Source: Thermomonas aquatica (GTDB taxonomy: Bacteria; Pseudomonadota; Gammaproteobacteria; Xanthomonadales; Xanthomonadaceae). Taken from it: a stretch of DNA of 64,000 bases. Of this stretch, positions 1 through 64,000 are shown in pieces; position 1 is the stretch's first letter; each line of letters begins with the position of its first letter. The notes under the pieces were generated by a model, which saw only the letters and a program-made list of their open reading frames with translations, ran no database searches and was not told the origin of the DNA. Where the stretch lies: positions 62,001 to 126,000 of the forward strand of contig NZ_CP040871.1 in the NCBI RefSeq assembly GCF_006337105.1, given 5' to 3'. A program made the translations under genes and the position numbers.

Positions 1-794
1 GGATGATCGAGGTCAACGTGCTCAACACGATCTCGACCGTTGCCCAAGCGCAGGCGGGCGGGGCGCGCAAGTATTTCTGCGTGTCCACCGACAAGGCGGC
101 CAACCCGGTCAACATGATGGGCGCCAGCAAGCGGATCATGGAGATGTTCCTGATGCGCGCAAGCGAGTCGCTGCCCATCTCCACCGCGCGCTTCGCCAAT
201 GTGGCCTTCTCCGACGGGTCGCTGCTGCACGGCTTCAACCAGCGCTTCGCCAAACGCCAGCCGATCTCCGCGCCCAACGACGTGCGCCGTTACTTCGTCA
301 CCCCGCAGGAGTCCGGCGAACTGTGCCTGAGCTCCTGCCTGTTGGGCGACAACCGCGATATCTTCTTCCCCCAGCTGAGCGCGCAACTGGACCTGACCCG
401 CTTTTCCGACATCGCCGTGCGCTACCTGCAGTCCCTGGGCTTCGAGCCCTTCGAATGCGCCAGCGAAGGCGAGGCGCGGGACCGTGCCGCGGAGTTGATC
501 GCGCGCAAGCAATGGCCGGTGTATTTCTTCGCCAGCGACACCACCGGCGAGAAGGATTTCGAAGAGTTCTACACCGGGGCCGAAGCGCTGGAATTGGACC
601 GCTTCGAAGCCATCGGCGTGATCCGGAACGAAGCGGTGTACGACGGGGAAAAGCTGGACTACTTCCTGGCCACCATCGAGCGCCTGCGCGCCCAGCCCAC
701 CTGGGACAAGCCGGAATTGGTGGAGCTGTTCAACCACATGATCCCGGAGTTCCGGCACAAGGACACCGGCAAGTACCTCGACGGGCGGATGTAG
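1..794 (+). CDS. Nucleotide-sugar 4,6-dehydratase, CapD/WbpM-like (5' truncated)
   Basis: Only the last 264 or so codons are present; the reading frame is open to the first base, so the start lies before the window. The visible part is the C-terminal half of an extended short-chain dehydrogenase of the polysaccharide-biosynthesis class that converts UDP-GlcNAc-type sugars to 4-keto-6-deoxy forms. The active-site segment reads STDKAANPVNMMGASKR: Ser, then Met where most SDR enzymes have Tyr, then Lys. That Ser-Met-Lys arrangement is known from WbpM-type dehydratases. An RYFVT substrate-domain motif follows. The gene is followed 3 bp later by a phosphoglycosyl transferase, fitting joint action in making and loading the first sugar of a surface glycan. 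The last 120 residues are acidic and hard to assign. Confidence 0.85.
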   Translation, partial: MIEVNVLNTISTVAQAQAGGARKYFCVSTDKAANPVNMMGASKRIMEMFLMRASESLPISTARFANVAFSDGSLLHGFNQRFAKRQPISAPNDVRRYFVTPQESGELCLSSCLLGDNRDIFFPQLSAQLDLTRFSDIAVRYLQSLGFEPFECASEGEARDRAAELIARKQWPVYFFASDTTGEKDFEEFYTGAEALELDRFEAIGVIRNEAVYDGEKLDYFLATIERLRAQPTWDKPELVELFNHMIPEFRHKDTGKYLDGRM

Positions 795-797
795 GCC

Positions 798-1463
798 ATG
801 CAGCGCTTCCTCGACATCCTGCTCTCTGGCTTGGCCCTGCTGGTGCTGTCACCGCTGCTGCTTCCCGTCATGCTGATCCTGCGCCTGACCGGGGAGGGCG
901 AGGTATTTTTCATCCAGCAGCGCGTGGGGCGCGGCGGCCGCCCATTCGGACTCTACAAGTTCGCCACCATGCTCAAGGACAGTCCCAACATCGGCACCGG
1001 AACGGTGACGGTGAAGGGCGATCCGCGTGTCCTGCCATTGGGCCGGTTGCTGCGCAAGACCAAGCTGAACGAATTGCCGCAGCTGCTGAACATCCTGAAG
1101 GGCGACATGAGCATCATCGGTCCGCGCCCGCAAACCCAGCGCTGCTTCGATGCGTTCCCGCCGGAATCGCAGGCGCAGATCATCAGGGTACGCCCCGGCC
1201 TGTCCGGCATCGGCTCCATCGTCTTTCGCGACGAGGAAGAACTGATGCATGCCAGCCAGGAACCGGAGCGGTTCTATGACGAGGTGATCATGCCGTACAA
1301 GGGCCGGCTGGAAGAGTGGTACGTGGCGCACCAGGGGGCCAGGACTTACCTCGCCGCGATCTTCGTGACCGCATGGGTGGTGCTGTTCCCGGCCTCGCGC
1401 GTGGCCTGGCGGCTTTTTCCTGGGCTGCCCAGCGCCCCGGAAGGGCTCGCGGGATCCCTCTGA
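798..1463 (+). CDS. Sugar transferase (monotopic phosphoglycosyl transferase)
   Basis: This 221-residue protein belongs to the bacterial sugar transferase family, which moves a sugar-1-phosphate from a nucleotide sugar to undecaprenyl phosphate at the inner membrane. A hydrophobic membrane hairpin occupies residues 4-30. It is followed by FIQQRVGRGGRPF, by RLLRKTKLNELPQLLNILKG and by MSIIGPRP, all hallmarks of the family's catalytic core. The length matches short PglC-like members without the extra N-terminal helices of WbaP. A C-terminal hydrophobic stretch near residues 185-200 is an extra. It starts 3 bp after the dehydratase, so the two are probably cotranscribed. The exact sugar cannot be read from sequence. 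Confidence 0.9.
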   Translation: MQRFLDILLSGLALLVLSPLLLPVMLILRLTGEGEVFFIQQRVGRGGRPFGLYKFATMLKDSPNIGTGTVTVKGDPRVLPLGRLLRKTKLNELPQLLNILKGDMSIIGPRPQTQRCFDAFPPESQAQIIRVRPGLSGIGSIVFRDEEELMHASQEPERFYDEVIMPYKGRLEEWYVAHQGARTYLAAIFVTAWVVLFPASRVAWRLFPGLPSAPEGLAGSL

Positions 1464-1470
1464 GCCTGGC

Positions 1471-2136
1471 ATGTCGCCTGCCCAACGCCATCGCCAGGTC
1501 GCGGCCTTGCATGCGGCCGCCATCGACCAGGGCTTCCTGGCCACGCTAGGCGAGCCTTTCCTGGCACAGGTGTATCGCGCGATCGACGAGGCCGCGGACA
1601 GCGTCCTGCTGGTCGAGGAACTCGACGGGCGGGTCGTGGGCTTCGTGGCGGGCGGCTCGGGCATGGCGACGATCTACCGGCGCATGCTGCGACATCCCCT
1701 GCAGCTGGCGTTCTCGCTGGCGTCGGTGTTCGCGCAGCCGTCCAGGCTCCTGCGGATGATGGACATCGTTCGCTACGGAAGGGCATCGGACGCCGGTCTC
1801 GTCCTGCCGCGCGCGGAACTGCTGAGCGTCGCGGTGGATCCTGCTTGTCGCGGGACAGGCCTGGCCGTGCGCCTCTACGAGGGGTTGGAGGAGCACTTCG
1901 CGCGGCGAGGCATCAACGCGTTCCGCATCACGGTGGGCGAATCGCTCGCCGCCGCGCACCGGTTCTACCAGCGGATGGGGGCGAAGCCCATGGGACGCAT
2001 CGAGGTCCATGCCGGGCGGGGTTCCGTCGTGTACGTGCAGGAGGTGCCCATGCCGCGCGGAGCGGGTGGCGTCGATCGTCGCGGGCGCGTGCGCCTCACC
2101 GGGGACGATGCGGTCTCCCCGGGGCAGGCCACGTAG
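1471..2136 (+). CDS. GNAT-family N-acetyltransferase
   Basis: A 221-residue acetyltransferase of the GNAT fold. The acetyl-CoA-binding motif A is visible around residues 117-135 as LSVAVDPACRGTGLAVRLYE, followed by a motif-B-like segment ending in AAAHRFYQRMGAKP. A hydrophobic insertion between residues 65 and 95 is longer than in minimal GNAT proteins. The gene starts 7 bp after the sugar transferase and is the third gene of the same run, so acetylation of a sugar or of a glycan intermediate is a reasonable inference. The substrate is not shown. The last 30 residues are Arg/Gly-rich and may be disordered. Confidence 0.8.
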   Translation: MSPAQRHRQVAALHAAAIDQGFLATLGEPFLAQVYRAIDEAADSVLLVEELDGRVVGFVAGGSGMATIYRRMLRHPLQLAFSLASVFAQPSRLLRMMDIVRYGRASDAGLVLPRAELLSVAVDPACRGTGLAVRLYEGLEEHFARRGINAFRITVGESLAAAHRFYQRMGAKPMGRIEVHAGRGSVVYVQEVPMPRGAGGVDRRGRVRLTGDDAVSPGQAT

Positions 2137-2175
2137 AATGCGCTCCGAGATTCCCGCGCCGGAGCGCTTCCCCGC

Positions 2176-3186
2176 ATGAAGGTCCTGGTCACCGGCACCG
2201 CCGGGTTCATCGGCTCCCACCTGGCCCATCGCCTGCTCGACCGCGGCGACGAGGTCGTCGGGTTCGACAACCTCAACGACTACTACGACGTCACCCTGAA
2301 GCAGGCACGGCTGGCGCGGCTGCAGGCGCGCGCCGGTTACACCCACGTGGCCGGCGACCTCGCGGACCGTGCCGCCGTCGAAGCCGCCTTCGCCGCCTAC
2401 AAGCCGCAGCGCGTGGTCAACCTCGCCGCGCAGGCCGGGGTGCGCTACGCGGCGGAGAACCCGCACGTGTACGTGCAGAGCAATGTGGTCGGCTTCCTGC
2501 ACGTCCTCGAAGGTTGCCGCCACCACGGCGTCGAGCACCTGGTGTATGCCTCCACCTCGTCGGTCTATGGCGCCAACACCGCGATGCCCTTCAGCGAGCA
2601 CGCCTCTGCGGAGCACCCGCTGACGCTGTACGCGGCGAGCAAGAAGGGCAACGAGCAGATGGCCCACAGCTACAGCCACCTGTATGGCATCCCCACTACC
2701 GGACTGCGCTTCTTCACGGTGTACGGCCCGTGGGGTCGCCCGGACATGGCGCTGTTCCTGTTCACCCGCGCGATCCTCGATGGCAAGCCGATCCGCGTGT
2801 TCAACCATGGTCGGCACAAGCGCAGCTTCACCTACGTCGACGACATCGTCGAAGGCGTGGTGCGCACGCTCGACCAGGCGCCGGGCAAGAACCCGGCCTG
2901 GGACAGCGCCAGGCCCGACCCCGCCAGCAGCGGCGTCGCCCCGTACCGGCTCTACAACATCGGCAACGAGCAGCCGGTGGAATTGCTCCGCTACATCGAG
3001 GTGCTGGAGGACTGCCTGGGCCGGAAGGCGCAGATGGAACTGCTGCCGCTGCAGGCGGGCGACGTGCCCGACACCGAGGCCGACGTCTCGGACCTGATCG
3101 CCGACGTGGGCTACCGCCCGGTGGTGCCGGTGGAGACCGGGGTGGCGCGTTTCGTGGAGTGGTACCGGGGTTATTACGGCGCCTGA
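2176..3186 (+). CDS. NAD-dependent epimerase, UDP-glucuronate 4-epimerase type
   Basis: A 336-residue extended SDR enzyme. The NAD-binding GTAGFIGSH motif is at residues 7-15, the catalytic pair appears as YAASK near residue 156, and the conserved SFTYVDDI is near 217. The segment [16 protein letters not shown] after the second beta strand is typical of UDP-glucuronate 4-epimerases, which make UDP-galacturonate for surface polysaccharides. A short gap after the acetyltransferase leaves room for its own promoter. Its last 13 bp overlap the end of the convergent nucleotidyltransferase-like gene. Confidence 0.88.
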
Positions 3187-4304
3187 TCGCCATCCTCGCC
3201 TGCGGGGGTACTGGCGCCCGGGAAGCGGTCCAGCAGGCGCGCGCCTCCGTACAGGACGAAGGCAGCCATGACCCGCCCGCTCGACTCGGTGCCGGCCCAG
3301 AAGACGAGGCTGCGGCGGACCAGCGGGCGATCCTGCGCAGGGGCCGGGTGCAAGGGATGGTCGGGCGCAGCGATACGGTCGAGTGCGTGCCGTCGCAGTG
3401 CGCCGATGCGGCGGCCGAGGGCGTCGATGCGCGCCTCGAGCGCGGCAGCACGGGCAGGATCCAGCTCGCGCAACGCCAGGCAGTGCAGCGCCTGCCGCAG
3501 CGCGGCGAACAAGGCAGGTCGCAGGTGGTGCCTGCGTGCGCGTTCCTGCAGCGCGAGCCAGTCGGCATCCGCCATCCCGTCGACGAAGCGCAGGAGATCG
3601 AGGTACTCGTGCAATGGCCGGTGCATGCCGCTGCGTGCGACGTGCAGGGCGATCATGCAGGCGCTGTCATGGGCATCCGGGATGCGGAGGCCGTCGCGGC
3701 TCTCGCGGCTGCCGAGGATCGAGCGGGTCAGCGAGGTGCACATCGGGGGTTCGGTGACCCGGGCATGGATGTCGAGGTTCTCGTAGGTGGGGCCTTCGCC
3801 GCGCCACACCATCCAGCCTTTGCTGAGCCACCGGGTCAGGCGCGAACCCATGGGTGGCGACCGGAATCCGCGGCGGGCGAGGAACGCGCGGAATGCGTCG
3901 GCCTCTGCTTGCGGCACGATGAGGTCGTAGTCGGACAGGGGACGCGTCTCACGGGTCTCTGGCCAGCGGGCATGGATGGCGCCGCCCTTGAACAGCACCG
4001 GCGAGAATCCCGCCGTACGTGCCGAGGCGAGCGTTTCGCGCAGGCGCTCCCAGCGCCGCGCGATCCCGGCCGAAAGATGCATGCCGGCCATGGCGGCCTC
4101 GCGCGGTGCCTGCATCCCATGGCGCGCGCGCAGGTTGGCCCAGGTCGCCCCGAGCCCGCTGCGCTGCATGCTGTGCACGGAGGGCAGCGCGTGCAGCCAG
4201 GTGGGATCCCCGCTGGCCATCGCCAGGTAGCAGGCGCCTGCCAGCCGGCGCACGCCATCATCGTCTGCACTGGCCGCAACGATCGGGGAGGGAGTGCGTG
4301 TCAT
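3174..4304 (-). CDS. Nucleotidyltransferase-fold family protein
   Basis: A 376-residue protein with the signature of the putative nucleotidyltransferase family often called NTP_transf_5: LFKGGA at residues 104-109 followed by [10 protein letters not shown] at 121-130, with Asp125 and Asp127 as likely metal ligands. The rest is helical and His/Arg-rich. Members of this family are recurrently found beside PqqD-like, HprK-like and peptide-export genes (established neighbourhood knowledge). Such genes lie only about 4.5 kb away here, so it may be an outlying part of the same system. It is divergent from manC with a shared 104 bp upstream region. The real substrate is unknown. Confidence 0.7.
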
Positions 4305-4408
4305 GCGTGGGCGGTTGGCGGCATGCCGCGATGATACGGGCTCAAGTTGTCGACGCCCTTGGCGGGTTAGCTCCGGGGGGCGGCGGTCGTCGCTGGCATA
4401 ATCCGCCG

Positions 4409-5815
4409 ATGATCCCCGTCATCCTTTCCGGTGGTTCCGGCACCCGGCTGTGGCCGCTGTCGCGCGACGCCTTCCCGAAGCAGTTCCTCGCCCTGGTCGG
4501 TCATGATTCGATGTTGCAGGCGACCTGGCACCGGGTCGCGCCGTTGGCGAGTGGCGCGCCGATCGTGGTGGCGGGGGAGACGCATCGCTTCATGGTCGCC
4601 GAGCAGTTGCGCGAGGCCGGCTGCGCCGACGCCACGATCCTGCTGGAACCGCTCGCGCGCAACACCGCCCCGGCGATCGCGGCGGCCGCACTGGAGGCGA
4701 CGCGGGATGGTGCCGACCCGCTGCTGCTGGTGCTGCCGTCCGACCACGTGATCGTCGACGCCGCGGCGTTCCGTGCAGCGGTGCGTGCCGCCGGCGCCGC
4801 CGCCGAAGCGGGGGCGCTGGTGACCTTCGGCATCGTGCCCACCGGGCCCGAGACCGGCTACGGCTACATCAAGGCGGCTGCGGGCGAGGGCGTGCGCGCG
4901 GTCGAGCGCTTCGTGGAGAAGCCCGATGCCGCCACCGCGGCGGCCTATGTCGCCAGCGGCGACTACGCGTGGAACAGCGGCATGTTCCTGTTCCGCGCCT
5001 CCGCCTACCTGGCGGAGCTCGAGCGCCACCAGCCGGCGATGCTCGCGGCCTGCCGGGAGGCGCTGGCGCGTGCGCGGCGCGACGTCGATTTCGTGCGCCT
5101 AGACCAGCCGGCGTTCGCCGCTTCGCCGTCGGATTCGATCGACTATGCGGTGATGGAGAAGACCGCGCACGCGGCGGTCCTTGCGATCGATGTCGGCTGG
5201 AACGACGTCGGCAGCTGGGCCGCGCTGTGGCAGGTCGCCGAGCAGGATGGCGACGGCAATGCGCACCACGGGGACGTGCTCGCCCGCGATTGCCGCGACA
5301 CCCTCGCCTGGGGTGATGGCCGCCTGCTGGCCCTGCTCGGGCTGCGCGACGTGGTGGTGGTGGATACCGCGGATGCCGTGCTGGTGGCGCACAAGGACCA
5401 CGTGCAGGACGTGAAGGCGATCGTCGCCGAACTGAAGCGGCGCGGACGCGCGGAGACCAGCCTGCACCGCAAGGTCTACCGGCCCTGGGGGCACTACGAT
5501 TCGGTCGACGTCGGCGAGCGCTTCCAGGTCAAGCGGATCACCGTGAAGCCCGGCGCGGCGCTCAGCCTGCAGATGCACCACCATCGCGCGGAGCACTGGA
5601 TCGTGGTCAGCGGCACCGCCAAGGTCACCCGCGGCGACGAGGTCATCCTGCTCGGCGAGAACCAGAGCACCTACATCCCGCTGGGCGTGAAGCATCGCCT
5701 CGAGAATCCCGGCGTGGTGCCGCTGGAGTTGGTCGAGGTGCAGTCGGGCAGCTACCTCGGCGAGGATGACATCGTCCGCTTCGAGGACGTCTACGGCCGC
5801 GACGCGCCCGGGTAG
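4409..5815 (+). CDS. manC: Mannose-1-phosphate guanylyltransferase / mannose-6-phosphate isomerase
   Basis: A 468-residue bifunctional type II enzyme (ManC/XanB/AlgA class) making GDP-mannose for exopolysaccharide. The N-terminal pyrophosphorylase signature SGGSGTRLWPLSRDAFPKQF starts at residue 7, and FVEKP lies near residue 170. The C-terminal cupin carries the zinc-binding QMHHHRAEHWIVVSG near residue 390, the isomerase half. The ATG at 4409 was chosen because it begins the family's conserved N-terminus; the frame stays open much further upstream but that part is not conserved. The length agrees with the family. It sits alone on the plus strand, divergent from the nucleotidyltransferase-like gene. 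Confidence 0.96.
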   Translation: MIPVILSGGSGTRLWPLSRDAFPKQFLALVGHDSMLQATWHRVAPLASGAPIVVAGETHRFMVAEQLREAGCADATILLEPLARNTAPAIAAAALEATRDGADPLLLVLPSDHVIVDAAAFRAAVRAAGAAAEAGALVTFGIVPTGPETGYGYIKAAAGEGVRAVERFVEKPDAATAAAYVASGDYAWNSGMFLFRASAYLAELERHQPAMLAACREALARARRDVDFVRLDQPAFAASPSDSIDYAVMEKTAHAAVLAIDVGWNDVGSWAALWQVAEQDGDGNAHHGDVLARDCRDTLAWGDGRLLALLGLRDVVVVDTADAVLVAHKDHVQDVKAIVAELKRRGRAETSLHRKVYRPWGHYDSVDVGERFQVKRITVKPGAALSLQMHHHRAEHWIVVSGTAKVTRGDEVILLGENQSTYIPLGVKHRLENPGVVPLELVEVQSGSYLGEDDIVRFEDVYGRDAPG

Positions 5816-5857
5816 GCGCGCGCCTGCAGGCGTGGTGCGATCGGCGATACTCGCCGG

Positions 5858-7528
5858 ATGCGCACCGATGACCTCCCGCCGCCCGACGCCGACGTGCGCG
5901 GGATCTTCGCCAGCCTGTTGCGGCCGCACGCGAAGACGCTGGCCCTCACCGCGTGCCTGCTGCTTGCGCAAAGCCTGGCGATGCTCGGGCTGCCTTGGGC
6001 CGCGGGACGCGTTTCCGCGGCCCTGGTGTCGGCGCAAGGCGTGGCGCCATGGCTGTGGGCGGTGTTCGGGCTGGTCGCCTTGCAGGCGGGCTTGTCGTGG
6101 TGGGTGGCGGTGCGGATACAGGACACCGCGACCGGCATGGTGGCCGACGGCAGCGGTCGCCTGTTCGCGCATCTGCAGGCGTTGCCGCTGCCCTGGCACC
6201 AGGCGCGCCGTCGTGGCGACATCCTGGCGCTGCTGACGGAGGACATCGACCGCCTGGGTTGGTTCCTCGGCAGTACCCTGGCGTCGGTGCTGCCGTTGCT
6301 GTTCACCTGCATCGGCGCGCTGGGCATGATGCTGTGGATCGCCCCGGCGCTCGCGTTGCCGGTCGCGGTGCTGGTGCCGCTGGGATGGCTGGGGTTCAAG
6401 CTGCTGGGGCGTCGCTTGCGCCCGCTCGGCCGGCACTTGGCCGATGCCTACGCGCAGCGCGCGGCACAGGCGGAGGAGGCGCTGGCGCTGCTGCCGCTGG
6501 CCAAGGCCTTCGTGGCCACGCCGCGCGCTGTGCAGCGCTTCCGCGGGCAGCTTGCGCAGGTGCGTGCGCTCGAGCGTCGGCTCGGGCGCTGGGAAGCGGC
6601 GATCCCGCCGCTGGTTCGGCTGCTCGCCTCCGCGCTGGTCCTGGGGCTGCTGTGGCTGGCGGCGGGTCGGGTCGCGGCGGGGACACTGGCGGTGGCGGAC
6701 CTGGTCAGCCTGATGTTGTACGGCTTGCTGCTGGCGCAACCGGTCGGCGAGCTCGCGGGCGTGTGGGGCCAGTGGCAATCGGCCCGCGGTGCCGCCGAGC
6801 GCATCGCGCGCGCGCTGGCCACGGCGCCCGAGCCCCGCGGCGGGACGCGCCTCCCGTCCGCGGCGCGCGGCGAGATCGCCTTCGAGGCGGTGTCGTTCGC
6901 CTACCCGGGGGGCGAGCCGGTGTTGCAGCGCCTCGACTTGCGCATCCGCGCCGGCGAGACGGTGGCGGTGACCGGCGCCAACGGCGCGGGCAAGAGCACC
7001 TTGCTGCACCTGCTGCTGCGGTTCGCGGATCCGGACGCGGGCCGCATCCTGTTCGACGGAACCGACCTGCGCGCGTTGCCGCTGGATTGGCTGCGGTCGC
7101 AGGTCGGCTGGGTGTCGCAGCAGGTGCTGCTGGCGAATGCAAGCATCGGCGAGAACATCGCCTACGGGCGCCCGGGGGCCAGCCAGGCCGAGATCGAGGC
7201 GGCGGCCCGCCTGGCGCGCGCCGATGGCTTCATCGCGGCGTTGCCGGCGGGGTATGCGACGGCCGTCGGCGACGATGGGGTGCGCCTCTCCGGCGGCCAG
7301 CGCCAGCGGATCGCGTTGGCGCGCGCGTTGCTCCTGGATCCGCCGGTACTGGTGCTCGACGAGGCCACCGCGATGTTCGACCCGGCCGGCGAGGCGGAAT
7401 TCGTCGCCGCCTGCCGCGAAGGGCTGCGCCATCGCACGGTCCTGCTGGTGACCCACCGGCCGGCCAGCCTCGCGCTGGCCGATCGCGTGCTCCTGCTCGA
7501 GCGCGGGGGCTTGCGCGAGGCGGTCTGA
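5858..7528 (+). CDS. ABC exporter, fused permease and ATPase
   Basis: A 556-residue half-transporter. The first 290 residues hold about six membrane segments. The ATPase domain then shows Walker A GANGAGKST (373-381), signature LSGGQRQR (about 477), Walker B VLVLDEA (about 497) and the H-loop His near 533. It has no N-terminal C39 peptidase domain. Single-polypeptide exporters of this layout move lipids, drugs or peptides, and many RiPP loci use such a gene. The position between manC and wecA could mean glycan-related export, and the nearby peptide-maturation operon makes peptide export an alternative. The sequence alone does not decide. Confidence 0.85.
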   Translation: MRTDDLPPPDADVRGIFASLLRPHAKTLALTACLLLAQSLAMLGLPWAAGRVSAALVSAQGVAPWLWAVFGLVALQAGLSWWVAVRIQDTATGMVADGSGRLFAHLQALPLPWHQARRRGDILALLTEDIDRLGWFLGSTLASVLPLLFTCIGALGMMLWIAPALALPVAVLVPLGWLGFKLLGRRLRPLGRHLADAYAQRAAQAEEALALLPLAKAFVATPRAVQRFRGQLAQVRALERRLGRWEAAIPPLVRLLASALVLGLLWLAAGRVAAGTLAVADLVSLMLYGLLLAQPVGELAGVWGQWQSARGAAERIARALATAPEPRGGTRLPSAARGEIAFEAVSFAYPGGEPVLQRLDLRIRAGETVAVTGANGAGKSTLLHLLLRFADPDAGRILFDGTDLRALPLDWLRSQVGWVSQQVLLANASIGENIAYGRPGASQAEIEAAARLARADGFIAALPAGYATAVGDDGVRLSGGQRQRIALARALLLDPPVLVLDEATAMFDPAGEAEFVAACREGLRHRTVLLVTHRPASLALADRVLLLERGGLREAV

Positions 7529-7603
7529 TCTGTATCGTGGCGACACGCCATCCGCGGCGTGTCATGGCCTGCGGAATTCCTACGTTTTCCTGCGGGAGTG
7601 CCA

Positions 7604-8668
7604 GTGTTCCGGGGCTTCGATCCGACCAGCGCCGTGGCCGCCTTCGTGTTGGCCGCCCTGTTGCCGTGGTGGCTGGAGCCAGCGGCGCGTCGCCTGGACC
7701 TGATGGACTATCCCAAGGGGCGCAAGGACCATGAGCGCCCGACCCCGGTCACCGGCGGCCTGGCGATGGCGATCGCCAGTATCCTGGCCTACTGGGCCGC
7801 GCCCAACCTGACGCCATCGATCCAGGCGTTCTGCATCGCCACCGTGCTGCTGGTGGCGGTCGGCCTGTGGGACGACAAGCACGACCTGCGCTGGTACTGG
7901 CGGGTCCTGGCGCAGGTCGTCGCGGCGCTGGTGGTGATCTTCTGGGGCGGCGTGCGGGTGGAGCAGCTGGGGCCGTTGTTCGGCCTCGGGCAGACCTCGC
8001 TCGGGTTCCTGTCGGTGCCGTTCACGGTGTTCGCGATGGTCGGCATCATCAATGCGATGAACATGATCGACGGCGCGGACGGCCTGGCCGGGATGCTCGG
8101 GCTGGCGGCGCTGGCGATGCTCTGCGCGGCCTCGGTCTATGCCGGCAACCTGGTGCTGGCCGAGCGCGTGGCGGTGCTGTGCGGCGCCCTCGCCGGATTC
8201 CTGGTGTGGAACCTGCGCTTCCCGTGGCGTCCGCGCGCGCGGGTGTTCATGGGCAATGCGGGCAGCGGTTTCCTGGGCTTGGTGATCGCCTGGGTCGCGT
8301 TCCGGCTGACCCAGAACGATGGCCACCCGGTGAACCCGGTGCTGGCGCTGTGGCTGCTGCCGATCCCGGTGATGGACACCCTGGTGCTGATCGTGCGTCG
8401 CCTGCAGGAGGGGCGTTCGCCGTTCGCCGCGGGCCGCGACCACATCCACCACATGATGCAGGACGCCGGCTTCGGGCCCACGCGTGCGGCCTTCTGGCTC
8501 ACGGTCTTCAGCCTGGCCTGCGGCCTGGTGGTGGGGCAGGCGATGCGCCTGGACGTGCCGAACCCGCTGCTGCTGGCCGCCTACATCGCCTTGTGCGTGG
8601 GCTGGTACCTGCTGACCCGCGACCGGACGCGCGCGGTCGCGTTCTTCCGGCGCTTGCGCCGGCCCTGA
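7604..8668 (+). CDS. wecA: WecA-like undecaprenyl-phosphate sugar-1-phosphate transferase (copy 1)
   Basis: A polytopic MraY/WecA-family transferase that starts glycan assembly by placing a GlcNAc-1-phosphate-type sugar on undecaprenyl phosphate. Diagnostic motifs are DDKHDLRWYW, NAMNMIDGADGLAG and the WecA-type HIHH in GRDHIHHMMQDAGF. About ten hydrophobic segments are visible. I prefer the GTG at 7604, with GGGAG five bases upstream, because homology with the second copy begins there; a GTG at 7559 would add 15 unconserved residues. It is about three quarters identical to the gene at 14483-15610. It converges on the radical SAM gene, with only 6 bp between stop codons. Confidence 0.93.
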   Translation: MFRGFDPTSAVAAFVLAALLPWWLEPAARRLDLMDYPKGRKDHERPTPVTGGLAMAIASILAYWAAPNLTPSIQAFCIATVLLVAVGLWDDKHDLRWYWRVLAQVVAALVVIFWGGVRVEQLGPLFGLGQTSLGFLSVPFTVFAMVGIINAMNMIDGADGLAGMLGLAALAMLCAASVYAGNLVLAERVAVLCGALAGFLVWNLRFPWRPRARVFMGNAGSGFLGLVIAWVAFRLTQNDGHPVNPVLALWLLPIPVMDTLVLIVRRLQEGRSPFAAGRDHIHHMMQDAGFGPTRAAFWLTVFSLACGLVVGQAMRLDVPNPLLLAAYIALCVGWYLLTRDRTRAVAFFRRLRRP

Positions 8669-8674
8669 CCGCGG

Positions 8675-9763
8675 TCAGGCCACCAGCACCTGCAGCGGGA
8701 TCTCGCGGCCCTGCTTGCGTTGCAGGTTCTTCGACGGCACCCCGGTGCGGGCGAAGGATTTCTCGCAGTCCTGGATCGACGGTCCGCGCATGTTGCCCTC
8801 CAGGTAGGCCAGCCCCGGGCAGCGGGTGCAGCTGCTGCCGTGCACGCAGCTGGAGCAGCCCTCGAGGTCGCTGACCCGGATCGCGCGCACGTCGTTGAGT
8901 TGCGGCGAGTGCTTCCAGATGTCGATGAAGGCCTGCTCGCGCACGTTGCCCACCTTGTAGGGGAACTGCACGCAGGGGAACACGTCGCCGTAGGGCGAAA
9001 CGTAGCAGGCGGTGTGGCCGGCGCTGCAGGGCAGGGTCTTGTAAGCCTCTTCCAGTGGCGTGGGACCGCTGGGAGGTGCGAGCAGGCGCTCCACCTGGTC
9101 GCCGAGCAGGGAGGTGTCGTGCATGATCCCGGCAAGCCGGGCCGGATCCATGTTGAGGTCGACGATGCCGCGGTCGCCATCCATCATCGGGGTGATGGTG
9201 GCGTCCACGGTATAGCCAACACCCATGTCGTCGGCAAGCGCCTGCACCTGCTTGTAATGGTCGGCGTTCTGCGCCATCAACACATTGGCCAGAGACACCT
9301 TGACGCCGGCGTCGCGGAGATAGCGGATCCCTTCGATCGTGCGTTTGAAGGAGCCGGGCAGCTTGGTGATCTCGTCCTGTGTGGCGGCATCGTGCGAATA
9401 CAGGCTGATCTGCACAGAATCCACGCCCAATTCGGCGATTCGCCTGGCTTTCGCTTCCCGGATCATCACTGCGTTCGTCTTCAGCTTCACCGAGAACTGC
9501 AGCTTGCGCGCATGTTCAACGATGGCGAAAAGGTCCTGGCGCATGAAGATCTCGCCGCCGCTCAGGGTCAGGAAGAACACACCGGCGGCGGACAACTGAT
9601 CCAGCAGGTCCAGCATTTCGGACGTGGTCATCTCGCCATGGTCTTCATGGTCGAGGTAGCAATGCACGCAGCGCTCGTTGCAGCGATAAGTCAGATCGAG
9701 CTGCACGCTGAGCGGGATGCCCAGCTCCAGCGCGCGCGTGCCCATCTGGTGCATCAGGCTCAT
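8675..9763 (-). CDS. Radical SAM/SPASM enzyme, PqqE-like
   Basis: A 362-residue enzyme with the radical SAM cluster motif CNERCVHC (Cys28, Cys32, Cys35) and the SAM-binding LSGGE segment near 68. A C-terminal SPASM domain follows: a first Cys in PCSAGHTACYVSPYGDVFPC, then CSSC, CTRC and a final DCE. This is the pattern of enzymes that modify ribosomally made peptides with auxiliary iron-sulfur clusters. The start at 9763 forms an ATGA overlap with the PqqD-like gene; an upstream ATG at 9844 would add 27 unconserved residues. It is the last gene of the minus-strand operon. PqqE-like peptide modification is the best call; the chemistry is unknown. Confidence 0.92.
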   Translation of the reverse strand: MSLMHQMGTRALELGIPLSVQLDLTYRCNERCVHCYLDHEDHGEMTTSEMLDLLDQLSAAGVFFLTLSGGEIFMRQDLFAIVEHARKLQFSVKLKTNAVMIREAKARRIAELGVDSVQISLYSHDAATQDEITKLPGSFKRTIEGIRYLRDAGVKVSLANVLMAQNADHYKQVQALADDMGVGYTVDATITPMMDGDRGIVDLNMDPARLAGIMHDTSLLGDQVERLLAPPSGPTPLEEAYKTLPCSAGHTACYVSPYGDVFPCVQFPYKVGNVREQAFIDIWKHSPQLNDVRAIRVSDLEGCSSCVHGSSCTRCPGLAYLEGNMRGPSIQDCEKSFARTGVPSKNLQRKQGREIPLQVLVA

Positions 9764-10068
9764 GGCGACGATCCCTGGTCCCCGAATGGCCGATCCGACA
9801 GGCGAACGATGCCATGCGCGGCGAGGCCTTCGACTAGCTCGCATGCGTCCCGCATGGCGGTGTCGGCATCCATCTCGTAGCGCGTGCAGATGTCGCGCGC
9901 CACGATGTCCGACAGCGGGGTGATCCCGTCCGCCGCGTTCCAGAGGATCGCCGCGGTTTCGTTGAGGCTGAACAATGCCGATTCTTTCGCCGACATGATC
10001 ATCAGTTCGTCGCCGATGCGGCGCGCCGCGACGTTCTCTTCGCGCAACAGGTAGGTCGGGTTGCTCAT
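9760..10068 (-). CDS. PqqD-like peptide chaperone (RiPP recognition element)
   Basis: A 102-residue PqqD-family protein. It has the usual order: short basic N-terminus, a beta hairpin around RRIGDELMIM, then SLNETAAILWNAADG, then helices ending in LAAHGIVRL. PqqD-type domains bind the leader of a precursor peptide and deliver it to a radical SAM partner. Here that partner follows directly, with an ATGA overlap at 9760-9763, and the HprK-like gene precedes with another ATGA overlap at 10065-10068. This is close to the arrangement described for so-called HPr-rel-A systems, in which PqqD-like and HprK-like proteins co-occur. Confidence 0.88.
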   Translation of the reverse strand: MSNPTYLLREENVAARRIGDELMIMSAKESALFSLNETAAILWNAADGITPLSDIVARDICTRYEMDADTAMRDACELVEGLAAHGIVRLSDRPFGDQGSSP

Positions 10069-10907
10069 GCTTGGCTGCCGATCAGGTCCCAGACGCGACT
10101 ATCGGGGACGAAGGTGAGTCTGCGCACCGGTACGCGCGCGGCCAGCGCGATCGCGTTGTCGAAGACGCGTGTAGTCAACGCATCGTCGCGGGCGAAGTAC
10201 AGAATGTTGGCCATCAATGCACGCACTGCTTGCGCTGGCGAAAACGGATCAACGCGGTTTTCCGGACCCTGTGCCAGCAGGAAGATTCCGGCCAGCGGTG
10301 CGCTCAGGTTTTCGCCGGGCCGGCCCAATTCGCCAGAGAATGGCGTGCCATGCGCGGAGTAGAGGCCATCGGTTGCACGTATGAACGACATCTCGTCGGT
10401 CAGGATATGCGCATCCGGCGGACACAGGCGCGAAATGGTGGTCTTGCCCGCACCGGAGACGCCGGTGAACACGAAGGCGCGCCCACCCCAGGCCACGCTG
10501 GAGGCATGCATGAGCATGCCGCCCTGTTCCGCCAGGATCAGCGTGTGCAGGATGCGAATCACCGAATCGAGCGAATACGGGCTCGGCACCATGCGCGCAT
10601 GCCCATGGCGCAGGCGAGGATCCCACTGGGCGAAGAAATCGCCGCGGCGCACTTGCCACAGGTGACCAGCGCGGGTCACCTGCACTTCATCGGCATGGGC
10701 ATCCACTGCTTCGTCGTCGCCATCAGGGAATGGCGTCAGCTCGATGTCGAATACGTGATCGGGTTGCGCCACATGGCCCAGAAAGCCCCGGAAGCGCCCG
10801 GCCATTGCGGCGACGAAGTCGGGCGAATCGGTACGCAGGCGTACCCACAGGCCGCCGATACCGATGTCCATCTCGCGTGCAGCGGTGGCAATGGCGTGGG
10901 CGTTCAT
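10065..10907 (-). CDS. HprK-related kinase-like P-loop protein
   Basis: A 280-residue protein resembling the C-terminal half of HPr(Ser) kinase. The P-loop is GVSGAGKTT (residues 149-157), preceded by MLMHASSVAWGGRAFVF and followed by the Asp-Glu pair in ILTDEMSF near 171. No PTS phosphocarrier genes are nearby, so sugar-transport regulation is unlikely. Such HprK-related proteins are known to travel with PqqD-like proteins and small peptides, where they may phosphorylate or adenylate a partner (inference). The start at 10907 gives an ATGA overlap with the upstream signal-peptidase-like gene. An upstream extension of about 105 codons in the same frame is shadow sequence of that gene. Confidence 0.82.
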   Translation of the reverse strand: MNAHAIATAAREMDIGIGGLWVRLRTDSPDFVAAMAGRFRGFLGHVAQPDHVFDIELTPFPDGDDEAVDAHADEVQVTRAGHLWQVRRGDFFAQWDPRLRHGHARMVPSPYSLDSVIRILHTLILAEQGGMLMHASSVAWGGRAFVFTGVSGAGKTTISRLCPPDAHILTDEMSFIRATDGLYSAHGTPFSGELGRPGENLSAPLAGIFLLAQGPENRVDPFSPAQAVRALMANILYFARDDALTTRVFDNAIALAARVPVRRLTFVPDSRVWDLIGSQA

Positions 10908-11377
10908 GCGGCCAACCGGACAAGCACAGGCATGCGGTTCAATAGCCGATGCGCAGCATCGAAACGCTGGATCAGCCAGCGCGCGGCGCGTTGCCGGCGC
11001 AGCCAGTAGCGGCCGCCGGCCGGAAGATTGCGCAAGCCACGTTCCTGGCCCACCAATACGCCGAGTAGAGATGCAGTGGCAGCAGGTTCGTCTGTCGCGG
11101 CCAAGGCATCGCCACGGGTCGTCAATAGCGCGCCCTCGCATGCGACCAGTCGGTGAGCCACCAGTCCCTGCGACCGGCGCAGCAGAACCACCTGCCCGGG
11201 TTGCGCCTGATCGGCGCTGCATGCGCGGAAGGTGAGCAGATCGCCCGGCGCGATGGCCGGCAGCATGCTACTGCCGGTGGCACGCATACGCAGAAAACCA
11301 AACTGGCGCAGGGTGTCCTGCGCCAGTTCGATCCGTACATTGGCTGTGGTCGTTTCCACAACCCGGTTTGCACTCAC
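10904..11377 (-). CDS. S24/S26-type signal-peptidase-like serine protease
   Basis: A 157-residue protein with the core motifs of S26 peptidases: RATGSSMLPAIAPGD with the Ser-Met pair at 37-38, then VAHRL with His75, then LLTTRGDA with Asp90. His in place of the usual bacterial Lys matches the archaeal/SipW-like Ser-His-Asp type. No membrane segment is evident, which is unusual for a signal peptidase. The GTG at 11377 is chosen because it overlaps the stop of the peptide gene as GTGA; an ATG at 11434 would run deep into that gene. A role in cutting a leader peptide is plausible but not shown. Confidence 0.75.
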   Translation of the reverse strand: MSANRVVETTTANVRIELAQDTLRQFGFLRMRATGSSMLPAIAPGDLLTFRACSADQAQPGQVVLLRRSQGLVAHRLVACEGALLTTRGDALAATDEPAATASLLGVLVGQERGLRNLPAGGRYWLRRQRAARWLIQRFDAAHRLLNRMPVLVRLAA

Positions 11378-11559
11378 GAATTGCTCGCCACTCGCCGGCA
11401 CTGATCCTGCGACTGGCCACGCACCTTGCCGCATGCCAAGGCCATGGTCTCAAACACGCTTTCGCTGCTGAAGGCCGGCTTGATATAGGGCAGGCGATCA
11501 GTCGTCGCGGCGGCTGGGGAGACCATCTCCTGGGTTGCGTTCTGCTGCTTCGTGGTCAT
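11374..11559 (-). CDS. Candidate RiPP-type precursor peptide (61 aa)
   Basis: A 61-residue peptide starting MTTKQQNAT. The first 22 residues are polar and leader-like. Then comes LPYIKPAF (23-30), then a VFETMALACGK stretch with Cys43, and a short tail containing Cys54 and ending ASNS. The Y-x-KP element followed by an E-x-x-A-L-A-C-G-K-like block recalls small peptides seen beside radical SAM or HprK-related genes in other bacteria (recollection, not checked). Its stop overlaps the start of the protease gene as GTGA, and it begins 30 bp after the secreted propeller-like gene. The ribosome binding site is weak. No signal peptide is seen. Confidence 0.7.
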   Translation of the reverse strand: MTTKQQNATQEMVSPAAATTDRLPYIKPAFSSESVFETMALACGKVRGQSQDQCRRVASNS

Positions 11560-11589
11560 GTGGGTCTCTGCTGGATGTGTTGGGCGAAC

Positions 11590-14355
11590 TTACTGCAAAC
11601 CGCTCTGGCTGGCCTGAACGGCGTTGCCGGTCACACCGCCCTGGGTGAAATACACCTGCGAGGTGCCCGTTTCCGTATCCGGGCGCACGTTGTCCACCAC
11701 GATACCGCCGGTGCCGCCAGGCACCTGGGTCGCCGGCGCGGCGCCGTTGCCGGCGGTCACCGCCAGTGCGGCGGTGGGCGTGACGCTGGTGTCCCAGGTG
11801 ATGTCCTGCATGTAGGTGCCGCCGGTTGCACCGTCCACATTGCCGGTCTGGCTGACGTTGGTGAGCGATGCGGTCACCGTGTCGGGGGTCACATTACCCT
11901 GCGCCACGCGGGTGATGAGGATGTCGCAGGCTGCGCCTGGATTGAAGCCCGTGTCGCAACCGCCAGTGGCCACCGCGTTGTAGCCAGTCAGTGCATCGAT
12001 GGCATTCACCAAGGCAGTGCGATCCGCACTGCGATTACCAGATGTGCTGAAGTGGGTCCCCGCAGTCAGAACCGTGCCCTCCAGATTGATACTACCGGCA
12101 CCGGGCGAAGGCATGCCTTGGTAGGTTGGATTCCACCATTGACCAGTGTAAGTGCCCGCTGCAATCCGTAGCGTCCAGGTCTCGCTGCTGCCCACCACGG
12201 TCACCTGTTGATTCAGGCGGTACATGTACAGACAGGCGCCGCCCGCGTAGGTGCCGTTGCCGCAGCCGGCGGCATTGCCCCAGCTTGCGGTGCTGGCATA
12301 CAGATACTCGAAACCGGTGTGGGGATTCTTGATGACCGTGACGGGGGAGAGATTCTGCAGGTTGTCGATGGATCCGTTCAGGCCGGTACCCGCGTCGCCG
12401 TCGATGTAGCGGTCGCGCACGCCGAATGTCGGACCGATGATCGAGCTGCCCAATTCGCCGTTCGTGGTGATCGGCACCTTCCAGAGGGTGGCGTAGAAGG
12501 TATTGTCCGGGAGCCCACCGGTGATGTACATGTTGCCGGTGGTGCCGTCCCCGTTGTAGTAGGCGTCATCGAACCCGCCGGCGTACAACGCGCGCGTCAA
12601 GCCGTTGCCGCGACCGAGCCACTGGCGCGTGCCGGTGTTGTTGGCAGCGAACAGGCGATCGAAGCGGAAGACCGCACGGCAGCCGTCGATCTCGTTGTTG
12701 AATGCATCGCAGCGGTTGGCATCGGTGAAGTTGGAGGTGTTGTCGTTGAAGGTGAAGGCATAGACGCTGCCGGTGCGCAGGTCGATGATCGGCGATTCGC
12801 GCAGGCCCGTGGTCCCGTCCCGGGCCAGCTTGCCGCTGGTGGCTTCGGTGGTGCCGTTGCTGGCCAGGATGCGGTGCAGCTTGCCGCCCACGGTTCCGGT
12901 ACCGCTCTGCGTGCCCACGAACACGCGGCCGTTGTAGTCGAACACCGGCGAAGACAACTTCATGCCCAGTTCGACCGCCTTCGGGAAACCGCCGCTGGTG
13001 ATTTCCCGCGGGTTGGCGCCCTGGAACACGTCCGCGAACTTGTGCAGGATGCCGTTGCCGTCGCCCACCCACAGGATGTCGCCAACGTAGTCCACGAACG
13101 GCGAGGAATACGTCGGGACGGTGGTGGTGGTGACGTTGTTGGCGCCAGCCGCGGTGCTGAACGAAATCGTGGTGTAACAGCCGCCCGCGTCGGAGCAACC
13201 CCGGTAGGCTGCATTGGATACAAGCGTGGGGGAGGCGGGATTCGCCGCGGTTCCTGAGCCGCTGCCCGGCTTCAGCAGTACCAGTTGCAGGGTGTTGCCG
13301 TTGCGCTGGACGAAGGCGACCTGCTTGCCGCCATCCAGATAGGACAACACGGGCGAGGTCTCGGTGATGTAGCCGGTGCCGGTGTTGTAGGCCCACATCA
13401 CGTTGGGCGCATTGGTGTTGGTGCGTCCCGCGTTGCAGGTGGTGTTGTACAACTGGTTGAAGGCGAGGACGGTCGGTTGCCCCGCGCTGGCGGTGCCGCT
13501 GTACGTGCGGGTGAGGGTGATGTTGGACAGCGTCGATGCGATCGAGCTGTTATTGATGTCGCCGGCGGTATTGGAAATGAGAGTGACCGTCGTGCCGGCG
13601 CCCGCGGCGCGGAAGCCGGTCTGGCCTTCCCAGCGGGTGATGGCGTTGCGCAGGTTCGTGGCGGTTGCGGTGGCGTCTGCCCCGATCTGGAAATTGAGCC
13701 CGGTATTGCTGCTGGTGCTGGCGGTCAATTGCACCCGGCGCGAACCTGCCAGGCCAATGGTGACGGTCTGGCCGTTGGTCGGATTGTTGCTGAAGCTGCC
13801 GCTCCATTGCTCTTGCGCGGTGCCGCTTTGACTGGCGCCGGCAGCATTGGTGGTGTAGACCACGAAGTCGCCGCTGCAACTGGGCGGGGCGAAGATGTCC
13901 AGGTTGTACTTGGCCGGGAAGATGCCCGGTGCGGCGCGGCCGCCTTGTCCATCGGCACCGCCGCCGAGCACATTGCTCCAGTCGCGCAGGACGGTTTCCG
14001 AATTGCCATTGGGCTGGCCGCCTTGTCCGCCGCCGGGTTGAGGCCGCGTGCGATCACGCGTGCGACCTGTCTGGGCGGGAGAGGTGGTCTTCGCCAGCGC
14101 GGCGACACGCGGGGTTTCGTTCTCGATCCGACGTAGCACGGATGCGACATAGCGTGGGTCGCGGTAGAGTCGGGGGATATCGGCACTGCGGCCTGCACGG
14201 TCAAGTTCGTCCGGCGTCATCGGCTTGGCGGTGATGACTGCGCGGCTGCTCCAGTCCTGCGGCGCGCCGATGGGTGCTTCCTGTGCCTGAGCCAGACCGA
14301 CGCCGGCAATGCCCATCATCAGGACAGCGGCCTTCCTGCAACGAATATGCTTCAT
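11590..14355 (-). CDS. Large secreted protein with propeller-like repeats
   Basis: A 921-residue exported protein. The start at 14355 gives a clean signal peptide (basic MKHIRCRK, hydrophobic core, AQAQ cut site near residue 25) behind an AGGGG Shine-Dalgarno sequence. Residues 100-130 are Gly/Gln/Pro-rich. The middle contains repeats such as DILWVGDGNGILHKF, SSPVFDYNGRVFVGTQSG and ESPIIDLRTGSVYAF, which look like PQQ/YVTN-type beta-propeller blades. The rest is Thr/Ser/Asn/Gly-rich, with cysteine pairs suited to extracellular disulfides. It is the first gene of the operon that continues with the candidate peptide and its maturation genes. Function unknown; a surface or outer-membrane role is inferred. 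Confidence 0.72.
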   Translation of the reverse strand: MKHIRCRKAAVLMMGIAGVGLAQAQEAPIGAPQDWSSRAVITAKPMTPDELDRAGRSADIPRLYRDPRYVASVLRRIENETPRVAALAKTTSPAQTGRTRDRTRPQPGGGQGGQPNGNSETVLRDWSNVLGGGADGQGGRAAPGIFPAKYNLDIFAPPSCSGDFVVYTTNAAGASQSGTAQEQWSGSFSNNPTNGQTVTIGLAGSRRVQLTASTSSNTGLNFQIGADATATATNLRNAITRWEGQTGFRAAGAGTTVTLISNTAGDINNSSIASTLSNITLTRTYSGTASAGQPTVLAFNQLYNTTCNAGRTNTNAPNVMWAYNTGTGYITETSPVLSYLDGGKQVAFVQRNGNTLQLVLLKPGSGSGTAANPASPTLVSNAAYRGCSDAGGCYTTISFSTAAGANNVTTTTVPTYSSPFVDYVGDILWVGDGNGILHKFADVFQGANPREITSGGFPKAVELGMKLSSPVFDYNGRVFVGTQSGTGTVGGKLHRILASNGTTEATSGKLARDGTTGLRESPIIDLRTGSVYAFTFNDNTSNFTDANRCDAFNNEIDGCRAVFRFDRLFAANNTGTRQWLGRGNGLTRALYAGGFDDAYYNGDGTTGNMYITGGLPDNTFYATLWKVPITTNGELGSSIIGPTFGVRDRYIDGDAGTGLNGSIDNLQNLSPVTVIKNPHTGFEYLYASTASWGNAAGCGNGTYAGGACLYMYRLNQQVTVVGSSETWTLRIAAGTYTGQWWNPTYQGMPSPGAGSINLEGTVLTAGTHFSTSGNRSADRTALVNAIDALTGYNAVATGGCDTGFNPGAACDILITRVAQGNVTPDTVTASLTNVSQTGNVDGATGGTYMQDITWDTSVTPTAALAVTAGNGAAPATQVPGGTGGIVVDNVRPDTETGTSQVYFTQGGVTGNAVQASQSGLQ

Positions 14356-14482
14356 AAGGTGAATCCCCCTGTGGTCAGCCCGCACAAAGCTTGAGGCCGG
14401 CCGATGATAGCACGAACTTTGTCACGAAAACAGTGAGATCGGTTGCCAGGCCGGGTAGAATGGCCTCGTCGTCCGGCTTGCC

Positions 14483-15610
14483 GTGACAGCCCACGGGATT
14501 CGCGTGTTGCACGGATTCAACCCTACGTCCGCGTTCGTCGCTTTCGCGGTCACGACCTTGATGCTTTGGCTGATGCAGCCGGTGGCCCGCAGACTGAACC
14601 TGCTCGACCACCCGCAGGGCCGCAAGGACCATGAGCATCCTACCCCCGTCACCGGCGGCCTGGCCATCCTGGTCGGTTGCCTGGTCGCCTTCTTCTTCGT
14701 GCAGACCAGCAGCCAGACCTTGCAGGCGTTCTGCGTGGCGGCAGTCTTGCTGGTCGCGGTCGGCCTGTACGACGACCTGCACGACTTGCGTTGGTATTGG
14801 CGTGTCCTGGCCCAATCCGCGGCGGCCCTGATCATCATTTTCTGGGGCGGCGTCCAGGTGGAACAAATCGGACCGGTGTTCGGCTTGGGCGAGATGTCGC
14901 TAGGCTGGCTGTCGGTGCCGTTCACCGTGTTCGCCACGATCGGCATCGTCAATGCGATGAACATGATCGATGGCGCCGATGGCCTGGCCGGCTTGCTGGG
15001 GCTGGCGGCGCTGGCGATGCTGTGCGCGGCATCGATCTATGCGGGCAACGAATTGCTGGCGATGCGCCTGTCCGTCCTGTGCGGTGCGCTGGCAGGCTTC
15101 CTGGCGTGGAACATCCGCCTGCCGTGGCGCCCGCGCGCGAAGGTGTTCCTGGGCAATGCGGGCAGCGCCTTGCTGGGCCTGGTGATCGCCTGGGTGTCGT
15201 TCCGCCTCACCCAGAACCCGGGGCACCCGGTGAACCCGGTGCTGGCGCTGTGGCTGTTGCCGATCCCGGTGATGGATTGCCTGGTGTTGATCGTGCGCCG
15301 CCTGCAGGAAGGCCGCTCGCCGTTCTCGGCGGGGCGCGACCATATCCATCACCTGATGCAGGACGCCGGCTTCGGTCCGACCCGGGCGGCGCTGTGGCTG
15401 ACGGTGTTCAGCCTCCTCAGCGGGTTGCTGGTCGGGCAGGCGATGCGGCTGGACGTGCCGCATCCGCTCCTCTTGGCCGCATTCCTGCTGCTGTGCGTCG
15501 GCTGGTACCTGCTGACCCGGGATCGCGCACGGGCGGTGGCGTTCTTCCGCGCATTGCGCCGCGCACCGCCGCAAGGGCTCGAAACCGGGCCGGTCGATCG
15601 CCAGCCCTGA
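14483..15610 (+). CDS. wecA: WecA-like undecaprenyl-phosphate sugar-1-phosphate transferase (copy 2)
   Basis: A second polytopic WecA-family protein. DDLHDLRWYW, NAMNMIDGADGLAG and HIHH are all conserved, and long stretches are identical to the gene at 7604-8668 (about three quarters of residues by eye). The annotated start is the GTG at 14483; a GTG seven codons later aligns with the preferred start of copy 1. Fifteen or so C-terminal residues are unique to this copy. The two genes point the same way and bracket the minus-strand peptide operon, so a tandem duplication with an inserted or retained cassette is likely. Both copies keep the catalytic motifs and look functional. Confidence 0.92.
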   Translation: MTAHGIRVLHGFNPTSAFVAFAVTTLMLWLMQPVARRLNLLDHPQGRKDHEHPTPVTGGLAILVGCLVAFFFVQTSSQTLQAFCVAAVLLVAVGLYDDLHDLRWYWRVLAQSAAALIIIFWGGVQVEQIGPVFGLGEMSLGWLSVPFTVFATIGIVNAMNMIDGADGLAGLLGLAALAMLCAASIYAGNELLAMRLSVLCGALAGFLAWNIRLPWRPRAKVFLGNAGSALLGLVIAWVSFRLTQNPGHPVNPVLALWLLPIPVMDCLVLIVRRLQEGRSPFSAGRDHIHHLMQDAGFGPTRAALWLTVFSLLSGLLVGQAMRLDVPHPLLLAAFLLLCVGWYLLTRDRARAVAFFRALRRAPPQGLETGPVDRQP

Positions 15611-15622
15611 ACCGGGCCGGCC

Positions 15623-16474
15623 TTACTCCAGCTGCTCCTGCGCATAGGCCGCGTCCAGCGCTTCCATCGCATCCAGCGGCTTGCACTTGCCGGCTTTCTC
15701 GTAGGCGGTGGCGGCGGCGTCCTCGTTGCGGTTCTCGTCCAGCAGCAACAGCACGTTGCCGTGCTCGATGTGGGCGATCGGCGAGGCCGGGGTCAGCTTG
15801 ACCGCTTCCTTGATGTGCTTCTCCGCTTCGCCGGCCTTGGCGCCGTAGGTCAGGCCGCCGATCATCGCGCCGATCTTGTTGATGATCTCGGCGTGGTACA
15901 GGGCCAGCGCGGTATGCGCCTCGGCGTGCTTGGGTTCGAGGTCGAGGGTGGCATCCAGCGAGGCGCGGACCTTGCCGGCGATGCCCATCTTCAGCGCCTT
16001 GGCGATGCTCAGGCCCTGGCTGTAGCGGCCCAGCGCGAAGGCGTGGCGGTAATGGCTGTTGGCCTCGTCCGGCAGCGCCTTGATCGCGGCTTCGGCGATC
16101 TTCGAGGCTTGTTCGTAACGCTTCAGCTGCTCGGCTTCGTCGTCGACCAGGTAGGTGGCGTGGATGCCGATCGCCTTGATCGCGACCGAGGCGCCGACCG
16201 GGCCGAGTTTCTCGCCGGCATCGAAGGCGGCCTTGAAATCGCCGCGATGGAAGGCGCGCCAGGCATCCTGCAGGGCTTCGGCCAGGGCATCGGCATCGAG
16301 CTTGGGCGCGGCCTTGCCGGCGGCCTTCAACAGCGCGGCGGCGCGCTTGGCGTCGGGGAAGGGCTCGCAATCGCCGGCGTGCAACTTGGGCCAGGCTTTC
16401 TTCAGCGCATCGCCTGCGTAGGCATAGGCCTTGGCATCGTGCGGAAACGCCGCCCAGTTCGATTTGGCCGCCAT
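15623..16474 (-). CDS. TPR-like repeat protein
   Basis: A 283-residue helical protein built of tetratricopeptide-like repeats. Segments of the type AEAHTALALYHAEI and ASPIAHIEHGNVLLLL recur in the second half, with Ala/Leu spacing typical of TPR helices. The start at 16474 is chosen for its GAGGGG ribosome binding site eight bases upstream; a longer open frame to 16780 has no conserved content. No signal peptide or membrane segment is seen, so a cytoplasmic scaffold role is likely. It ends 12 bp from the end of the convergent wecA copy 2. The partner is unknown. Confidence 0.7.
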   Translation of the reverse strand: MAAKSNWAAFPHDAKAYAYAGDALKKAWPKLHAGDCEPFPDAKRAAALLKAAGKAAPKLDADALAEALQDAWRAFHRGDFKAAFDAGEKLGPVGASVAIKAIGIHATYLVDDEAEQLKRYEQASKIAEAAIKALPDEANSHYRHAFALGRYSQGLSIAKALKMGIAGKVRASLDATLDLEPKHAEAHTALALYHAEIINKIGAMIGGLTYGAKAGEAEKHIKEAVKLTPASPIAHIEHGNVLLLLDENRNEDAAATAYEKAGKCKPLDAMEALDAAYAQEQLE

Positions 16475-16619
16475 CCGGATTCCCCTCGAGTCGATGTCGT
16501 AGGCGGTCAGCATCCCGCCATGCGCGCGTGCTGGCAAGGGGGATCGGTAGTGTGTTTGCTCGACAGCGCAACGGCAGGCTACGCGCATCGAATACCCCAC
16601 GTCCCCTACGGAGCCTGCC

Positions 16620-17048
16620 ATGGCCGCCATCAAGAAGAAGGCAACCCGCAAGAAGCTGCAGGCCACTGCGCTTGAACCGACCCCGCGCCACCTGTGGCTG
16701 GCGTCGCTCGGCATGCTGGTCGCCGCGCGTCGCGAATCGAAGGCCGCCGTGAAGCGTGCGGCGTCCAAGGTCGAGAACACCGTCGCGGATGCGCGTTACG
16801 CGATCCGCCGCGCCGAGGCGGACCTGCGCGCCGGCGTCGACGGCGTGCGCAGCCAGGTCGAGCCGAAGGTGTTGAAGCTCAGCGGTGAAGTCGAAGCGCG
16901 CCTGGCGCCGATCGTCGCCAAGCTGGGCCTTGCACCGAAAACCAAGCGCAGCGTGCGCAAGGCCCGCAAGACCGCGGCCAAGAAGCCGGTTGCCCGTCGC
17001 GCCGTGCGCAAGCCGGCCAAGCGCGTGGCGAAGAAAGCCGCGCGTTAA
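16620..17048 (+). CDS. Phasin-like protein with Lys/Ala-rich tail
   Basis: A 142-residue basic protein. Residues 20-95 contain LWLASLGMLVAARRESK and then an amphipathic helical stretch, resembling the N-terminal helix region of phasins, the proteins that coat storage granules. The last 35 residues are almost only Lys, Arg, Ala, Pro and Val, like the tails of AlgP/histone-H1-like proteins, and could bind DNA or acidic surfaces. Other storage-lipid genes follow within 10 kb. A nucleoid-associated role is the alternative. It ends at a hairpin shared with the convergent TetR gene. Confidence 0.65.
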   Translation: MAAIKKKATRKKLQATALEPTPRHLWLASLGMLVAARRESKAAVKRAASKVENTVADARYAIRRAEADLRAGVDGVRSQVEPKVLKLSGEVEARLAPIVAKLGLAPKTKRSVRKARKTAAKKPVARRAVRKPAKRVAKKAAR

Positions 17049-17076
17049 GTCCTGCCGATCTCCTGTCGGTACCCGG

Positions 17077-17102
17077 CAACGCCCTGCGCAAGCGGGGCGT
17101 TG
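17077..17102. terminator. Hairpin between convergent genes
   Basis: An 8-bp GC-rich stem (CAACGCCC with GGGCGTTG) and a 10-base loop lie between the phasin-like gene on plus and the TetR gene on minus. There is no strong T-tract on either side, so it is a weak or possibly bidirectional terminator. Confidence 0.5.
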
Positions 17103-17114
17103 TCGTATCCGCGA

Positions 17115-17741
17115 TCAGTCGAGGTAGGCGCGGGTCAGCGTGTTGAGATGCACGCGTTCCGCATCGCGCAGGAACGGCGCGATCAGCATCATCACCTGCA
17201 CGATGCCGTCGCGGATCGAGGCGCGCTCGTCCTTGTCGCCGCGGGCGGCGGCGTAGTTCATCCAAAAGGTGGCGATGACCAGGATGTTGGTCGCCGCGGC
17301 ATCCACCTCGTCGGCGGAGGCGCGCATCACCCCCGCCTGCACCAGTCCGCGCATGACCTGGTGGGCCTGTTCGTCGGCACGCTTGAGGATGCGCGCGAAG
17401 CGCATGCGCAGGCGGCGGTTGCGGGTCAGGATGTCGACCAGGTCGCGGTACAGGAAGCGGTAGTCCCAGATGCACTCGAACACCAGGTGCAACTGCAGCC
17501 ACACGTCCTCGAGGCCCGGCAGGCGGCCTTCCGGCGCGGTCAGGGCGGCATCCATGCGCGCCTCGTAACCACCGAACAGCTGCTCGATGATGTCGTCCTT
17601 GTTGCGGAAGTGGTAGTACAGATTGCCCGGGCTGATCTCCAGCTCGTCGGCGATGTGGTTGGTGGTGACGTTGGGCTCGCCCTGCGCGTTGAACATCGCG
17701 AGCGACGCATCCAGGATGCGCTGGCGGGTCTGGCGGGCCAT
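17115..17741 (-). CDS. TetR-family transcriptional regulator
   Basis: A 208-residue regulator. The DNA-binding domain occupies residues 1-50: RQRILDASLAMFNAQGEPNVTTNHIADELEI, then the recognition helix region SPGNLYYHFRNKDDII. The C-terminal ligand domain begins near residue 60 and has the aromatic-rich HLVFECIWDYRFLYRDL seen in TetR proteins that respond to lipids. It lies 13 bp downstream of the acyl-CoA-binding-protein gene and is probably cotranscribed. The pair is divergent from a fatty acyl-CoA reductase, suggesting that it senses acyl chains or acyl-CoA and controls that locus (inference). Confidence 0.9.
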   Translation of the reverse strand: MARQTRQRILDASLAMFNAQGEPNVTTNHIADELEISPGNLYYHFRNKDDIIEQLFGGYEARMDAALTAPEGRLPGLEDVWLQLHLVFECIWDYRFLYRDLVDILTRNRRLRMRFARILKRADEQAHQVMRGLVQAGVMRASADEVDAAATNILVIATFWMNYAAARGDKDERASIRDGIVQVMMLIAPFLRDAERVHLNTLTRAYLD

Positions 17742-17754
17742 CGTCGTCCTGCGC

Positions 17755-18027
17755 CTAGGCGGTCAGCTTCTTGACCAGGTCGACGTATTTCTTCATCGCA
17801 TCGTCCTGGCTGGTGCCGGCCAGCTTGGCCCAGGCCTCGTACTTGGCGGTGCCGACGAAATCGAAGAAGCCCGGCTTCGGCCCGCTGACGTCGCCCTCCG
17901 CACCTTGCTTGTACAGCCCGTACAGGCGCAGCAGGGTGTCGTTGTCCGGGCGCTCGGCCAGCGCATGCACGTCCTTGGCCGCCTGTTCGAACTTGGCCTT
18001 GAGATCGGACATCGCCTGCTTGGACAT
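17755..18027 (-). CDS. Acyl-CoA-binding protein
   Basis: A 90-residue ACBP. The family pattern is clear: FEQAAKDVHALAERPDNDTL, then LYGLYKQGAEGDVSGPKPGFFDFVGTAKYEAWAKL, with the ligand-contacting YGLYKQ Tyr and Lys and the KYEAW Tyr and Trp. ACBPs carry long-chain acyl-CoA in the cytoplasm. The ATG at 18027 has GGAGGAG eight bases upstream; an ATG five codons later is the alternative. Its position opposite a fatty acyl-CoA reductase suggests that it supplies that enzyme with acyl-CoA. Confidence 0.93.
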   Translation of the reverse strand: MSKQAMSDLKAKFEQAAKDVHALAERPDNDTLLRLYGLYKQGAEGDVSGPKPGFFDFVGTAKYEAWAKLAGTSQDDAMKKYVDLVKKLTA

Positions 18028-18175
18028 GGTATGGGCTCCTCCCTGTGGAGGGGGCATCAGAGCATGCGTCCCGGGAGGGGTCAATACGCAGGGGAATTGT
18101 TTGATCGCGCGGCCTCTGGCAACGTAGCGCATACAAGGCGCGCTTCGCGCCTGCAAACCTCCGAGGGGAGCGCGC

Positions 18176-20170
18176 ATGAGCTATTTCGTGACCGGCGGTA
18201 CCGGGTTCCTGGGTCGCTTCCTGATCGGCAACCTGCTCAAGCGCAAGGGCCTCATCCATGTGCTGGTGCGCAAGGAGTCGCTGAAGAAATTCGACGCGCT
18301 TGCGAAGAAGATGGGTTGGGATCCCAAGCGCGTGCTGCCGGTCACCGGCGACATGACCGCGCCGAAGTGCGGCTTGTCCGCGGCGCAGATCCGCACGCTG
18401 TCGGCGAAGAAGATCCAGCATTTCTTCCATCTCGCTGCGATCTACGACATGACCGCCAGCGCGGAAAGCCAGCGCGCCGCCAATATCGACGGCACCCAGC
18501 ACGCGCTGGACCTGGCCGCCGCGCTGAAGGTGGGCTGCTTCCACCACACCAGTTCGATCGCCGCCGCCGGCCTGTACCCGGGCGTGTTCCGCGAGGACAT
18601 GTTCGACGAAGCCGAGGGCCTGGACGATCCCTACCTGCGCACCAAGCACGATTCCGAGGGATTGGTGCGCGGCGAGAAGCGGATCAAGTGGCGCATCTAC
18701 CGGCCGGGCATGGTGGTCGGCCATTCGCAGACCGGCGAAATGGACAAGATCGACGGCCCTTATTACTTCTTCACCTTCCTCAAGAAGCTGCGCGAAATGT
18801 TGCCGCCGTGGATGCCGACGCTGGGCATCGAGGGCGGGCGGATCAACGTGGTGCCGGTCGATTTCGTGGTCGATGCGATGGACCACATCGCGCACAAGCC
18901 GCGCCTGGATGGCCATTGTTTCCACCTGGTCGATCCGGAACCGCAACGCGTCGGCGAGGTGCTCAACACCTTCGCCCGCGCCGGCCACGCCCCTGAAATG
19001 ACCATGCGCATCGATGCGCGCATGTTCGCCTTCGTGCCTGGCGGCATCCGCATGGCGGTCGGCAACCTGCCGCCGGTCAAGCGCTTCGTCGGCATGATGC
19101 TGCGCGACTTCAAGATCCCGAAGGAAGTGCTGAAGTTCATCACCTATCCGACCCGCTTCGACAACCGCGAGACCGAGCGCGCGCTGAAGGGCAGCGGGAT
19201 CAAGGTGCCGGCGCTGGATTCGTATGCCTGGCGGCTGTGGGATTACTGGGAACGCCACCTCGATCCCGACCTGTACGTCGACCGCACGTTGAAGGGCAAG
19301 GTGCGCAACAAAGTGGTGGTGATCACCGGCGGGTCCTCCGGCATCGGCCTGGCCACCGCGCAGAAGGTCGCGGCGGCGGGTGCGGTGACGGTGATCGTGG
19401 CGCGCGGCGAGGAAGAGCTGTTCAAGGCGCGCGACGAGATGAAGGCCGCCGGCGGCAAGGTGTTCGCCTACACCGCCGACCTGGCAGAGATGTCCAGCTG
19501 CGACGCGCTGGTGAAGCAGATCCTGGAGGCGCACGGCCACGTCGACATCCTGGTCAACAACGCCGGCCGTTCGATCCGCCGTTCGATCGAGGCCAGCTAC
19601 GACCGCTTCCACGATTTCGAGCGGACCATGCAACTGAACTACTTCGGCTGCATCCGACTGATCATGGGCTTCATGCCGACCATGACCCAGCGCCGCAAGG
19701 GCCACATCATCAACATCAGCTCGATCGGCGTGCTGGCCAATTCGCCGCGCTTCTCCGCCTACGTGGCGTCGAAGGCCGCGCTGGACGCGTTCAGCCGCTG
19801 CGCGCAGGGCGAGCTGTCGGGCAAGGGCATCAGCTTCACCACCATCAACATGCCGCTGGTGAAGACCCCGATGATCGCGCCGACCAAGATGTACGACAGC
19901 GTGCCGACGCTGAGCCCGGAGGAGGCGGCCGACTTGGTGGTGAAGGGCATCATCGAGAAGCCCAGTCGCATCGCCACCCGCCTGGGCATCTTCAGCGCAT
20001 TGATCAACGCCCTCGCGCCGAAGGCCTACGAGGTGGTGATGAACACCGCGTTCGAACTGTTCCCGGATTCGGCCGCGGCCAAGGGCGACAAGGCCGCGCT
20101 CAAGGGCGAAACTGCGCCGAGCAACGAGCAGATCGCGTTCGCCGCGCTGATGCGCGGGGTGCACTGGTAA
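18176..20170 (+). CDS. Two-domain fatty acyl-CoA reductase (tandem SDR)
   Basis: A 664-residue protein made of two Rossmann domains. The N-terminal extended SDR (1-360) has GGTGFLG at 7-13 and the catalytic YLRTK near 157. The C-terminal classical SDR (about 375-640) has GGSSGIG, NNAG, an ISSIG serine and YVASK. Length and order match the two-domain fatty acyl-CoA reductases known from Marinobacter, which take acyl-CoA through the aldehyde to fatty alcohol for wax esters. GAGGGGAG lies before the ATG. The divergent ACBP-TetR pair fits substrate delivery and control. A wax ester synthase gene is not in the window. Confidence 0.85.
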   Translation: MSYFVTGGTGFLGRFLIGNLLKRKGLIHVLVRKESLKKFDALAKKMGWDPKRVLPVTGDMTAPKCGLSAAQIRTLSAKKIQHFFHLAAIYDMTASAESQRAANIDGTQHALDLAAALKVGCFHHTSSIAAAGLYPGVFREDMFDEAEGLDDPYLRTKHDSEGLVRGEKRIKWRIYRPGMVVGHSQTGEMDKIDGPYYFFTFLKKLREMLPPWMPTLGIEGGRINVVPVDFVVDAMDHIAHKPRLDGHCFHLVDPEPQRVGEVLNTFARAGHAPEMTMRIDARMFAFVPGGIRMAVGNLPPVKRFVGMMLRDFKIPKEVLKFITYPTRFDNRETERALKGSGIKVPALDSYAWRLWDYWERHLDPDLYVDRTLKGKVRNKVVVITGGSSGIGLATAQKVAAAGAVTVIVARGEEELFKARDEMKAAGGKVFAYTADLAEMSSCDALVKQILEAHGHVDILVNNAGRSIRRSIEASYDRFHDFERTMQLNYFGCIRLIMGFMPTMTQRRKGHIINISSIGVLANSPRFSAYVASKAALDAFSRCAQGELSGKGISFTTINMPLVKTPMIAPTKMYDSVPTLSPEEAADLVVKGIIEKPSRIATRLGIFSALINALAPKAYEVVMNTAFELFPDSAAAKGDKAALKGETAPSNEQIAFAALMRGVHW

Positions 20171-20183
20171 TCGGGGGAATCCG

Positions 20184-20212
20184 ATGCGCGATGCCGCCAT
20201 GGCATCGCGCAT
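20184..20212. terminator. Perfect hairpin between convergent genes
   Basis: A 12-bp perfect stem (ATGCGCGATGCC with its complement) and a 5-base loop lie between the acyl-CoA reductase stop and the end of the convergent nuclease-like gene. There is no T-tract, so it may act as a bidirectional terminator or an mRNA-end protector. Confidence 0.5.
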
Positions 20213-20224
20213 GCGTCGATCGGC

Positions 20225-21220
20225 TCAGTACGAGCGGCACTGCTTGAACCGCACCGGCCTCTGGCTGCCCTGCGGCGGCTGCAATTGCACGCGCGATGCG
20301 GCGAGTTCCGGGTAGCGTTCGAGCAGCGGGCAAAGTTCGCCGCTGGGATCGGCTTCCTCGGCGGAGAGATACACCAGCAGGGTGGATTGGGTCGACCACA
20401 GGGCGCGATCGACGCCGAACAGGGTCGAAATCGCGTTCGCGGTCTCCCGGCGCCGACGTTCCAGCGCGGCGGGATCGGTCGGAACCGCGTCGTTTGCAGC
20501 CACCGTTGGCGCGGGTTTCGGTACCGGCGCGTCTGCCGGCGTTGCGGGGGCAGGGGCGCTGGCAACGATGGCTTGCGCCTCGCTGGCAGGCGCATCTCCC
20601 TGCATGCCCTGCGCGATCATGCCTGCGACTGCGGCCAGTGCCGCGGCACCGCCCCAGGCGATGGCCACCGCCCGTTTCGGTGGTGGCGTGGGCGTGGCGA
20701 TTGGTGCCGGCGCATCGATGGGTTCGCGCGCGACGTAGGGCCGCAACTCGGGCCAGAGGTCCTTGCCGTCCAGCAGTTCGATGTTGCCCTGCTGGCGCGC
20801 GACCCGCATCGCCTCGCTCTCGAAGCGCCCCGGCGTGGCCAGGATCACGCTGCCGGCGCCGCGCAGGGTGGCCGACTTGCCCAGGCCAAGGATCGCCTGC
20901 ACGCCGACCACCGCGGCACTGCCGTACTTGCAGGACAGCAGGACGTATTCGCCGTTGCGTTCGAGCAGGATGTCGCCGCCATCAGAGGGAATCCCGTCCG
21001 GCGACATGCCGTCTTCGATCACCGGCTCGTAGCCGCGGCCCTTCATCGCCTGCAGCACCAGGCGGGTGAAATCGCGCCAGCGCAGCTCCGCCAGCTGCGC
21101 TTCGCCACGCTCGCGGACGCCGACGCTGGCATCGGCATGGTTGCCGTGCTGGCGCAGCCAGTACGTGGCCGCGCCGCCGGCAATGGCGAAGACGAACAAT
21201 GCGAGTAACAGGGGCGTCAT
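20225..21220 (-). CDS. Membrane-anchored Mrr-type restriction endonuclease domain protein
   Basis: A 331-residue protein. An N-terminal membrane segment (4-24) is followed by a PD-(D/E)xK nuclease domain of the Mrr class at about 45-165: a helix WRDFTRLVLQAMKGRGYEP, then the metal-binding SDGGDILLERNGEYVLLSCKYG with the Asp and the S-C-K catalytic core. Then come a Pro-rich linker, a second hydrophobic segment near 190-205, an Ala/Pro-rich stretch and a small C-terminal domain ending QCRSY. Mrr domains cleave modified DNA, but membrane-tethered forms are common and mostly uncharacterised. No methylase partner is nearby. Confidence 0.75.
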   Translation of the reverse strand: MTPLLLALFVFAIAGGAATYWLRQHGNHADASVGVRERGEAQLAELRWRDFTRLVLQAMKGRGYEPVIEDGMSPDGIPSDGGDILLERNGEYVLLSCKYGSAAVVGVQAILGLGKSATLRGAGSVILATPGRFESEAMRVARQQGNIELLDGKDLWPELRPYVAREPIDAPAPIATPTPPPKRAVAIAWGGAAALAAVAGMIAQGMQGDAPASEAQAIVASAPAPATPADAPVPKPAPTVAANDAVPTDPAALERRRRETANAISTLFGVDRALWSTQSTLLVYLSAEEADPSGELCPLLERYPELAASRVQLQPPQGSQRPVRFKQCRSY

Positions 21221-21296
21221 GCGCGTTCGACTTGGAAGCCGGATCCGGGGTGACGACTATAGCGCCAATGCCCGCGGCTCGGCAGCGGGCTGGGGG

Positions 21297-21941
21297 TCAT
21301 GCGCATGGCGAACGCGGCCATTGCCACGCGAAACGCCCGCCAGTCCGTATTCGCAGGGGGAGGGGAGCTAGCGAAGCGGCGGACTGGCGGGACTTTGGCG
21401 AAAATCTACTCGGCGGCCTTCTTGGCGCGCTTGCTGGCCTGTTTCGCCGGTGCCTTGGCGGCAGCGGCCTTGCGCGGCGCCTTCTTGGCGGCGCGGGGGC
21501 TGCGCTGCCATTGGCCTTGCGCAATTCCTCGGTCAGCCGTTCGACGCGCGCGGTCAGTGCATTGAGGTCGTCGCGACCCGGCACGCCGAGCTTGACCAGT
21601 GCGCGCTGCACGCGCTCTTCGAACACCTTTTCCAGCTTGTCCCAGGTGTCGGTGGCGCGCTCGCGCGCCTGGCCGACCTTGCCCTCGACCGCGTCGCGGA
21701 CGAAGTCGGCGCGGGCGCCGGTGAACTTGCGCGCGGTCTGCTCCAGCGACAGGCCGTCGCGGACCAGGCTTTCGAACAGCTTGCCGCCCTCGGCCTGCGC
21801 GCGGTTGAACGCACCCATGCCGGCCAGCCAGATCTGTTGCGCGGACTCGGTGATCGACTTGCCCAAGCGCTCGGCCTGCGCCTTGCTCGAAGCATCGGCG
21901 GCGGGGCTCTTCTTGTTGGCGGTTTTCTTCAGCTTGGCCAT
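21297..21941 (-). CDS. Phasin family protein, tail apparently frameshifted
   Basis: The first 145 residues are a clear phasin: AERLGKSITESAQQIWLAGMGAFNRAQAEG, then a long amphipathic helix, then DDLNALTARVERLTEELRKANG. Phasins coat polyhydroxyalkanoate granules. After NGSAAP the frame as read becomes Pro/Arg-rich, to 214 residues. Adding one base to the C5 run at 21495-21499 (minus strand) would instead give the Lys/Ala tail usual for this family (AAKKAPRKAAAAKAPAKQ and on), ending at a TAG at 21406-21408. So either the gene is frameshifted or one base is missing in the sequence. Confidence 0.85.
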   Translation of the reverse strand: MAKLKKTANKKSPAADASSKAQAERLGKSITESAQQIWLAGMGAFNRAQAEGGKLFESLVRDGLSLEQTARKFTGARADFVRDAVEGKVGQARERATDTWDKLEKVFEERVQRALVKLGVPGRDDLNALTARVERLTEELRKANGSAAPAPPRRRRARPLPPRHRRNRPASAPRRPPSRFSPKSRQSAASLAPLPLRIRTGGRFAWQWPRSPCA

Positions 21942-22005
21942 GTGCCCTCCAACGGGCGCAACGGGAATGGATTGCGCAGCAGCATCGCGTTGTTGTCTAG
22001 AGCAT

Positions 22006-23292
22006 TCACACCATGCGCCGCGATTGCCCGCGGCGATGCCTGCGCAAGGAATGCTCGATGTCGTCGAGCGCGCGGCCGAGGACTGCAGTGGTCTCGGTGC
22101 TGCGCCCGGACGGCGGCAGGTGGGCGAGGATCGAGCGCGGGCGATCGGCGATCACGTCCTCGCGCAGGGTGATGCCATGCCGTGCCAGCACCGGTTCCAG
22201 CACGTCGCGGCGGTTGCGCAGGTCGGCCAGGGTGTTGCGATAGGCGAGCTGCGAGATGCGCCGGCGCGCGGAGAAACTGAAGACGTTGGTGTAGAACAAT
22301 TCGCGGTCGGCGGCGTTGGGTTCGAACACCAGCTGGTCGATGTCCGGGTACTGCTGTGCATAGCGCGCCAGTCCGACCTGCATGCGCGATTGCAGCATGG
22401 TGCGCAGGGTCTGCGAGAGCACGCCGGGCAGGCCGCCTTCGGCGATGCGGCGGTCGCTGAAGCGATGCGATGCCGCTTCGATATCGCCATCGTTGCCGGG
22501 ATTGAACGGCACCAGCGGATTGATGCCGAGCATCAGGTCGACCTCGCGGTCGAGCACCACCGAGGCATGCATCGTGCGGCGCAGCGCGCCATCGACGAAA
22601 TGGCGGGCGCGCCCGCTCTTGTCGCGGATTTCCACCGGTGGATACAGGCCGGGCAGGGCGGCGCTGGCCTGCACCGCCTGCGAGATCGGCACGTCGTCCC
22701 AACCGGTGTCGCCGAAGCGCACCGCCTCGCCGCTGTCGAGATCCACGCCGATCACGTACAGCGGCCGTTGCAGGTCGCGGAAATCGTTGCTGCGGCCGCG
22801 GCGGCTGAACACGTCGCGCAGGAAGCGCTCGACTTCGGCGTTGTCGAACAGGCCGGTCGGCACCAGTCCGCCGATGCGGGTGACCAGGTCCGACCAGCGC
22901 GAATCGCCGCGGCCGAACCACAGGTCCTGGGTGAGCTTGGCGGTCAGCCGCGGGATCGAGGCGGCGCGGCGCATGTATTCCAGCAGCGCCGGGCGCAGGA
23001 AGGTTTCCGGGCGGAAGGTGACGTCCTGGCTGTCGCCGCTGATGAAGATCCGGCACAGCTCGGCGGTGTCCATGCGGTTGGCCAGGCCGGCGGCGAAGAA
23101 CGCGCCGGAACTGACCCCGACGTAGCAATCCAGCCGGGCCAGGTCGAGGCCGTCGCAGGCTTCGTCCAGCGCGCGCAGCGCGCCGAGTTCGTACATCGCG
23201 CCGATCGGTCCGCCGCCGGCGATGGCCAGGCCGATGCGTGGCGCGGCATCGCGGTCGCGGCGGGGATGTTCGGCGGCGTGCAGTGACAGCAT
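22006..23292 (-). CDS. Patatin-like phospholipase
   Basis: A 428-residue patatin-domain protein. The oxyanion-hole motif AGGGPIGAMYELGALRAL starts near residue 23, the nucleophile elbow is GVSSG (about 61-65), and the catalytic Asp is in FVDGA near 210, giving a complete Ser-Asp dyad. The C-terminal 130 residues are helical and Arg-rich. The start at 23292 is chosen because conserved sequence begins shortly after it; the frame to 23415 is unconserved. There is no signal peptide, so it probably acts on membrane lipids or storage lipids from the cytoplasm. It is divergent from the FFLTDVYG-type protein. Confidence 0.9.
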   Translation of the reverse strand: MLSLHAAEHPRRDRDAAPRIGLAIAGGGPIGAMYELGALRALDEACDGLDLARLDCYVGVSSGAFFAAGLANRMDTAELCRIFISGDSQDVTFRPETFLRPALLEYMRRAASIPRLTAKLTQDLWFGRGDSRWSDLVTRIGGLVPTGLFDNAEVERFLRDVFSRRGRSNDFRDLQRPLYVIGVDLDSGEAVRFGDTGWDDVPISQAVQASAALPGLYPPVEIRDKSGRARHFVDGALRRTMHASVVLDREVDLMLGINPLVPFNPGNDGDIEAASHRFSDRRIAEGGLPGVLSQTLRTMLQSRMQVGLARYAQQYPDIDQLVFEPNAADRELFYTNVFSFSARRRISQLAYRNTLADLRNRRDVLEPVLARHGITLREDVIADRPRSILAHLPPSGRSTETTAVLGRALDDIEHSLRRHRRGQSRRMV

Positions 23293-23378
23293 GCAGGGGA
23301 CTCGTGCGGGGCGCGGCCGAGTGTAGCCGAGCGCTGTCGAGTATTGCGTCGATTCGCCGGGCTGCCGACACTTCGCGG

Positions 23379-24110
23379 ATGCCCGCCGGCCGCGCACACG
23401 TCCAGTCCGATCCAACCGAGCGCCTGGCGCGGCGCCTGGCTTGCCACCAGGCCCTGTACGACCCGGCGCGCGAGCCGCGCAATCGGTCGCGCTGGCTCAA
23501 GCCCTTGCAGGCCTGGCAGGCGCAGCGGCTGGAGCGCAGCTTCGCCGGCTTCCTGCAGGATCCGGCGCGGCGGCCGGCGGCGCGCTTCTTCCTGACCGAT
23601 GTCTACGGCGACCACGATTTCACCCGCCGCGATGCCGACATCGCGCGGGTGATCCCGATGATGCAGAAGCTGCTGCCGGCCGCGCTGTTGAAGACCGTGG
23701 CGGACGGCATCGAGCTCGGCGCGCTGACCCATGCCTTCGACCTGCGCATGGCCGACGCCCTGCAGGCGCTGGGCGGGCGACGCCGCGGCATCGACGACGG
23801 ACTGTACGCACGCGCCTACCGCGACGTCGGCCTGCCGCGCTTGCGCGGCCGCCAGATCGCCCTGATCGGCGATGTCGGCGAAGGCCTGGCGGCCGCCTTG
23901 CGGATGCCGGGCGTGGGCGCCTTGCTCAGGCTGTCGCGGCTGCCGGCGAAGGCCGCGGGACTCGGCGAGTTGCAGACCTTCCTCGAGCGCGGCTTCGCCG
24001 CCTTCGAGGGGCTGGGCGATGCGCGCGCCTTCCTCGCCGACATCCGCGGCAACGAGACGCTGACGATGCAGCGGCTGTTCGCCGGCGACGCGGATCCGTT
24101 CCGCGGCTGA
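23379..24110 (+). CDS. Conserved hypothetical protein (FFLTDVYG family)
   Basis: A 243-residue protein, mostly helical. The distinctive core ARFFLTDVYGDHDFTRRDADIARV lies at about residues 58-82 (given here in part as FFLTDVYG and DFTRRD). I recognise this as a conserved proteobacterial family without an assigned function, often seen near lipid genes. No signal peptide, membrane segment or cofactor motif is visible. It is divergent from the patatin-like gene with 86 bp between starts, so the two may share regulation. The start was chosen at the ATG just before conserved sequence. Confidence 0.65.
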   Translation: MPAGRAHVQSDPTERLARRLACHQALYDPAREPRNRSRWLKPLQAWQAQRLERSFAGFLQDPARRPAARFFLTDVYGDHDFTRRDADIARVIPMMQKLLPAALLKTVADGIELGALTHAFDLRMADALQALGGRRRGIDDGLYARAYRDVGLPRLRGRQIALIGDVGEGLAAALRMPGVGALLRLSRLPAKAAGLGELQTFLERGFAAFEGLGDARAFLADIRGNETLTMQRLFAGDADPFRG

Positions 24111-24112
24111 AC

Positions 24113-24910
24113 TCAGCGGGTGCCGAACAGCAGCAACGCGGACAATGCCGCGGCCAGCAGGATCGCCGCGACCAGCAACCAGGGCATGCGTTGCAGCCAG
24201 GACTTGCGCGGCGGCGCGGGCAATTCATCCGCATCGTCGGCGAACGCCGCGCGCAGGCGTGCGGCGGGCGAAGGCCCCGGCGTCGGCGGCGGGCCCTCCA
24301 GCACGAAGCGATGCTGCACGTCGAACGCGATCTGGTCGCCGGCATGCAGCGCCGCCTGGCGCACGCGCTGGCCGTTGACCAGCACGTCGGCACCGGCGTC
24401 GCGCAGCACGGCCTGGCCGTTCACGGCTTCCACCGTGGCATGCCGCTCGGCGATGCCGGGACCTTCGATGCGGATGTCGGCATCACCCGCACGCCCGATC
24501 TTGCGTGGCTGTTCCAGGCTGATGCTGCGTCCATGGTGCGCACCGCCGACGCCGCGCAGCACCAGCCGCAGGTTGCCGATCGGATCGCGCGGCGCGCCGT
24601 TGGCCTGCGGCATCGCACGTCCGTCGTTGGCGGCGGTCAGCAGCAGTTCGTTGCCGTCGACATGGATGCTGTCGCCGGCGCGCAGCATCGCCACGTGCTG
24701 CACCGGGCGGCCGTTGACGTGCACGCCGCGCAGTTCGTCGGCCACGGTCATCCAGATGCCGCGGCGGTCGTTGCACAGCTGCAGCAGCCACGCTTGCTCA
24801 CCGTCCACCGGGCCTAGCCCGGTCGGCAAGCGCCCCAGCGCATGCACGCCCGCGCCGAGCACCAGGTCGGGTTGGTCGCCATCGGAAAATCGCAGACGCA
24901 GTTCGTTCAT
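24113..24910 (-). CDS. FHA-domain protein with C-terminal membrane anchor
   Basis: A 265-residue protein with one clear FHA domain at about 105-195 (RKIGRAGDADIRIEGPGIAERHATVEAV, the phosphothreonine-binding Arg, Ser/Gly and His positions). A more divergent FHA-like unit precedes it (HALGRL, then VHVNGRPV, then GDSIHVDGNELLL). A Pro-rich linker leads to a membrane helix in the last 25 residues (WLLVAAILLAAALSALLLFG), so the FHA part faces the cytoplasm. FHA domains bind phosphothreonine proteins, but no Ser/Thr kinase is encoded nearby. It ends 2 bp from the convergent FFLTDVYG gene. Confidence 0.82.
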   Translation of the reverse strand: MNELRLRFSDGDQPDLVLGAGVHALGRLPTGLGPVDGEQAWLLQLCNDRRGIWMTVADELRGVHVNGRPVQHVAMLRAGDSIHVDGNELLLTAANDGRAMPQANGAPRDPIGNLRLVLRGVGGAHHGRSISLEQPRKIGRAGDADIRIEGPGIAERHATVEAVNGQAVLRDAGADVLVNGQRVRQAALHAGDQIAFDVQHRFVLEGPPPTPGPSPAARLRAAFADDADELPAPPRKSWLQRMPWLLVAAILLAAALSALLLFGTR

Positions 24911-25002
24911 CGCGGGGGAATCTAGCATGCGCCGGCCGCGAGGCTGGTTGCATGGCGCGGCGGCGGGCACAATGCGCCGTCACCCGCCGCCACGGTCCGC
25001 CC

Positions 25003-25275
25003 ATGTCCCGCATCGATATCCGCCATGCCCATTCGCTGCCCAAGGCCAAGGCCCGCAAGGCGGTCGAAGACGTCGCGAAGAAGCTCGCCGAGAAATTCGA
25101 GATGGATTACGGCTGGGAGGGCGACACCCTGAATTTCTCGCGCTCCGGCGTCGACGGCCACATCGCGCTGGAGCCGGAGGAACTGCACGTGCACGCCAAG
25201 CTCGGCTTCCTCACCGCGATGTTCAAGGACCCGATCGAGAACGAGATCAAGCGCGTGCTGAAAGAGAAGTTCTGA
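25003..25275 (+). CDS. Polyhydroxyalkanoic acid system family protein
   Basis: A 90-residue protein matching the small family found in polyhydroxyalkanoate granule regions. It has MSRIDIRHAHSLPKAKARKAVEDVA, then FEMDYGWEGDTLNFSRSGVDGHI, and ends AMFKDPIENEIKRVLKEKF. Its role is unproven; it is thought to accompany phasins and PHA synthesis. The ATG at 25003 is the first residue of the conserved region. The 3' end overlaps the end of msrQ by 29 bp on the opposite strand. With the two phasin-like proteins upstream it supports storage-granule metabolism here. Confidence 0.85.
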   Translation: MSRIDIRHAHSLPKAKARKAVEDVAKKLAEKFEMDYGWEGDTLNFSRSGVDGHIALEPEELHVHAKLGFLTAMFKDPIENEIKRVLKEKF

Positions 25276-25891
25276 CCCGCCAGCGTTTCCACAGCCGCCA
25301 ACCCAGCAGCAAGGCGGCGATTCCGGCATACAGCGCCGGTTCGCGGATGTCGGATTTCACCAGCCACCAGAAGTGCAGCACGGCCAGCACGGCCACGGCA
25401 TAGACCAGCATGTGCAGGCGCGCCCAGTGGCGGCCGAGGCGCCTGATCCAGCCGGTGGTGGAGGTGACCGCTAGCGGCACCAGCAGCAGCCAGGCGATGA
25501 AACCCACGGTGATGTACGGACGCTTGGCGATGTCCTCGAACACCTGCGTCCAGAACCCGCGCAGGTCCAGGCCGAGGTAGGCGGCGAAATGCAGCGTGGC
25601 GTAGGCGAAGGCGTACAGCCCGAGCATGCGCCGGAAGCGCACCAGCACGCTCCAGCCGCTGAGCTGGCGCAAGGGCGTGATCGCCAGGGTGAGCATCAGG
25701 AAACGCAGCGCCCACAGGCCGAGGCGGTGCTCGATCTCGGCGACCGGGTCCGCGCCGAGCGCATTGCCGCCGGTTCTGGCCACGCTCCACACCTGCCACA
25801 GCAGGATCGCCAGCGGAGTGAGCGCGGCGAGGTGGACGAGGGTCTTGGCGAGGATGATCCGCGGTTCGGCGCGACGCCTCGGCTTCGCCAT
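25247..25891 (-). CDS. msrQ: MsrQ, heme-binding membrane subunit of the MsrPQ system
   Basis: A 214-residue membrane protein with six hydrophobic segments. Conserved histidines in helices (HLAAL, TLHFAAYLG, RLHMLVYAVAVLAVLHFWW) fit b-type heme binding in the ferric-reductase-like fold. MsrQ passes electrons from the respiratory chain to periplasmic MsrP, which repairs oxidised methionine in envelope proteins. The ATG at 25891 overlaps the msrP stop by one base (TGATG), showing tight coupling. Length fits the family. Confidence 0.93.
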   Translation of the reverse strand: MAKPRRRAEPRIILAKTLVHLAALTPLAILLWQVWSVARTGGNALGADPVAEIEHRLGLWALRFLMLTLAITPLRQLSGWSVLVRFRRMLGLYAFAYATLHFAAYLGLDLRGFWTQVFEDIAKRPYITVGFIAWLLLVPLAVTSTTGWIRRLGRHWARLHMLVYAVAVLAVLHFWWLVKSDIREPALYAGIAALLLGWRLWKRWRVRTSLSARA

Positions 25892-26856
25892 CAGAACCAC
25901 TTCTTCAGGTCCATGCCGGCATACAGCGACGCGACCTGTTCGGCATAACCGTTGAACGGCCGGGTCGGGATGCGTTCGGCGAACAGCTTGCTGGCGCTGC
26001 CGGCGATCCGGCGCTCGCTCTTCTGGCTCCAGCGCGGGTGGTCGACCGCGGGGTTCACGTTGGAGAAGAACCCGTATTCCGAGGGCTGCGACAGGTTCCA
26101 GCTGGTCTTCGGCATGCGCTCGACGAAGGTGATCGCGATGATCGACTTGATTCCCTTGAAGCCGTATTTCCACGGCACCACGAGGCGCAACGGCGCGCCG
26201 TTCTGCTGCGGCACGGGCTTGCCGTACATGCCGGTCACCAGCAGGGTCAGCGGATGCATCGCCTCGTCGATGCGCAGGCCTTCGCGGTAGGGCCAGTCGA
26301 GCACGTCGGCGCGCACGCCCGGCATCTGCCGCGGGTCGGCCAAACTGGTGAAGGCGACGTATTTGGCCTTCGAGGTCGGCTCGAAGCGCTTCAGCACGTC
26401 CGCCAGCGGCACGCCCAGCCACGGGATCACCATCGACCAGCCTTCCACGCAGCGCATCCGGTAGACGCGTTCCTCGGGCCTGAGCCCCTTCAGCAGGTCG
26501 TCCAGCGACAGCCTGCCGGGCTTGGCGCAATGCCCGCCCACCGCCACCGTCCATGGGCTGGTGCGCAGGGTCTTCGCCGCATTCGAGGGATCGTCCTTGG
26601 CGGTGCCGAATTCGTAGAAATTGTTGTAGCTGGTCGCGTCCGCCTCGCGGGTCTGTTCCTCGGCGGTGCGGAAGCCGGATTTCGCCTGCGCCGGCGTCAC
26701 CACCACCTTCGACGGGGGAGGCGCGGCTTCTGAGCATCCGGCGACGCCCAAGGCGGGCAGCAGGCCGATCGCCGCCAGTACCCGGCGGCGATCGCGATAG
26801 ACCGCTTCGTCGGTGATGTCGTCGGCGGGGACATGCAGGGATTCGCGCAGGCGCAT
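25891..26856 (-). CDS. msrP: MsrP, periplasmic methionine sulfoxide reductase catalytic subunit
   Basis: A 321-residue molybdopterin enzyme that reduces methionine sulfoxide in periplasmic proteins. The Tat signal is clear: [20 protein letters not shown] (21-40), with a Cys at 41 just after. The molybdenum-ligating Cys136 sits in the family motif [27 protein letters not shown] and RPFNGY near the end are also conserved. The ATG at 26856 has GGAGGA upstream; the longer open frame to 27009 is unconserved. It is the first gene of the msrP-msrQ pair and is divergent from serC. Confidence 0.95.
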
Positions 26857-27050
26857 GGCGGTTTCCTCCGGCGGTGCTTGGGTGCGCTGCAAGCATAGAG
26901 CGGCAGGCGCGACGGAAGTTGCGTGGCGATGGTGCAGGGCGTCCGCCGGTTGTTGCCCGGCGGCCGCAAGCGGTTGCCGCTGAAACCTGTTGCGCGGCCG
27001 GTGCTGCACTGCGGCATACTGCGGTTCCCCCTACCACCCGGAGCTTCCCG

Positions 27051-28136
27051 ATGTCGCGCGCCTTCAACTTCAGTGCCGGCCCTGCCACCCTGCCGGAACC
27101 CGTGCTGCGCCAGGCGCAGGCGGAAATGCTGGAGTTCGGCAATGCCGGGGCCTCCATCGTCGAGCTCAGCCATCGCGGGCCGGAATTCATCGCGGTGGCG
27201 CAGCAGACCGAAGCCGACCTGCGCAAGCTGCTGTCGATCCCGGACGACTATGCGGTGATCTTTACCTCCGGCGGCGCCACCACCATCCAGGCGCTGCTGC
27301 CGCTGAACTTCGCCGAGGCCGGGCAGGCCGCCGATTACGTGGTCACCGGCCACTGGGGCAAGACCGCGCTGAAGCAGGCCAAACCGTACGTGGCGGCGAA
27401 CGTGGCCGCGAACGGCGAGGCCGGCGGCTACCGCTCGATCCCGGCGCGCGGCGAATGGCATCTCTCCCCGGATGCCGCCTACGTGCACATCACCGCCAAC
27501 GAAACCATCCACGGCGTCGAGTTCCGCGACATCCCCGAGACCGGCAAGGTGCCGCTGGTCGGCGACTTCAGCTCCTCGATCGCCTCCGAGCCGCTGGACA
27601 TCCGCAAGTTCGGCGCGATCTACGCCGGCGCGCAGAAGAACCTCGGTCCGGTCGGCATCAGCGTGCTGATCGTCGATCGCGAGCTGCTGGAACGGGCCGG
27701 CCAGCCGCGCGCGGACATCTTCGACTACCGCAGCCAGCTCAAGGCGGAGTCCATGCTCAACACCCCGCCGAGCTGGAACTGGTACATGCTCGGCCTGACC
27801 GTGAAGTGGATGCTGGACGAAGGCGGCGTGGCCGAGTTCGCCGCGCGCAACGCGCGCAAGGCGGCGGTGCTGTACGACGTGATCGACAAATCGGGCGGTT
27901 TCTACCGCAACGAAGTCGAGGCCGCCGTGCGCTCGCGCATGAACGTGCCGTTCTTCCTGTTCGACGAGGCGCTGGACAAGCCCTTCCTCAAGGAAGCCGC
28001 CGCAGCCGGCCTGATCTCGCTCAAGGGCCACCGCGCGCTGGGCGGCATGCGCGCCTCGATCTACAACGCGATGCCGGAAGCGGGCGTGCAGGCATTGGCC
28101 GATTTCATGAAGGATTTCCAGGCGAGAAATGGCTAA
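27051..28136 (+). CDS. serC: Phosphoserine aminotransferase
   Basis: A 361-residue class V aminotransferase making 3-phosphoserine from 3-phosphohydroxypyruvate; it also serves the pyridoxine pathway. Visible motifs are [15 protein letters not shown] at the N-terminus, [20 protein letters not shown] and the PLP lysine Lys196 in [10 protein letters not shown]. The ATG at 27051 begins the conserved N-terminus, and the upstream frame to 26874 is not conserved. It heads the serC-pheA-hisC-aroA run; its end overlaps pheA by 8 bp. Confidence 0.97.
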
Positions 28137-29247
28137 GAAACCCGTCAAGAAAGCCAAGGAGGCCGATGCCAAGCCCGACCTGGCCGAAGTCCGCGCGCAG
28201 ATCGACGGCATCGACCGTCGCATCCAGGAACTGATCGCCGAGCGCGCCAACTGGGCGCACCAGGTCGGCAAGGCCAAGGGCAAGCTCGCCGCCGCGGTGG
28301 ATTACTACCGCCCGGAACGCGAGGCGCAGGTGCTGCGCCGGGTGGTCGACCGCAACGACGGCCCGCTCTCCGACGAAGTGCTGGTGCGCGTGTTCCGCGA
28401 GGTGATGTCGGCCTGCCTGGCCCAGCAGGAGCCGCTGAAGATCGGTTACCTCGGCCCGGAAGGCACGTTCTCGCAACAGGCGGTGCACAAGCATTTCGGC
28501 CATTCCGCGCACGGCCTGCCGATGGCCAGCATCGAGGAAGTGTTCCAGGAAGTCGCCGCCGGCCATGCCGATTTCGGCGTGGTGCCGGTGGAGAACTCGG
28601 GGCAGGGCACGATCCAGGTCACCCTCGACCTGTTCCTCACCTCGCCGCTGAAAATCTGCGGCGAAGTCGAACTGCGCGTGCACCAGCATTTGCTGTCGCG
28701 CAGCGGCCGGATCGAGGACATCGAGCGCGTGTACGCGCATCCGCAGGCGCTGGCGCAGACCGCCGGCTGGTTGCGCACGAATTTGCCGAAGGCGGAGAAG
28801 ATCCCGGTGTCGAGCAATGCCGAGGGCGCGCGCCGCGCGCGCAACGCGGACGATGCCGCGGCCATCGCCGGCGAATCCGCCGGGCTGGTGTATGGCCTCA
28901 AGCGCATCGCGGGTCCCATCGAAGACCGCAGCGACAACACCACCCGCTTCCTGGTGCTGGGCCGCGAATCGTTCCCGTCCTCGGGCCACGACCGTACCTC
29001 GCTGCTGGTGTTCATCCGCGACCGACCGGGCGCGCTGTACGGCGTGCTGGAACCGCTGGCGCGGCGCGGCATCAGCATGAACCGGATCGAATCGCGGCCC
29101 GCGCACGGCCACCTCTGGCAGTACGCGTTCTTCATCGACGTCGCCGGCCATTGCCAGGAATCGCCGCTGAAGGACGCGCTGGACGAGATCGCCGAAAAGG
29201 GCGATGAAGTGCGCGTGCTGGGTTCCTATCCCGTCGCGATCCTCTGA
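28129..29247 (+). CDS. pheA: Chorismate mutase / prephenate dehydratase (P-protein)
   Basis: A 372-residue bifunctional enzyme for phenylalanine synthesis. The AroQ-type mutase domain covers about residues 16-95 ([20 protein letters not shown] and [18 protein letters not shown]). Prephenate dehydratase follows from about 105 ([15 protein letters not shown], then [11 protein letters not shown], then [13 protein letters not shown]). A C-terminal ACT domain ([31 protein letters not shown]) senses phenylalanine. Length and order match the gammaproteobacterial P-protein. The gene overlaps serC and is followed one base later by hisC. Confidence 0.97.
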
Positions 29248-29248
29248 C

Positions 29249-30364
29249 ATGGTCGATTTCGAGACCCTCGCGCGTCCCGGCGTCCGCGGCCTGCGCGCTT
29301 ACGATCCCGGCCACGACCTGGTCGCGCTGCGTCGCCGCTATGTCGAGGCGCAACTGGTCGAACTCGGTTCCAACGAGAATCCGTACGGTGCCAGCCCGCA
29401 GGCGAAGCAGGCGATCGTCGATGCGCTGGCCGGCATCCACATCTACCCGGATCCGCTCGGCGGCGACCTCAAGCGCGCGCTGGCGAAGCACCACGGCATC
29501 GACAGCGCCAACCTGCTGCTCGGCAACGGCTCGCACGAATTGCTGATGCAGTTCGCGCAGGTGTTCGCCGGCCCCGGCGAGGACGTCGTCGCGTCGAAAT
29601 TCGGATTCGCGGTGTATGCGCTGGCGGCGCAGGCCGCGGGCGCGGAACTGCGGCTGGCACCGGCGCTGTCGCGCGATGCGGCGATGCCGCGCGGCCACGA
29701 CCTGGCGGCGGTGCTGGAGGCGATCGGCCCGCGCACCAAGCTGGTCTACCTCGCCAATCCGAACAACCCCACCGGCACCTGGTTCGGCGCCGAGCTGTTC
29801 GCCGATTTCCTGGCACGGGTGCCGGAGCACGTGATCGTGGTGGTCGACGAGGCCTATGCCGAATTCGTCGATGCCGTGGATTTCGCCTCGGCGCTGCCGC
29901 TGGTCGCGCGCCATCCCAACCTGGTGGTGACCCGCACCTTCAGCAAGGCGTATGCGCTGGCCGGCCTGCGCGTGGGTTACGCGGTGGCGCACCCGCAGCT
30001 GATCGCGGTGATGGAGCGCGTGCGCGAGAGCTTCAACGTCAATGCGCTGGGTCTTGCCGCTGCTGAAGCGGCATTGGCGGATGCGGAGCACCTGCAAGCG
30101 TCGGTTGCGGGCAACGCAGCGCAGCGCGCAGCGCTGGCCCAAGCGCTGCTTGCGCGTGGCCTGAAAGTGTCGCCCTCGCAGACGAACTTCCTGCTGGTCG
30201 AATTCGGCGACGATGCCGGGCGCATCGAATCGCGGCTGGTCTCGCGCGGCGTGGTGCTGCGGCCGATGGGCGGCTATGGCCTCGGCGAATGCCTGCGCAT
30301 CACCGTCGGCACCGAGGCCGAGAACCGGCGCCTGCTCGAAGCCTTGGACGAGGTTCGGGCATGA
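29249..30364 (+). CDS. hisC: Histidinol-phosphate / aromatic aminotransferase
   Basis: A 371-residue class I/II aminotransferase. It has LGSNENPYGASPQA near residue 39, YLANPNNPTGTW (167-178), VVVDEAYAEF and the PLP-binding Lys233 in TFSKAYALAGLRVGY. HisC paralogues placed inside aromatic amino acid operons often act as aromatic aminotransferases. Its position between pheA and aroA, with an ATGA overlap to aroA, suggests that use in phenylalanine and tyrosine synthesis. A role in histidine synthesis cannot be excluded from this window. Confidence 0.93.
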   Translation: MVDFETLARPGVRGLRAYDPGHDLVALRRRYVEAQLVELGSNENPYGASPQAKQAIVDALAGIHIYPDPLGGDLKRALAKHHGIDSANLLLGNGSHELLMQFAQVFAGPGEDVVASKFGFAVYALAAQAAGAELRLAPALSRDAAMPRGHDLAAVLEAIGPRTKLVYLANPNNPTGTWFGAELFADFLARVPEHVIVVVDEAYAEFVDAVDFASALPLVARHPNLVVTRTFSKAYALAGLRVGYAVAHPQLIAVMERVRESFNVNALGLAAAEAALADAEHLQASVAGNAAQRAALAQALLARGLKVSPSQTNFLLVEFGDDAGRIESRLVSRGVVLRPMGGYGLGECLRITVGTEAENRRLLEALDEVRA

Positions 30365-31668
30365 GCGTCCGCCAGGACTGGATCGCCGCACGTGGCGGCC
30401 CGCTGCGCGGCGAGTTGCTGGTGCCGGGCGACAAGTCGGTGTCGCATCGCGCGATCATGTTCGGCGCCATCGCAGAAGGCAGCACCCGCATCGACGGCTT
30501 CCTCGAAGGCGAGGACACCCGCGCCACCGCCGCGATCTTCCGCCAGCTGGGCGTGCGCATCGAAGCGCCCAGCGACGGCGTGCGCATCGTGCATGGCGTC
30601 GGCCTGCACGGCCTGCAGCCGACCGGTGAAGCGCTGGACTGCGGCAATGCCGGCACCGCGATGCGCCTGTTGACCGGGCTGCTGGCCGGGCAGCGCTTCG
30701 ACAGCACGCTGGTTGGCGACGAGTCCCTGAGCAAACGGCCGATGCGACGGGTGATCGAGCCGTTGTCCTCGATGGGCGCGCGGATCGATTCGAACGACGG
30801 CGCCGCACCGCTGCAGGTCCATGGCGGGCGCGCATTGCACGGCATCGACTACGCCTTGCCGGTGGCCAGTGCGCAGATCAAGTCGGCCGTGCTGCTGGCC
30901 GGGCTGTACGCGCAGGGCGAGACGGTGGTCCGCGAACCGCACCCGACCCGCGATTACACCGAACGCATGCTGTCCGCGTTCGGCGTGGAGATCGCATTTT
31001 CGCCCGGCCTCGCGCGCCTGCGCGGTGGGCAGGCGTTGCGCGCGACCGATGTCAGCGTGCCGGCCGACTTTTCCTCGGCCGCGTTCTTCATCGTCGCCGC
31101 CAGCCTGGTGCCGGGTTCGGAACTGTTGCTGCGCCGGGTCGGGATGAACCCGCGCCGCACGGGACTGCTGCACGTGCTGCGCCTGATGGGGGCGGAGATC
31201 GTCGAGGAAAACGCCGGCGAACAGGGCGGCGAGCCGGTGGCCGACCTGCGCGTGCGGCATGCGCCGCTGAGCGGCATCGAGGTGCCGGTCGCGCACGTGC
31301 CGGACATGATCGACGAATTCCCGGCGCTGTTCGTGGCCGCGGCCTGCGCCAGCGGCGCGACCGTGGTGCGCGGCGCGGCGGAATTGCGGGTCAAGGAGTC
31401 CGACCGCATCGCGACGATGGCGACCGGGCTGCGCGCGCTCGGCATCGTCGTCGATGAAACCCCGGATGGCGCGACCATCCACGGCGGCGCGCTGCATGGC
31501 GGTGCGGTCGAATCGCATGGCGACCATCGCATCGCGATGGCGTTCGCGGTGGCGGCGCAGTTGGCGGATGGCGAAGTGCGGATCGGCGATGTCGCCAACG
31601 TGGCGACCTCGTTCCCGGGCTTCGACGGGTTGGCCCGCGTCGCGGGCATGCAGCTGGACGCGGGCTGA
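30361..31668 (+). CDS. aroA: 3-phosphoshikimate 1-carboxyvinyltransferase (EPSP synthase)
   Basis: A 435-residue enzyme of the shikimate pathway joining phosphoenolpyruvate to shikimate-3-phosphate. Family motifs are LVPGDKSVSHRAIMFGAIAEG, LDCGNAGTAMRLLTG, DESLSKRPMRR and ELRVKESDRIATMATGL, all intact. The ATG overlaps the hisC stop (ATGA at 30361-30364). The stop is directly followed by the end of the convergent TonB-like gene, with no spacer. The usual downstream neighbour cmk is not here but about 28 kb away. Confidence 0.97.
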   Translation: MSVRQDWIAARGGPLRGELLVPGDKSVSHRAIMFGAIAEGSTRIDGFLEGEDTRATAAIFRQLGVRIEAPSDGVRIVHGVGLHGLQPTGEALDCGNAGTAMRLLTGLLAGQRFDSTLVGDESLSKRPMRRVIEPLSSMGARIDSNDGAAPLQVHGGRALHGIDYALPVASAQIKSAVLLAGLYAQGETVVREPHPTRDYTERMLSAFGVEIAFSPGLARLRGGQALRATDVSVPADFSSAAFFIVAASLVPGSELLLRRVGMNPRRTGLLHVLRLMGAEIVEENAGEQGGEPVADLRVRHAPLSGIEVPVAHVPDMIDEFPALFVAAACASGATVVRGAAELRVKESDRIATMATGLRALGIVVDETPDGATIHGGALHGGAVESHGDHRIAMAFAVAAQLADGEVRIGDVANVATSFPGFDGLARVAGMQLDAG

Positions 31669-32295
31669 TCAGTTCTGCGGGTTGAATGCGATCGGCACGA
31701 CGACGTCCGAACTCGTGGCCCGTCCGTTGCGCATCGCCGGCTTGAAGGTCCAGCGCCGCACCGCCTCCATCGCCGCGCGGTCGAGGAAGCGGTTGCCGCT
31801 GGATTCGGCCACCTCCATGCGTTCGACGCTGCCATCGGTCGCGATGCTGGCCCTGACCTGCACGGTGCCGCCGATGTTGCGGCGCAGGGCTTCCTGCGGA
31901 TAACGCGGCGGCGGACGGCTGAGCGGAACCGCGTCGCTATCGGCCACGGCCGTCGGCGCAACGGGCGCGGGCGGAGGCGGCGGTGGTGCGGGCGGTTCGA
32001 TGATCCTGGGTTGCTCACCCGCCGGTGCGGCGGGTCGCATGCCTTCACGCGGCATGTTCAGGCCGCTGGCATTGCCGTCCTCGCTGGCCACGTCGGCCGG
32101 GACCGGCGCGGGGAGTGTTTCGCCATCGGCCGTGGCCCCCGAGCTCGGGCTGCCCGCCTTGAAGAAATCGCTGTCGCTGCGCTGGTCCAGCCACAGCAGG
32201 AAAAACAGCAGCAGGCCGATGCCGAAGGCGATCGCCAGCGGCTTCACCAGGTGCGGCGGCAACAGCGGGCGGCGTACAGGTGTTGGCTCGGACAT
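31669..32295 (-). CDS. TonB-like energy transducer protein
   Basis: A 208-residue TonB-type protein. A single membrane helix (about residues 18-40, LAIAFGIGLLLFFLLWL) is followed by a long linker with a Pro run (PPAPPPPPPAP near 105-115). A C-terminal TonB domain then carries RYPQEALRRNIGGTVQVRASI and VRRWTFKPAMRNG. TonB proteins transmit proton-motive force to outer-membrane receptors. No ExbB, ExbD or receptor gene is adjacent, so the partner is elsewhere. The start at 32295 precedes the conserved part; the frame to 32382 is not conserved. Confidence 0.88.
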   Translation of the reverse strand: MSEPTPVRRPLLPPHLVKPLAIAFGIGLLLFFLLWLDQRSDSDFFKAGSPSSGATADGETLPAPVPADVASEDGNASGLNMPREGMRPAAPAGEQPRIIEPPAPPPPPPAPVAPTAVADSDAVPLSRPPPRYPQEALRRNIGGTVQVRASIATDGSVERMEVAESSGNRFLDRAAMEAVRRWTFKPAMRNGRATSSDVVVPIAFNPQN

Positions 32296-32384
32296 GCCGG
32301 CATTCTGGCATGCCGATGTGAGGGTTTTGGCAAGCGGCGGGGCAGCCGGCCGGCGCATCGGCGATAATGTGCATTCACTCATGA

Positions 32385-33677
<1,293 letters not shown>

Positions 33678-33697
33678 TCGCTTCCGGCTCCGCGGAC

Positions 33698-33726
33698 AAA
33701 AAACGGGCCCGCATTGCGGGCCCGTT
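33698..33726 (-). terminator. Intrinsic terminator of azoR
   Basis: A perfect 9-bp GC stem (CGGGCCCGC with its complement, extended by AA/TT) with a 3-base loop. Read on the minus strand it is followed by six T residues. It lies just past the azoR stop and between two convergent genes. Confidence 0.85.
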
Positions 33727-33768
33727 GCGTTCCGGGGCAGGGGAGGGCGCGGAACGCGAAGCCTGGTT

Positions 33769-34350
33769 TCAGGCCGCCAGCGGCAATTCCGCGTCGATCT
33801 GCGCGCGTGCGGCCAGGATCGCGCGGCTGCGTTGTTCCGGCGACACCGAGAGTCCTTCGGCGCTGACGAATTCGACATCGTCGATGCCGAGGAAGCCGAA
33901 CACCTGGCGCAGGTACGGTTCGACGAAATTGCGGCCGCTGTCCGCCGGGTGCATGCCGCCGTAGGTCGCGGCGACGATCACCTTCTTGCCGCCGGCCAGG
34001 CCCTGCGGGCCTTCGGCGGTGTAGCGGAAGGTCTTGCCGGCCACCGCCACCCGGTCGATCCAGGCCTTGAGCTGGCTGGGGATGCCGAAGTTGTACATCG
34101 GCGCGCCGACCACGATCACGTCGGCGGCCAGGAATTCGTCCATCACCGCGGCGGCGGTGGCGGTTTCGTCGGCATCGGCCTGCGCCAGCGAGGCGCCGCT
34201 CAGGTGCGGCAGCGGATTCGCCGCAAGGTCGCGGTGGACGACCTCAAGGCCGCGCACATCGCGCTGCCAACGGGCGACGACCGCCGCGCCCAGTTCGCGG
34301 CTGGCGGAATGGGTGCCGAGGATGCTGGAATCGAGATGCAGGAGTTTCAT
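33769..34350 (-). CDS. azoR: FMN-dependent NADH azoreductase / quinone reductase
   Basis: A 193-residue flavodoxin-fold protein of the AzoR family, which reduces quinones and azo compounds with NADH. Typical segments are MKLLHLDSSILGTHSASREL, the FMN-binding APMYNFGIPSQLKAWIDRVAVAGKTFRYT and AATYGGMHP. The ATG at 34350 is the family start. The gene is divergent from a LysR regulator with two operator-like repeats between them, so induction by a quinone-like ligand through that regulator is a reasonable inference. A strong terminator follows. Confidence 0.93.
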   Translation of the reverse strand: MKLLHLDSSILGTHSASRELGAAVVARWQRDVRGLEVVHRDLAANPLPHLSGASLAQADADETATAAAVMDEFLAADVIVVGAPMYNFGIPSQLKAWIDRVAVAGKTFRYTAEGPQGLAGGKKVIVAATYGGMHPADSGRNFVEPYLRQVFGFLGIDDVEFVSAEGLSVSPEQRSRAILAARAQIDAELPLAA

Positions 34351-34404
34351 GGAAGGCCCCGTTGGTCGGTCGCGGCGGTTGCCGCGTTGGGGCGCATCCT
34401 GCTC

Positions 34405-34466
34405 CGTTGCATATTCGGGATAAACTAGGTTAAATATCACGATACGTTCCATATACGGAATTATCG
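34405..34466. promoter_or_regulatory. Two operator-like repeats in the azoR/lysR intergenic region
   Basis: Two copies of CGTTsCATATwCGGrA lie at 34405-34420 and 34445-34460, 40 bp apart. The second is centred in a near-perfect 27-bp inverted repeat (34440-34466) made of CGATA, TTCCATATACGGAA and TATCG, ending 2 bases before the lysR ATG. They are good candidates for binding by the adjacent LysR protein and would place autoregulation over its own start. Confidence 0.6.
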
Positions 34467-34468
34467 TC

Positions 34469-35437
34469 ATGCAGGATCTCAACGACCTGTACTACTTCGC
34501 CGCCGTGGTCGACCACGGCGGATTCGCCGCCGCCGAACGCGCGCTGGGCATCCCCAAGTCGCGGTTGAGCCGGCGCATCAGCGCGCTGGAAAGCGAGCTC
34601 GGGGTGCGCCTGCTGCAGCGCTCGACCCGGCGCTTCGCGGTCACCGACGTCGGCACCAGCGTGCATCGCCATGCGCAGTCGATGCTGGCCGAGGCGCAGG
34701 CGGCGCGCGAAGCGGTGGATCGCCTGAGCGCCGAACCGCGCGGCACGGTGCGGATCAGCGTGCCGGTGTCGATGGCGCAGCAGCAGTTCCCGAAACTGCT
34801 GCCCGAGTTCATGGCGCTGTACCCGAAGGTGCGCCTGCAGCTGATCGTCAGCAACCGCCGCGTCGACGTGATCAACGAAGGCGTGGACGTGGCGCTGCGC
34901 GTGCGCGCCAAGCTGGACGACGACGGCAGCCTGGTCATGCGCAGCTTCGGCCAGGTCCAGGAATTGCTGGTGGCCAGCCCGAAGTACCTGGACCGCGCCG
35001 GGCGGCCGAAGAGCCCGGAGGAGCTCGCCGAGCACGTCACCTTGAGCATCAGCGAGGACGATGCGCGCCAGCGCTGGGAACTGCACGGCCCGGACGGCGA
35101 GGTGCGCCGGATCGAGCTGCAGCCGCGCGTCACCGGCTTCGATTTCCCGATGATGCAGGCGATGGCCGAGGGCGGCATCGGCATCACCCTGTTGCCGGAA
35201 ACCGTGTGCGCCGATGCGGTGCGCCGCGGCGACCTGGAAGTGGTGCTGCCGGAATGGCGATTGCCGCAGGGCATCGCGCACGCGGTGTTCGCGTCCCGCC
35301 GCGGTCTGCTGCCTGCGGTGCGGGTGTTGATCGACTTCCTGGCCGAGAAGCTGCCGCCGCTGATGGAAGCCGCGCGCCTGGATTGCAGCGAGAAAGGCGG
35401 TTGCGAAGGGCAGGGCAAGAAAGCGAAGAAGGCGTGA
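34469..35437 (+). CDS. LysR-family transcriptional regulator
   Basis: A 322-residue LysR regulator. The winged helix-turn-helix is at residues 1-62 (LNDLYYFAAVVDHGGFAAAERALGIPKSRLSRRISALE), and the effector domain is at about 90-295. The tail after residue 300 is an extra Cys/Lys-rich end (DCSEKGGCEGQGKKAKKA) not found in most LysR proteins. It is divergent from azoR, the usual arrangement for a LysR protein and its target. Two operator-like repeats lie between them, one directly abutting this start. Confidence 0.93.
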   Translation: MQDLNDLYYFAAVVDHGGFAAAERALGIPKSRLSRRISALESELGVRLLQRSTRRFAVTDVGTSVHRHAQSMLAEAQAAREAVDRLSAEPRGTVRISVPVSMAQQQFPKLLPEFMALYPKVRLQLIVSNRRVDVINEGVDVALRVRAKLDDDGSLVMRSFGQVQELLVASPKYLDRAGRPKSPEELAEHVTLSISEDDARQRWELHGPDGEVRRIELQPRVTGFDFPMMQAMAEGGIGITLLPETVCADAVRRGDLEVVLPEWRLPQGIAHAVFASRRGLLPAVRVLIDFLAEKLPPLMEAARLDCSEKGGCEGQGKKAKKA

Positions 35438-35551
35438 GCGGCGGGATCGATCCGGGCATCCCTGCGCTTGCCGCGCGGGGCGCCCGCGTCGTCCTTGTCG
35501 GCAGTCGCGCCGATGTGCCGTAGCGCGGCGACATGCGAGAATGAAGGCCAC

Positions 35552-35641
35552 GGAAGCGTGGCCGAGCGGTTTAAGGCACCGGTCTTGAAAACCGGCGATG
35601 GGTCAAACCATCCGTGAGTTCGAATCTCACCGCTTCCGCCA
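35552..35641 (+). tRNA. tRNA-Ser (anticodon UGA)
   Basis: A 90-base cloverleaf: acceptor GGAAGCG pairing with CGCTTCC, then anticodon stem CCGGT/ACCGG with loop CTTGAAA giving TGA at 35586-35588. It has the long variable arm expected of tRNA-Ser, a T loop GTTCGAATC and an encoded CCA end at 35639-35641. It reads UCA and related serine codons. Confidence 0.98.
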
Positions 35642-35750
35642 TCCTCCTCCCCGCGTAGGATTTTCCCTACCCGGCGATGCGGGCATCACCGGCTTGGCGG
35701 GCCTGTGCCGCAGGCGTAGCGTGGCGTCCATCGAGCAGGGGGGGGCTGCC

Positions 35751-36404
35751 ATGAGCATCAAGGTATTCATCGTCGACGACCATGCGCTGGTGCGCACCGG
35801 GTTCAGGCTGATCCTGGGCCGCGAAGTCGACATCGAGGTCGTGGGCGAGGCCGAAAGCGGCGAGGAAGCCCTGCCGCAGATCCGCAAGCTCAAGCCCGAC
35901 GTGGTGCTGTGCGACCTGCACCTGCCCGGCATCAGCGGGCTGGAGGTCACCGAACGGGTGGTGCGCGGCGACTACGGCTCGAAGGTGATCGCGGTATCCG
36001 TGCTCGAGGACGGCCCGATGCCGCGCCGGTTGCTGGAAGCGGGCGCCTCGGGCTATGTCGGCAAGGCCTGCGATGCGATCGAACTGCTGCGCGCGGTGCG
36101 CGATGTGTCGCGCGGCAAGAAATACCTGGCCAATGCGATCGCGCAGGGCATGGCGCTGTCGGGCATGAAGGGCGAACAGGCATCGCCGTTCGATGCGCTG
36201 ACCCCGCGCGAGCTGGAAGTGGCGTTGCTGCTCAACCAGGGCCTGCGCCAGGAAGCGATCGCCAAGCGGCTGAGCCTGAGCGCGAAGACCGTCAATACCC
36301 ACAAATCGCGCCTGTTCGAGAAACTGGCGATCCGCGACAACATCGCGCTGGCGCGGCTGGTCAGCCAGTACGGCCTGGTCGATCCCGCGCACGCCGTGCA
36401 TTGA
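35751..36404 (+). CDS. gacA: GacA/UvrY-like response regulator
   Basis: A 217-residue NarL/LuxR-type regulator. The receiver domain has Asp9-Asp10, the phospho-acceptor Asp55 (VVLCDLHLPG) and Lys105 (GYVGKA). A LuxR-type helix-turn-helix covers about 150-205, with SPFDALTPRELEVALLL and AKTVNTHKSRLFEKL, close to the GacA/UvrY group that activates regulatory RNAs of the Csr/Rsm system. No sensor kinase or uvrC is adjacent. A run of eight G residues (35738-35745) lies five bases before the ATG and seems to be the ribosome binding site. Confidence 0.85.
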   Translation: MSIKVFIVDDHALVRTGFRLILGREVDIEVVGEAESGEEALPQIRKLKPDVVLCDLHLPGISGLEVTERVVRGDYGSKVIAVSVLEDGPMPRRLLEAGASGYVGKACDAIELLRAVRDVSRGKKYLANAIAQGMALSGMKGEQASPFDALTPRELEVALLLNQGLRQEAIAKRLSLSAKTVNTHKSRLFEKLAIRDNIALARLVSQYGLVDPAHAVH

Positions 36405-36437
36405 CGGCGGGCGCGGTCGGCGGCTCGGGCGTTCCGC

Positions 36438-39371
36438 TCAGGCGTTGCGGTTCGCCTCGACGGCCGCGGCATCGTCCTGCGTAGGCGCCGGGGGGGTGCC
36501 GGCATCGTTGCGGGCGGTATCGAACAGCCCGCGCAGTTGCTCGGCGCGGCTGAGGGCTTCGTCCGCGGGCGAGGGCGAAGGCGAGACGGTTTCGGCCTCG
36601 ACCGCGGTCGCTGCCTGCGCAACCTCCGCCGTGGCGGCGACCTCCTCGGCAGCGACGACCTCTTCGGCGGCATCGGCCTGGGCGATCGCGGCTGCCGGTT
36701 CGACCGGCACTTCCGCCGGCGCGACGGTTTCGGCAACGCGTTCGATCACCGCGGGTGCCGCTGCCTCGGTCACGACGGCGGTTTCGGGTGCGCTCGCTAC
36801 GGCGGGCGTTGCCGCGGGCGCGGCTTCGGCCGGCGTCGCGATGGCCTCGACGACGGGCGCTTCGATCGCGGCCGGTGCGGGGGCGATCACCTCCGGCTGC
36901 GCGGCCGCGACCACGCGTGCGACTTCGGCGACCGGCGCCGGCGCGCGTTCGACGGCAACCGGCGTTGGCGCTTCGATATCGTCGAAATCGAATTCCGGCT
37001 GCGAGCCATCCGCGGCCAGGGCTTCGTCCAGCGGGCCGTCCTGATCCAGCATCGCCTCGTCGGCGGCACCGGCGGCTTCGCCCGCGCCACGCCGACGGCG
37101 GCGACCGCCGCGACGTCCGCGACGGCGCTTCGAGCCGCCTTCGCCCGCGGCATCATCGCCGGACTCGCTGGCGTTTTCGGCGGCGACGGCCTGCGCCGGG
37201 ATCGCGATCGCGGCAGCGTCGACCGCCTGCTCGAGCGGTGCCGCGACCTTGGCCGTGGCGTCCTCGGCGACGACAGCGGCGATCGAAGCCGCTGCGGTTT
37301 CGGCCGGCGCCGGCTTCGGTGCCTGCGGCTTGTCCTGCTTCGGCTGCTGTTGTTGCAGCGGCTTCTGCTGGTTCTGCTGCTGTTGCTTCTGCGGCTTGTC
37401 CTGCTTCGGCTGCTGTTGTTGCTGCGGCTTCTGCTGGTTCTGCTTTTGCGCCTGCTGCTGTTTCGGCGCGTCGCCCTGCGGCTTGTTGCCGCCGCGATTG
37501 TCGTTCTGCGCATTGCGGCGGTTGTCGTCGCGCCGGTTGTCGCGGTTGCCGCGGCCATCGCGATCGCGGCGGTTGCCACGCTCCTCGCGGCGGCCGCCTT
37601 GTGCCTCGGCCTTCACCGGCTGCGGCTCCGGGGCGGGCGCGCCGTTGAACATCGACTTCAGCCAGCCGATGAAACCGCTGCTGGCCGGGGCCACGACGAC
37701 CGGTACCGCCGCCGCGACCGGACGCGGCTCCGCTTCCACCGGCATCGGCTTGGGCTCGCGCAACGGGGCGGGCTGGGCCGGCTTCACGTTGGTCACCATC
37801 GGTGCCGGCGGGATGTTGAGCTGGGCCTTGGTCAAGGCGATCGTCGCCAGCTTGCGCGGGGTGCCGCGCTGGTAGCTGGGGCGCGCGGTTTCCTCGCCCA
37901 GTTCGTTCTCGCGGATGCGGGTGACTTCGTAGTGCGGGGTGTGCAGCTGCTCGTCGGCGACGATCACGATCGGCGCATCGTGGCGCTGCTCGATCTCGCG
38001 CAGCGCGTTGCGCTTCTCGTTGAGCAGGTAGTTGGCGATCTCCACCGGCGCCTGCACCAGCACCTGGCCGGTGTTGTCCTTCATCGCGTGCTCTTCGGCG
38101 ACGCGGATGATCGACAGCGACAGCGACTCGATGCTGCGCATCCGGCCGTGGCCCTCGCAGGTCGGGCAGACGATCTGGCTGGCCTCGCCCAGCGACGGGC
38201 GCAGGCGCTGGCGGCTCATCTCCATCAGGCCGAAGCGGCTGATGCGGCCCAGCTGGACGCGCGCGCGGTCGTACTTCAGCGCGTTCTGCAGCTTGTTCTC
38301 GACGTCGCGCTGGTGCTTGTTGCTCGACATGTCGATGAAGTCGATCACCACCAGGCCGCCCAGGTCGCGCAGGCGCAGCTGGCGCGCCACTTCCTCCGCG
38401 GCCTCCAGGTTGGTGTTGAACGCGGTCTCCTCGATGTCGCCGCCCTTGGTGGCGCGCGCCGAGTTGACGTCGATCGCGGTCAGCGCCTCGGTCTGGTCGA
38501 TCACCAGCGCGCCGCCGGAGGGCAGGCGCACGGTGCGCTCGTAGGCGCCCTCGATCTGCGATTCGATCTGGAAGCGGTTGAACAGCGGGGTGTCGTCGGT
38601 GTAGTGCTTGAGCTTGCGCTTGTTGTGCGGCATCACCTGTTCGACGAAGTCCAGCGCCTCGGCGTACATCTCCGGGGTGTCGACCAGGATCTCGCCGATG
38701 TCCGAGCGCATGTAGTCGCGCAGGGCGCGCACGATCAGGCGCGACTCCTGGTAGATCAGGAACGGCGCCGGCTTGGTCAGCGCGGCTTCGGCGATCGCGC
38801 GCCAGATCGACAGCAGGTAGTCCAGGTCCCACTGCAGCTCTTCGGCGTCGCGGCCGACGCCGGCGGTGCGGATGATCACGCCCATGTCGTCGGGGATGTT
38901 GAGCGCGTCCATCGCCTTCTTCAGCTCGGCGCGGTCGTCGCCCTCGATCCGGCGGGAGACGCCGCCGGCGCTGGGCGAGTTCGGCATCAGCACCATGTAG
39001 CGGCCGGCCAGCGAGATGAAGGTGGTCAGGGCGGCGCCCTTGTTGCCGCGCTCTTCCTTGTCGACCTGGACCACGACTTCCTGGCCTTCGCGCAGGAGTT
39101 CCTTCAGCCCGGCCTTGTTCGGATCGACCCCGGCCTGGAAGTAGTCGCGGGAGATTTCCTTGAGCGGCAGGAAGCCGTGGCGTTCCGCGCCGTATTCGAC
39201 GAAAGCGGCTTCAAGCGAGGGTTCGAGCCGGGTGATGCGGCCCTTGTAGATGTTGGATTTCTTGTTGTCCTTCGACGGCTGTTCGATGTCGACGTCGTAC
39301 AGGGTCTGGCCTTCGACGATCGCCACGCGCAGTTCTTCCGCCTGCGTGGCATTGATGAGCATTCGCTTCAT
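36438..39371 (-). CDS. rne: Ribonuclease E
   Basis: A 977-residue endoribonuclease for mRNA decay and rRNA/tRNA processing. It has [30 protein letters not shown], the S1 domain (about 38-120), the DNase I-like catalytic region with the Asp residues in [21 protein letters not shown] (about 340-360) and the zinc-link CPTC (about 402-405). The C-terminal 450 residues are low complexity. One part is Arg/Asn-rich, another is made of repeated Gln/Lys/Pro units, and the last 250 residues are Ala/Glu/Val-rich. This tail likely scaffolds RNA-degradosome partners and binds RNA. The repeated Gln/Lys block (about 37320-37460) could vary in copy number. Confidence 0.97.
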
Positions 39372-39853
39372 TGTGCGTTCCTCGCGCGCTGCTGCACGCG
39401 GAAACGCCGTTGGCGTTTCGTCCCTGGATACCGCAAGCGCCTCGGCTGCACGGGTGTGCGCCGAGTCGCTCCAAGTGTTCCAGCGCTACGACACCACGGC
39501 GGACCGCGGGAGCGCTTGTTCCTAAGTTCATGTTGCAGGGCCGGCGACAGCCGCCGGGTTCCAGAGGAAACAGGCGCGTCGCGCGGGGCGTTGTTCGGTT
39601 CCGTCACGGATGCCCATGCATCCGGCGATGGTGGGGTCTGCCGCGCAGCCGTTAACATGGCCGCCCCGAGGGCGGTGGCAACGACACTGCGGCGGGGATC
39701 GCGGGGAAGGCCGGCTTTCGGCCGGTGCGGTCTTCTCGGACCGTGGTGTTCTTCCTGCGAAATCAAACCCTTATCTCGCCCCCCGAGTGTAACAGATCAG
39801 GCATTACAGGAGCAGGTCCCGGCTTGGGCCGGCCCGTCCCAGGAGCAAGCCGC
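39372..39853. promoter_or_regulatory. Divergent rne / rluC leader region
   Basis: This 482-bp gap has no convincing gene. It holds the start regions of rne (minus) and rluC (plus). A 7-bp hairpin (CGGATGC, loop CCAT, GCATCCG) is at 39607-39624. On the minus strand it would fall in a long rne 5' leader; RNase E is known to autoregulate through structured leaders in enterics, so a similar role is possible. An AGGAG ribosome site precedes the rluC ATG. Confidence 0.5.
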
Positions 39854-40825
39854 ATGACCGATCCGACCCCTCCGGAAACCCCCACCCACGGCGCCCGCAC
39901 CGTGCGGGTGATGGAGGACCGCGATGGCCAGCGCATCGACAATTTCCTGCTGGGCTACCTGAAGGGCGCGCCGCGCAGCCTGGTCTACAAGCTGCTGAGA
40001 TCCGGCCAGGTGCGGGTGAATGGCGGCCGGGTCAAGGCGGAACGCCGGCTGGAAGCGGGGGACCAGGTGCGGATCCCGCCCTTCCGGCTGCCGGATCCCG
40101 CCGAGAAGGGCAGCCCGCCGCAGGGCTTCATGGACGCGCTGGACGCGGCGATCGTGTTCGAGGACGCCCGCCTGCTGGCGCTGAACAAGCCGTCCGGGGT
40201 GGCCAGCCATGGCGGCAGCGGCATTTCCTTCGGCGCGATCGAGACCCTGCGCGCGCTGCGGCCGAGGGAGACGCTGGAGCTGGTCCACCGGCTCGACCGC
40301 GATACCTCGGGGCTGTTGATCGTGGCCAAGAAGCGCTCGGCACTGAGTGAACTGCAGGCGCTGCTGCGCGAGGACCACGGCGCCGGCATCGACAAGCGCT
40401 ACCTGGCCCTGCTCGGCGGACGCATGCCGGACGGGGTGATGAGCGTCGATGCGCCGCTGCATGTCGGCCTGCGCCAGGGCGGCGAACGGCATGTGCAGGT
40501 GAATCCCAGGGGCAAGCCCTCGATGAGCCATTTCAGGGTGCTGGAACGGCGCGGCGGCCAGAGCTATTGCGAGGTCCGGATCGAGACCGGCCGCACCCAC
40601 CAGATCCGCGTGCATGCCCGGCACATCGGCCACCCGATCGCCGGCGACGACAAGTACGGCGACGAAGCCGCGAACCGGCGCCTGCGCGAACAGGCCGGGC
40701 TGAAGCGCTTGTTCCTGCATGCGTCCACCCTGGAATTCGCGCTGGACGGCGGCAAGACGCCGTACCTGCTCAATGCGCCGCTGGCTTCCGACCTGGTCGA
40801 CGTGCTCGATCGCCTGCATGGCTGA
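39854..40825 (+). CDS. rluC: 23S rRNA pseudouridine synthase RluC
   Basis: A 323-residue pseudouridine synthase of the RluA/RluC group. An S4-like RNA-binding domain (about 18-80, RIDNFLLGYLKGAPRSLVYKLLRSGQVRVNG) precedes the catalytic domain with HRLDRDTSGLLIVAKK. The catalytic Asp is about residue 148. RIETGRTHQIRVHARHIGHPIAGDDKYG is also conserved. It modifies uridines of the large-subunit rRNA. Its divergence from rne is the conserved proteobacterial arrangement. The ATG has AGGAG upstream. Its last 8 bp overlap the next gene. Confidence 0.95.
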   Translation: MTDPTPPETPTHGARTVRVMEDRDGQRIDNFLLGYLKGAPRSLVYKLLRSGQVRVNGGRVKAERRLEAGDQVRIPPFRLPDPAEKGSPPQGFMDALDAAIVFEDARLLALNKPSGVASHGGSGISFGAIETLRALRPRETLELVHRLDRDTSGLLIVAKKRSALSELQALLREDHGAGIDKRYLALLGGRMPDGVMSVDAPLHVGLRQGGERHVQVNPRGKPSMSHFRVLERRGGQSYCEVRIETGRTHQIRVHARHIGHPIAGDDKYGDEAANRRLREQAGLKRLFLHASTLEFALDGGKTPYLLNAPLASDLVDVLDRLHG

Positions 40826-41417
40826 GCCCGCACCGCTGCAGGCGGCGATGACCGATGGCGAAGCCGCCGTGCTGCGCGAATGTTTCTCCAAGGCGGCCAG
40901 CCTGGTCGAATTCGGCTGCGGCGGCAGCACCCTGCTGGCGGTGCGCAGCCCGTCGCTGCGGCGGATCTGGTCGGTGGAAAGCGACCCGGGCTGGATCGAG
41001 CGCCTGCGCATCGAAGCGGAGATCGCCGCCGCAGAACAGGCCGGTCGCCTGCGGCTGCATTGCGTGGACATCGGTGCGGTCGGCGAATTCGGCTTCCCGC
41101 GCGACGGTTCGATGCAGGCGGCATGGCCGCGCTACTACCAATCGGTCTGGGACGATCCGGCCGCCCTCGACACCGACCTGGTGCTGGTCGACGGCCGCTT
41201 CCGGGTGGCCTGCGCGCTGGAAGCGCTGGCCCGCTGCCGCCCGCATGCCGTCCTACTGTTCCACGATTTCTGGAACCGGACGCCCTACCACCCGGTGCTC
41301 GCCTTCACCGACTGGCTGGGCAGTTGCGATTCGCTGGCGATCCTGCGGCGCAAGCCATCGTTCGACAGCGCGGCCTTCGAGCAGGTACGGCAGGCCTATC
41401 GCCTGCAGCCGGGCTGA
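40818..41417 (+). CDS. Putative SAM-dependent methyltransferase-like protein
   Basis: A 199-residue protein starting inside the end of rluC (8-bp overlap). The SASLVEFGCGGSTLLAV segment near residues 27-42 resembles the glycine-rich SAM-binding motif, followed by an acidic WSVESDPGWIERL second motif and DLVLVDGRFRVACALEAL near 125. The later LLFHDFW segment is typical of small methyltransferase-like proteins. No substrate domain is visible. It is probably cotranslated with rluC, but there is no evidence of a shared target. Confidence 0.65.
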   Translation: MAEPAPLQAAMTDGEAAVLRECFSKAASLVEFGCGGSTLLAVRSPSLRRIWSVESDPGWIERLRIEAEIAAAEQAGRLRLHCVDIGAVGEFGFPRDGSMQAAWPRYYQSVWDDPAALDTDLVLVDGRFRVACALEALARCRPHAVLLFHDFWNRTPYHPVLAFTDWLGSCDSLAILRRKPSFDSAAFEQVRQAYRLQPG

Positions 41418-41444
41418 GCCGCCGCGCGCGGCCGCATCGCCGCC

Positions 41445-41786
41445 TCAGGCGTAGAGCGCGTCCGCCTTGGCGGCGCAGATGAAGTCGTTCTCGCTGAGTC
41501 CGCCGACGTCGTGGGTGGAAAAACGCACCACGCAGCGGTCGTAGTGCACGGACAGGTCCGGGTGGTGGTCTTCGGCATTGGCGACATGCGCCAAGGCATT
41601 CACGAAGGACATGGTCCGGTAGTAATCCTTGAAGGCGAACGTCCTGCTCAGGGCGTGCCCGTTCTCGACCAGCGCCCACTCCGGCACCTGCGGCAGCCAT
41701 TCGCGGATGCTGGCATCGGTGAGCCGGTGTTCGCTGCCGCGACGCGGCGTGCAACGGGCCTGGGCAAGCGGGATGAGGTCGGCCAT
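41445..41786 (-). CDS. phhB: 4a-hydroxytetrahydrobiopterin dehydratase
   Basis: A 113-residue pterin carbinolamine dehydratase, which recycles the pterin cofactor after phenylalanine hydroxylation. The family core [52 protein letters not shown] carries the active-site His-His-Pro and the second His (quoted in pieces as EDHHPDL and THDVGGL). The start at 41786 begins conserved sequence. No phenylalanine hydroxylase gene (phhA) is in the window. Confidence 0.93.
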
Positions 41787-41886
41787 CGGCATTCTCCTGC
41801 GTGGGCGCATGAACCGCGGCCATCGTCTGCGCCGGGTCGGGGGGATGCGGCGGCGCGTAGCGCGGCGGCATGGCTAGAATAGCCGC

Positions 41887-42480
41887 ATGATCCAGATATC
41901 CGAAGCCGCACAAACGCATTTCCGCAAACTGATCGAGCGCGAGGCCATCCCCGGCCTCGGCGTGCGCCTGGCCGCGCGCGATGCCGGCACGCCGCGCGCG
42001 GACGTGCGCCTGGAGTTCGCCGAGGACAGCGAATTGTCCGGCGACGAATGGGCGGTCGACTGCGAGGGCTTCACCCTGTGGCTGGATGCCGCCAGCGTGC
42101 CGTTCCTGGACGGCGCGACCATCGACTACGAAAGCAAGGCGACCGGCGGCCAGTTGCAGATCCGCGCACCGAAGATCAAGGGCGTGGCGCCGGGCGATGC
42201 GGCGTCGCTGGTCGAGCGCGTGCGCTGGACCATCGAGCAGGAGATCAATCCGCAGCTGGCCCAGCACAAGGGCCATGTGTCGCTGCAGGAGGTCACCGCG
42301 GATGGCGTGGTGGTGCTGCGCTTCGGCGGCGGCTGCCACGGTTGCGGGATGGCCGACGTGACCCTCAAGCAGGGCATCGAGAAGACGCTGATGGAGAAGG
42401 TGCCGGGCGTGACCGCGGTGCGCGACGCGACCGACCACGCCACCGGCGATGCGCCCTACGTCCCGCGCGACGCGGCCTGA
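41887..42480 (+). CDS. nfuA: Fe-S biogenesis protein NfuA
   Basis: A 197-residue iron-sulfur carrier. The first 95 residues are the degenerate A-type (IscA-like) domain without its cysteines ([18 protein letters not shown]). The C-terminal Nfu domain carries the cluster-binding CHGCG motif ([22 protein letters not shown]), near residues 148-151. Length and layout match E. coli NfuA, which passes 4Fe-4S clusters to target enzymes under stress. It stands alone between phhB (divergent) and a large membrane protein. Confidence 0.96.
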
Positions 42481-42495
42481 ACGGCTTAGGCGCGC

Positions 42496-44208
42496 GTGAC
42501 GTCCGCCGCCGACTTCATCGCCGCGCTCGACCAGCGGCGCACGCGTTTCAGCAACCGCCCCGAGGCCCCCGGGCAGCTGCCGCCGGGCTGGCAACGCTGG
42601 TTCGACGCGATGCCGGTGGTCGATGCGCATGCCGCGGGCGCGCCGGCGCCCTCGTGGGTTGCGGCCTTCGCGCAACGGCCGCTGCGCAGCATCCCGCGCG
42701 CGCCTGCGCCGCTCAATCGCTGGCAATCCATCGGCCACCTGCTGCAGCAGAACTGGACGCCGAACCTGCGCGACGAACGCGGCTTGCGGATCGGCGTCGG
42801 CGCGGCCGACATCGTGCTGCACGTCATCCTGGTCGGGCTGCTGCTGTGGCTGATGTACCTGCGCTTCATGGCGCTGGCGCGGGCGCCGCCGGAGGAAGAG
42901 GCGGTGCAGGTGGAATTCATCGGTCGCGGCAACATCGCCGAGGGCGGCGGCGCCTTGGCCAATGCGGGGGCGGAATCCGCGCCCGCCGCGGCGGCGCCGG
43001 CCACGCGCGCAGCCACGCCTGCGCCCGCCAGCGGCCGGCCGGATGCGCCGATCGAGACCATGTCGGTGCCGAGCCCGCCGCAGGTCGCCGCCAGCAGCGA
43101 GGCGCCGCAGCGCGTGCGCGAACTGGCGCCGCTGGCGGTCGCCGAAGCCGCGCAACCGCTCGCCGTCAGCGAAGTGCGCGAGCCGGAACCACGGGCATTC
43201 CAGCTGCCGCCGCCGAAGCCGCGCGACGCACCGCAACCGCAATTGCAGGTGCGGGAAGTGCAGCCGCGGCAACAGGTGGAAGAAATCGCCAGCTTGCGCG
43301 CGCAGCCGCAACGCAGCCTGCAGCCGCGCGAGGTGCAGGCTCAGGTGAAGGTGCCGGAACTGCGCGACCAGCCGCAGGAACTCGACGTGCCCGCGCCGCA
43401 GCGGATGGCGACGGTGCAGGCGCGCAGCGCGCCCAGCCAGGCCGCCAGCAGCGCGCAACTGCGCGTGCCGGAATTGCGCGGCGAAGTGCGCGATATCCCG
43501 ATGCCGCCCGGCGGCGCGCCAACCCCTTCCGCCCAGGCCGGCAGCGGCACCGCGGCGCAGGCGAATGCGAACAGGCCGGGCGCCGGCGGCGAACGCGGAA
43601 GTGCGCCGGCCGCCGGCCAGGCCGCGGCCGGCACCGGCGCGGGCGCGAAACCGGCCGAGCAGGGCGGCCGTGGCGTGGCCGCCACCGGCAAGGGAGCGGG
43701 GCCTGCCAACGCAGCCGCGCCGGGCGGTTGGCCAAGCCCGGCGAAAAGCGACGACTGGGGCGCGTCCAAGCGCAATGTCGCCGGTACCGGCAATGGCAAT
43801 GGGAAAAACGGCCGGGGCGACGGCAAATCCGGCGTGTTCAACGCGGATGGCAGCCCGCGCCTGTCCGACGAATGGACGCAGCTCAGCGGCATCGACGTGG
43901 ATCGTTCCGGTTCGTGGCTGAAGCGGCCGGGCCTGGAATACCGCGGCACCCGTTTCGACCAGTACTGGATTCCGCAGGGCACCTTGCTGCAGGAATGGGT
44001 GCGGCGCGGCATCAAGAAGGTGTCGATCCCGATCCCGGGCACCGACACCAGGCTGGAATGCGTGGTGTCGCTGCTGCAATTCGGCGGCGGCTGCTTCCCG
44101 GTCAATCCCAACGTCAACGAGCAGCCAGCGCGCGCGCGGCCGGCGCCGGACATCCCGTTCAAGCCGGGCTTGCAGGAAGACAACGGCAGCGTGAAGCCGG
44201 TGCAGTGA
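42496..44208 (+). CDS. Large single-pass membrane protein with Ala/Pro/Gln-rich region
   Basis: A 570-residue protein of unknown function. The N-terminal 90 residues are cytoplasmic-like, one membrane helix is at about 103-125 (IVLHVILVGLLLWLMYLRF), then 330 residues of low-complexity Ala/Pro/Gln/Arg sequence with repeated V-R-E-L/V-P-E-L units. A compact C-terminal domain follows (from about 455, WTQLSGIDVDRSGSWLKRPGLEY, with a Cys pair near the end). This recalls TonB/TolA-like periplasm-spanning designs. The start is a GTG. It ends before a strong terminator. A similar protein is annotated in Xanthomonads as a transmembrane repetitive protein, from memory. Confidence 0.6.
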   Translation: MTSAADFIAALDQRRTRFSNRPEAPGQLPPGWQRWFDAMPVVDAHAAGAPAPSWVAAFAQRPLRSIPRAPAPLNRWQSIGHLLQQNWTPNLRDERGLRIGVGAADIVLHVILVGLLLWLMYLRFMALARAPPEEEAVQVEFIGRGNIAEGGGALANAGAESAPAAAAPATRAATPAPASGRPDAPIETMSVPSPPQVAASSEAPQRVRELAPLAVAEAAQPLAVSEVREPEPRAFQLPPPKPRDAPQPQLQVREVQPRQQVEEIASLRAQPQRSLQPREVQAQVKVPELRDQPQELDVPAPQRMATVQARSAPSQAASSAQLRVPELRGEVRDIPMPPGGAPTPSAQAGSGTAAQANANRPGAGGERGSAPAAGQAAAGTGAGAKPAEQGGRGVAATGKGAGPANAAAPGGWPSPAKSDDWGASKRNVAGTGNGNGKNGRGDGKSGVFNADGSPRLSDEWTQLSGIDVDRSGSWLKRPGLEYRGTRFDQYWIPQGTLLQEWVRRGIKKVSIPIPGTDTRLECVVSLLQFGGGCFPVNPNVNEQPARARPAPDIPFKPGLQEDNGSVKPVQ

Positions 44209-44247
44209 CGGTGCCTCGGAGCATGCCGGCTGCGCATGAGTGGCGCG

Positions 44248-44281
44248 CACGAAAAAGGGGCCTTGCGGCCCCTTTTTCGTG
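44248..44281. terminator. Bidirectional intrinsic terminator
   Basis: A 15-bp perfect stem (CACGAAAAAGGGGCC with its complement) and a 4-base loop. It has A5 before and T5 after the GC core, so it works on both strands between the large membrane protein and the convergent cytochrome c genes. Confidence 0.9.
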
Positions 44282-44298
44282 ACAACGTTGCGATCGGA

Positions 44299-44760
44299 TC
44301 AGTTCGCGCCGTGCATGTCGCGCAGCTGGCTGTTGGTGCCGCCGAAGTAGGCGGCAAGGTCGGCGATCTGCTGGTCGCTGAGTTCCTTGGCCTGGCTGGC
44401 CATCAGGTCGGTGGTCGGGCTGCCGCCGCGGGTGCCGGAGCGGTAGGCCTGCAGCGCGTGCGCGATGTAGTCCGCGTACTGGCCGCCCAGCTTCGGGTAG
44501 CTGGCATCGATCGGCGCATTGCCTTCGGCACCGTGGCAATCCACGCAGGCCTGGCCGGTGGCGCCCTTGGTCGAGGCGAGTGCCTTGCCGGCGGCGGCAT
44601 CGCCATGCGGCAAACCGGCGGAGGAGGACGCGTGCGCGGCTTCGGCTTCGTGGCCGGCGCCTTCGGCCGGATGTTCTTCCTGCTTGCCGCAGGCGGACAG
44701 GGCCAGCGCGCAGGCGACGGCGAGCAGGGTCATGGAGGTCTTGGTCATGGCGCGGCTCAC
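44299..44760 (-). CDS. Class I c-type cytochrome, lipoprotein
   Basis: A 153-residue exported cytochrome c. A lipoprotein-type signal ends LALSACG (Cys near 24). The heme-binding CVDCH is at about 72-76, and the axial Met is probably in TDLMASQAK. The GTG at 44760 overlaps the stop of the preceding cytochrome gene (GTGA); an ATG four codons later is the other choice. Together with the upstream gene it forms a c4/c5-like electron-transfer pair in the periplasm. It ends near a strong terminator. Confidence 0.88.
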   Translation of the reverse strand: MSRAMTKTSMTLLAVACALALSACGKQEEHPAEGAGHEAEAAHASSSAGLPHGDAAAGKALASTKGATGQACVDCHGAEGNAPIDASYPKLGGQYADYIAHALQAYRSGTRGGSPTTDLMASQAKELSDQQIADLAAYFGGTNSQLRDMHGAN

Positions 44761-45158
44761 TTGATGCTGGACAGGTAGGCGGCGATATCGGCGATGTCCT
44801 GCTCGGAGAAGCTCTCCGCCTGCGCCTGCATCGTCGGATGCTTGCGCTTGCCCTCGCGATATTCCTTCAACGCGTTGTTGAGGTAGGTCTCCGACTGCCC
44901 GCCGAGCTTCGGCACGTGGTAGCTCGGATAGGCGTTCTTGTAGCCGGTCACGCCGTGGCAGCCACGGCAGGTGTAGGTCAGGCTCTTGCCGCGGGCGGCG
45001 TCGCCCTTGAGGGCGGCCGGGGCTGGCGTCGCCGCCGGTTCGGCTGCAACCGGGGTTGCGGCCGCGGTATCAGTGGCGGGAGCGGCGGCATCCTGCGCGG
45101 CGGCGGAGGCGGCGAGGATCAAGGCCAGGCTGGCGGCGATCGGCGACAGTCGCTTCAT
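44757..45158 (-). CDS. Class I c-type cytochrome (periplasmic)
   Basis: A 133-residue exported cytochrome c. A signal peptide (MKRLSPIAASLALILAASAAAQ) is followed by an Ala/Pro/Thr-rich spacer, then the heme motif CRGCHG (near 64), YPSYHVPKLGGQS and a Met-containing segment KHPTMQAQAESFSEQDIADIAAYLSS with the probable axial Met. It precedes the second cytochrome gene in a GTGA overlap. It resembles the small cytochromes c that shuttle electrons to terminal oxidases. Confidence 0.9.
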   Translation of the reverse strand: MKRLSPIAASLALILAASAAAQDAAAPATDTAAATPVAAEPAATPAPAALKGDAARGKSLTYTCRGCHGVTGYKNAYPSYHVPKLGGQSETYLNNALKEYREGKRKHPTMQAQAESFSEQDIADIAAYLSSIK

Positions 45159-45386
45159 GGGTAGGGAGTTTCCGGAGTCCAGAGTGCAGAAGCATGACGC
45201 ACGGGCGACATGCAATCGCATCAGTATAACGACGGATCCATCCGCTTCCTACGCCGCCAAAACAGAATGCCCGCGGCCCACGCCTAGCGCACTGTCCGCA
45301 CGGACGTCCACCCATGACCTTCGGCGCATGACGGCCGGGCGGGGGTGGGTGACATACTTGACTACAACACCAGACAGGCTTCCTTC

Positions 45387-46526
45387 ATGCACGACTCGAC
45401 CCAAGCCGCCGCCCCCCGTTCCGGCCGCTTCCTCCCGCTCGCCCGCCTGAGCCTGCTGGCCCTGGCGCTTGCCCTTGCCGCCTGCAAGGGCGGTCCCGAA
45501 GGCGACAAGGGCAAGGACGGCAAGGATGCGGCCGACAAGGGCCCGGAAGCCGTGCCGGTGGAAGTGGCCAAGGCCGGTCGCCGTTCGATCGCCGCCAGCT
45601 ACATGGGCACCGCGCCGCTGGAAGCCCGCGGCGAATCGCAGGTGGTCGCCAAGACCTCGGGCATCGCCCTGCGCGTGTTCGCCGACGTCGGCCAGCAGGT
45701 CCGCGCCGGCCAGCCGCTGGTGCAGATCGACCGCGACCGCGCCGCCTTGCAGGTCGCCCAGGCCGATGCCCAGGTGCGCAAGCTGGAAGCGAACTACCGC
45801 CGCGCCTCGCAACTGGTGGAGCAGAAGATGGTCAGCGTCAACGACGTCGACCAGTTGCGCTACGACCTCGAGAACGCCCGCGCCAGCCTGCGCATGGCGC
45901 GTCTGGAACTGTCCTACGGCACCGTGACCGCGCCGATCTCGGGCGTGATCGCCGCGCGCAACATCAAGCTCGGCAACCTGGTGCAGATCAACACGCCGAT
46001 CTTCACCATCGTCGATACCTCGCGCCTGGAAGCCACCCTCAACGCGCCGGAACGCGAGATCGAAACGCTGAAGGCCGGGCAGGCCGTGCAGCTGAGCGTG
46101 GACGCGCTGCCGGGCAAGACCTTCGACGGCCGCATCGACCGCGTCTCGCCGGTGGTGGATTCCGGCAGCGGCACGTTCCGGGTGATCTGCGCGTTCGAAG
46201 GCGGCGGCCTGCTGCAGCCGGGCATGTTCGGCCGCATCCGCATCGAATACGACCAGCGCGCGAACGCATTGGTGATCCCGCGCACGGCGCTGCTGGAAGA
46301 CGGCAATGCGCCGGCGGTGTACACGGTCAGGGCCGACAAGGCCGCGCGCACCACCCTGAAGCTGGGCTATGTCGATGGCGAGTGGGTCGAGGTGCGCGAT
46401 GGCCTCAAGGAAGGCGATCCGGTGGTGGTGGCGGGCAAGGCCGCGTTGCGCGAGGGCAGCGCGGTGCAGGTGATCGGCGCCAAGGCCGCGCCGGCGTCCG
46501 CCGCGGCGCAGGCAGCCGCGCAATGA
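45387..46526 (+). CDS. RND efflux periplasmic adaptor (membrane fusion protein)
   Basis: A 379-residue adaptor. A lipoprotein signal (LALALALAACKGG, lipid Cys near 33) precedes the lipoyl-like and hairpin domains: ALRVFADVGQQVRAGQPLVQID, then a coiled-coil hairpin with ARASLRMARLELSYGTVTAPISGVIA. The beta-barrel region then runs to about 300. It links an RND pump to an outer-membrane channel. The ATGA overlap with the following pump gene shows cotranslation. No outer-membrane factor gene is in the cluster, so a shared TolC-like channel must be encoded elsewhere. Confidence 0.93.
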   Translation: MHDSTQAAAPRSGRFLPLARLSLLALALALAACKGGPEGDKGKDGKDAADKGPEAVPVEVAKAGRRSIAASYMGTAPLEARGESQVVAKTSGIALRVFADVGQQVRAGQPLVQIDRDRAALQVAQADAQVRKLEANYRRASQLVEQKMVSVNDVDQLRYDLENARASLRMARLELSYGTVTAPISGVIAARNIKLGNLVQINTPIFTIVDTSRLEATLNAPEREIETLKAGQAVQLSVDALPGKTFDGRIDRVSPVVDSGSGTFRVICAFEGGGLLQPGMFGRIRIEYDQRANALVIPRTALLEDGNAPAVYTVRADKAARTTLKLGYVDGEWVEVRDGLKEGDPVVVAGKAALREGSAVQVIGAKAAPASAAAQAAAQ

Positions 46527-49500
46527 GTCCGAACGATAGCCACGACCCGCTGGCATCGCCCGGCGGGTTCAGCCTGGTCGAGTTCGCCACCCGCCGTCGC
46601 GTCACCATCGCGATGATGACCCTGACCCTGGTGCTGTTCGGCCTGATCGCGCTGGGCAGCCTCAAGGTCAACCTGCTGCCCGACCTCAGTTACCCCACGC
46701 TGACCGTGCGCACCGACTACACCGGCGCCGCGCCTTCGGAAATCGAGACCCTGATCTCGCAGCCGGCGGAAGAAGCGCTGGGCGTGGTCAAGGGCCTGCG
46801 CAAGCTGAAGTCGATCAGCCGCACCGGGCAGAGCGACGTGGTGCTCGAGTTCGCCTGGGGCACCGACATGGACCAGGCCAGCCTGGACGTGCGCGACAAG
46901 ATGGAGTCGCTGCAGTTCCCGCTGGATGCCAAGCCGCCGGTGCTGCTGCGCTTCAATCCGTCGACCCAGCCGATCATGCGCCTGGCCTTGTCGCCGAAGC
47001 ATGCGGGCAAGGGCGGTGCGGGCGATGCCGAGGAAATCCGCCAGCTGATGGAACTGCGCCGCTTCGCCGACGACGACCTCAAGCGCAAGCTGGAGCCGGT
47101 CGATGGCGTGGCCGCGGTCAAGGTCGGCGGCGGCCTCGAGGACGAGGTGCAGGTCGACATCGACCAGCGCAAGCTCGCCCAGCTCGGGCTGTCGCCGGAT
47201 ACGGTGATCAGCCGCCTGCAGCAGGAGAACGTCAACGTCTCCGGCGGCCGCCTGGAAGAGGGGTCGCAGCGCTACCTGGTGCGCACCGTCAACCAGTTCG
47301 CGACGGTGGACGAGATCGCCAACATGCTGCTGACCACGCGCACCGCGTCGGCCAGCAGCGGCGGCTCGGAACAGGCGATGCGCCTGGCCGCGGCCAGCGG
47401 CGACGCCAGCGTGATGGCGGCGCTGTCGCAACAGGGCGGCAACGCCTCCTCGGGCAGCCTGCCGCTGCGCCTGAAGGACGTGGCCGAGGTGCGCCAGGGC
47501 TACAAGGAACGCGAGGCGATCATCCGCCTCAACGGCCGCGAGGCGGTCGAGCTGGCGATCTACAAGGAAGGCGACGCCAATACCGTCGCCACCGCGGACG
47601 CGCTGGAAGCGCGGCTCAAGAGCATCCGCGAGCAGCTGCCCGGCGACATCGAGCTGACCGTGATCGAGGACCAGTCGGTCTTCATCCGCAACGCCATCGG
47701 CGACGTCAAGCTGGACGCGGTGATCGGCGGCCTGCTGTCGATCCTGATCATCTTCCTGTTCCTGCGCGACGGCTGGAGCACGTTCGTGATCTCGCTGTCG
47801 CTGCCGGTGTCGATCATCGCGACGTTCTTCTTCATGGGCCAATTGGGCCTGAGCCTCAACGTGATGTCGCTGGGCGGCCTGGCGCTTGCGACCGGCCTGG
47901 TGGTCGACGACTCGATCGTGGTGCTGGAAAGCATCGCCAAGGCGCGCGAGCGCGGGCTCGGCATCCTCGAGGCCGCGATCGCCGGCACCCGCGAAGTGAG
48001 CATGGCGGTGGTCGCGTCCACCCTGACCACGATCGCGGTGTTCCTGCCGCTGGTGTTCGTGCAGGGCATCGCCGGCCAGTTGTTCCGCGACCAGGCACTG
48101 ACCGTGGCGATCGCCATCGGCGTGTCGCTGGTGGTGGCGATGACCCTGATCCCGATGCTGAGCGCGCTCAAGGGCCGCCCGCCGCTGGGCTTCCCGGAAG
48201 AGCCGGCGCATGCGCGCTGGGAAGCGCGGAAGACATGGCAGAAGCCGGCGATGTATGCCGGCCGCGGCCTCGGCGGCCTGTTCCGCTACGCGTTCTTCGG
48301 CATCGCATGGGCGATCGTGCGGGCGTGGCGCGGCCTCTCGGCGGTGGTCGGTCCGGTGATGCGCAAGGCCAGCGACCTGGCGATGGCGCCGTACGCGCGC
48401 GCCGAACGCGGCTACCTGCGCATCCTGCCGGCCGCGTTGCGGCGGCCGACGCCGGTGCTGCTGGTCGCCGGCATCGCCTTCGCGCTGACGCTTGCCGCGT
48501 TGCCGCTGCTCGGCACCGACCTGATCCCGCAGCTGGCGCAGGATCGCTTCGATATGACCGCCAAGCTGCCGCCCGGCACGCCGCTGGCGCAGACCGACGC
48601 GCTGATCCGCGACGTGCAGGCCAGGCATGCCAAGGACGATGGCGTGCGCGTGCTGTACGGCGTGTCCGGCACCGGCACCCGGCTGGATGCCAGCCCGACC
48701 GAGAGCGGCGAGAACATCGGCAAGCTGTCGGTGGTGATGGCCGACAACAAGGCCGAGGCGCCGCTGACCGAAGCCCTGCGCAAGACCATGCAGGCCTATC
48801 CGTCGGCGCAGGTGGACTTCAGCCGGCCGGAACTGTTCAGCCTGTCGCCGCCGCTGGAAATCGAGGTGGAAGGCGCCGACCTGGAGCAGATCCGCGTTGC
48901 CGGCGCGAAACTCGCCGGCATGCTGCGCGCCAATCCGCACTACGCCGACGTGAAGTCGACCGTGGAGCAGGGCTTCCCGGAGATCCAGATCGTGTTCGAC
49001 CAGGACCGCGCCGCGGCGCTGGGCCTGACCACGCGCCAGATCGCCGACGCCGTGGTGAAGAAGGTGAAGGGCGAGGTCGCCACCCGCTACAGCTTCCGCG
49101 ACCGCAAGATCGACGTGCTGGTGCGCGCGCAGGAAAGCGATCGCGCCTCGGTCGACGACATCCGCCACCTGATCGTGAACCCGGGCGGCGGCGCCCCGGT
49201 GGAACTGGCCTCGGTGGCCGAGGTGGTGTCGACCACCGGCCCCAGCGAGATCCATCGCGCCGACCAGCACCGCGTCGCGATCATCTCCGCCAACCTGCGC
49301 GGCATCGACCTCGGCAACGCGATCCGCGAGGTCGACGCCATGGTCGCGCAGAACCCGCTGGGCACCGACATCGACATGCGCATCGGCGGCCAGGGCCAGG
49401 AACTGTCGGAATCGATCCGCTCGCTGCTGTTCGCGTTCGGCCTGGCGATCTTCCTGGTCTACCTGGTGATGGCCTCGCAGTTCGAATCGCTGCTGCATCC

Positions 49501-50011
49501 GTTCGTGATCCTGTTCACCATCCCGCTGGCGATGGTCGGCGCGGTGGCGGCATTGATGCTGACCCGCGCGCCGGTGTCGGTGGTGGTGTTCATCGGCCTG
49601 ATCCTGCTGGTCGGGCTGGTGGTGAAGAACGCGATCATCCTGATCGACAAGGTCAACCAGCTGCGCGAGGAAGGCGTGGCCAAGCGCGAGGCGCTGGTCG
49701 AGGGCGCGCGTTCGCGCCTGCGCCCGATCATGATGACCACGCTGTGCGCGGTGTTCGGCTTCCTGCCGCTGGCGCTGGCGTTCGGCGAGGGCGCGGAAGT
49801 GCGCGCGCCGATGGCGACCACGGTGATCGGCGGCCTGCTGGTGTCCACCTTGCTGACGCTGGTGGTGATCCCGGTGGTGTACGACCTGCTGGACCGCAAG
49901 CCCGACGGGTTCTACGCCGAGCGCGGCCGGCGCGCGCGCCGCAACGCGGAGACCGTGGCGGAAGTGCTGTCGCACGAGCACGACCCGTTGAACGGCGGCG
50001 GCAGGGCCTGA
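46523..50011 (+). CDS. RND efflux permease (first of two)
   Basis: A 1162-residue RND pump, longer than the usual 1020-1050. The twelve-helix layout is visible with two large periplasmic loops, the Asp pair region GLALATGLVVDDSIVVLESI in TM4 and the RND ends RLRPIMMTTLCAVFGFLPLAL. Extra length comes from insertions: a Ser/Gly/Ala-rich one near residue 280-310 and a long Trp/Arg-rich one around 565-620 between the two halves. Export substrates are unknown. It follows the adaptor in an ATGA overlap and is followed by a second, different pump gene. Confidence 0.93.
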   Translation: MSPNDSHDPLASPGGFSLVEFATRRRVTIAMMTLTLVLFGLIALGSLKVNLLPDLSYPTLTVRTDYTGAAPSEIETLISQPAEEALGVVKGLRKLKSISRTGQSDVVLEFAWGTDMDQASLDVRDKMESLQFPLDAKPPVLLRFNPSTQPIMRLALSPKHAGKGGAGDAEEIRQLMELRRFADDDLKRKLEPVDGVAAVKVGGGLEDEVQVDIDQRKLAQLGLSPDTVISRLQQENVNVSGGRLEEGSQRYLVRTVNQFATVDEIANMLLTTRTASASSGGSEQAMRLAAASGDASVMAALSQQGGNASSGSLPLRLKDVAEVRQGYKEREAIIRLNGREAVELAIYKEGDANTVATADALEARLKSIREQLPGDIELTVIEDQSVFIRNAIGDVKLDAVIGGLLSILIIFLFLRDGWSTFVISLSLPVSIIATFFFMGQLGLSLNVMSLGGLALATGLVVDDSIVVLESIAKARERGLGILEAAIAGTREVSMAVVASTLTTIAVFLPLVFVQGIAGQLFRDQALTVAIAIGVSLVVAMTLIPMLSALKGRPPLGFPEEPAHARWEARKTWQKPAMYAGRGLGGLFRYAFFGIAWAIVRAWRGLSAVVGPVMRKASDLAMAPYARAERGYLRILPAALRRPTPVLLVAGIAFALTLAALPLLGTDLIPQLAQDRFDMTAKLPPGTPLAQTDALIRDVQARHAKDDGVRVLYGVSGTGTRLDASPTESGENIGKLSVVMADNKAEAPLTEALRKTMQAYPSAQVDFSRPELFSLSPPLEIEVEGADLEQIRVAGAKLAGMLRANPHYADVKSTVEQGFPEIQIVFDQDRAAALGLTTRQIADAVVKKVKGEVATRYSFRDRKIDVLVRAQESDRASVDDIRHLIVNPGGGAPVELASVAEVVSTTGPSEIHRADQHRVAIISANLRGIDLGNAIREVDAMVAQNPLGTDIDMRIGGQGQELSESIRSLLFAFGLAIFLVYLVMASQFESLLHPFVILFTIPLAMVGAVAALMLTRAPVSVVVFIGLILLVGLVVKNAIILIDKVNQLREEGVAKREALVEGARSRLRPIMMTTLCAVFGFLPLALAFGEGAEVRAPMATTVIGGLLVSTLLTLVVIPVVYDLLDRKPDGFYAERGRRARRNAETVAEVLSHEHDPLNGGGRA

Positions 50012-50018
50012 TCGCGCG

Positions 50019-53000
50019 ATGAACATCACCGAACTGTCCATCCGCCGCCCGATCACCACGATCATGCTGTTCGTGTCGATGGTGGTGATCGGCCTGATCG
50101 CCTCGTTCCGGCTGCCGCTGGAAGCCGAGCCTGAAGCCAGCATCCCGTTCTTCTTCGTGCAATTGCCGTACGCCGGCTCGACCTCGGAGGAAGTGGAGCG
50201 CAACCTGGTGCGGCCGGTCGAGGAAGCGCTGGCGACGATGCCCGGCATCGAATCGATGAACTCGCGGGCGAACGCCGAAGGCGGTTCGGTCCAGGTGCGC
50301 TTCAGCGACTGGAACAAGGACATCGCGATCGCCGCGTCGGAGGCGCGCGAGCGCATCGACGCGATCCGCGACCAATTGCCGGACGATTTCCGCCGCTATT
50401 TCGTGTTCCGCTGGAGCACCTCGGACCGCGAGGCGCTCAGCCTGCGCCTGACCAGCAGCGTCGACCTGACCACCCGCGCCGACCTGATCGAACGCAGCAT
50501 CAAGCAGCGCCTGGAGCGCTTGCCGGGCGTCGCCCGGGTGGAAGTGGAGGGCGTGGCCAAGCAGGAAGTGCTGGTGGCGCTGGACAAGGACCGGCTCAAC
50601 GCGCACGGGGTGGCGCTGAACGCGCTGGTGCAGCAGCTGCAGGCGGCCAACTTCTCGGTTTCCGCGGGAGAGATCAGCGAGGCGGGGCGGCGCCTGCGCG
50701 TGCAGCCGCGCGGCGAACTGCTGGAATTGCAGCAGCTGCGCGACCTGCGCATCGACCAGCGCGGCACCCGCCTGTCCGACGTCGCCGACATCGACCTGAA
50801 GCCGCAGCGCATGGACTACGTGCGGCGGATGGACGGCAAGCCCAGCGTCGGCGTGGACATCTACAAGGAGCGCTCGGCCAACCTGGTCGACCTGTCGCGC
50901 TCGGTGCGCGCGGAGATCGCCGAACTGGAGAAGGATCCGGCGATGCGCGGGGTCAACATCGAGGTCACCGACGACCAGGGCCAGGCGGTGACCAGCTCGC
51001 TGCTGGCGCTGGCGGAAGCCGGCGGCATCGGCCTGCTGCTGTCGGTGATCGTGCTGTACGCGTTCCTGCGCCATTGGCCGTCCACCCTGATGGTGAGCAC
51101 GGCGATCCCGATCTGCTTCGTCATGACCCTGGGCTTCATGTACTTCACCGGCATCTCGCTCAACATCATCTCGATGATGGGCCTGCTGCTGGCGGTGGGC
51201 ATGCTGGTCGACAACGCGGTGGTGGTGGTCGAGAGCATCTACCAGGAGCGCGAGAAGTACCCCGACCGGCCGTGGCTGGCCTCGGTCATCGGCACCCGCC
51301 ACGTCGCCATCGCGCTGTCCGCGGGCACCCTGTGCCACTGCGTGGTGTTCCTGCCGATGATGTTCGGCGAGAAGAACATCATCACCATCTACCTGTCGCA
51401 GCTGGCGGTGACCATCTCGTTCTCGCTGCTGGCCTCGTGGCTGGTCGCGATCAGCCTGATCCCGATGCTGTCGGCGCGGATGAAGACCCCGCCGGCGCTG
51501 AAGTCGCCGTTCATCACCGCGCTGCAGGCGCGCTATGCGCGCGCGCTGCGCTGGACCCTGGAGCACCGCGGCTGGAGCGTGGCCGGCATCCTCGCCATCT
51601 CGCTGGTCAGCGTGTACCCGATGACCCACACCCAGGGCGGCGGCGACGACAACGACCCCACCGAGATCAACATCTTCTACCAGTGGAAGGGCGCCTATTC
51701 CAAGGAGGAAATGGGCAAGGAAGTGGCGCGGGTGGAGGCCTACGTCAACGCCAACCGCAAGCCGTTCCACGTCGAGCGCGTGTACAGCCGCTACAGCGAG
51801 CAGGGCTGGGCGCAGACCCGCCTGTTCCTCGACGTCGAGGACCCGGAACTCAACAAGAAGATCTCCGAGGAGGTGCGCAAGGGCCTGCCCAAGTCGGCGC
51901 GCGCCAACCTCGGCATCGGCTGGCCGGGCGGGATGGGCGGCGACGACAGCAAGGGCATTACCTTCAGCCTGGTCGGCGATTCCACCCAGACCCTGCAGGA
52001 ACTGGCCGCGGACATCGTGCCGATGCTGGGCCGCAACCCGAAGCTGCGCGACGTGCGGGTCGACACCGGCGACGCCAACACCGAGCTCACGGTGCGGGTG
52101 AACCGCGAGCGCGCCGCCGCCTACGGCTTCAGCGCGCAGCAGGTGGCGCAGTTCGTCGGCATGGCCCTGCGCGGCTCCTCGCTGCGCGACTTCCACCGCG
52201 AGGAAATCGAGATCCCGGTCAACGTGCGCTTCGCCGGTTCGGACGATTACGGCGTCGAGGACCTGTCGACCTTCATGGTGCGCGCGCCCAACGGCACCGA
52301 CGTGCCGCTGCTGGCGATGGTGGACGTGGGCATGAGCCCGGCCGCCACCCAGATCCAGCGCCAGAGCCGGCAGACCATGCTGCAGGTGCAGGCGGGGCTG
52401 GCCAAGGACGTGTCGATGGAGGACGCGCGCAAGTCGATCGAGGATTCGCTGAAGGCGATGCAGTTCCCGCCCGGCTACGGCTACACCTTCGACGGCGGCG
52501 GCTTCAACATCAACTTCGACGGCATGGCGCAGATGATGCGCGCGATCGGCATCGCGCTGGTGCTGATGCTGGTGATCATGGCCGCGGTGTTCGAGTCGCT
52601 GCTGTTCCCGCTGGCGATCATGTCCTGCGTGCTGTTCTCGATCTTCGGCGTGTACTGGCTGTTCTGGATCACCGGCACCGAGATGAACATCATGGCGGTG
52701 ATCGGCATCCTGGTGCTGATGGGGGTGGTGGTGAACAACGGCATCGTCATGATCGAGCACATCAACAACCTGCGCCGGCGCGGCCTGCCGCGCACCGAGG
52801 CGCTGGTCGAAGGCAGCCGCGAACGCCTGCGCCCGATCATGATGACGATGGGCACCGCGATCCTGGCGATGATCCCGATCGCGCTGTCGACCAAGACCGC
52901 CGAGGGCATGCCGCCGTACTACCCGATGGCGCGCGCGATCGCCGGCGGGCTGGCGTTCTCGACCGTGGTCAGCCTGCTGTTCCTGCCGACCATCTACGCG

Positions 53001-53093
53001 ATGCTGGACGACCTGCGCATGGGCAGCGCCAAGCTGCTCCGCAGGGCGCGCATGACCCGCGCGCAGCGCCGCCAAGCCGGGGCCGCGGCATGA
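50019..53093 (+). CDS. RND efflux permease (second of two)
   Basis: A 1024-residue RND transporter of usual length, clearly diverged from the first. It starts MNITELSIRRPITTIMLF, the typical RND N-terminus. TM4 carries LLLAVGMLVDNAVVVVESIY with the proton-relay Asp, and TM10 has GVVVNNGIVMIEHINNLR with Asn-Asn in place of the second Asp. The downstream ERLRPIMMTMGTAIL is conserved. Two RND genes behind one adaptor recall MdtBC/MuxBC pairs that function as hetero-trimers. It begins 7 bp after the first pump and ends in an ATGA overlap with the next gene. Confidence 0.93.
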   Translation: MNITELSIRRPITTIMLFVSMVVIGLIASFRLPLEAEPEASIPFFFVQLPYAGSTSEEVERNLVRPVEEALATMPGIESMNSRANAEGGSVQVRFSDWNKDIAIAASEARERIDAIRDQLPDDFRRYFVFRWSTSDREALSLRLTSSVDLTTRADLIERSIKQRLERLPGVARVEVEGVAKQEVLVALDKDRLNAHGVALNALVQQLQAANFSVSAGEISEAGRRLRVQPRGELLELQQLRDLRIDQRGTRLSDVADIDLKPQRMDYVRRMDGKPSVGVDIYKERSANLVDLSRSVRAEIAELEKDPAMRGVNIEVTDDQGQAVTSSLLALAEAGGIGLLLSVIVLYAFLRHWPSTLMVSTAIPICFVMTLGFMYFTGISLNIISMMGLLLAVGMLVDNAVVVVESIYQEREKYPDRPWLASVIGTRHVAIALSAGTLCHCVVFLPMMFGEKNIITIYLSQLAVTISFSLLASWLVAISLIPMLSARMKTPPALKSPFITALQARYARALRWTLEHRGWSVAGILAISLVSVYPMTHTQGGGDDNDPTEINIFYQWKGAYSKEEMGKEVARVEAYVNANRKPFHVERVYSRYSEQGWAQTRLFLDVEDPELNKKISEEVRKGLPKSARANLGIGWPGGMGGDDSKGITFSLVGDSTQTLQELAADIVPMLGRNPKLRDVRVDTGDANTELTVRVNRERAAAYGFSAQQVAQFVGMALRGSSLRDFHREEIEIPVNVRFAGSDDYGVEDLSTFMVRAPNGTDVPLLAMVDVGMSPAATQIQRQSRQTMLQVQAGLAKDVSMEDARKSIEDSLKAMQFPPGYGYTFDGGGFNINFDGMAQMMRAIGIALVLMLVIMAAVFESLLFPLAIMSCVLFSIFGVYWLFWITGTEMNIMAVIGILVLMGVVVNNGIVMIEHINNLRRRGLPRTEALVEGSRERLRPIMMTMGTAILAMIPIALSTKTAEGMPPYYPMARAIAGGLAFSTVVSLLFLPTIYAMLDDLRMGSAKLLRRARMTRAQRRQAGAAA

Positions 53094-53776
53094 CCGCGGG
53101 CGCGGTCGCCGTGCGCCGCGACGGGCGCATTTCAGGCGCGCTGTACCTGGTCGTGGTGCTCGCCGGCATGTTCTGCCTCGCCTACGTGCCGTCGAAGCTG
53201 GGCGCCTCGCCCGCCGGGGCCTCGGCGCATGCGGATCTGTTCCGTGCCGGCATCGCCGCCTTCCTGCTGATGCAGGTGGCGTTCCTGTTGCTGCCGTTCG
53301 CGCTGTACCGGGTGCTGGGCGACGTGAACCGCCAAGCCGCGGTGCTGATGGTGGCGCTGGCGGCGGTCAGCGTGCCGATCGGGCTGGTGGCGGTGACGCA
53401 CCGGATGGAGGCGTTGTCGCTGCTCGAAGGCGCGCCCGGCACCGCTTCCGATGCGATGGAAGCCGCGTTCGCGCTGTGCCTGCAGCGCTATGGCCATGGC
53501 CTGCGCATCGCCAGCCTGTTCTGGGGGCTGTGGCTGTTGCCGTTCGGCTGGCTGGTGCTGCGTTCCGGCCGACTGCCGCGGGTGTTGGCTGCGTGCCTGC
53601 TGCTGGGCGGCGTGGGCTATGTCGTGCAAGTGTTCGGCGGCTTGTGGCCGGGTATCGCGGATGCCGGATGGATGGCTTACGTGCGCATGCCGGCGGCCAT
53701 CGGCGAGATCGGCAGCTGCCTGTGGCTGCTCGCGTTCGGCGCACGCCCGGGCCTGCAGCGATCATCCACCGATTGA
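53090..53776 (+). CDS. DUF4386-type membrane protein
   Basis: A 228-residue protein with about six membrane segments, beginning GRISGALYLVVVLAGMFCLAYVPSKL. The GRISGALYLVVVLAGMF start and the later LFWGLWLLPFGWLVLRSGRLPRVLA region match DUF4386 proteins. The function is unknown. Its ATG overlaps the stop of the second pump (ATGA at 53090-53093), so it is very likely in the same transcript as the RND genes, although its role with them is not known. Confidence 0.8.
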   Translation: MTAGAVAVRRDGRISGALYLVVVLAGMFCLAYVPSKLGASPAGASAHADLFRAGIAAFLLMQVAFLLLPFALYRVLGDVNRQAAVLMVALAAVSVPIGLVAVTHRMEALSLLEGAPGTASDAMEAAFALCLQRYGHGLRIASLFWGLWLLPFGWLVLRSGRLPRVLAACLLLGGVGYVVQVFGGLWPGIADAGWMAYVRMPAAIGEIGSCLWLLAFGARPGLQRSSTD

Positions 53777-53787
53777 GGGAAACGCCG

Positions 53788-54207
53788 ATGACGGTCGATG
53801 CAACGCGAACCTTGTCCGATCCACCACTGCCGCTGCGGGTGAAGCTGTCCGCACTGTGGTCCAGCCTGACCTTCTGCTACCTCTACGGCGATTATTTCGG
53901 CCTGTACAAACCCGGCAAGCTGCAGCACATGCTCGACGGCGCCGGCCCGATGGGCCCGGCCAGCCAGGGCTCGCTGCTGTTCGTCGCGCTGCTGCTGGTG
54001 GTGCCGGGACTGATGGCGTTCCTGTCGCTGGCGTTGCCGGCGCGCCTGGCGCGTTGGCTGTGCATCGGACTGGCGCTGTTCTACGCGGTGTTCGTCGCGC
54101 TCACCATGCCCGGTGCGTGGTGGTTCTACCTGGCCTACAGCGGCATCGAAATCGCCCTGTGCGGGGCCGTCGCCTGGCTGGCGTGGCGTTGGCCGCGGGC
54201 GGCGTGA
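53788..54207 (+). CDS. Small four-helix membrane protein (DUF6326-like)
   Basis: A 139-residue protein with four membrane segments. The start RVKLSALWSSLTFCYLYGDYFGLY resembles the DUF6326 family pattern (LS-LW-F-NYLYAD), and the fourth helix ends near WLAWRWPRAA. The gene follows DUF4386 by 11 bp with GAGGGA upstream of the ATG, so it probably ends the RND operon. No function is known. It converges on the TraB-type gene with only 6 bp between stops. Confidence 0.7.
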   Translation: MTVDATRTLSDPPLPLRVKLSALWSSLTFCYLYGDYFGLYKPGKLQHMLDGAGPMGPASQGSLLFVALLLVVPGLMAFLSLALPARLARWLCIGLALFYAVFVALTMPGAWWFYLAYSGIEIALCGAVAWLAWRWPRAA

Positions 54208-54213
54208 GCGGGT

Positions 54214-55422
54214 TCAGCCCAACAGCTTGCGCACGATCGCCGCGCCGGAGATCCACACGCCGGCCATGCTGCCGAGGTTGGTGAGCAGGAACACCAGCAC
54301 CACCCGGCACACGCGGTTGCGGTACCAGCCGCCAAGCGTCTGCGCGTCGTCGCGCAATGCGAGGAAATCCGGATAGGCCGGCTTGCGCAGGTGCACTTCC
54401 ACCAGCGCGCTGAACATGCCCGGCGGCAGGCCGGGGCGGAACGGCTTGAGCGGCGCCGCCACCGCGGCGGTGAGGATGCTGAGCAGGTGCCCGCGCGCCA
54501 GCAGCGCGCCGAGGCCGGCCAGGCCGCCGGTCCACAGCACCCATTGCAGCAGCAGGTCCTTGCCGAGGTCGGCGCCGCCGCGGGCGAAACCCCAGGCGAT
54601 GCCGCCGCAGATCAACAGCATCAGCACGATGGTGATCCACGGGATGTTGCGCTTCTTCGCGACATGCGCGAGTTCGGCGGTCAGCGCGGCGGGCGCGCGT
54701 GTTTCGTCGGCCAGGTATTTCGCCATGCCCTTGAGATGGCCGGCGCCGACCACCGCAAGCACGTGTTGCGCGCCATCGTCGCGCTCGCGCAGCTTGGCCG
54801 CCATGTACTGGTCGCGTTCGTCGATCAGGGTGGCGTACAGCGAGGGCGTGTCGCGCGCGAAGTCGCCGAAGCTGGATTCGAGCATGTCGCCTTCCTTCAG
54901 CCGCTCGATGTCGTCCTCGGACACGTCTTCCTTGTCGAACAAGCTGCCGGCGAGGCCGCCGATCAGCTTCATCCGGTCCCACCAGCTGAGGCCCTGCAGG
55001 ATGCGGCGGAAGGTGATGCCGACGTCGCGGTCGATCAGCTGCAGGTGCAGGTTGCGCGCGACCGCCTCGGTCGCGGCGGCTTTCAGTTCCGCGCCGGGTT
55101 CGATGTCGAGCTGTTCCGCCAGCCGGCGCTGGTACGCGGCCAGCGCCAGGTTCGCCGCGAACGGCGCCACCTTGCGTTCGCGGATCACCTTGACCAGGTC
55201 GAGCTGGGCCAGCGCGTCCGGGTTGGTCAGCGCCTTGTGGCGTTGCTCGTCCAGCTCCACCGCCACCGCGTCGAAGCGGCCGCTGTCGATCGCCGCCAGC
55301 ACCGCGTCGATGCTGGTCTTCGACACGTGCGCGGTGCCGAGCAGGGTGTAGCGGACCCCATCGCGTTCCAGTTCGACGATGGGTTGCCCGGCGAAGGCAT
55401 CGGTGGTGGGTTCGGTGGTCAT
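54214..55422 (-). CDS. TraB-family protein
   Basis: A 402-residue membrane protein of the TraB/PrgY group. The characteristic motifs are LLGTAHVSKTS near residues 27-38 and VVGAGHLKGM near 222, with the Gly-x-x-His pairs that define the family. Four to five membrane segments lie after residue 240 (WITIVLMLLICGGIAWGF and others). TraB/PrgY proteins of Gram-positives limit a pheromone, and the fold is related to metalloproteases. In Proteobacteria the role is not established. The ATG at 55422 is the family start. Confidence 0.85.
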   Translation of the reverse strand: MTTEPTTDAFAGQPIVELERDGVRYTLLGTAHVSKTSIDAVLAAIDSGRFDAVAVELDEQRHKALTNPDALAQLDLVKVIRERKVAPFAANLALAAYQRRLAEQLDIEPGAELKAAATEAVARNLHLQLIDRDVGITFRRILQGLSWWDRMKLIGGLAGSLFDKEDVSEDDIERLKEGDMLESSFGDFARDTPSLYATLIDERDQYMAAKLRERDDGAQHVLAVVGAGHLKGMAKYLADETRAPAALTAELAHVAKKRNIPWITIVLMLLICGGIAWGFARGGADLGKDLLLQWVLWTGGLAGLGALLARGHLLSILTAAVAAPLKPFRPGLPPGMFSALVEVHLRKPAYPDFLALRDDAQTLGGWYRNRVCRVVLVFLLTNLGSMAGVWISGAAIVRKLLG

Positions 55423-55524
55423 CGTGCCTGCGCGGTCGTGCGGGGTGGGCGTCGGGAAACGGCCGCCATTCGCATGGCGGCCGCGCAGGATAGACGGTTT
55501 CGCGATGGCGATGCCGGCTGCCGC

Positions 55525-56451
55525 TCAGGCCAGTCCGTAGGGCAGGTCGCTGGTGGAGACCACGCGCTCGCCGATCGCCTCGCCGCGCAGGAAGCGCAGG
55601 GCGGAGGCGATCACGCCGGCGTCGTCGGCGATCCGGTTGTGGCCGAGGCCGCGCGTGCTCAGCAGCCGCGACTGCGGCCAGTAGCGCGCCCAGCGTTCGC
55701 CCTCGGCCCACGGCACTTCGCGGTCCTCGATGTCGTGCACGATCAACGCCGGGCGCCCGATCCGCGGCGCATTGTTCTGCGCCTGCAGTTCGTCGGCGGA
55801 GAACCGCATCGCGGTTTCGAAGCGGGCGAACATGCGTCGGCCCAGGTGCCCGGCCAGCCACAGCAGCCTGGAGAAGCGCTCGACCGCGGCCAGCGGATCG
55901 GCGGCCGGCGCGATCAGCACCGCGCTGTTCGCCTGCATGCCGCGCGCCAGCGCCAGTGCCGTCGCCGCGCCGCCCAGCGAATGGCCGATCACCGCCGCGG
56001 CCGGGCCGTAATGCCTCGCCACCGCCATCAGGTGGCAGGTGAAGTCGGGCAGGGTGGTATGCCTGCCGCCGCTGCGTCCGTGCCCGGCCTGGTCGAAGGT
56101 CACCACCGCGTATCCCGCGTCGCGCAACGGCTGCAGCCAGCGCGCGACGCGGGTGCCGTGGCTGGACCAGCCATGCGCGAACAGCACGTAGGGCTGCAAG
56201 GCCGGGTCGCCCCAGACGTAGGTATGGATCGCGATGCCGTCGATGCCGAGGTCTTCCTCGCGCGCGCCCAGCGTCGGCGCCGCGTTCGCCCGCGCCCGGC
56301 TGGAGGCGAACGGCGTGGTGAACAGTCGTGCCGCCCTGGCCGCGATCGCATCCGGGGCGATGCGGCCGCCGAGCAGGAATGTCAGCCGTACCAGCTGCAG
56401 CCTCAGGTAATTACGAACGGTCGTGCTAATTTCAGCCAAGCGCATGGACAT
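55525..56451 (-). CDS. Alpha/beta hydrolase
   Basis: A 308-residue alpha/beta hydrolase. The HGWSSHG segment precedes the catalytic domain, the nucleophile elbow is GHSLGG (near 149), an acidic residue is in DIEDREVPW and the catalytic His is in TRGLGHNRIADD. It resembles small esterases or lipases; the substrate is unknown. It starts 20 bp after the TetR gene on the same strand, behind a GAGGTG site, and is likely regulated by it. Near codons 8-12 it contains a 15-base word that also lies at the TetR promoter. Confidence 0.9.
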   Translation of the reverse strand: MSMRLAEISTTVRNYLRLQLVRLTFLLGGRIAPDAIAARAARLFTTPFASSRARANAAPTLGAREEDLGIDGIAIHTYVWGDPALQPYVLFAHGWSSHGTRVARWLQPLRDAGYAVVTFDQAGHGRSGGRHTTLPDFTCHLMAVARHYGPAAAVIGHSLGGAATALALARGMQANSAVLIAPAADPLAAVERFSRLLWLAGHLGRRMFARFETAMRFSADELQAQNNAPRIGRPALIVHDIEDREVPWAEGERWARYWPQSRLLSTRGLGHNRIADDAGVIASALRFLRGEAIGERVVSTSDLPYGLA

Positions 56452-56471
56452 GACGGCACCTCGTCGTGGGA

Positions 56472-57092
56472 TCAGGGGGAAGCAGCGAGCGGGGAGGCGG
56501 CGTGGGCGGCGAACCAGCGCTCCAGCGCGCGGTCGCCGTGGCCGCGCGCCTGCTCGTAACCGAACAGGCCGGCCTCGTGGAGCATGGCCAGCGGGATCGC
56601 ATACAACTCGAAGGCGTACTGGTCGGTGTCGCCATCGCGCAGGTGGCCGCAATCGATGGCGATCTGCGCGGCGCGTTGCAGTTCCTGGCGCCAGCGGCGC
56701 TCGTTGCGCAGCACCTGGTCGCGCAGCGGGCCGGGGCGGTCGTCGAATTCGCTGACCGAAGCCACCAGCACGCAGCCGCCGCTTTCCAGCCGCCCCCACT
56801 CGAACCAGTTGCGCATCAGCGCGCGCAGCCGCGGCAGGCCGCGCGGTTGCGACAGGGCCGCGCCCAGCACGTAGTCGCCGAAACGCGTGCCGGCCGCTTC
56901 CAGCACGGCCAGCTGCAGCTCCTCGCGCGAACCGAAATGGGCGAATACGCCGCTCTTGGACATCCCCACCGCCTGCGCCAGCGGCCCGATCGACAGGCCT
57001 TCGATGCCGGCGAAACGAGCGATCTCGTAGGCCTTGTCGATGATGGCGTCGCGGGTGGCGGCGCCCTTGCTGGTGGCGGTAAGCGAGTTCAT
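56472..57092 (-). CDS. TetR-family transcriptional regulator
   Basis: A 206-residue TetR regulator. The helix-turn-helix (about 12-58) reads TRDAIIDKAYEIARFAGIEGLSIGPLAQAV followed by GMSKSGVFAHFGSREELQLAV. The C-terminal ligand domain contains WFEWGRLESGGCVLVASVSEFDDRPGPLRDQV, like the TetR_C_13 type. The ATG at 57092 starts the family sequence. It precedes the hydrolase gene on the same strand by 20 bp. Repeated words upstream of its start make autoregulation likely. Its ligand is unknown. Confidence 0.92.
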   Translation of the reverse strand: MNSLTATSKGAATRDAIIDKAYEIARFAGIEGLSIGPLAQAVGMSKSGVFAHFGSREELQLAVLEAAGTRFGDYVLGAALSQPRGLPRLRALMRNWFEWGRLESGGCVLVASVSEFDDRPGPLRDQVLRNERRWRQELQRAAQIAIDCGHLRDGDTDQYAFELYAIPLAMLHEAGLFGYEQARGHGDRALERWFAAHAASPLAASP

Positions 57093-57103
57093 GGCCGCGA
57101 CAA

Positions 57104-57136
57104 TAGCACGACCGTTCGGATTTATTTGACCGTTCG
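57104..57136. promoter_or_regulatory. Probable TetR operator (repeated GACCGTTCG)
   Basis: Two direct copies of GACCGTTCG lie at 57110-57118 and 57128-57136, 18 bp apart, 12 bp upstream of the TetR start. The longer word TAGCACGACCGTTCG (57104-57118) recurs in inverse orientation at 56414-56428, inside the adjacent hydrolase gene. Confidence 0.55.
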
Positions 57137-57159
57137 TCGGATCGGCCCGCTGCCTGCGC

Positions 57160-58046
<887 letters not shown>

Positions 58047-58047
<1 letters not shown>

Positions 58048-59087
58048 CAGGCGAGGCCCTCGGGCAATTGCATGGTGATGCAGTGCAGGCTGCCGTTCTG
58101 CCAGATCAGCGGGCGGCAGGGCACCTGCACGATTTCGCGGCCCGGGAACGCTGCGGCCAGCACGGCGGCGGCGGCATCGTCGGCGGGATCGCCGTAGGCC
58201 GGCATCAGCACCGCGCCGTTGACGATCAGGAAGTTGGCGTAGCTCGCGGCCAGGCGGCGGCTTCCGTCTTCAGCGATGTCGATCACCGGCTGCGCCCACG
58301 GCAACGGGAACAATCGGTACGGCTTGCCATCCTTGGTGCGCAGCGCGGCGATCTCGTCCGCCATCGCCTTCAGGTCGGCGTAGTGCGAGTCCGCTTCGTC
58401 ATCGCAGGCCTGGAACACGATGCCGTTGCCCGGCGCGAAGCGGGCGAGGGTGTCGATGTGGGCGTCGGTGTCGTCGCCTTCCAGCGCGCCGTGGTCCAGC
58501 CACAGCACGCGCTCCTGCTGCAGCCAACCGGCGAGCTTGGCGGTCAGTTCCTCGCGCGAGGCGTCGGGATGGCGTTCGTGCAGGCACTGCCAGGTGGTGA
58601 GCAGGGTGCCGTCGCCGTCGGTCTCGATGGCACCGCCTTCCAGCGCGAAATCGATGACCTGCCGCTCCTGCGTGGCGAACACGCCCTGCGCGGTCAGGCG
58701 CTCGACCAGGCGGTCGTCGTCGCTGGCGCCGTACTTGCCGCCCCAGCCGGTGAAGCGGAAATCGAGCAGGCGGAAGCCGTCGCCCGCGCGCAACGCAATC
58801 GGGCCGGAATCGCGCAGCCAGGTGTCGTCGTAGGGCACGGTCACGAAACGCACGCGTTCCATGTCGATGCGGTTGCTGCGCAGGCGCATTTCCGCGTAGG
58901 TCTCGACATCGTCGTCGGCCACGCAGATGACGACGCGCTGGAAGCGGGTGATCGCCGCGACCAGTGCGATGTAGGTCTCCTCGACCTCGGCCAGGCGCTC
59001 GGCCCAGTCGGTGTCGGCGTTCGGCCACGCGATCAGGATCGCCGACTGGGGTTCCCACTCGGCGGGGAAGCGCACGGTCTCTTGCAT
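58047..59087 (-). CDS. aguA: Agmatine deiminase
   Basis: A 346-residue agmatine deiminase of the peptidylarginine-deiminase-like fold, releasing ammonia to give N-carbamoylputrescine. Family motifs are SAILIAWPNADTDWA, TWLRDSGPIALR, ALEGGAIETDG, GDDTDAHIDTLARF and, at the end, NGSLHCITMQLP with the active-site Cys. The start at 59087 agrees with the family. It is followed by aguB in a one-base overlap. The route supplies putrescine from arginine. Confidence 0.96.
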
Positions 59088-59096
59088 GCTTGTTTC

Positions 59097-59444
59097 TTAG
59101 GTGGTGGGCGGCTTCGGCCCGATCTCGTCCGGGTCGGCCTTGGTCATCACCACGTCGATGACGCGGCTGCGCTCGAAATAGACGGTGAAGTTCGGGTAGG
59201 TCCAGCGGTTGATCGTCGGCCAGTCGCGCTTCTGCCCGCCGCGCGGATCCAGGCGATCGCTCGGCGCGCCGTACTTCGCTTCGACCTGGGCCATGCTCAT
59301 GCCGCGCTTCGGCAGGTTGCCCGGTTCCTCCCGCACGCGTTCGATCAGCAGGACGTCGCCCCGGACCGGAACGTCCTGGGCGAGGGCGATGCAGGGCGCG
59401 GCAAGCGATGCGGCGGCGAGGATGCTGCAGGTCAGACGATTCAT
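59097..59444 (-). CDS. Small exported hypothetical protein
   Basis: A 115-residue protein with a signal peptide (MNRLTCSILAAASLAAPCIALAQ, cut near residue 23). The mature part has the segment EKYG-like AQVEAKYGAPSDRLDPRGGQ followed by INRWTYPNFTVYFERSRVIDVVMT, a pattern I recognise in small envelope proteins of Xanthomonads without an assigned function. The start at 59444 is chosen for the signal peptide. It lies 9 bp upstream of aguA and may be cotranscribed. Confidence 0.75.
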   Translation of the reverse strand: MNRLTCSILAAASLAAPCIALAQDVPVRGDVLLIERVREEPGNLPKRGMSMAQVEAKYGAPSDRLDPRGGQKRDWPTINRWTYPNFTVYFERSRVIDVVMTKADPDEIGPKPPTT

Positions 59445-59529
59445 GGCGACGTTCCCTGTGCAGACGAGGTAACGGCGGATTCTATGCCTGAAAAGTGAAC
59501 GAACCGCGATGACGGCCCGCGGAAACGAC

Positions 59530-59552
59530 GAAGGCCGCACGCGGCGGCCTTC
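59530..59552 (-). terminator. Hairpin downstream of rpmJ
   Basis: A 9-bp GC stem (GAAGGCCGC with its complement) and a 5-base loop lie 24 bp past the rpmJ stop. The T-tract on the minus strand is short and interrupted, so termination may be partial and read into the next gene. Confidence 0.6.
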
Positions 59553-59575
59553 GGCAGTGCAACCTGTGGCGCGAA

Positions 59576-59701
59576 TCAGCGCTGGCGCGCCTTGAAACGC
59601 GGGTTGGACTTGCAGATCACGAAGACCTTGCCACGACGGCGGACCACCTTGCAGTCGCGGTGACGGGCCTTCGCCGACTTCAGGGAGGACAGGACCTTCA
59701 T
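59576..59701 (-). CDS. rpmJ: 50S ribosomal protein L36, type B (zinc-independent)
   Basis: A 41-residue L36 of the type-B form. It has [24 protein letters not shown] followed by [16 protein letters not shown], lacking the second Cys and the final His of the zinc-binding form. Type-B L36 copies substitute in the ribosome when zinc is scarce in many bacteria, although in Xanthomonads a 41-residue form is the common annotated copy. The ATG at 59701 is the family start, and the longer frame to 59773 is not conserved. Confidence 0.95.
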
Positions 59702-59812
59702 GACAGAACCTCGGCGAAAAGTTGGATTGGAGCGGTGGATGGAGCGGGATGGGTGAAACACGAAGCCGCGCATTCTAGCGGGGTTTGTTTCGCCGAATCA
59801 ATAGCTTGAAGG

Positions 59813-59835
59813 AAAAAACTGCCGGGCTGCGGCAG
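59813..59835 (-). terminator. Minus-strand terminator-like hairpin upstream of rpmJ
   Basis: A 6-bp stem (CTGCCG with CGGCAG) and a 5-base loop are followed on the minus strand by T6 (A6 at 59813-59818 on plus). It lies between the cmk start and the rpmJ gene, so it would stop transcription coming from inside cmk before rpmJ, or act as a leader attenuator. Confidence 0.5.
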
Positions 59836-59864
59836 CCGCGGCGAAGCCGGCCATAATTCCCGGC

Positions 59865-60548
59865 ATGGATACCACCGCGCCCGTCCTCACCATCGATGGC
59901 CCGTCCGGCTCCGGCAAGGGCACGATCAGCCGCATCGTGGCCCAGCGCCTGGGCTGGCATTACCTGGATTCCGGCGCGCTCTACCGGGCGGTCGGCATCG
60001 CCGCCGGCTGGGCCGACATCGACCTGTCCGACGCCTCGGCGCTGGTGCGCTGCACCTTCGACACCGAGATCGGCTTCCGCGACGACGCCGCCGGCGAGCC
60101 GCGGGTGATCGTGAACGGGCTGGACGCCACCGACGAGCTGCGCACCGAAACCGCCGGTGCCGCCGCCTCGGCCATTGCCGCGATCCCCGAGGTGCGGGCC
60201 GCGCTGAAGGACCGCCAGCGCGTGTTCCGGCAGCTGCCGGGGCTGGTCGCCGACGGCCGCGACATGGGCACGGTGATCTTCCCGGATGCCGCCCACAAGG
60301 TGTTCCTCACCGCCAGCGCCGACGAGCGCGCCGAAAGGCGCTATAAGCAGTTGAAAGACAAAGGGGTTTCCGTCACACTTGACGGTCTGCTACGGGAGAT
60401 TCTCGCCCGCGATGCCCGCGATGCCAGTCGCGCGGTGGCGCCGCTGCGACCGGCCGACGACGCCGTCCGCATCGACACCACCGGCCTTGGCATCGATGGC
60501 GTGGTCGCGCTGGTGCTGGATGTCGTGTCCCGCCCCAGCGCGAGCTGA
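59865..60548 (+). CDS. cmk: Cytidylate kinase
   Basis: A 227-residue nucleoside monophosphate kinase phosphorylating CMP and dCMP. The P-loop is [14 protein letters not shown] near residue 8, followed by [23 protein letters not shown] and the lid region [16 protein letters not shown], all typical. The gene is the first of cmk-rpsA-ihfB-lapA-lapB, the conserved gammaproteobacterial block. Its end precedes the rpsA leader by 160 bp. Confidence 0.97.
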
Positions 60549-60710
60549 GCGCGTTTCCCCCGTCGCAGAATCCTTCCACCTGGCGCATCCCGCGTCGGGT
60601 GGCGCCCATCCAACCATCACACATGGCCAAGCGCGTTCCTGCGCGACGCCAGACCCAAGGTGGGTCGCCCCGTGAGTGCGGGCGGCCTGTGTATCCACCA
60701 GAGATTTTTC

Positions 60711-62411
60711 ATGAATTCCGTAATGACCGAATCCTTCGCCGAACTGTTCGAACAGAGCCAGGCCAACCTCGCCAAGCTGAAGCCCGGCGCCATCGTCAAG
60801 GGCATCGTGGTCGACGTCCGCAACGACGTGGTGGTGATCAACGCCGGCCTGAAGTCCGAGGGCATCGTCCCGATCGAGCAGTTCCGCAACGACGCCGGCG
60901 AAATCGACGTGGGCATCGGCGACGAGGTCAAGGTCGCGCTCGACTCGCTCGAGAACGGCTTTGGCGAAACCGTGCTGTCGCGCGAGAAGGCCAAGCGCGC
61001 CATGGTGTGGGACGAACTCGAGGAAGCGCTCGAGAAGAACGAGACCATCGTCGGCCGCATCAGCGGCAAGGTGAAGGGCGGTTTCACCGTCGACATCAAG
61101 GACGTCCGCGCGTTCCTGCCGGGCTCGCTGGTCGACGTGCGCCCGGTGCGCGACCCGGTCTACCTCGAGGGCAAGGAACTCGAGTTCAAGCTGATCAAGC
61201 TGGACCGCAAGCGCAACAACGTGGTCGTCTCCCGCCGCGCGGTGGTCGAGAGCGAGCATTCGGAAGAGCGCGAGCAGCTGCTCGAGAAGCTGGTCGAGGG
61301 CGCGGTGCTGAAGGGCGTGGTCAAGAACCTCACCGACTACGGCGCGTTCGTCGACCTCGGCGGCATCGACGGCCTGCTGCACATCACCGACATGGCCTGG
61401 AAGCGCGTGCGCCATCCGTCCGAAGTGGTCGAAGTCGGCCAGGAGCTGGACGTCCGCGTGCTGAAGTACGACCGCGAGCGCAACCGCGTCTCGCTGGGCC
61501 TGAAGCAGTTGGGCGAGGATCCGTGGGACAACATCGCCCGCCGCTACCCGGCCAACAGCCGCGTGTTCGGCAAGGTCAGCAACGTCACCGATTACGGCGC
61601 GTTCGTCGAGATCGAGCCGGGCGTCGAAGGCCTGGTGCACGTCTCCGAAATGGACTGGACCAACAAGAACGTCAACCCGGCCAAGGTCGTGCAGGTCGGC
61701 GACGAAGTGCAGGTCATGGTGCTGGACGTGGATGAAGAGCGCCGCCGCATCTCGCTGGGCATCAAGCAGGTCACCAGCAACCCGTGGGAAACCTTCGCCG
61801 CCATGCACAAGAAGGGCGACAAGGTGTCCGGCCAGATCAAGTCGATCACCGACTTCGGCATCTTCATCGGCCTGGACGGCGGCATCGACGGCCTGATCCA
61901 CCTGTCCGACATCACCTGGAACTCCACCGGCGAAGACATCGCCCGCAACTACAAGAAGGGCGACACGCTCGAGGCGGTGGTGCTGGCGGTCGATCCGGAG
62001 CGCGAGCGCATCAGCCTGGGCGTCAAGCAGATGGAGCAGGACCCGCTGGGCCAGTTCATGGCGAGCAACCCGAAGGGCAGCAAGGTCACCGGCACCGTCA
62101 AGGAAGTCGACGCCAAGGGCGCGACCATCGACCTCGGCGAGGGCGTGGAAGGCTACGTGTCGGCCCGCGACGTCGCCGACGAGCGCGTGGACGACGCCAG
62201 CCAGTACCTGAAGGTCGGCCAGCAGGTCGAAGCCAAGTTCGTGGGCATGGACCGCAAGGGCCGCAGCCTGCAGCTGTCGATCAAGGGCAAGGACGACGCC
62301 GAAACCGCCGAAGCGATGGCCGAGTACAACAAGGCCTCCTCCGACGCCGCCAGCGGCACCACCAAGCTGGGCGCGCTGCTGCGCGAGCAGCTGAACAGCA
62401 AGTCCGAGTGA
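60711..62411 (+). CDS. rpsA: 30S ribosomal protein S1
   Basis: A 566-residue S1 with six S1 domains of about 85 residues each, visible as repeats of the G-x-V-x-x-(I/V)-T-D-(F/Y)-G-(A/I)-F-(V/I) kind, for example [18 protein letters not shown] and [18 protein letters not shown]. It lets the ribosome bind structured mRNA. The ATG at 60711 was used; an ATG at 60723 begins the family's usual [10 protein letters not shown] and may be the true start. There is no good ribosome binding site before either, as is normal for rpsA. A leader of 160 bases precedes it, and a strong terminator follows. Confidence 0.97.
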
Positions 62412-62431
62412 TCGGCTCGCCGTAGCAAACG

Positions 62432-62463
62432 TGGCGGCCCGGTTCCGGCCGGGCCGCCATTTT
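62432..62463 (+). terminator. Intrinsic terminator after rpsA
   Basis: An 11-bp GC stem (TGGCGGCCCGG with its complement) and a 6-base loop are followed by four T residues. It lies 21 bp after the rpsA stop and just before ihfB, so it lets rpsA be expressed more than the genes behind it. Confidence 0.85.
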
Positions 62464-62491
62464 CATGGTTGCAGTTGCAAAGCACGGGTCC

Positions 62492-62794
62492 ATGACCAAG
62501 TCCGAACTCATCGAATTGCTGGCCCGGCGCCAGCCGCACCTGAAGGCCGACGACGTCGACCTGTCGGTGAAGTCGTTGCTGCAGATGATGGGCACCGCCC
62601 TCGCCGACGGCGATCGCATCGAAGTGCGCGGGTTCGGCAGTTTTTCCCTGCATTTCCGCCCGCCGCGCACCGGCCGCAACCCGAAGACTGGCGATGCCGT
62701 CGCCCTGCCGGGCAAGCATGTCCCGCATTTCAAGCCGGGCAAGGAATTGCGCGAGCGCGTGACCACCGTCGTGCCGCTGCCGACCGACGACTGA
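62492..62794 (+). CDS. ihfB: Integration host factor subunit beta
   Basis: A 100-residue DNA-bending protein of the HU/IHF family. It has [51 protein letters not shown] then [35 protein letters not shown]. The arm with Arg-Pro-Pro-Arg-Thr-Gly-Arg-Asn-Pro grips the minor groove. It pairs with IhfA. The ATG at 62492 starts the family sequence; an upstream frame from 62465 is not conserved. Confidence 0.97.
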
Positions 62795-62843
62795 TCCGCC
62801 GTAGTCCGCTAAGCTAGCAGGCGATTCCGCAGGGTCGACCTCG

Positions 62844-63131
62844 ATGATCCGCCTGATCCGCCTGATCGTCGCCATCGCCTGCATCCTGCTGGGTGCGATC
62901 GTCGGCGCACTGAACACCCAACCCGTGCTGCTCGACTTCGGCATCGCCAGCGTGCGCGCCAGCCTTGGCCTGAGCGTGCTGGTCGCGTTGCTGCTGGGCG
63001 TGCTGGTGGGCGGCACCATCCTCGCGGTCGGCGTGGTGGCGCCACTGCGCCGGCGCCTGCGCCGCGCCGAAAACGCCGCGCGCGCGATGCGCATGGAGCA
63101 CAGCGACATGGACGGGCTTTCCAATGGGTAG
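62844..63131 (+). CDS. lapA: LapA, lipopolysaccharide assembly protein A
   Basis: A 95-residue inner-membrane protein with two hydrophobic segments (about 7-23 and 43-66) and a basic cytoplasmic tail with a short coiled-coil (RRRLRRAENAARAMRMEH). This is the DUF1049 family, LapA in E. coli, which works with LapB to set LPS synthesis levels. It overlaps lapB by 8 bp. It follows ihfB as in most gammaproteobacteria. Confidence 0.92.
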   Translation: MIRLIRLIVAIACILLGAIVGALNTQPVLLDFGIASVRASLGLSVLVALLLGVLVGGTILAVGVVAPLRRRLRRAENAARAMRMEHSDMDGLSNG

Positions 63132-64000
63132 CTTCAATTTCGACGTGTGGATCTGGTTCGTGGTGCTGGTGCCGTTGGCGGCGCTGGCAGGCTGGGTGAT
63201 CGGCCGGCGCGGCGGCGAGCGCCACAGCGACAGCCAGGTCAGCAAGTTGTCGACCACCTATTTCCGCGGGCTGAACTACCTGTTGAACGAACAGCCGGAC
63301 AAGGCGATCGAGTTGTTCCTGCACATCGCCGAACTGGACAAGGACACCTTCGAGACCCAGGTCGCGCTGGGCCACCTGTTCCGCCGCCGCGGCGAGGTGG
63401 ACCGCGCGATCCGGCTGCACCAGGCGCTGGCGCAGCGCAACGACCTCAACGATGCGCAGAAGGTGCAGGCGCTGTCCGCGCTTGGCGAGGACTACATGCG
63501 TTCCGGCCTGCTGGACCGCGCCGAAACCGTGTTCTCCGACCTTGCGCGGATCGACCAGCGCGCGCCGCAGGCATTGCGCCACCTGATCGGCATCTACCAG
63601 GCGGAGCGCGACTGGGAGAAGGCGATCGAGAACGCGAGTCGCTTCGAGGCGGCCACCGGCGAGCCGATGGGCAAGCTGGTCGCCCAGTTCGAATGCGAAC
63701 TGGCCGACCGCCAGCGCGCCGCGGGCGAGATCGGGGCCGCGCGCGCCTCGATCGCCCGCGCCTACGCCGCCGACTCGAGCTCGGTGCGCGCCGGCATCAG
63801 CGAAGGCCGGATCGAAGCCGAAGCCGGCAACCCGGCGGGCGCGGTCCGCGCGTTCGAACGCGCCGCCCGCCACGATCCCGATTACCTGCCGGTGATCCTG
63901 CCGGCATTGCTCGAAAGCTACGACAAGGTGGGCGAGCGCACCGGCGCGCGCGCGTTCCTGGCCGAGATGAGCGAACACTACCGCGGCATCTCGCCGGTGC
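63124..64000 (+). CDS. lapB: LapB, lipopolysaccharide assembly protein B (3' truncated)
   Basis: The first 292 codons run to the window end. The N-terminus is a single membrane helix (FNFDVWIWFVVLVPLAALAGWVIG) followed by tetratricopeptide repeats: YFRGLNYLLNEQPDKAIELF, FETQVALGHLFRRRGEVDRAIRLHQ and so on, spaced 34-37 residues. LapB binds LpxC and FtsH and adapts LPS synthesis; the C-terminal rubredoxin-like domain lies beyond the window. The start overlaps the lapA stop. The frame is open throughout. Confidence 0.93.
   Translation, partial: MGSFNFDVWIWFVVLVPLAALAGWVIGRRGGERHSDSQVSKLSTTYFRGLNYLLNEQPDKAIELFLHIAELDKDTFETQVALGHLFRRRGEVDRAIRLHQALAQRNDLNDAQKVQALSALGEDYMRSGLLDRAETVFSDLARIDQRAPQALRHLIGIYQAERDWEKAIENASRFEAATGEPMGKLVAQFECELADRQRAAGEIGAARASIARAYAADSSSVRAGISEGRIEAEAGNPAGAVRAFERAARHDPDYLPVILPALLESYDKVGERTGARAFLAEMSEHYRGISPV

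Follow-up and report, generated by a model that had tools for sequence, protein, structure and literature searches.

An operon joining a small peptide, an HprK-like kinase and a radical SAM enzyme in Thermomonas aquatica appears to encode a modified-peptide pathway of a kind not yet described

The operon described here has likenesses to several known systems. With the PQQ pathway (PqqA, PqqD, PqqE), in which PqqA carries a Glu/Tyr pair, and with the sactipeptide maturases SkfB and StsB it shares a small peptide, a PqqD/RRE protein and a radical SAM/SPASM enzyme. With the SynChlorMet cassette, it shares an HprK-like protein (ScmC), a PqqD-like protein (ScmD) and radical SAM/SPASM proteins (ScmE and ScmF); to our knowledge, no precursor has been named for that cassette, which has two radical SAM enzymes. 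Among lasso peptides, PadeK is a kinase whose phosphorylation target is a C-terminal Ser, 'extremely conserved' in systems that carry the kinase; hexose addition to the phosphorylated lasso Ser requires PsmN, which is annotated as a nucleotidyltransferase (PMC9266682, excerpted text). According to excerpts of PMC10368454, the PqqD-type protein BsfB1 boosts the action of a lasso kinase, YxxPxL is the conserved lasso leader motif, and BsfK phosphorylates Ser3 and not the last residue, its action being no lower when Ala took the place of Y and of L in the YxxPxL motif. One RRE recognition type is W/Y/LxxP/L/I (PMC12710340, in the part available).

The window, which is the whole 64,000-nucleotide stretch of DNA that was analysed, holds six minus-strand genes in a row, encoding a secreted propeller-like protein, a small peptide, an S26-like protease, an HprK-like kinase, a PqqD-like protein and a radical SAM/SPASM enzyme. 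These genes, their coordinates and the four 4-base overlaps between the last five (GTGA at 11374-11377; ATGA at 10904-10907, 10065-10068 and 9760-9763) had been listed in a sequence-only reading as a RiPP-like operon, and all were borne out when the sequence was checked again. The RiPP-like reading is supported as well, since the peptide is conserved with the operon and co-occurs with the radical SAM enzyme. New beside that reading are the invariant C-terminal Ser, the lasso-type logic of the kinase, the nucleotidyltransferase and the branch with C25 proteases. No description of such a system was found in open-licence PMC full text, where an unlisted mention is possible, and the operon appears to encode a pathway of peptide modification unlike those described. 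It probably makes, in a RiPP-like manner, a Cys-crosslinked, C-terminally phosphorylated peptide that is freed by the S26B protease and works with the secreted propeller.

Gene order was compared across 56 loci, a set that includes the window but neither L001, which duplicates it, nor L057, which has 27% identity. The order peptide, S26 protease, HprK-like kinase, PqqD, radical SAM/SPASM on one strand was found in 44 of the 56, two of them with a broken peptide. The precursor peptide (61 aa; 11374..11559 including the stop, minus strand; leader about 1-42, proposed core 43-61) is a real conserved gene and was present in 49/56 loci, 2 of these being broken. Of the seven loci without it, contig ends truncate L008, L009, L017 and L056, and a search of L037, L039 and L053 found no peptide. 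L030, which loses its frame in the tail, and L054, with a stop codon inside the leader, were excluded; counting the two peptides each of L050 and L052, 47 loci gave 49 intact peptides, 44 of which form alignment A2.

Invariant in the 44 aligned peptides are Y25, P28, A40, L41, C43, K45, C54 and S61. The two cysteines singled out earlier, Cys43 and Cys54, thus hold across the alignment, and two Cys lie in the core of every intact peptide (49/49). All 49 also end in Ser, compared with a background of 59 Ser-terminal frames among 657 ORFs of 150 aa or more; the codon of Ser61, the proposed phosphorylation site, is at 11377..11379 (minus strand). The distance from the last Cys is the usual 7 residues in 40/49 peptides, so that the Ser is tied to the chain end by the nine others alone, which have another spacing and still end in Ser. 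In the leader, Y25-I-K-P28-A-F30 (11470..11487, minus strand) is the proposed PqqD (RRE) binding site. Position -1 of C43 is A/S/T/G in 47/49 peptides and Arg in the remaining two, with Ala invariant at -3, and the residues before C43 look like a signal-peptidase site.

The core has C43, K45, C54 and the C-terminal Ser as its invariant residues and no invariant Tyr/Glu pair. This counts against consumption of the peptide to make a small molecule, as in PQQ or mycofactocin, with the kinase acting on another substrate, and so do the two or three peptides carried by some genomes of the diverged branch described below. A single small peptide with PqqD, radical SAM/SPASM and protease does fit PQQ logic, and the mycofactocin rSAM and PqqE models match below cut-off; we regard this explanation as improbable.

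The kinase (10065..10907, minus strand) has the HprK/PEPCK fold with a P-loop (residues 149-157 at 10463-10437), and its catalytic His-Lys-Asp-Glu residues, with Glu in place of the last Asp, are conserved in 54/54 sequences. Its profile matched the putative lasso kinase of L004 with a probability of 96.7. Together with the C-terminal Ser, a kinase of this fold recalls the lasso-peptide kinases that phosphorylate a C-terminal Ser. The PqqD-like RiPP recognition protein (9760..10068, minus strand) matched PF05402 over cut-off (48.1 bits), and at E <= 0.001 no other protein of the genome matched PqqD; its best NCBIfam match was a lasso PqqD model, below that model's cut-off. In the radical SAM/SPASM maturase (8675..9763, minus strand), C28, C32 and C35 and the SPASM residues C246, C264, C303, C306, C312, C315 and C333 are each conserved in 53 or 54 of 54 sequences. 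The nearest solved chains were SkfB (4e-23) and PqqE (5e-18), and NCBIfam scored the protein highest against NirJ2 and AhbD, two models from haem pathways, in both cases far under the cut-off.

The S26B-like serine protease (10904..11377, minus strand) is proposed as the leader peptidase on the basis of weak profile matches and conserved residues. NCBIfam models sigpep_I_arch and sod_Ni_protease matched weakly, below cut-off, while Ser37, His75, Asp90 and Asp96, which we take to be the S26B catalytic residues, were kept in 51/51 sequences. The protein thus has the catalytic Ser and His and the GD and D residues that mark S26 signal peptidases, with scores short of the curated models. Its highest 19-residue hydropathy was 1.2, so it has no transmembrane-like stretch and appears soluble.

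The data show which genes are present, how they are ordered and conserved, which folds they encode and that they co-occur; from these components, we infer the chemical steps, cut site, export and peptide-propeller partnership as follows. The YxxPxF leader would be held by the PqqD protein and presented to two tailoring enzymes. The radical SAM/SPASM enzyme would use radical chemistry to form a bond within the core, a thioether via C43 and/or C54 being likeliest, and the HprK-like kinase would phosphorylate the side chain of the C-terminal Ser, like most studied lasso kinases; a nucleotidyltransferase, where present, may cap the phosphoserine further. Cutting at A-L-[A/S] before C43 by the soluble S26B protease would release CGK...C...S, a core some 19 residues long. 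This product would leave the cell, possibly through an ABC exporter, and act with a secreted protein: the propeller encoded just upstream or, in the diverged branch, C25 proteases.

The window's NTP_transf_5 nucleotidyltransferase (3174..4304, minus strand; PF14907, 59.2 bits, cut-off 31.2) lies 4.4 kb from the radical SAM gene and is a possible accessory member. Homologues were present in the fetched flanks of 31/56 loci (a raw count, uncorrected for background); in 8 loci the homologue is the gene that immediately follows radical SAM on the same strand, and in 4 it lies immediately ahead of HprK. An ABC exporter with fused membrane and ATPase parts (5858..7528, plus strand; PF00664, PF00005) is a weakly linked candidate for peptide export; close homologues adjoin the operon in L045 and L005.

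Co-occurrence of the peptide and the enzyme, a check proposed in the sequence-only reading, was borne out. Within the window's taxonomic order (398 genomes), the three convincing peptide carriers were the three genomes with a close enzyme relative. Among 247 sampled Acidobacteriota genomes, 46 had both and 178 neither, 4 had the peptide only, and 19 of the 65 with a radical SAM relative had no detected peptide, which argues against a strict peptide-enzyme link. For close radical SAM relatives in this phylum (E <= 1e-170), the peptide was found in 5/5 genomes. One peptide match in genome G176 (E 0.0027, inside a 446-aa frame) was taken as chance. The operon is rare in the window's own phylum (1/249 genomes) and has a GC content of 64.4% compared with 68.4% for the window; both observations would fit transfer, short of proof, and in the radical SAM tree the Pseudomonadota rows cluster, with the direction of transfer left unsettled.

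A diverged peptide branch was found by profile search in 45 further of the 247 Acidobacteriota genomes, bringing the two profiles together to 50/247. The diverged profile matched 49 genomes, and the count is 45 because G432, G482, G493 and G530 match via genes of the first profile; seven of the 45 are weak, with best E of 5e-5 to 6e-4 (G439, G452, G471, G473, G477, G561 and G639). This branch again combines the peptide with PqqD and radical SAM genes and, in many cases, HprK. The last residue was read for peptides of fetched loci, and the exceptions here were the peptides of L137 (Gln) and L134 (Thr), whose genomes have HprK-like genes. A kinase search covered 15 diverged-branch genomes, two of which (L127 and L134) have a kinase in the fetched stretch and 13 of which do not; the genome of L141, whose stretch likewise has none, is outside this set, and an HprK-like genome match in this branch may be an unrelated HprK/PEPCK-type gene.

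Secreted gingipain-family (C25) proteases were found in 15/26 diverged-branch stretches and adjoin the peptide in 14, PF01364 being confirmed for seven proteins and the other calls coming from a profile built from four of those seven. Arg or Lys stands at -4 of the first Cys in 26/30 diverged-branch peptides versus 2/49 of the S26 branch (L019 and L038, counted by eye), and gingipains cut after Arg or Lys. Such counts, in which related sequences are not independent, favour an explanation in which a dedicated secreted protease has the modified peptide as its inhibitor, activator or substrate and the C25 protease also removes the leader outside the cell, cutting at the conserved Arg/Lys four residues before the first Cys. 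So does L062, where a subtilase is fused to a propeller near PqqD/HprK/rSAM genes. However, the window's operon has no secreted protease, Arg also occurs in peptides without C25 in the fetched stretch, and L091 and L144 have C25 without the Arg. We consider both the protease-directed role and this cut rather unlikely.

The propeller protein (11590..14355, minus strand), the proposed partner of the mature peptide on the basis of its model and gene position, has a signal-like N-terminus (by eye) and a predicted model (pLDDT 67) with matches to propellers. Its gene lies upstream of the peptide on the same strand in 24 of the 44 ordered loci, and L050 and L052 pair each of their two peptides with a separate large secreted protein that follows it and looks propeller-like by eye. 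In quinohemoprotein amine dehydrogenase, the gamma subunit is a small crosslinked subunit or built-in cofactor. The peptide could likewise be a small crosslinked subunit or built-in cofactor of the propeller, the radical SAM bond becoming the redox part of an extracellular enzyme, and a small Cys peptide following the propeller gene in 24 of all 56 loci is in keeping with this. Against it, none of 22 propeller rows has a CxxCH haem motif and Trp occurs in 2/49 peptides, by which a quinohemoprotein-type subunit was rejected; the propeller was undetected in 32/56 loci, and the diverged branch carries C25 proteases in its stead. A subunit or cofactor role is very doubtful.

Beyond the RiPP-like pathway preferred above, we tentatively put forward, as one joint claim that is possible but stops well short of probable, a new RiPP class that is broad in Acidobacteriota. 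Its crosslinked, phosphoserine-ended peptide, sometimes nucleotidyl- or sugar-capped, would serve a secreted protein as its dedicated partner, be it as ligand, as inhibitor or as surface anchor; that protein would be a beta-propeller in one branch and a gingipain-family protease in the other. If so, lasso-type tail chemistry would be joined with radical SAM ring chemistry. The findings themselves point to an undescribed family of modified peptides in a phylum with little-known peptide products and link a RiPP to secreted propellers and gingipain-type proteases, a pairing for which no report was found in open-licence PMC literature. They also suggest that the lasso kinase/nucleotidyltransferase tail module can move between pathways and operate on cores of a different chemistry.

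Membership in the SynChlorMet system was rejected on NCBIfam scores (bits/cut-off: ScmC 42.7/125, ScmD 15.6/100, ScmE 108.3/400, ScmF 85.1/400), and the term SynChlorMet was not found in the open-licence PMC literature searched. PQQ and mycofactocin models were likewise below cut-off (PqqE 113.4/381.35, PqqD 11.9/46, mycofactocin rSAM 135.1/265 bits). Unlike the PQQ pathway, the operon has a kinase in its set and a peptide with no Glu/Tyr pair. The nickel-SOD maturation protease is of S26 type and exposes a new N-terminus; the operon's protease matched its profile weakly (22.8 bits vs 63.25) and differs in having conserved Ser and His, a RiPP-like proposed substrate and no SOD in the operon. 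The RRE-Finder paper reports proteins clustering with sacti- and ranthipeptide RREs, among which relatives of the operon's PqqD may be included, and its text mentions none of kinase, HprK, S26, signal peptidase or Acidobacteria (PMC7470986).

Membership among lasso peptides was rejected, with no cyclase near the operon and no B2 in the genome. All five Asn_synthase matches in the genome, the sign of an Asn-synthetase-like cyclase, lie outside the window, the nearest (G000:C1:56873-57988) about 13 kb away; no PF13471 match for a B2 transglutaminase-like protease was found in the genome at E <= 0.001. On the precursor side, none of the 44 aligned peptides matched the NCBIfam lasso models; profile comparison with a single putative lasso precursor, that of L004, detected no homology, so the leader link to lasso peptides is at the level of the motif. 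The operon has the HprK-like kinase with catalytic motif and the C-terminal Ser that define the kinase-tailored lasso subgroup. With the paeninodin and pseudomycoidin systems (PadeK/ThcoK/PsmK, PsmN) it shares a PqqD-type B1, an HprK-like kinase, a C-terminal Ser and a YxxPxL-type leader, as well as a nucleotidyltransferase in one known case (PMC9266682 and PMC10368454, excerpted texts). Where lasso kinases have their second catalytic Asp, the operon's kinase has Glu. Further differences from the kinase-tailored lasso systems are the radical SAM/SPASM enzyme, the protease of S26B or, in the diverged branch, C25 type, and the pair of invariant core Cys.

All six genes that the sequence-only reading had arranged into a RiPP-like operon were found on the minus strand of the window, in the order secreted propeller-like protein (11590..14355), 61-residue peptide (11374..11559), S26 protease (10904..11377), HprK-like kinase (10065..10907), PqqD protein (9760..10068), and radical SAM/SPASM enzyme (8675..9763). 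The four 4-base overlaps that it claimed read GTGA, ATGA, ATGA, and ATGA, and 30 bases separate the secreted-protein gene from the peptide gene. The genome is a single contig of 3.0 Mb, and its radical SAM protein has its closest relatives in Thermomonas and other Lysobacterales. The PqqD, Radical_SAM, and SPASM domains were above the Pfam cut-off; S26 and HprK were assigned from sub-cut-off profile matches and conserved residues. The kinase structure model (pLDDT 90) has the HprK/PEPCK fold. The closest solved chains to the radical SAM/SPASM enzyme were SkfB and PqqE; by NCBIfam bits, haem-pathway models came nearest to it and stayed far under their cut-offs. The secreted protein model (pLDDT 67) matched 8-bladed propellers and BamB, with three phage tail complexes of poor TM-score at the top of the Foldseek list. 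The operon is flanked by a GT4/WecA-like gene pair on the plus strand (7559-8668 and 14483-15610; 76% identical over 356 residues), and its GC content (64.4%) is below that of the window (68.4%), which would fit an insertion or import.

Homologous loci were collected by a contig scan with the radical SAM protein, which gave 56; L057 (27% identity) was removed and the window added, leaving 56 to examine. Kinship among sequences inflates all counts. The components detected were radical SAM (56), HprK (55), PqqD (55), S26 (52), peptide (49), and propeller (24). The order peptide, S26, HprK, PqqD, radical SAM on one strand was kept in 44/56 loci, 24 of them with the propeller upstream, and all five components occurred in another order in L047, L048, L050, L051, and L052. 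Some component was missing from seven loci; the contig end was reached in L008, L009, L017, and L056, and a peptide was looked for and not found at L037, L039, and L053. The peptide gene is broken in L030 and L054, both included in the 49 and the 44. Found in 49/56 loci (2 broken), the small peptide is a genuine operon member, as had been proposed. With one row per locus and short or weak rows excluded, Ser37, His75, Asp90, and Asp96 were kept in 51/51 S26 proteins, and His134, Lys155, Asp171, and Glu172 in 54/54 kinases.

The propeller was undetected in 32/56 loci, which counts against its partnership; part of these have an ABC-type pair in its place. This ATPase and permease pair was seen in an Acidobacteriota subgroup (L014, L024, L026, L028, L029, L030, L037, L040, L041, L043, and L046); within the subgroup L030 and L037, like the related L053 and L054, have a broken peptide gene or none that could be found. 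L050:11049-16585 and L052:11049-16674 each hold two copies of the peptide gene, and behind every copy comes a separate large secreted protein; these proteins look propeller-like by eye, and the one tested matched Disaggr_repeat below cut-off.

The 49 intact peptides of this first branch come from 47 loci and include 44 distinct sequences from the Tyr onward. In an alignment of 44 members, Tyr25, Pro28, Ala40, Leu41, Cys43, Lys45, Cys54, and Ser61 were invariant, and the window peptide carries the leader motif YxKPxF. The very last residue is Ser in 49/49, against 59/657 longer ORFs of the same loci. The stretch after the last Cys is seven residues long in 40 peptides; in the other nine it has 6, 8, or 9, and Ser is still terminal. 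Every core has exactly two Cys. Position -1 of Cys43 is taken by Ala, Ser, Thr, or Gly in 47/49 and by Arg in the other 2, and position -3 by Ala; these residues resemble a signal-peptidase site, with an S26 protease encoded alongside.

The window's order was covered by 398 genomes, of which three have a convincing peptide, the same three with a close radical SAM relative; no peptide was detected in G104, the fourth genome, whose enzyme is distant. The first profile alone, run on 249 genomes of the window's phylum, matched in the window's own genome only. In 247 Acidobacteriota genomes (enzyme threshold E <= 1e-45), both were present in 46, the peptide only in 4, the enzyme only in 19, and neither in 178 (Fisher p ~8e-30, uncorrected for kinship). 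Peptide and enzyme co-occur, and the 19 genomes in which the enzyme stands without a detected peptide count against a strict tie.

The first peptide search of these 247 genomes had matches in 11, some of the peptides being much shorter. A profile of nine shorter peptides matched in 49/247, four via the same genes as the first search, so 45 were added, seven of them weakly. By hhalign the first and the diverged profile are homologous (probability 98). Thirty diverged peptides from 26 larger stretches end in Ser (28), Thr (one), or Gln (one). Around them lie PqqD and radical SAM genes, often with HprK as well. S26 was found in 2/26 stretches (L089, L093), with a weak match in L169, and a large C25 (gingipain-family) protease in 15/26, adjoining the peptide in 14 (Pfam-confirmed for seven proteins). 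Arg/Lys occupies position -4 relative to the first Cys in 26/30 diverged peptides and, by eye, in 2/49 of the first branch. Gingipain-type specificity suits Arg/Lys, and such an enzyme could cut there. A genome-wide search of 15 diverged-branch genomes, 13 of which had shown no kinase in the stretch fetched, gave HprK-like matches in 15/15; in nine the match, one a fragment, lies 5 to 17 kb from the peptide on the same contig. In L088, L125, L129, and L135, diverged peptides lie ~13-17 kb from kinase and radical SAM genes on the same contig, adjoined by small secreted-looking proteins with no function assigned. L062:11402-16972 encodes a 1857-aa protein (subtilase, fn3, C-terminal propeller); genes for PqqD, HprK, and radical SAM are nearby, and no peptide was found there.

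From the observed gene set, conservation, folds, and co-occurrence, we infer a pathway that follows lasso-type kinase/Ser logic with other enzymes in place of the cyclase and B2 protease: PqqD would guide phosphorylation of Ser61 by the HprK-like kinase, the radical SAM/SPASM enzyme would form a bond at Cys43 and/or Cys54, and the peptide would be cut before Cys43 and the product exported. Counting against the kinase step are the one Gln and one Thr ending, although those genomes have HprK-like genes, and against the cut the Arg at -1 in two peptides.

The single components are all of known kinds. A full-text search of open-licence PMC papers did not find them combined: a kinase and nucleotidyltransferase of lasso type, a radical SAM/SPASM maturase, a protease (S26B or C25), and a secreted partner (propeller or protease). 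The nearest hint found was one line in PMC7470986, that discrete lasso-type RRE proteins co-occur with radical SAM enzymes. NCBIfam scans gave two stray single-member matches for 44 first-branch peptides and no match for nine diverged ones. SynChlorMet, the nearest named set, was rejected with its models below cut-offs. There is a fair chance that the operon type is a new RiPP class.

Lasso-peptide tailoring is indicated because kinase and terminal Ser occur together. According to PMC9266682, PadeK, ThcoK, SyanK, and PsmK phosphorylate the C-terminal Ser of lasso peptides, and hexose addition to the phosphoserine requires PsmN, annotated as a nucleotidyltransferase. A possible accessory member, a nucleotidyltransferase-family (NTP_transf_5) protein, is in the fetched flanks of 31/56 loci. 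In eight of them (L004, L009, L016, L021, L027, L031, L035, L039) its gene comes next after radical SAM on the same strand, in four (L047, L050, L051, L052) it immediately precedes HprK, and in the rest it is otherwise placed or on the opposite strand. It also precedes HprK in the diverged L093. The window copy occupies 3174-4304 on the minus strand, like the operon, with 4.4 kb between it and the radical SAM gene. An apparent full lasso-peptide cluster was seen at L004:13807-19779, ~3-9 kb downstream of the operon homologue, with ABC, HprK-like kinase, B2-like, PqqD-like, two precursors ending PS, and Asn-synthetase-like genes; the cluster was recognised by eye, with its kinase and the nearby NTP_transf_5 gene checked by profile. 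Profile comparison gave no homology of the first-branch peptide to one putative precursor there, a point against the proposed pathway. In PMC10368454, the PqqD-type B1 protein stimulates BsfK, the kinase of its own lasso cluster; BsfK targets Ser3, not the last residue, which counts against the terminal-Ser analogy, and its action was not reduced when Y and L of the YxxPxL leader were replaced by Ala. Lasso clusters have a cyclase and B2 protease; no cyclase lies near the operon and no B2 protease match was found in the genome, and here the radical SAM/SPASM enzyme and S26 protease stand in their places. The leader motif is YxxPxL in the BsfK cluster and YxKPxF here, and the His-Lys-Asp-Asp motif that lasso kinases require (PMC9266682) corresponds here to His134, Lys155, Asp171, and Glu172.
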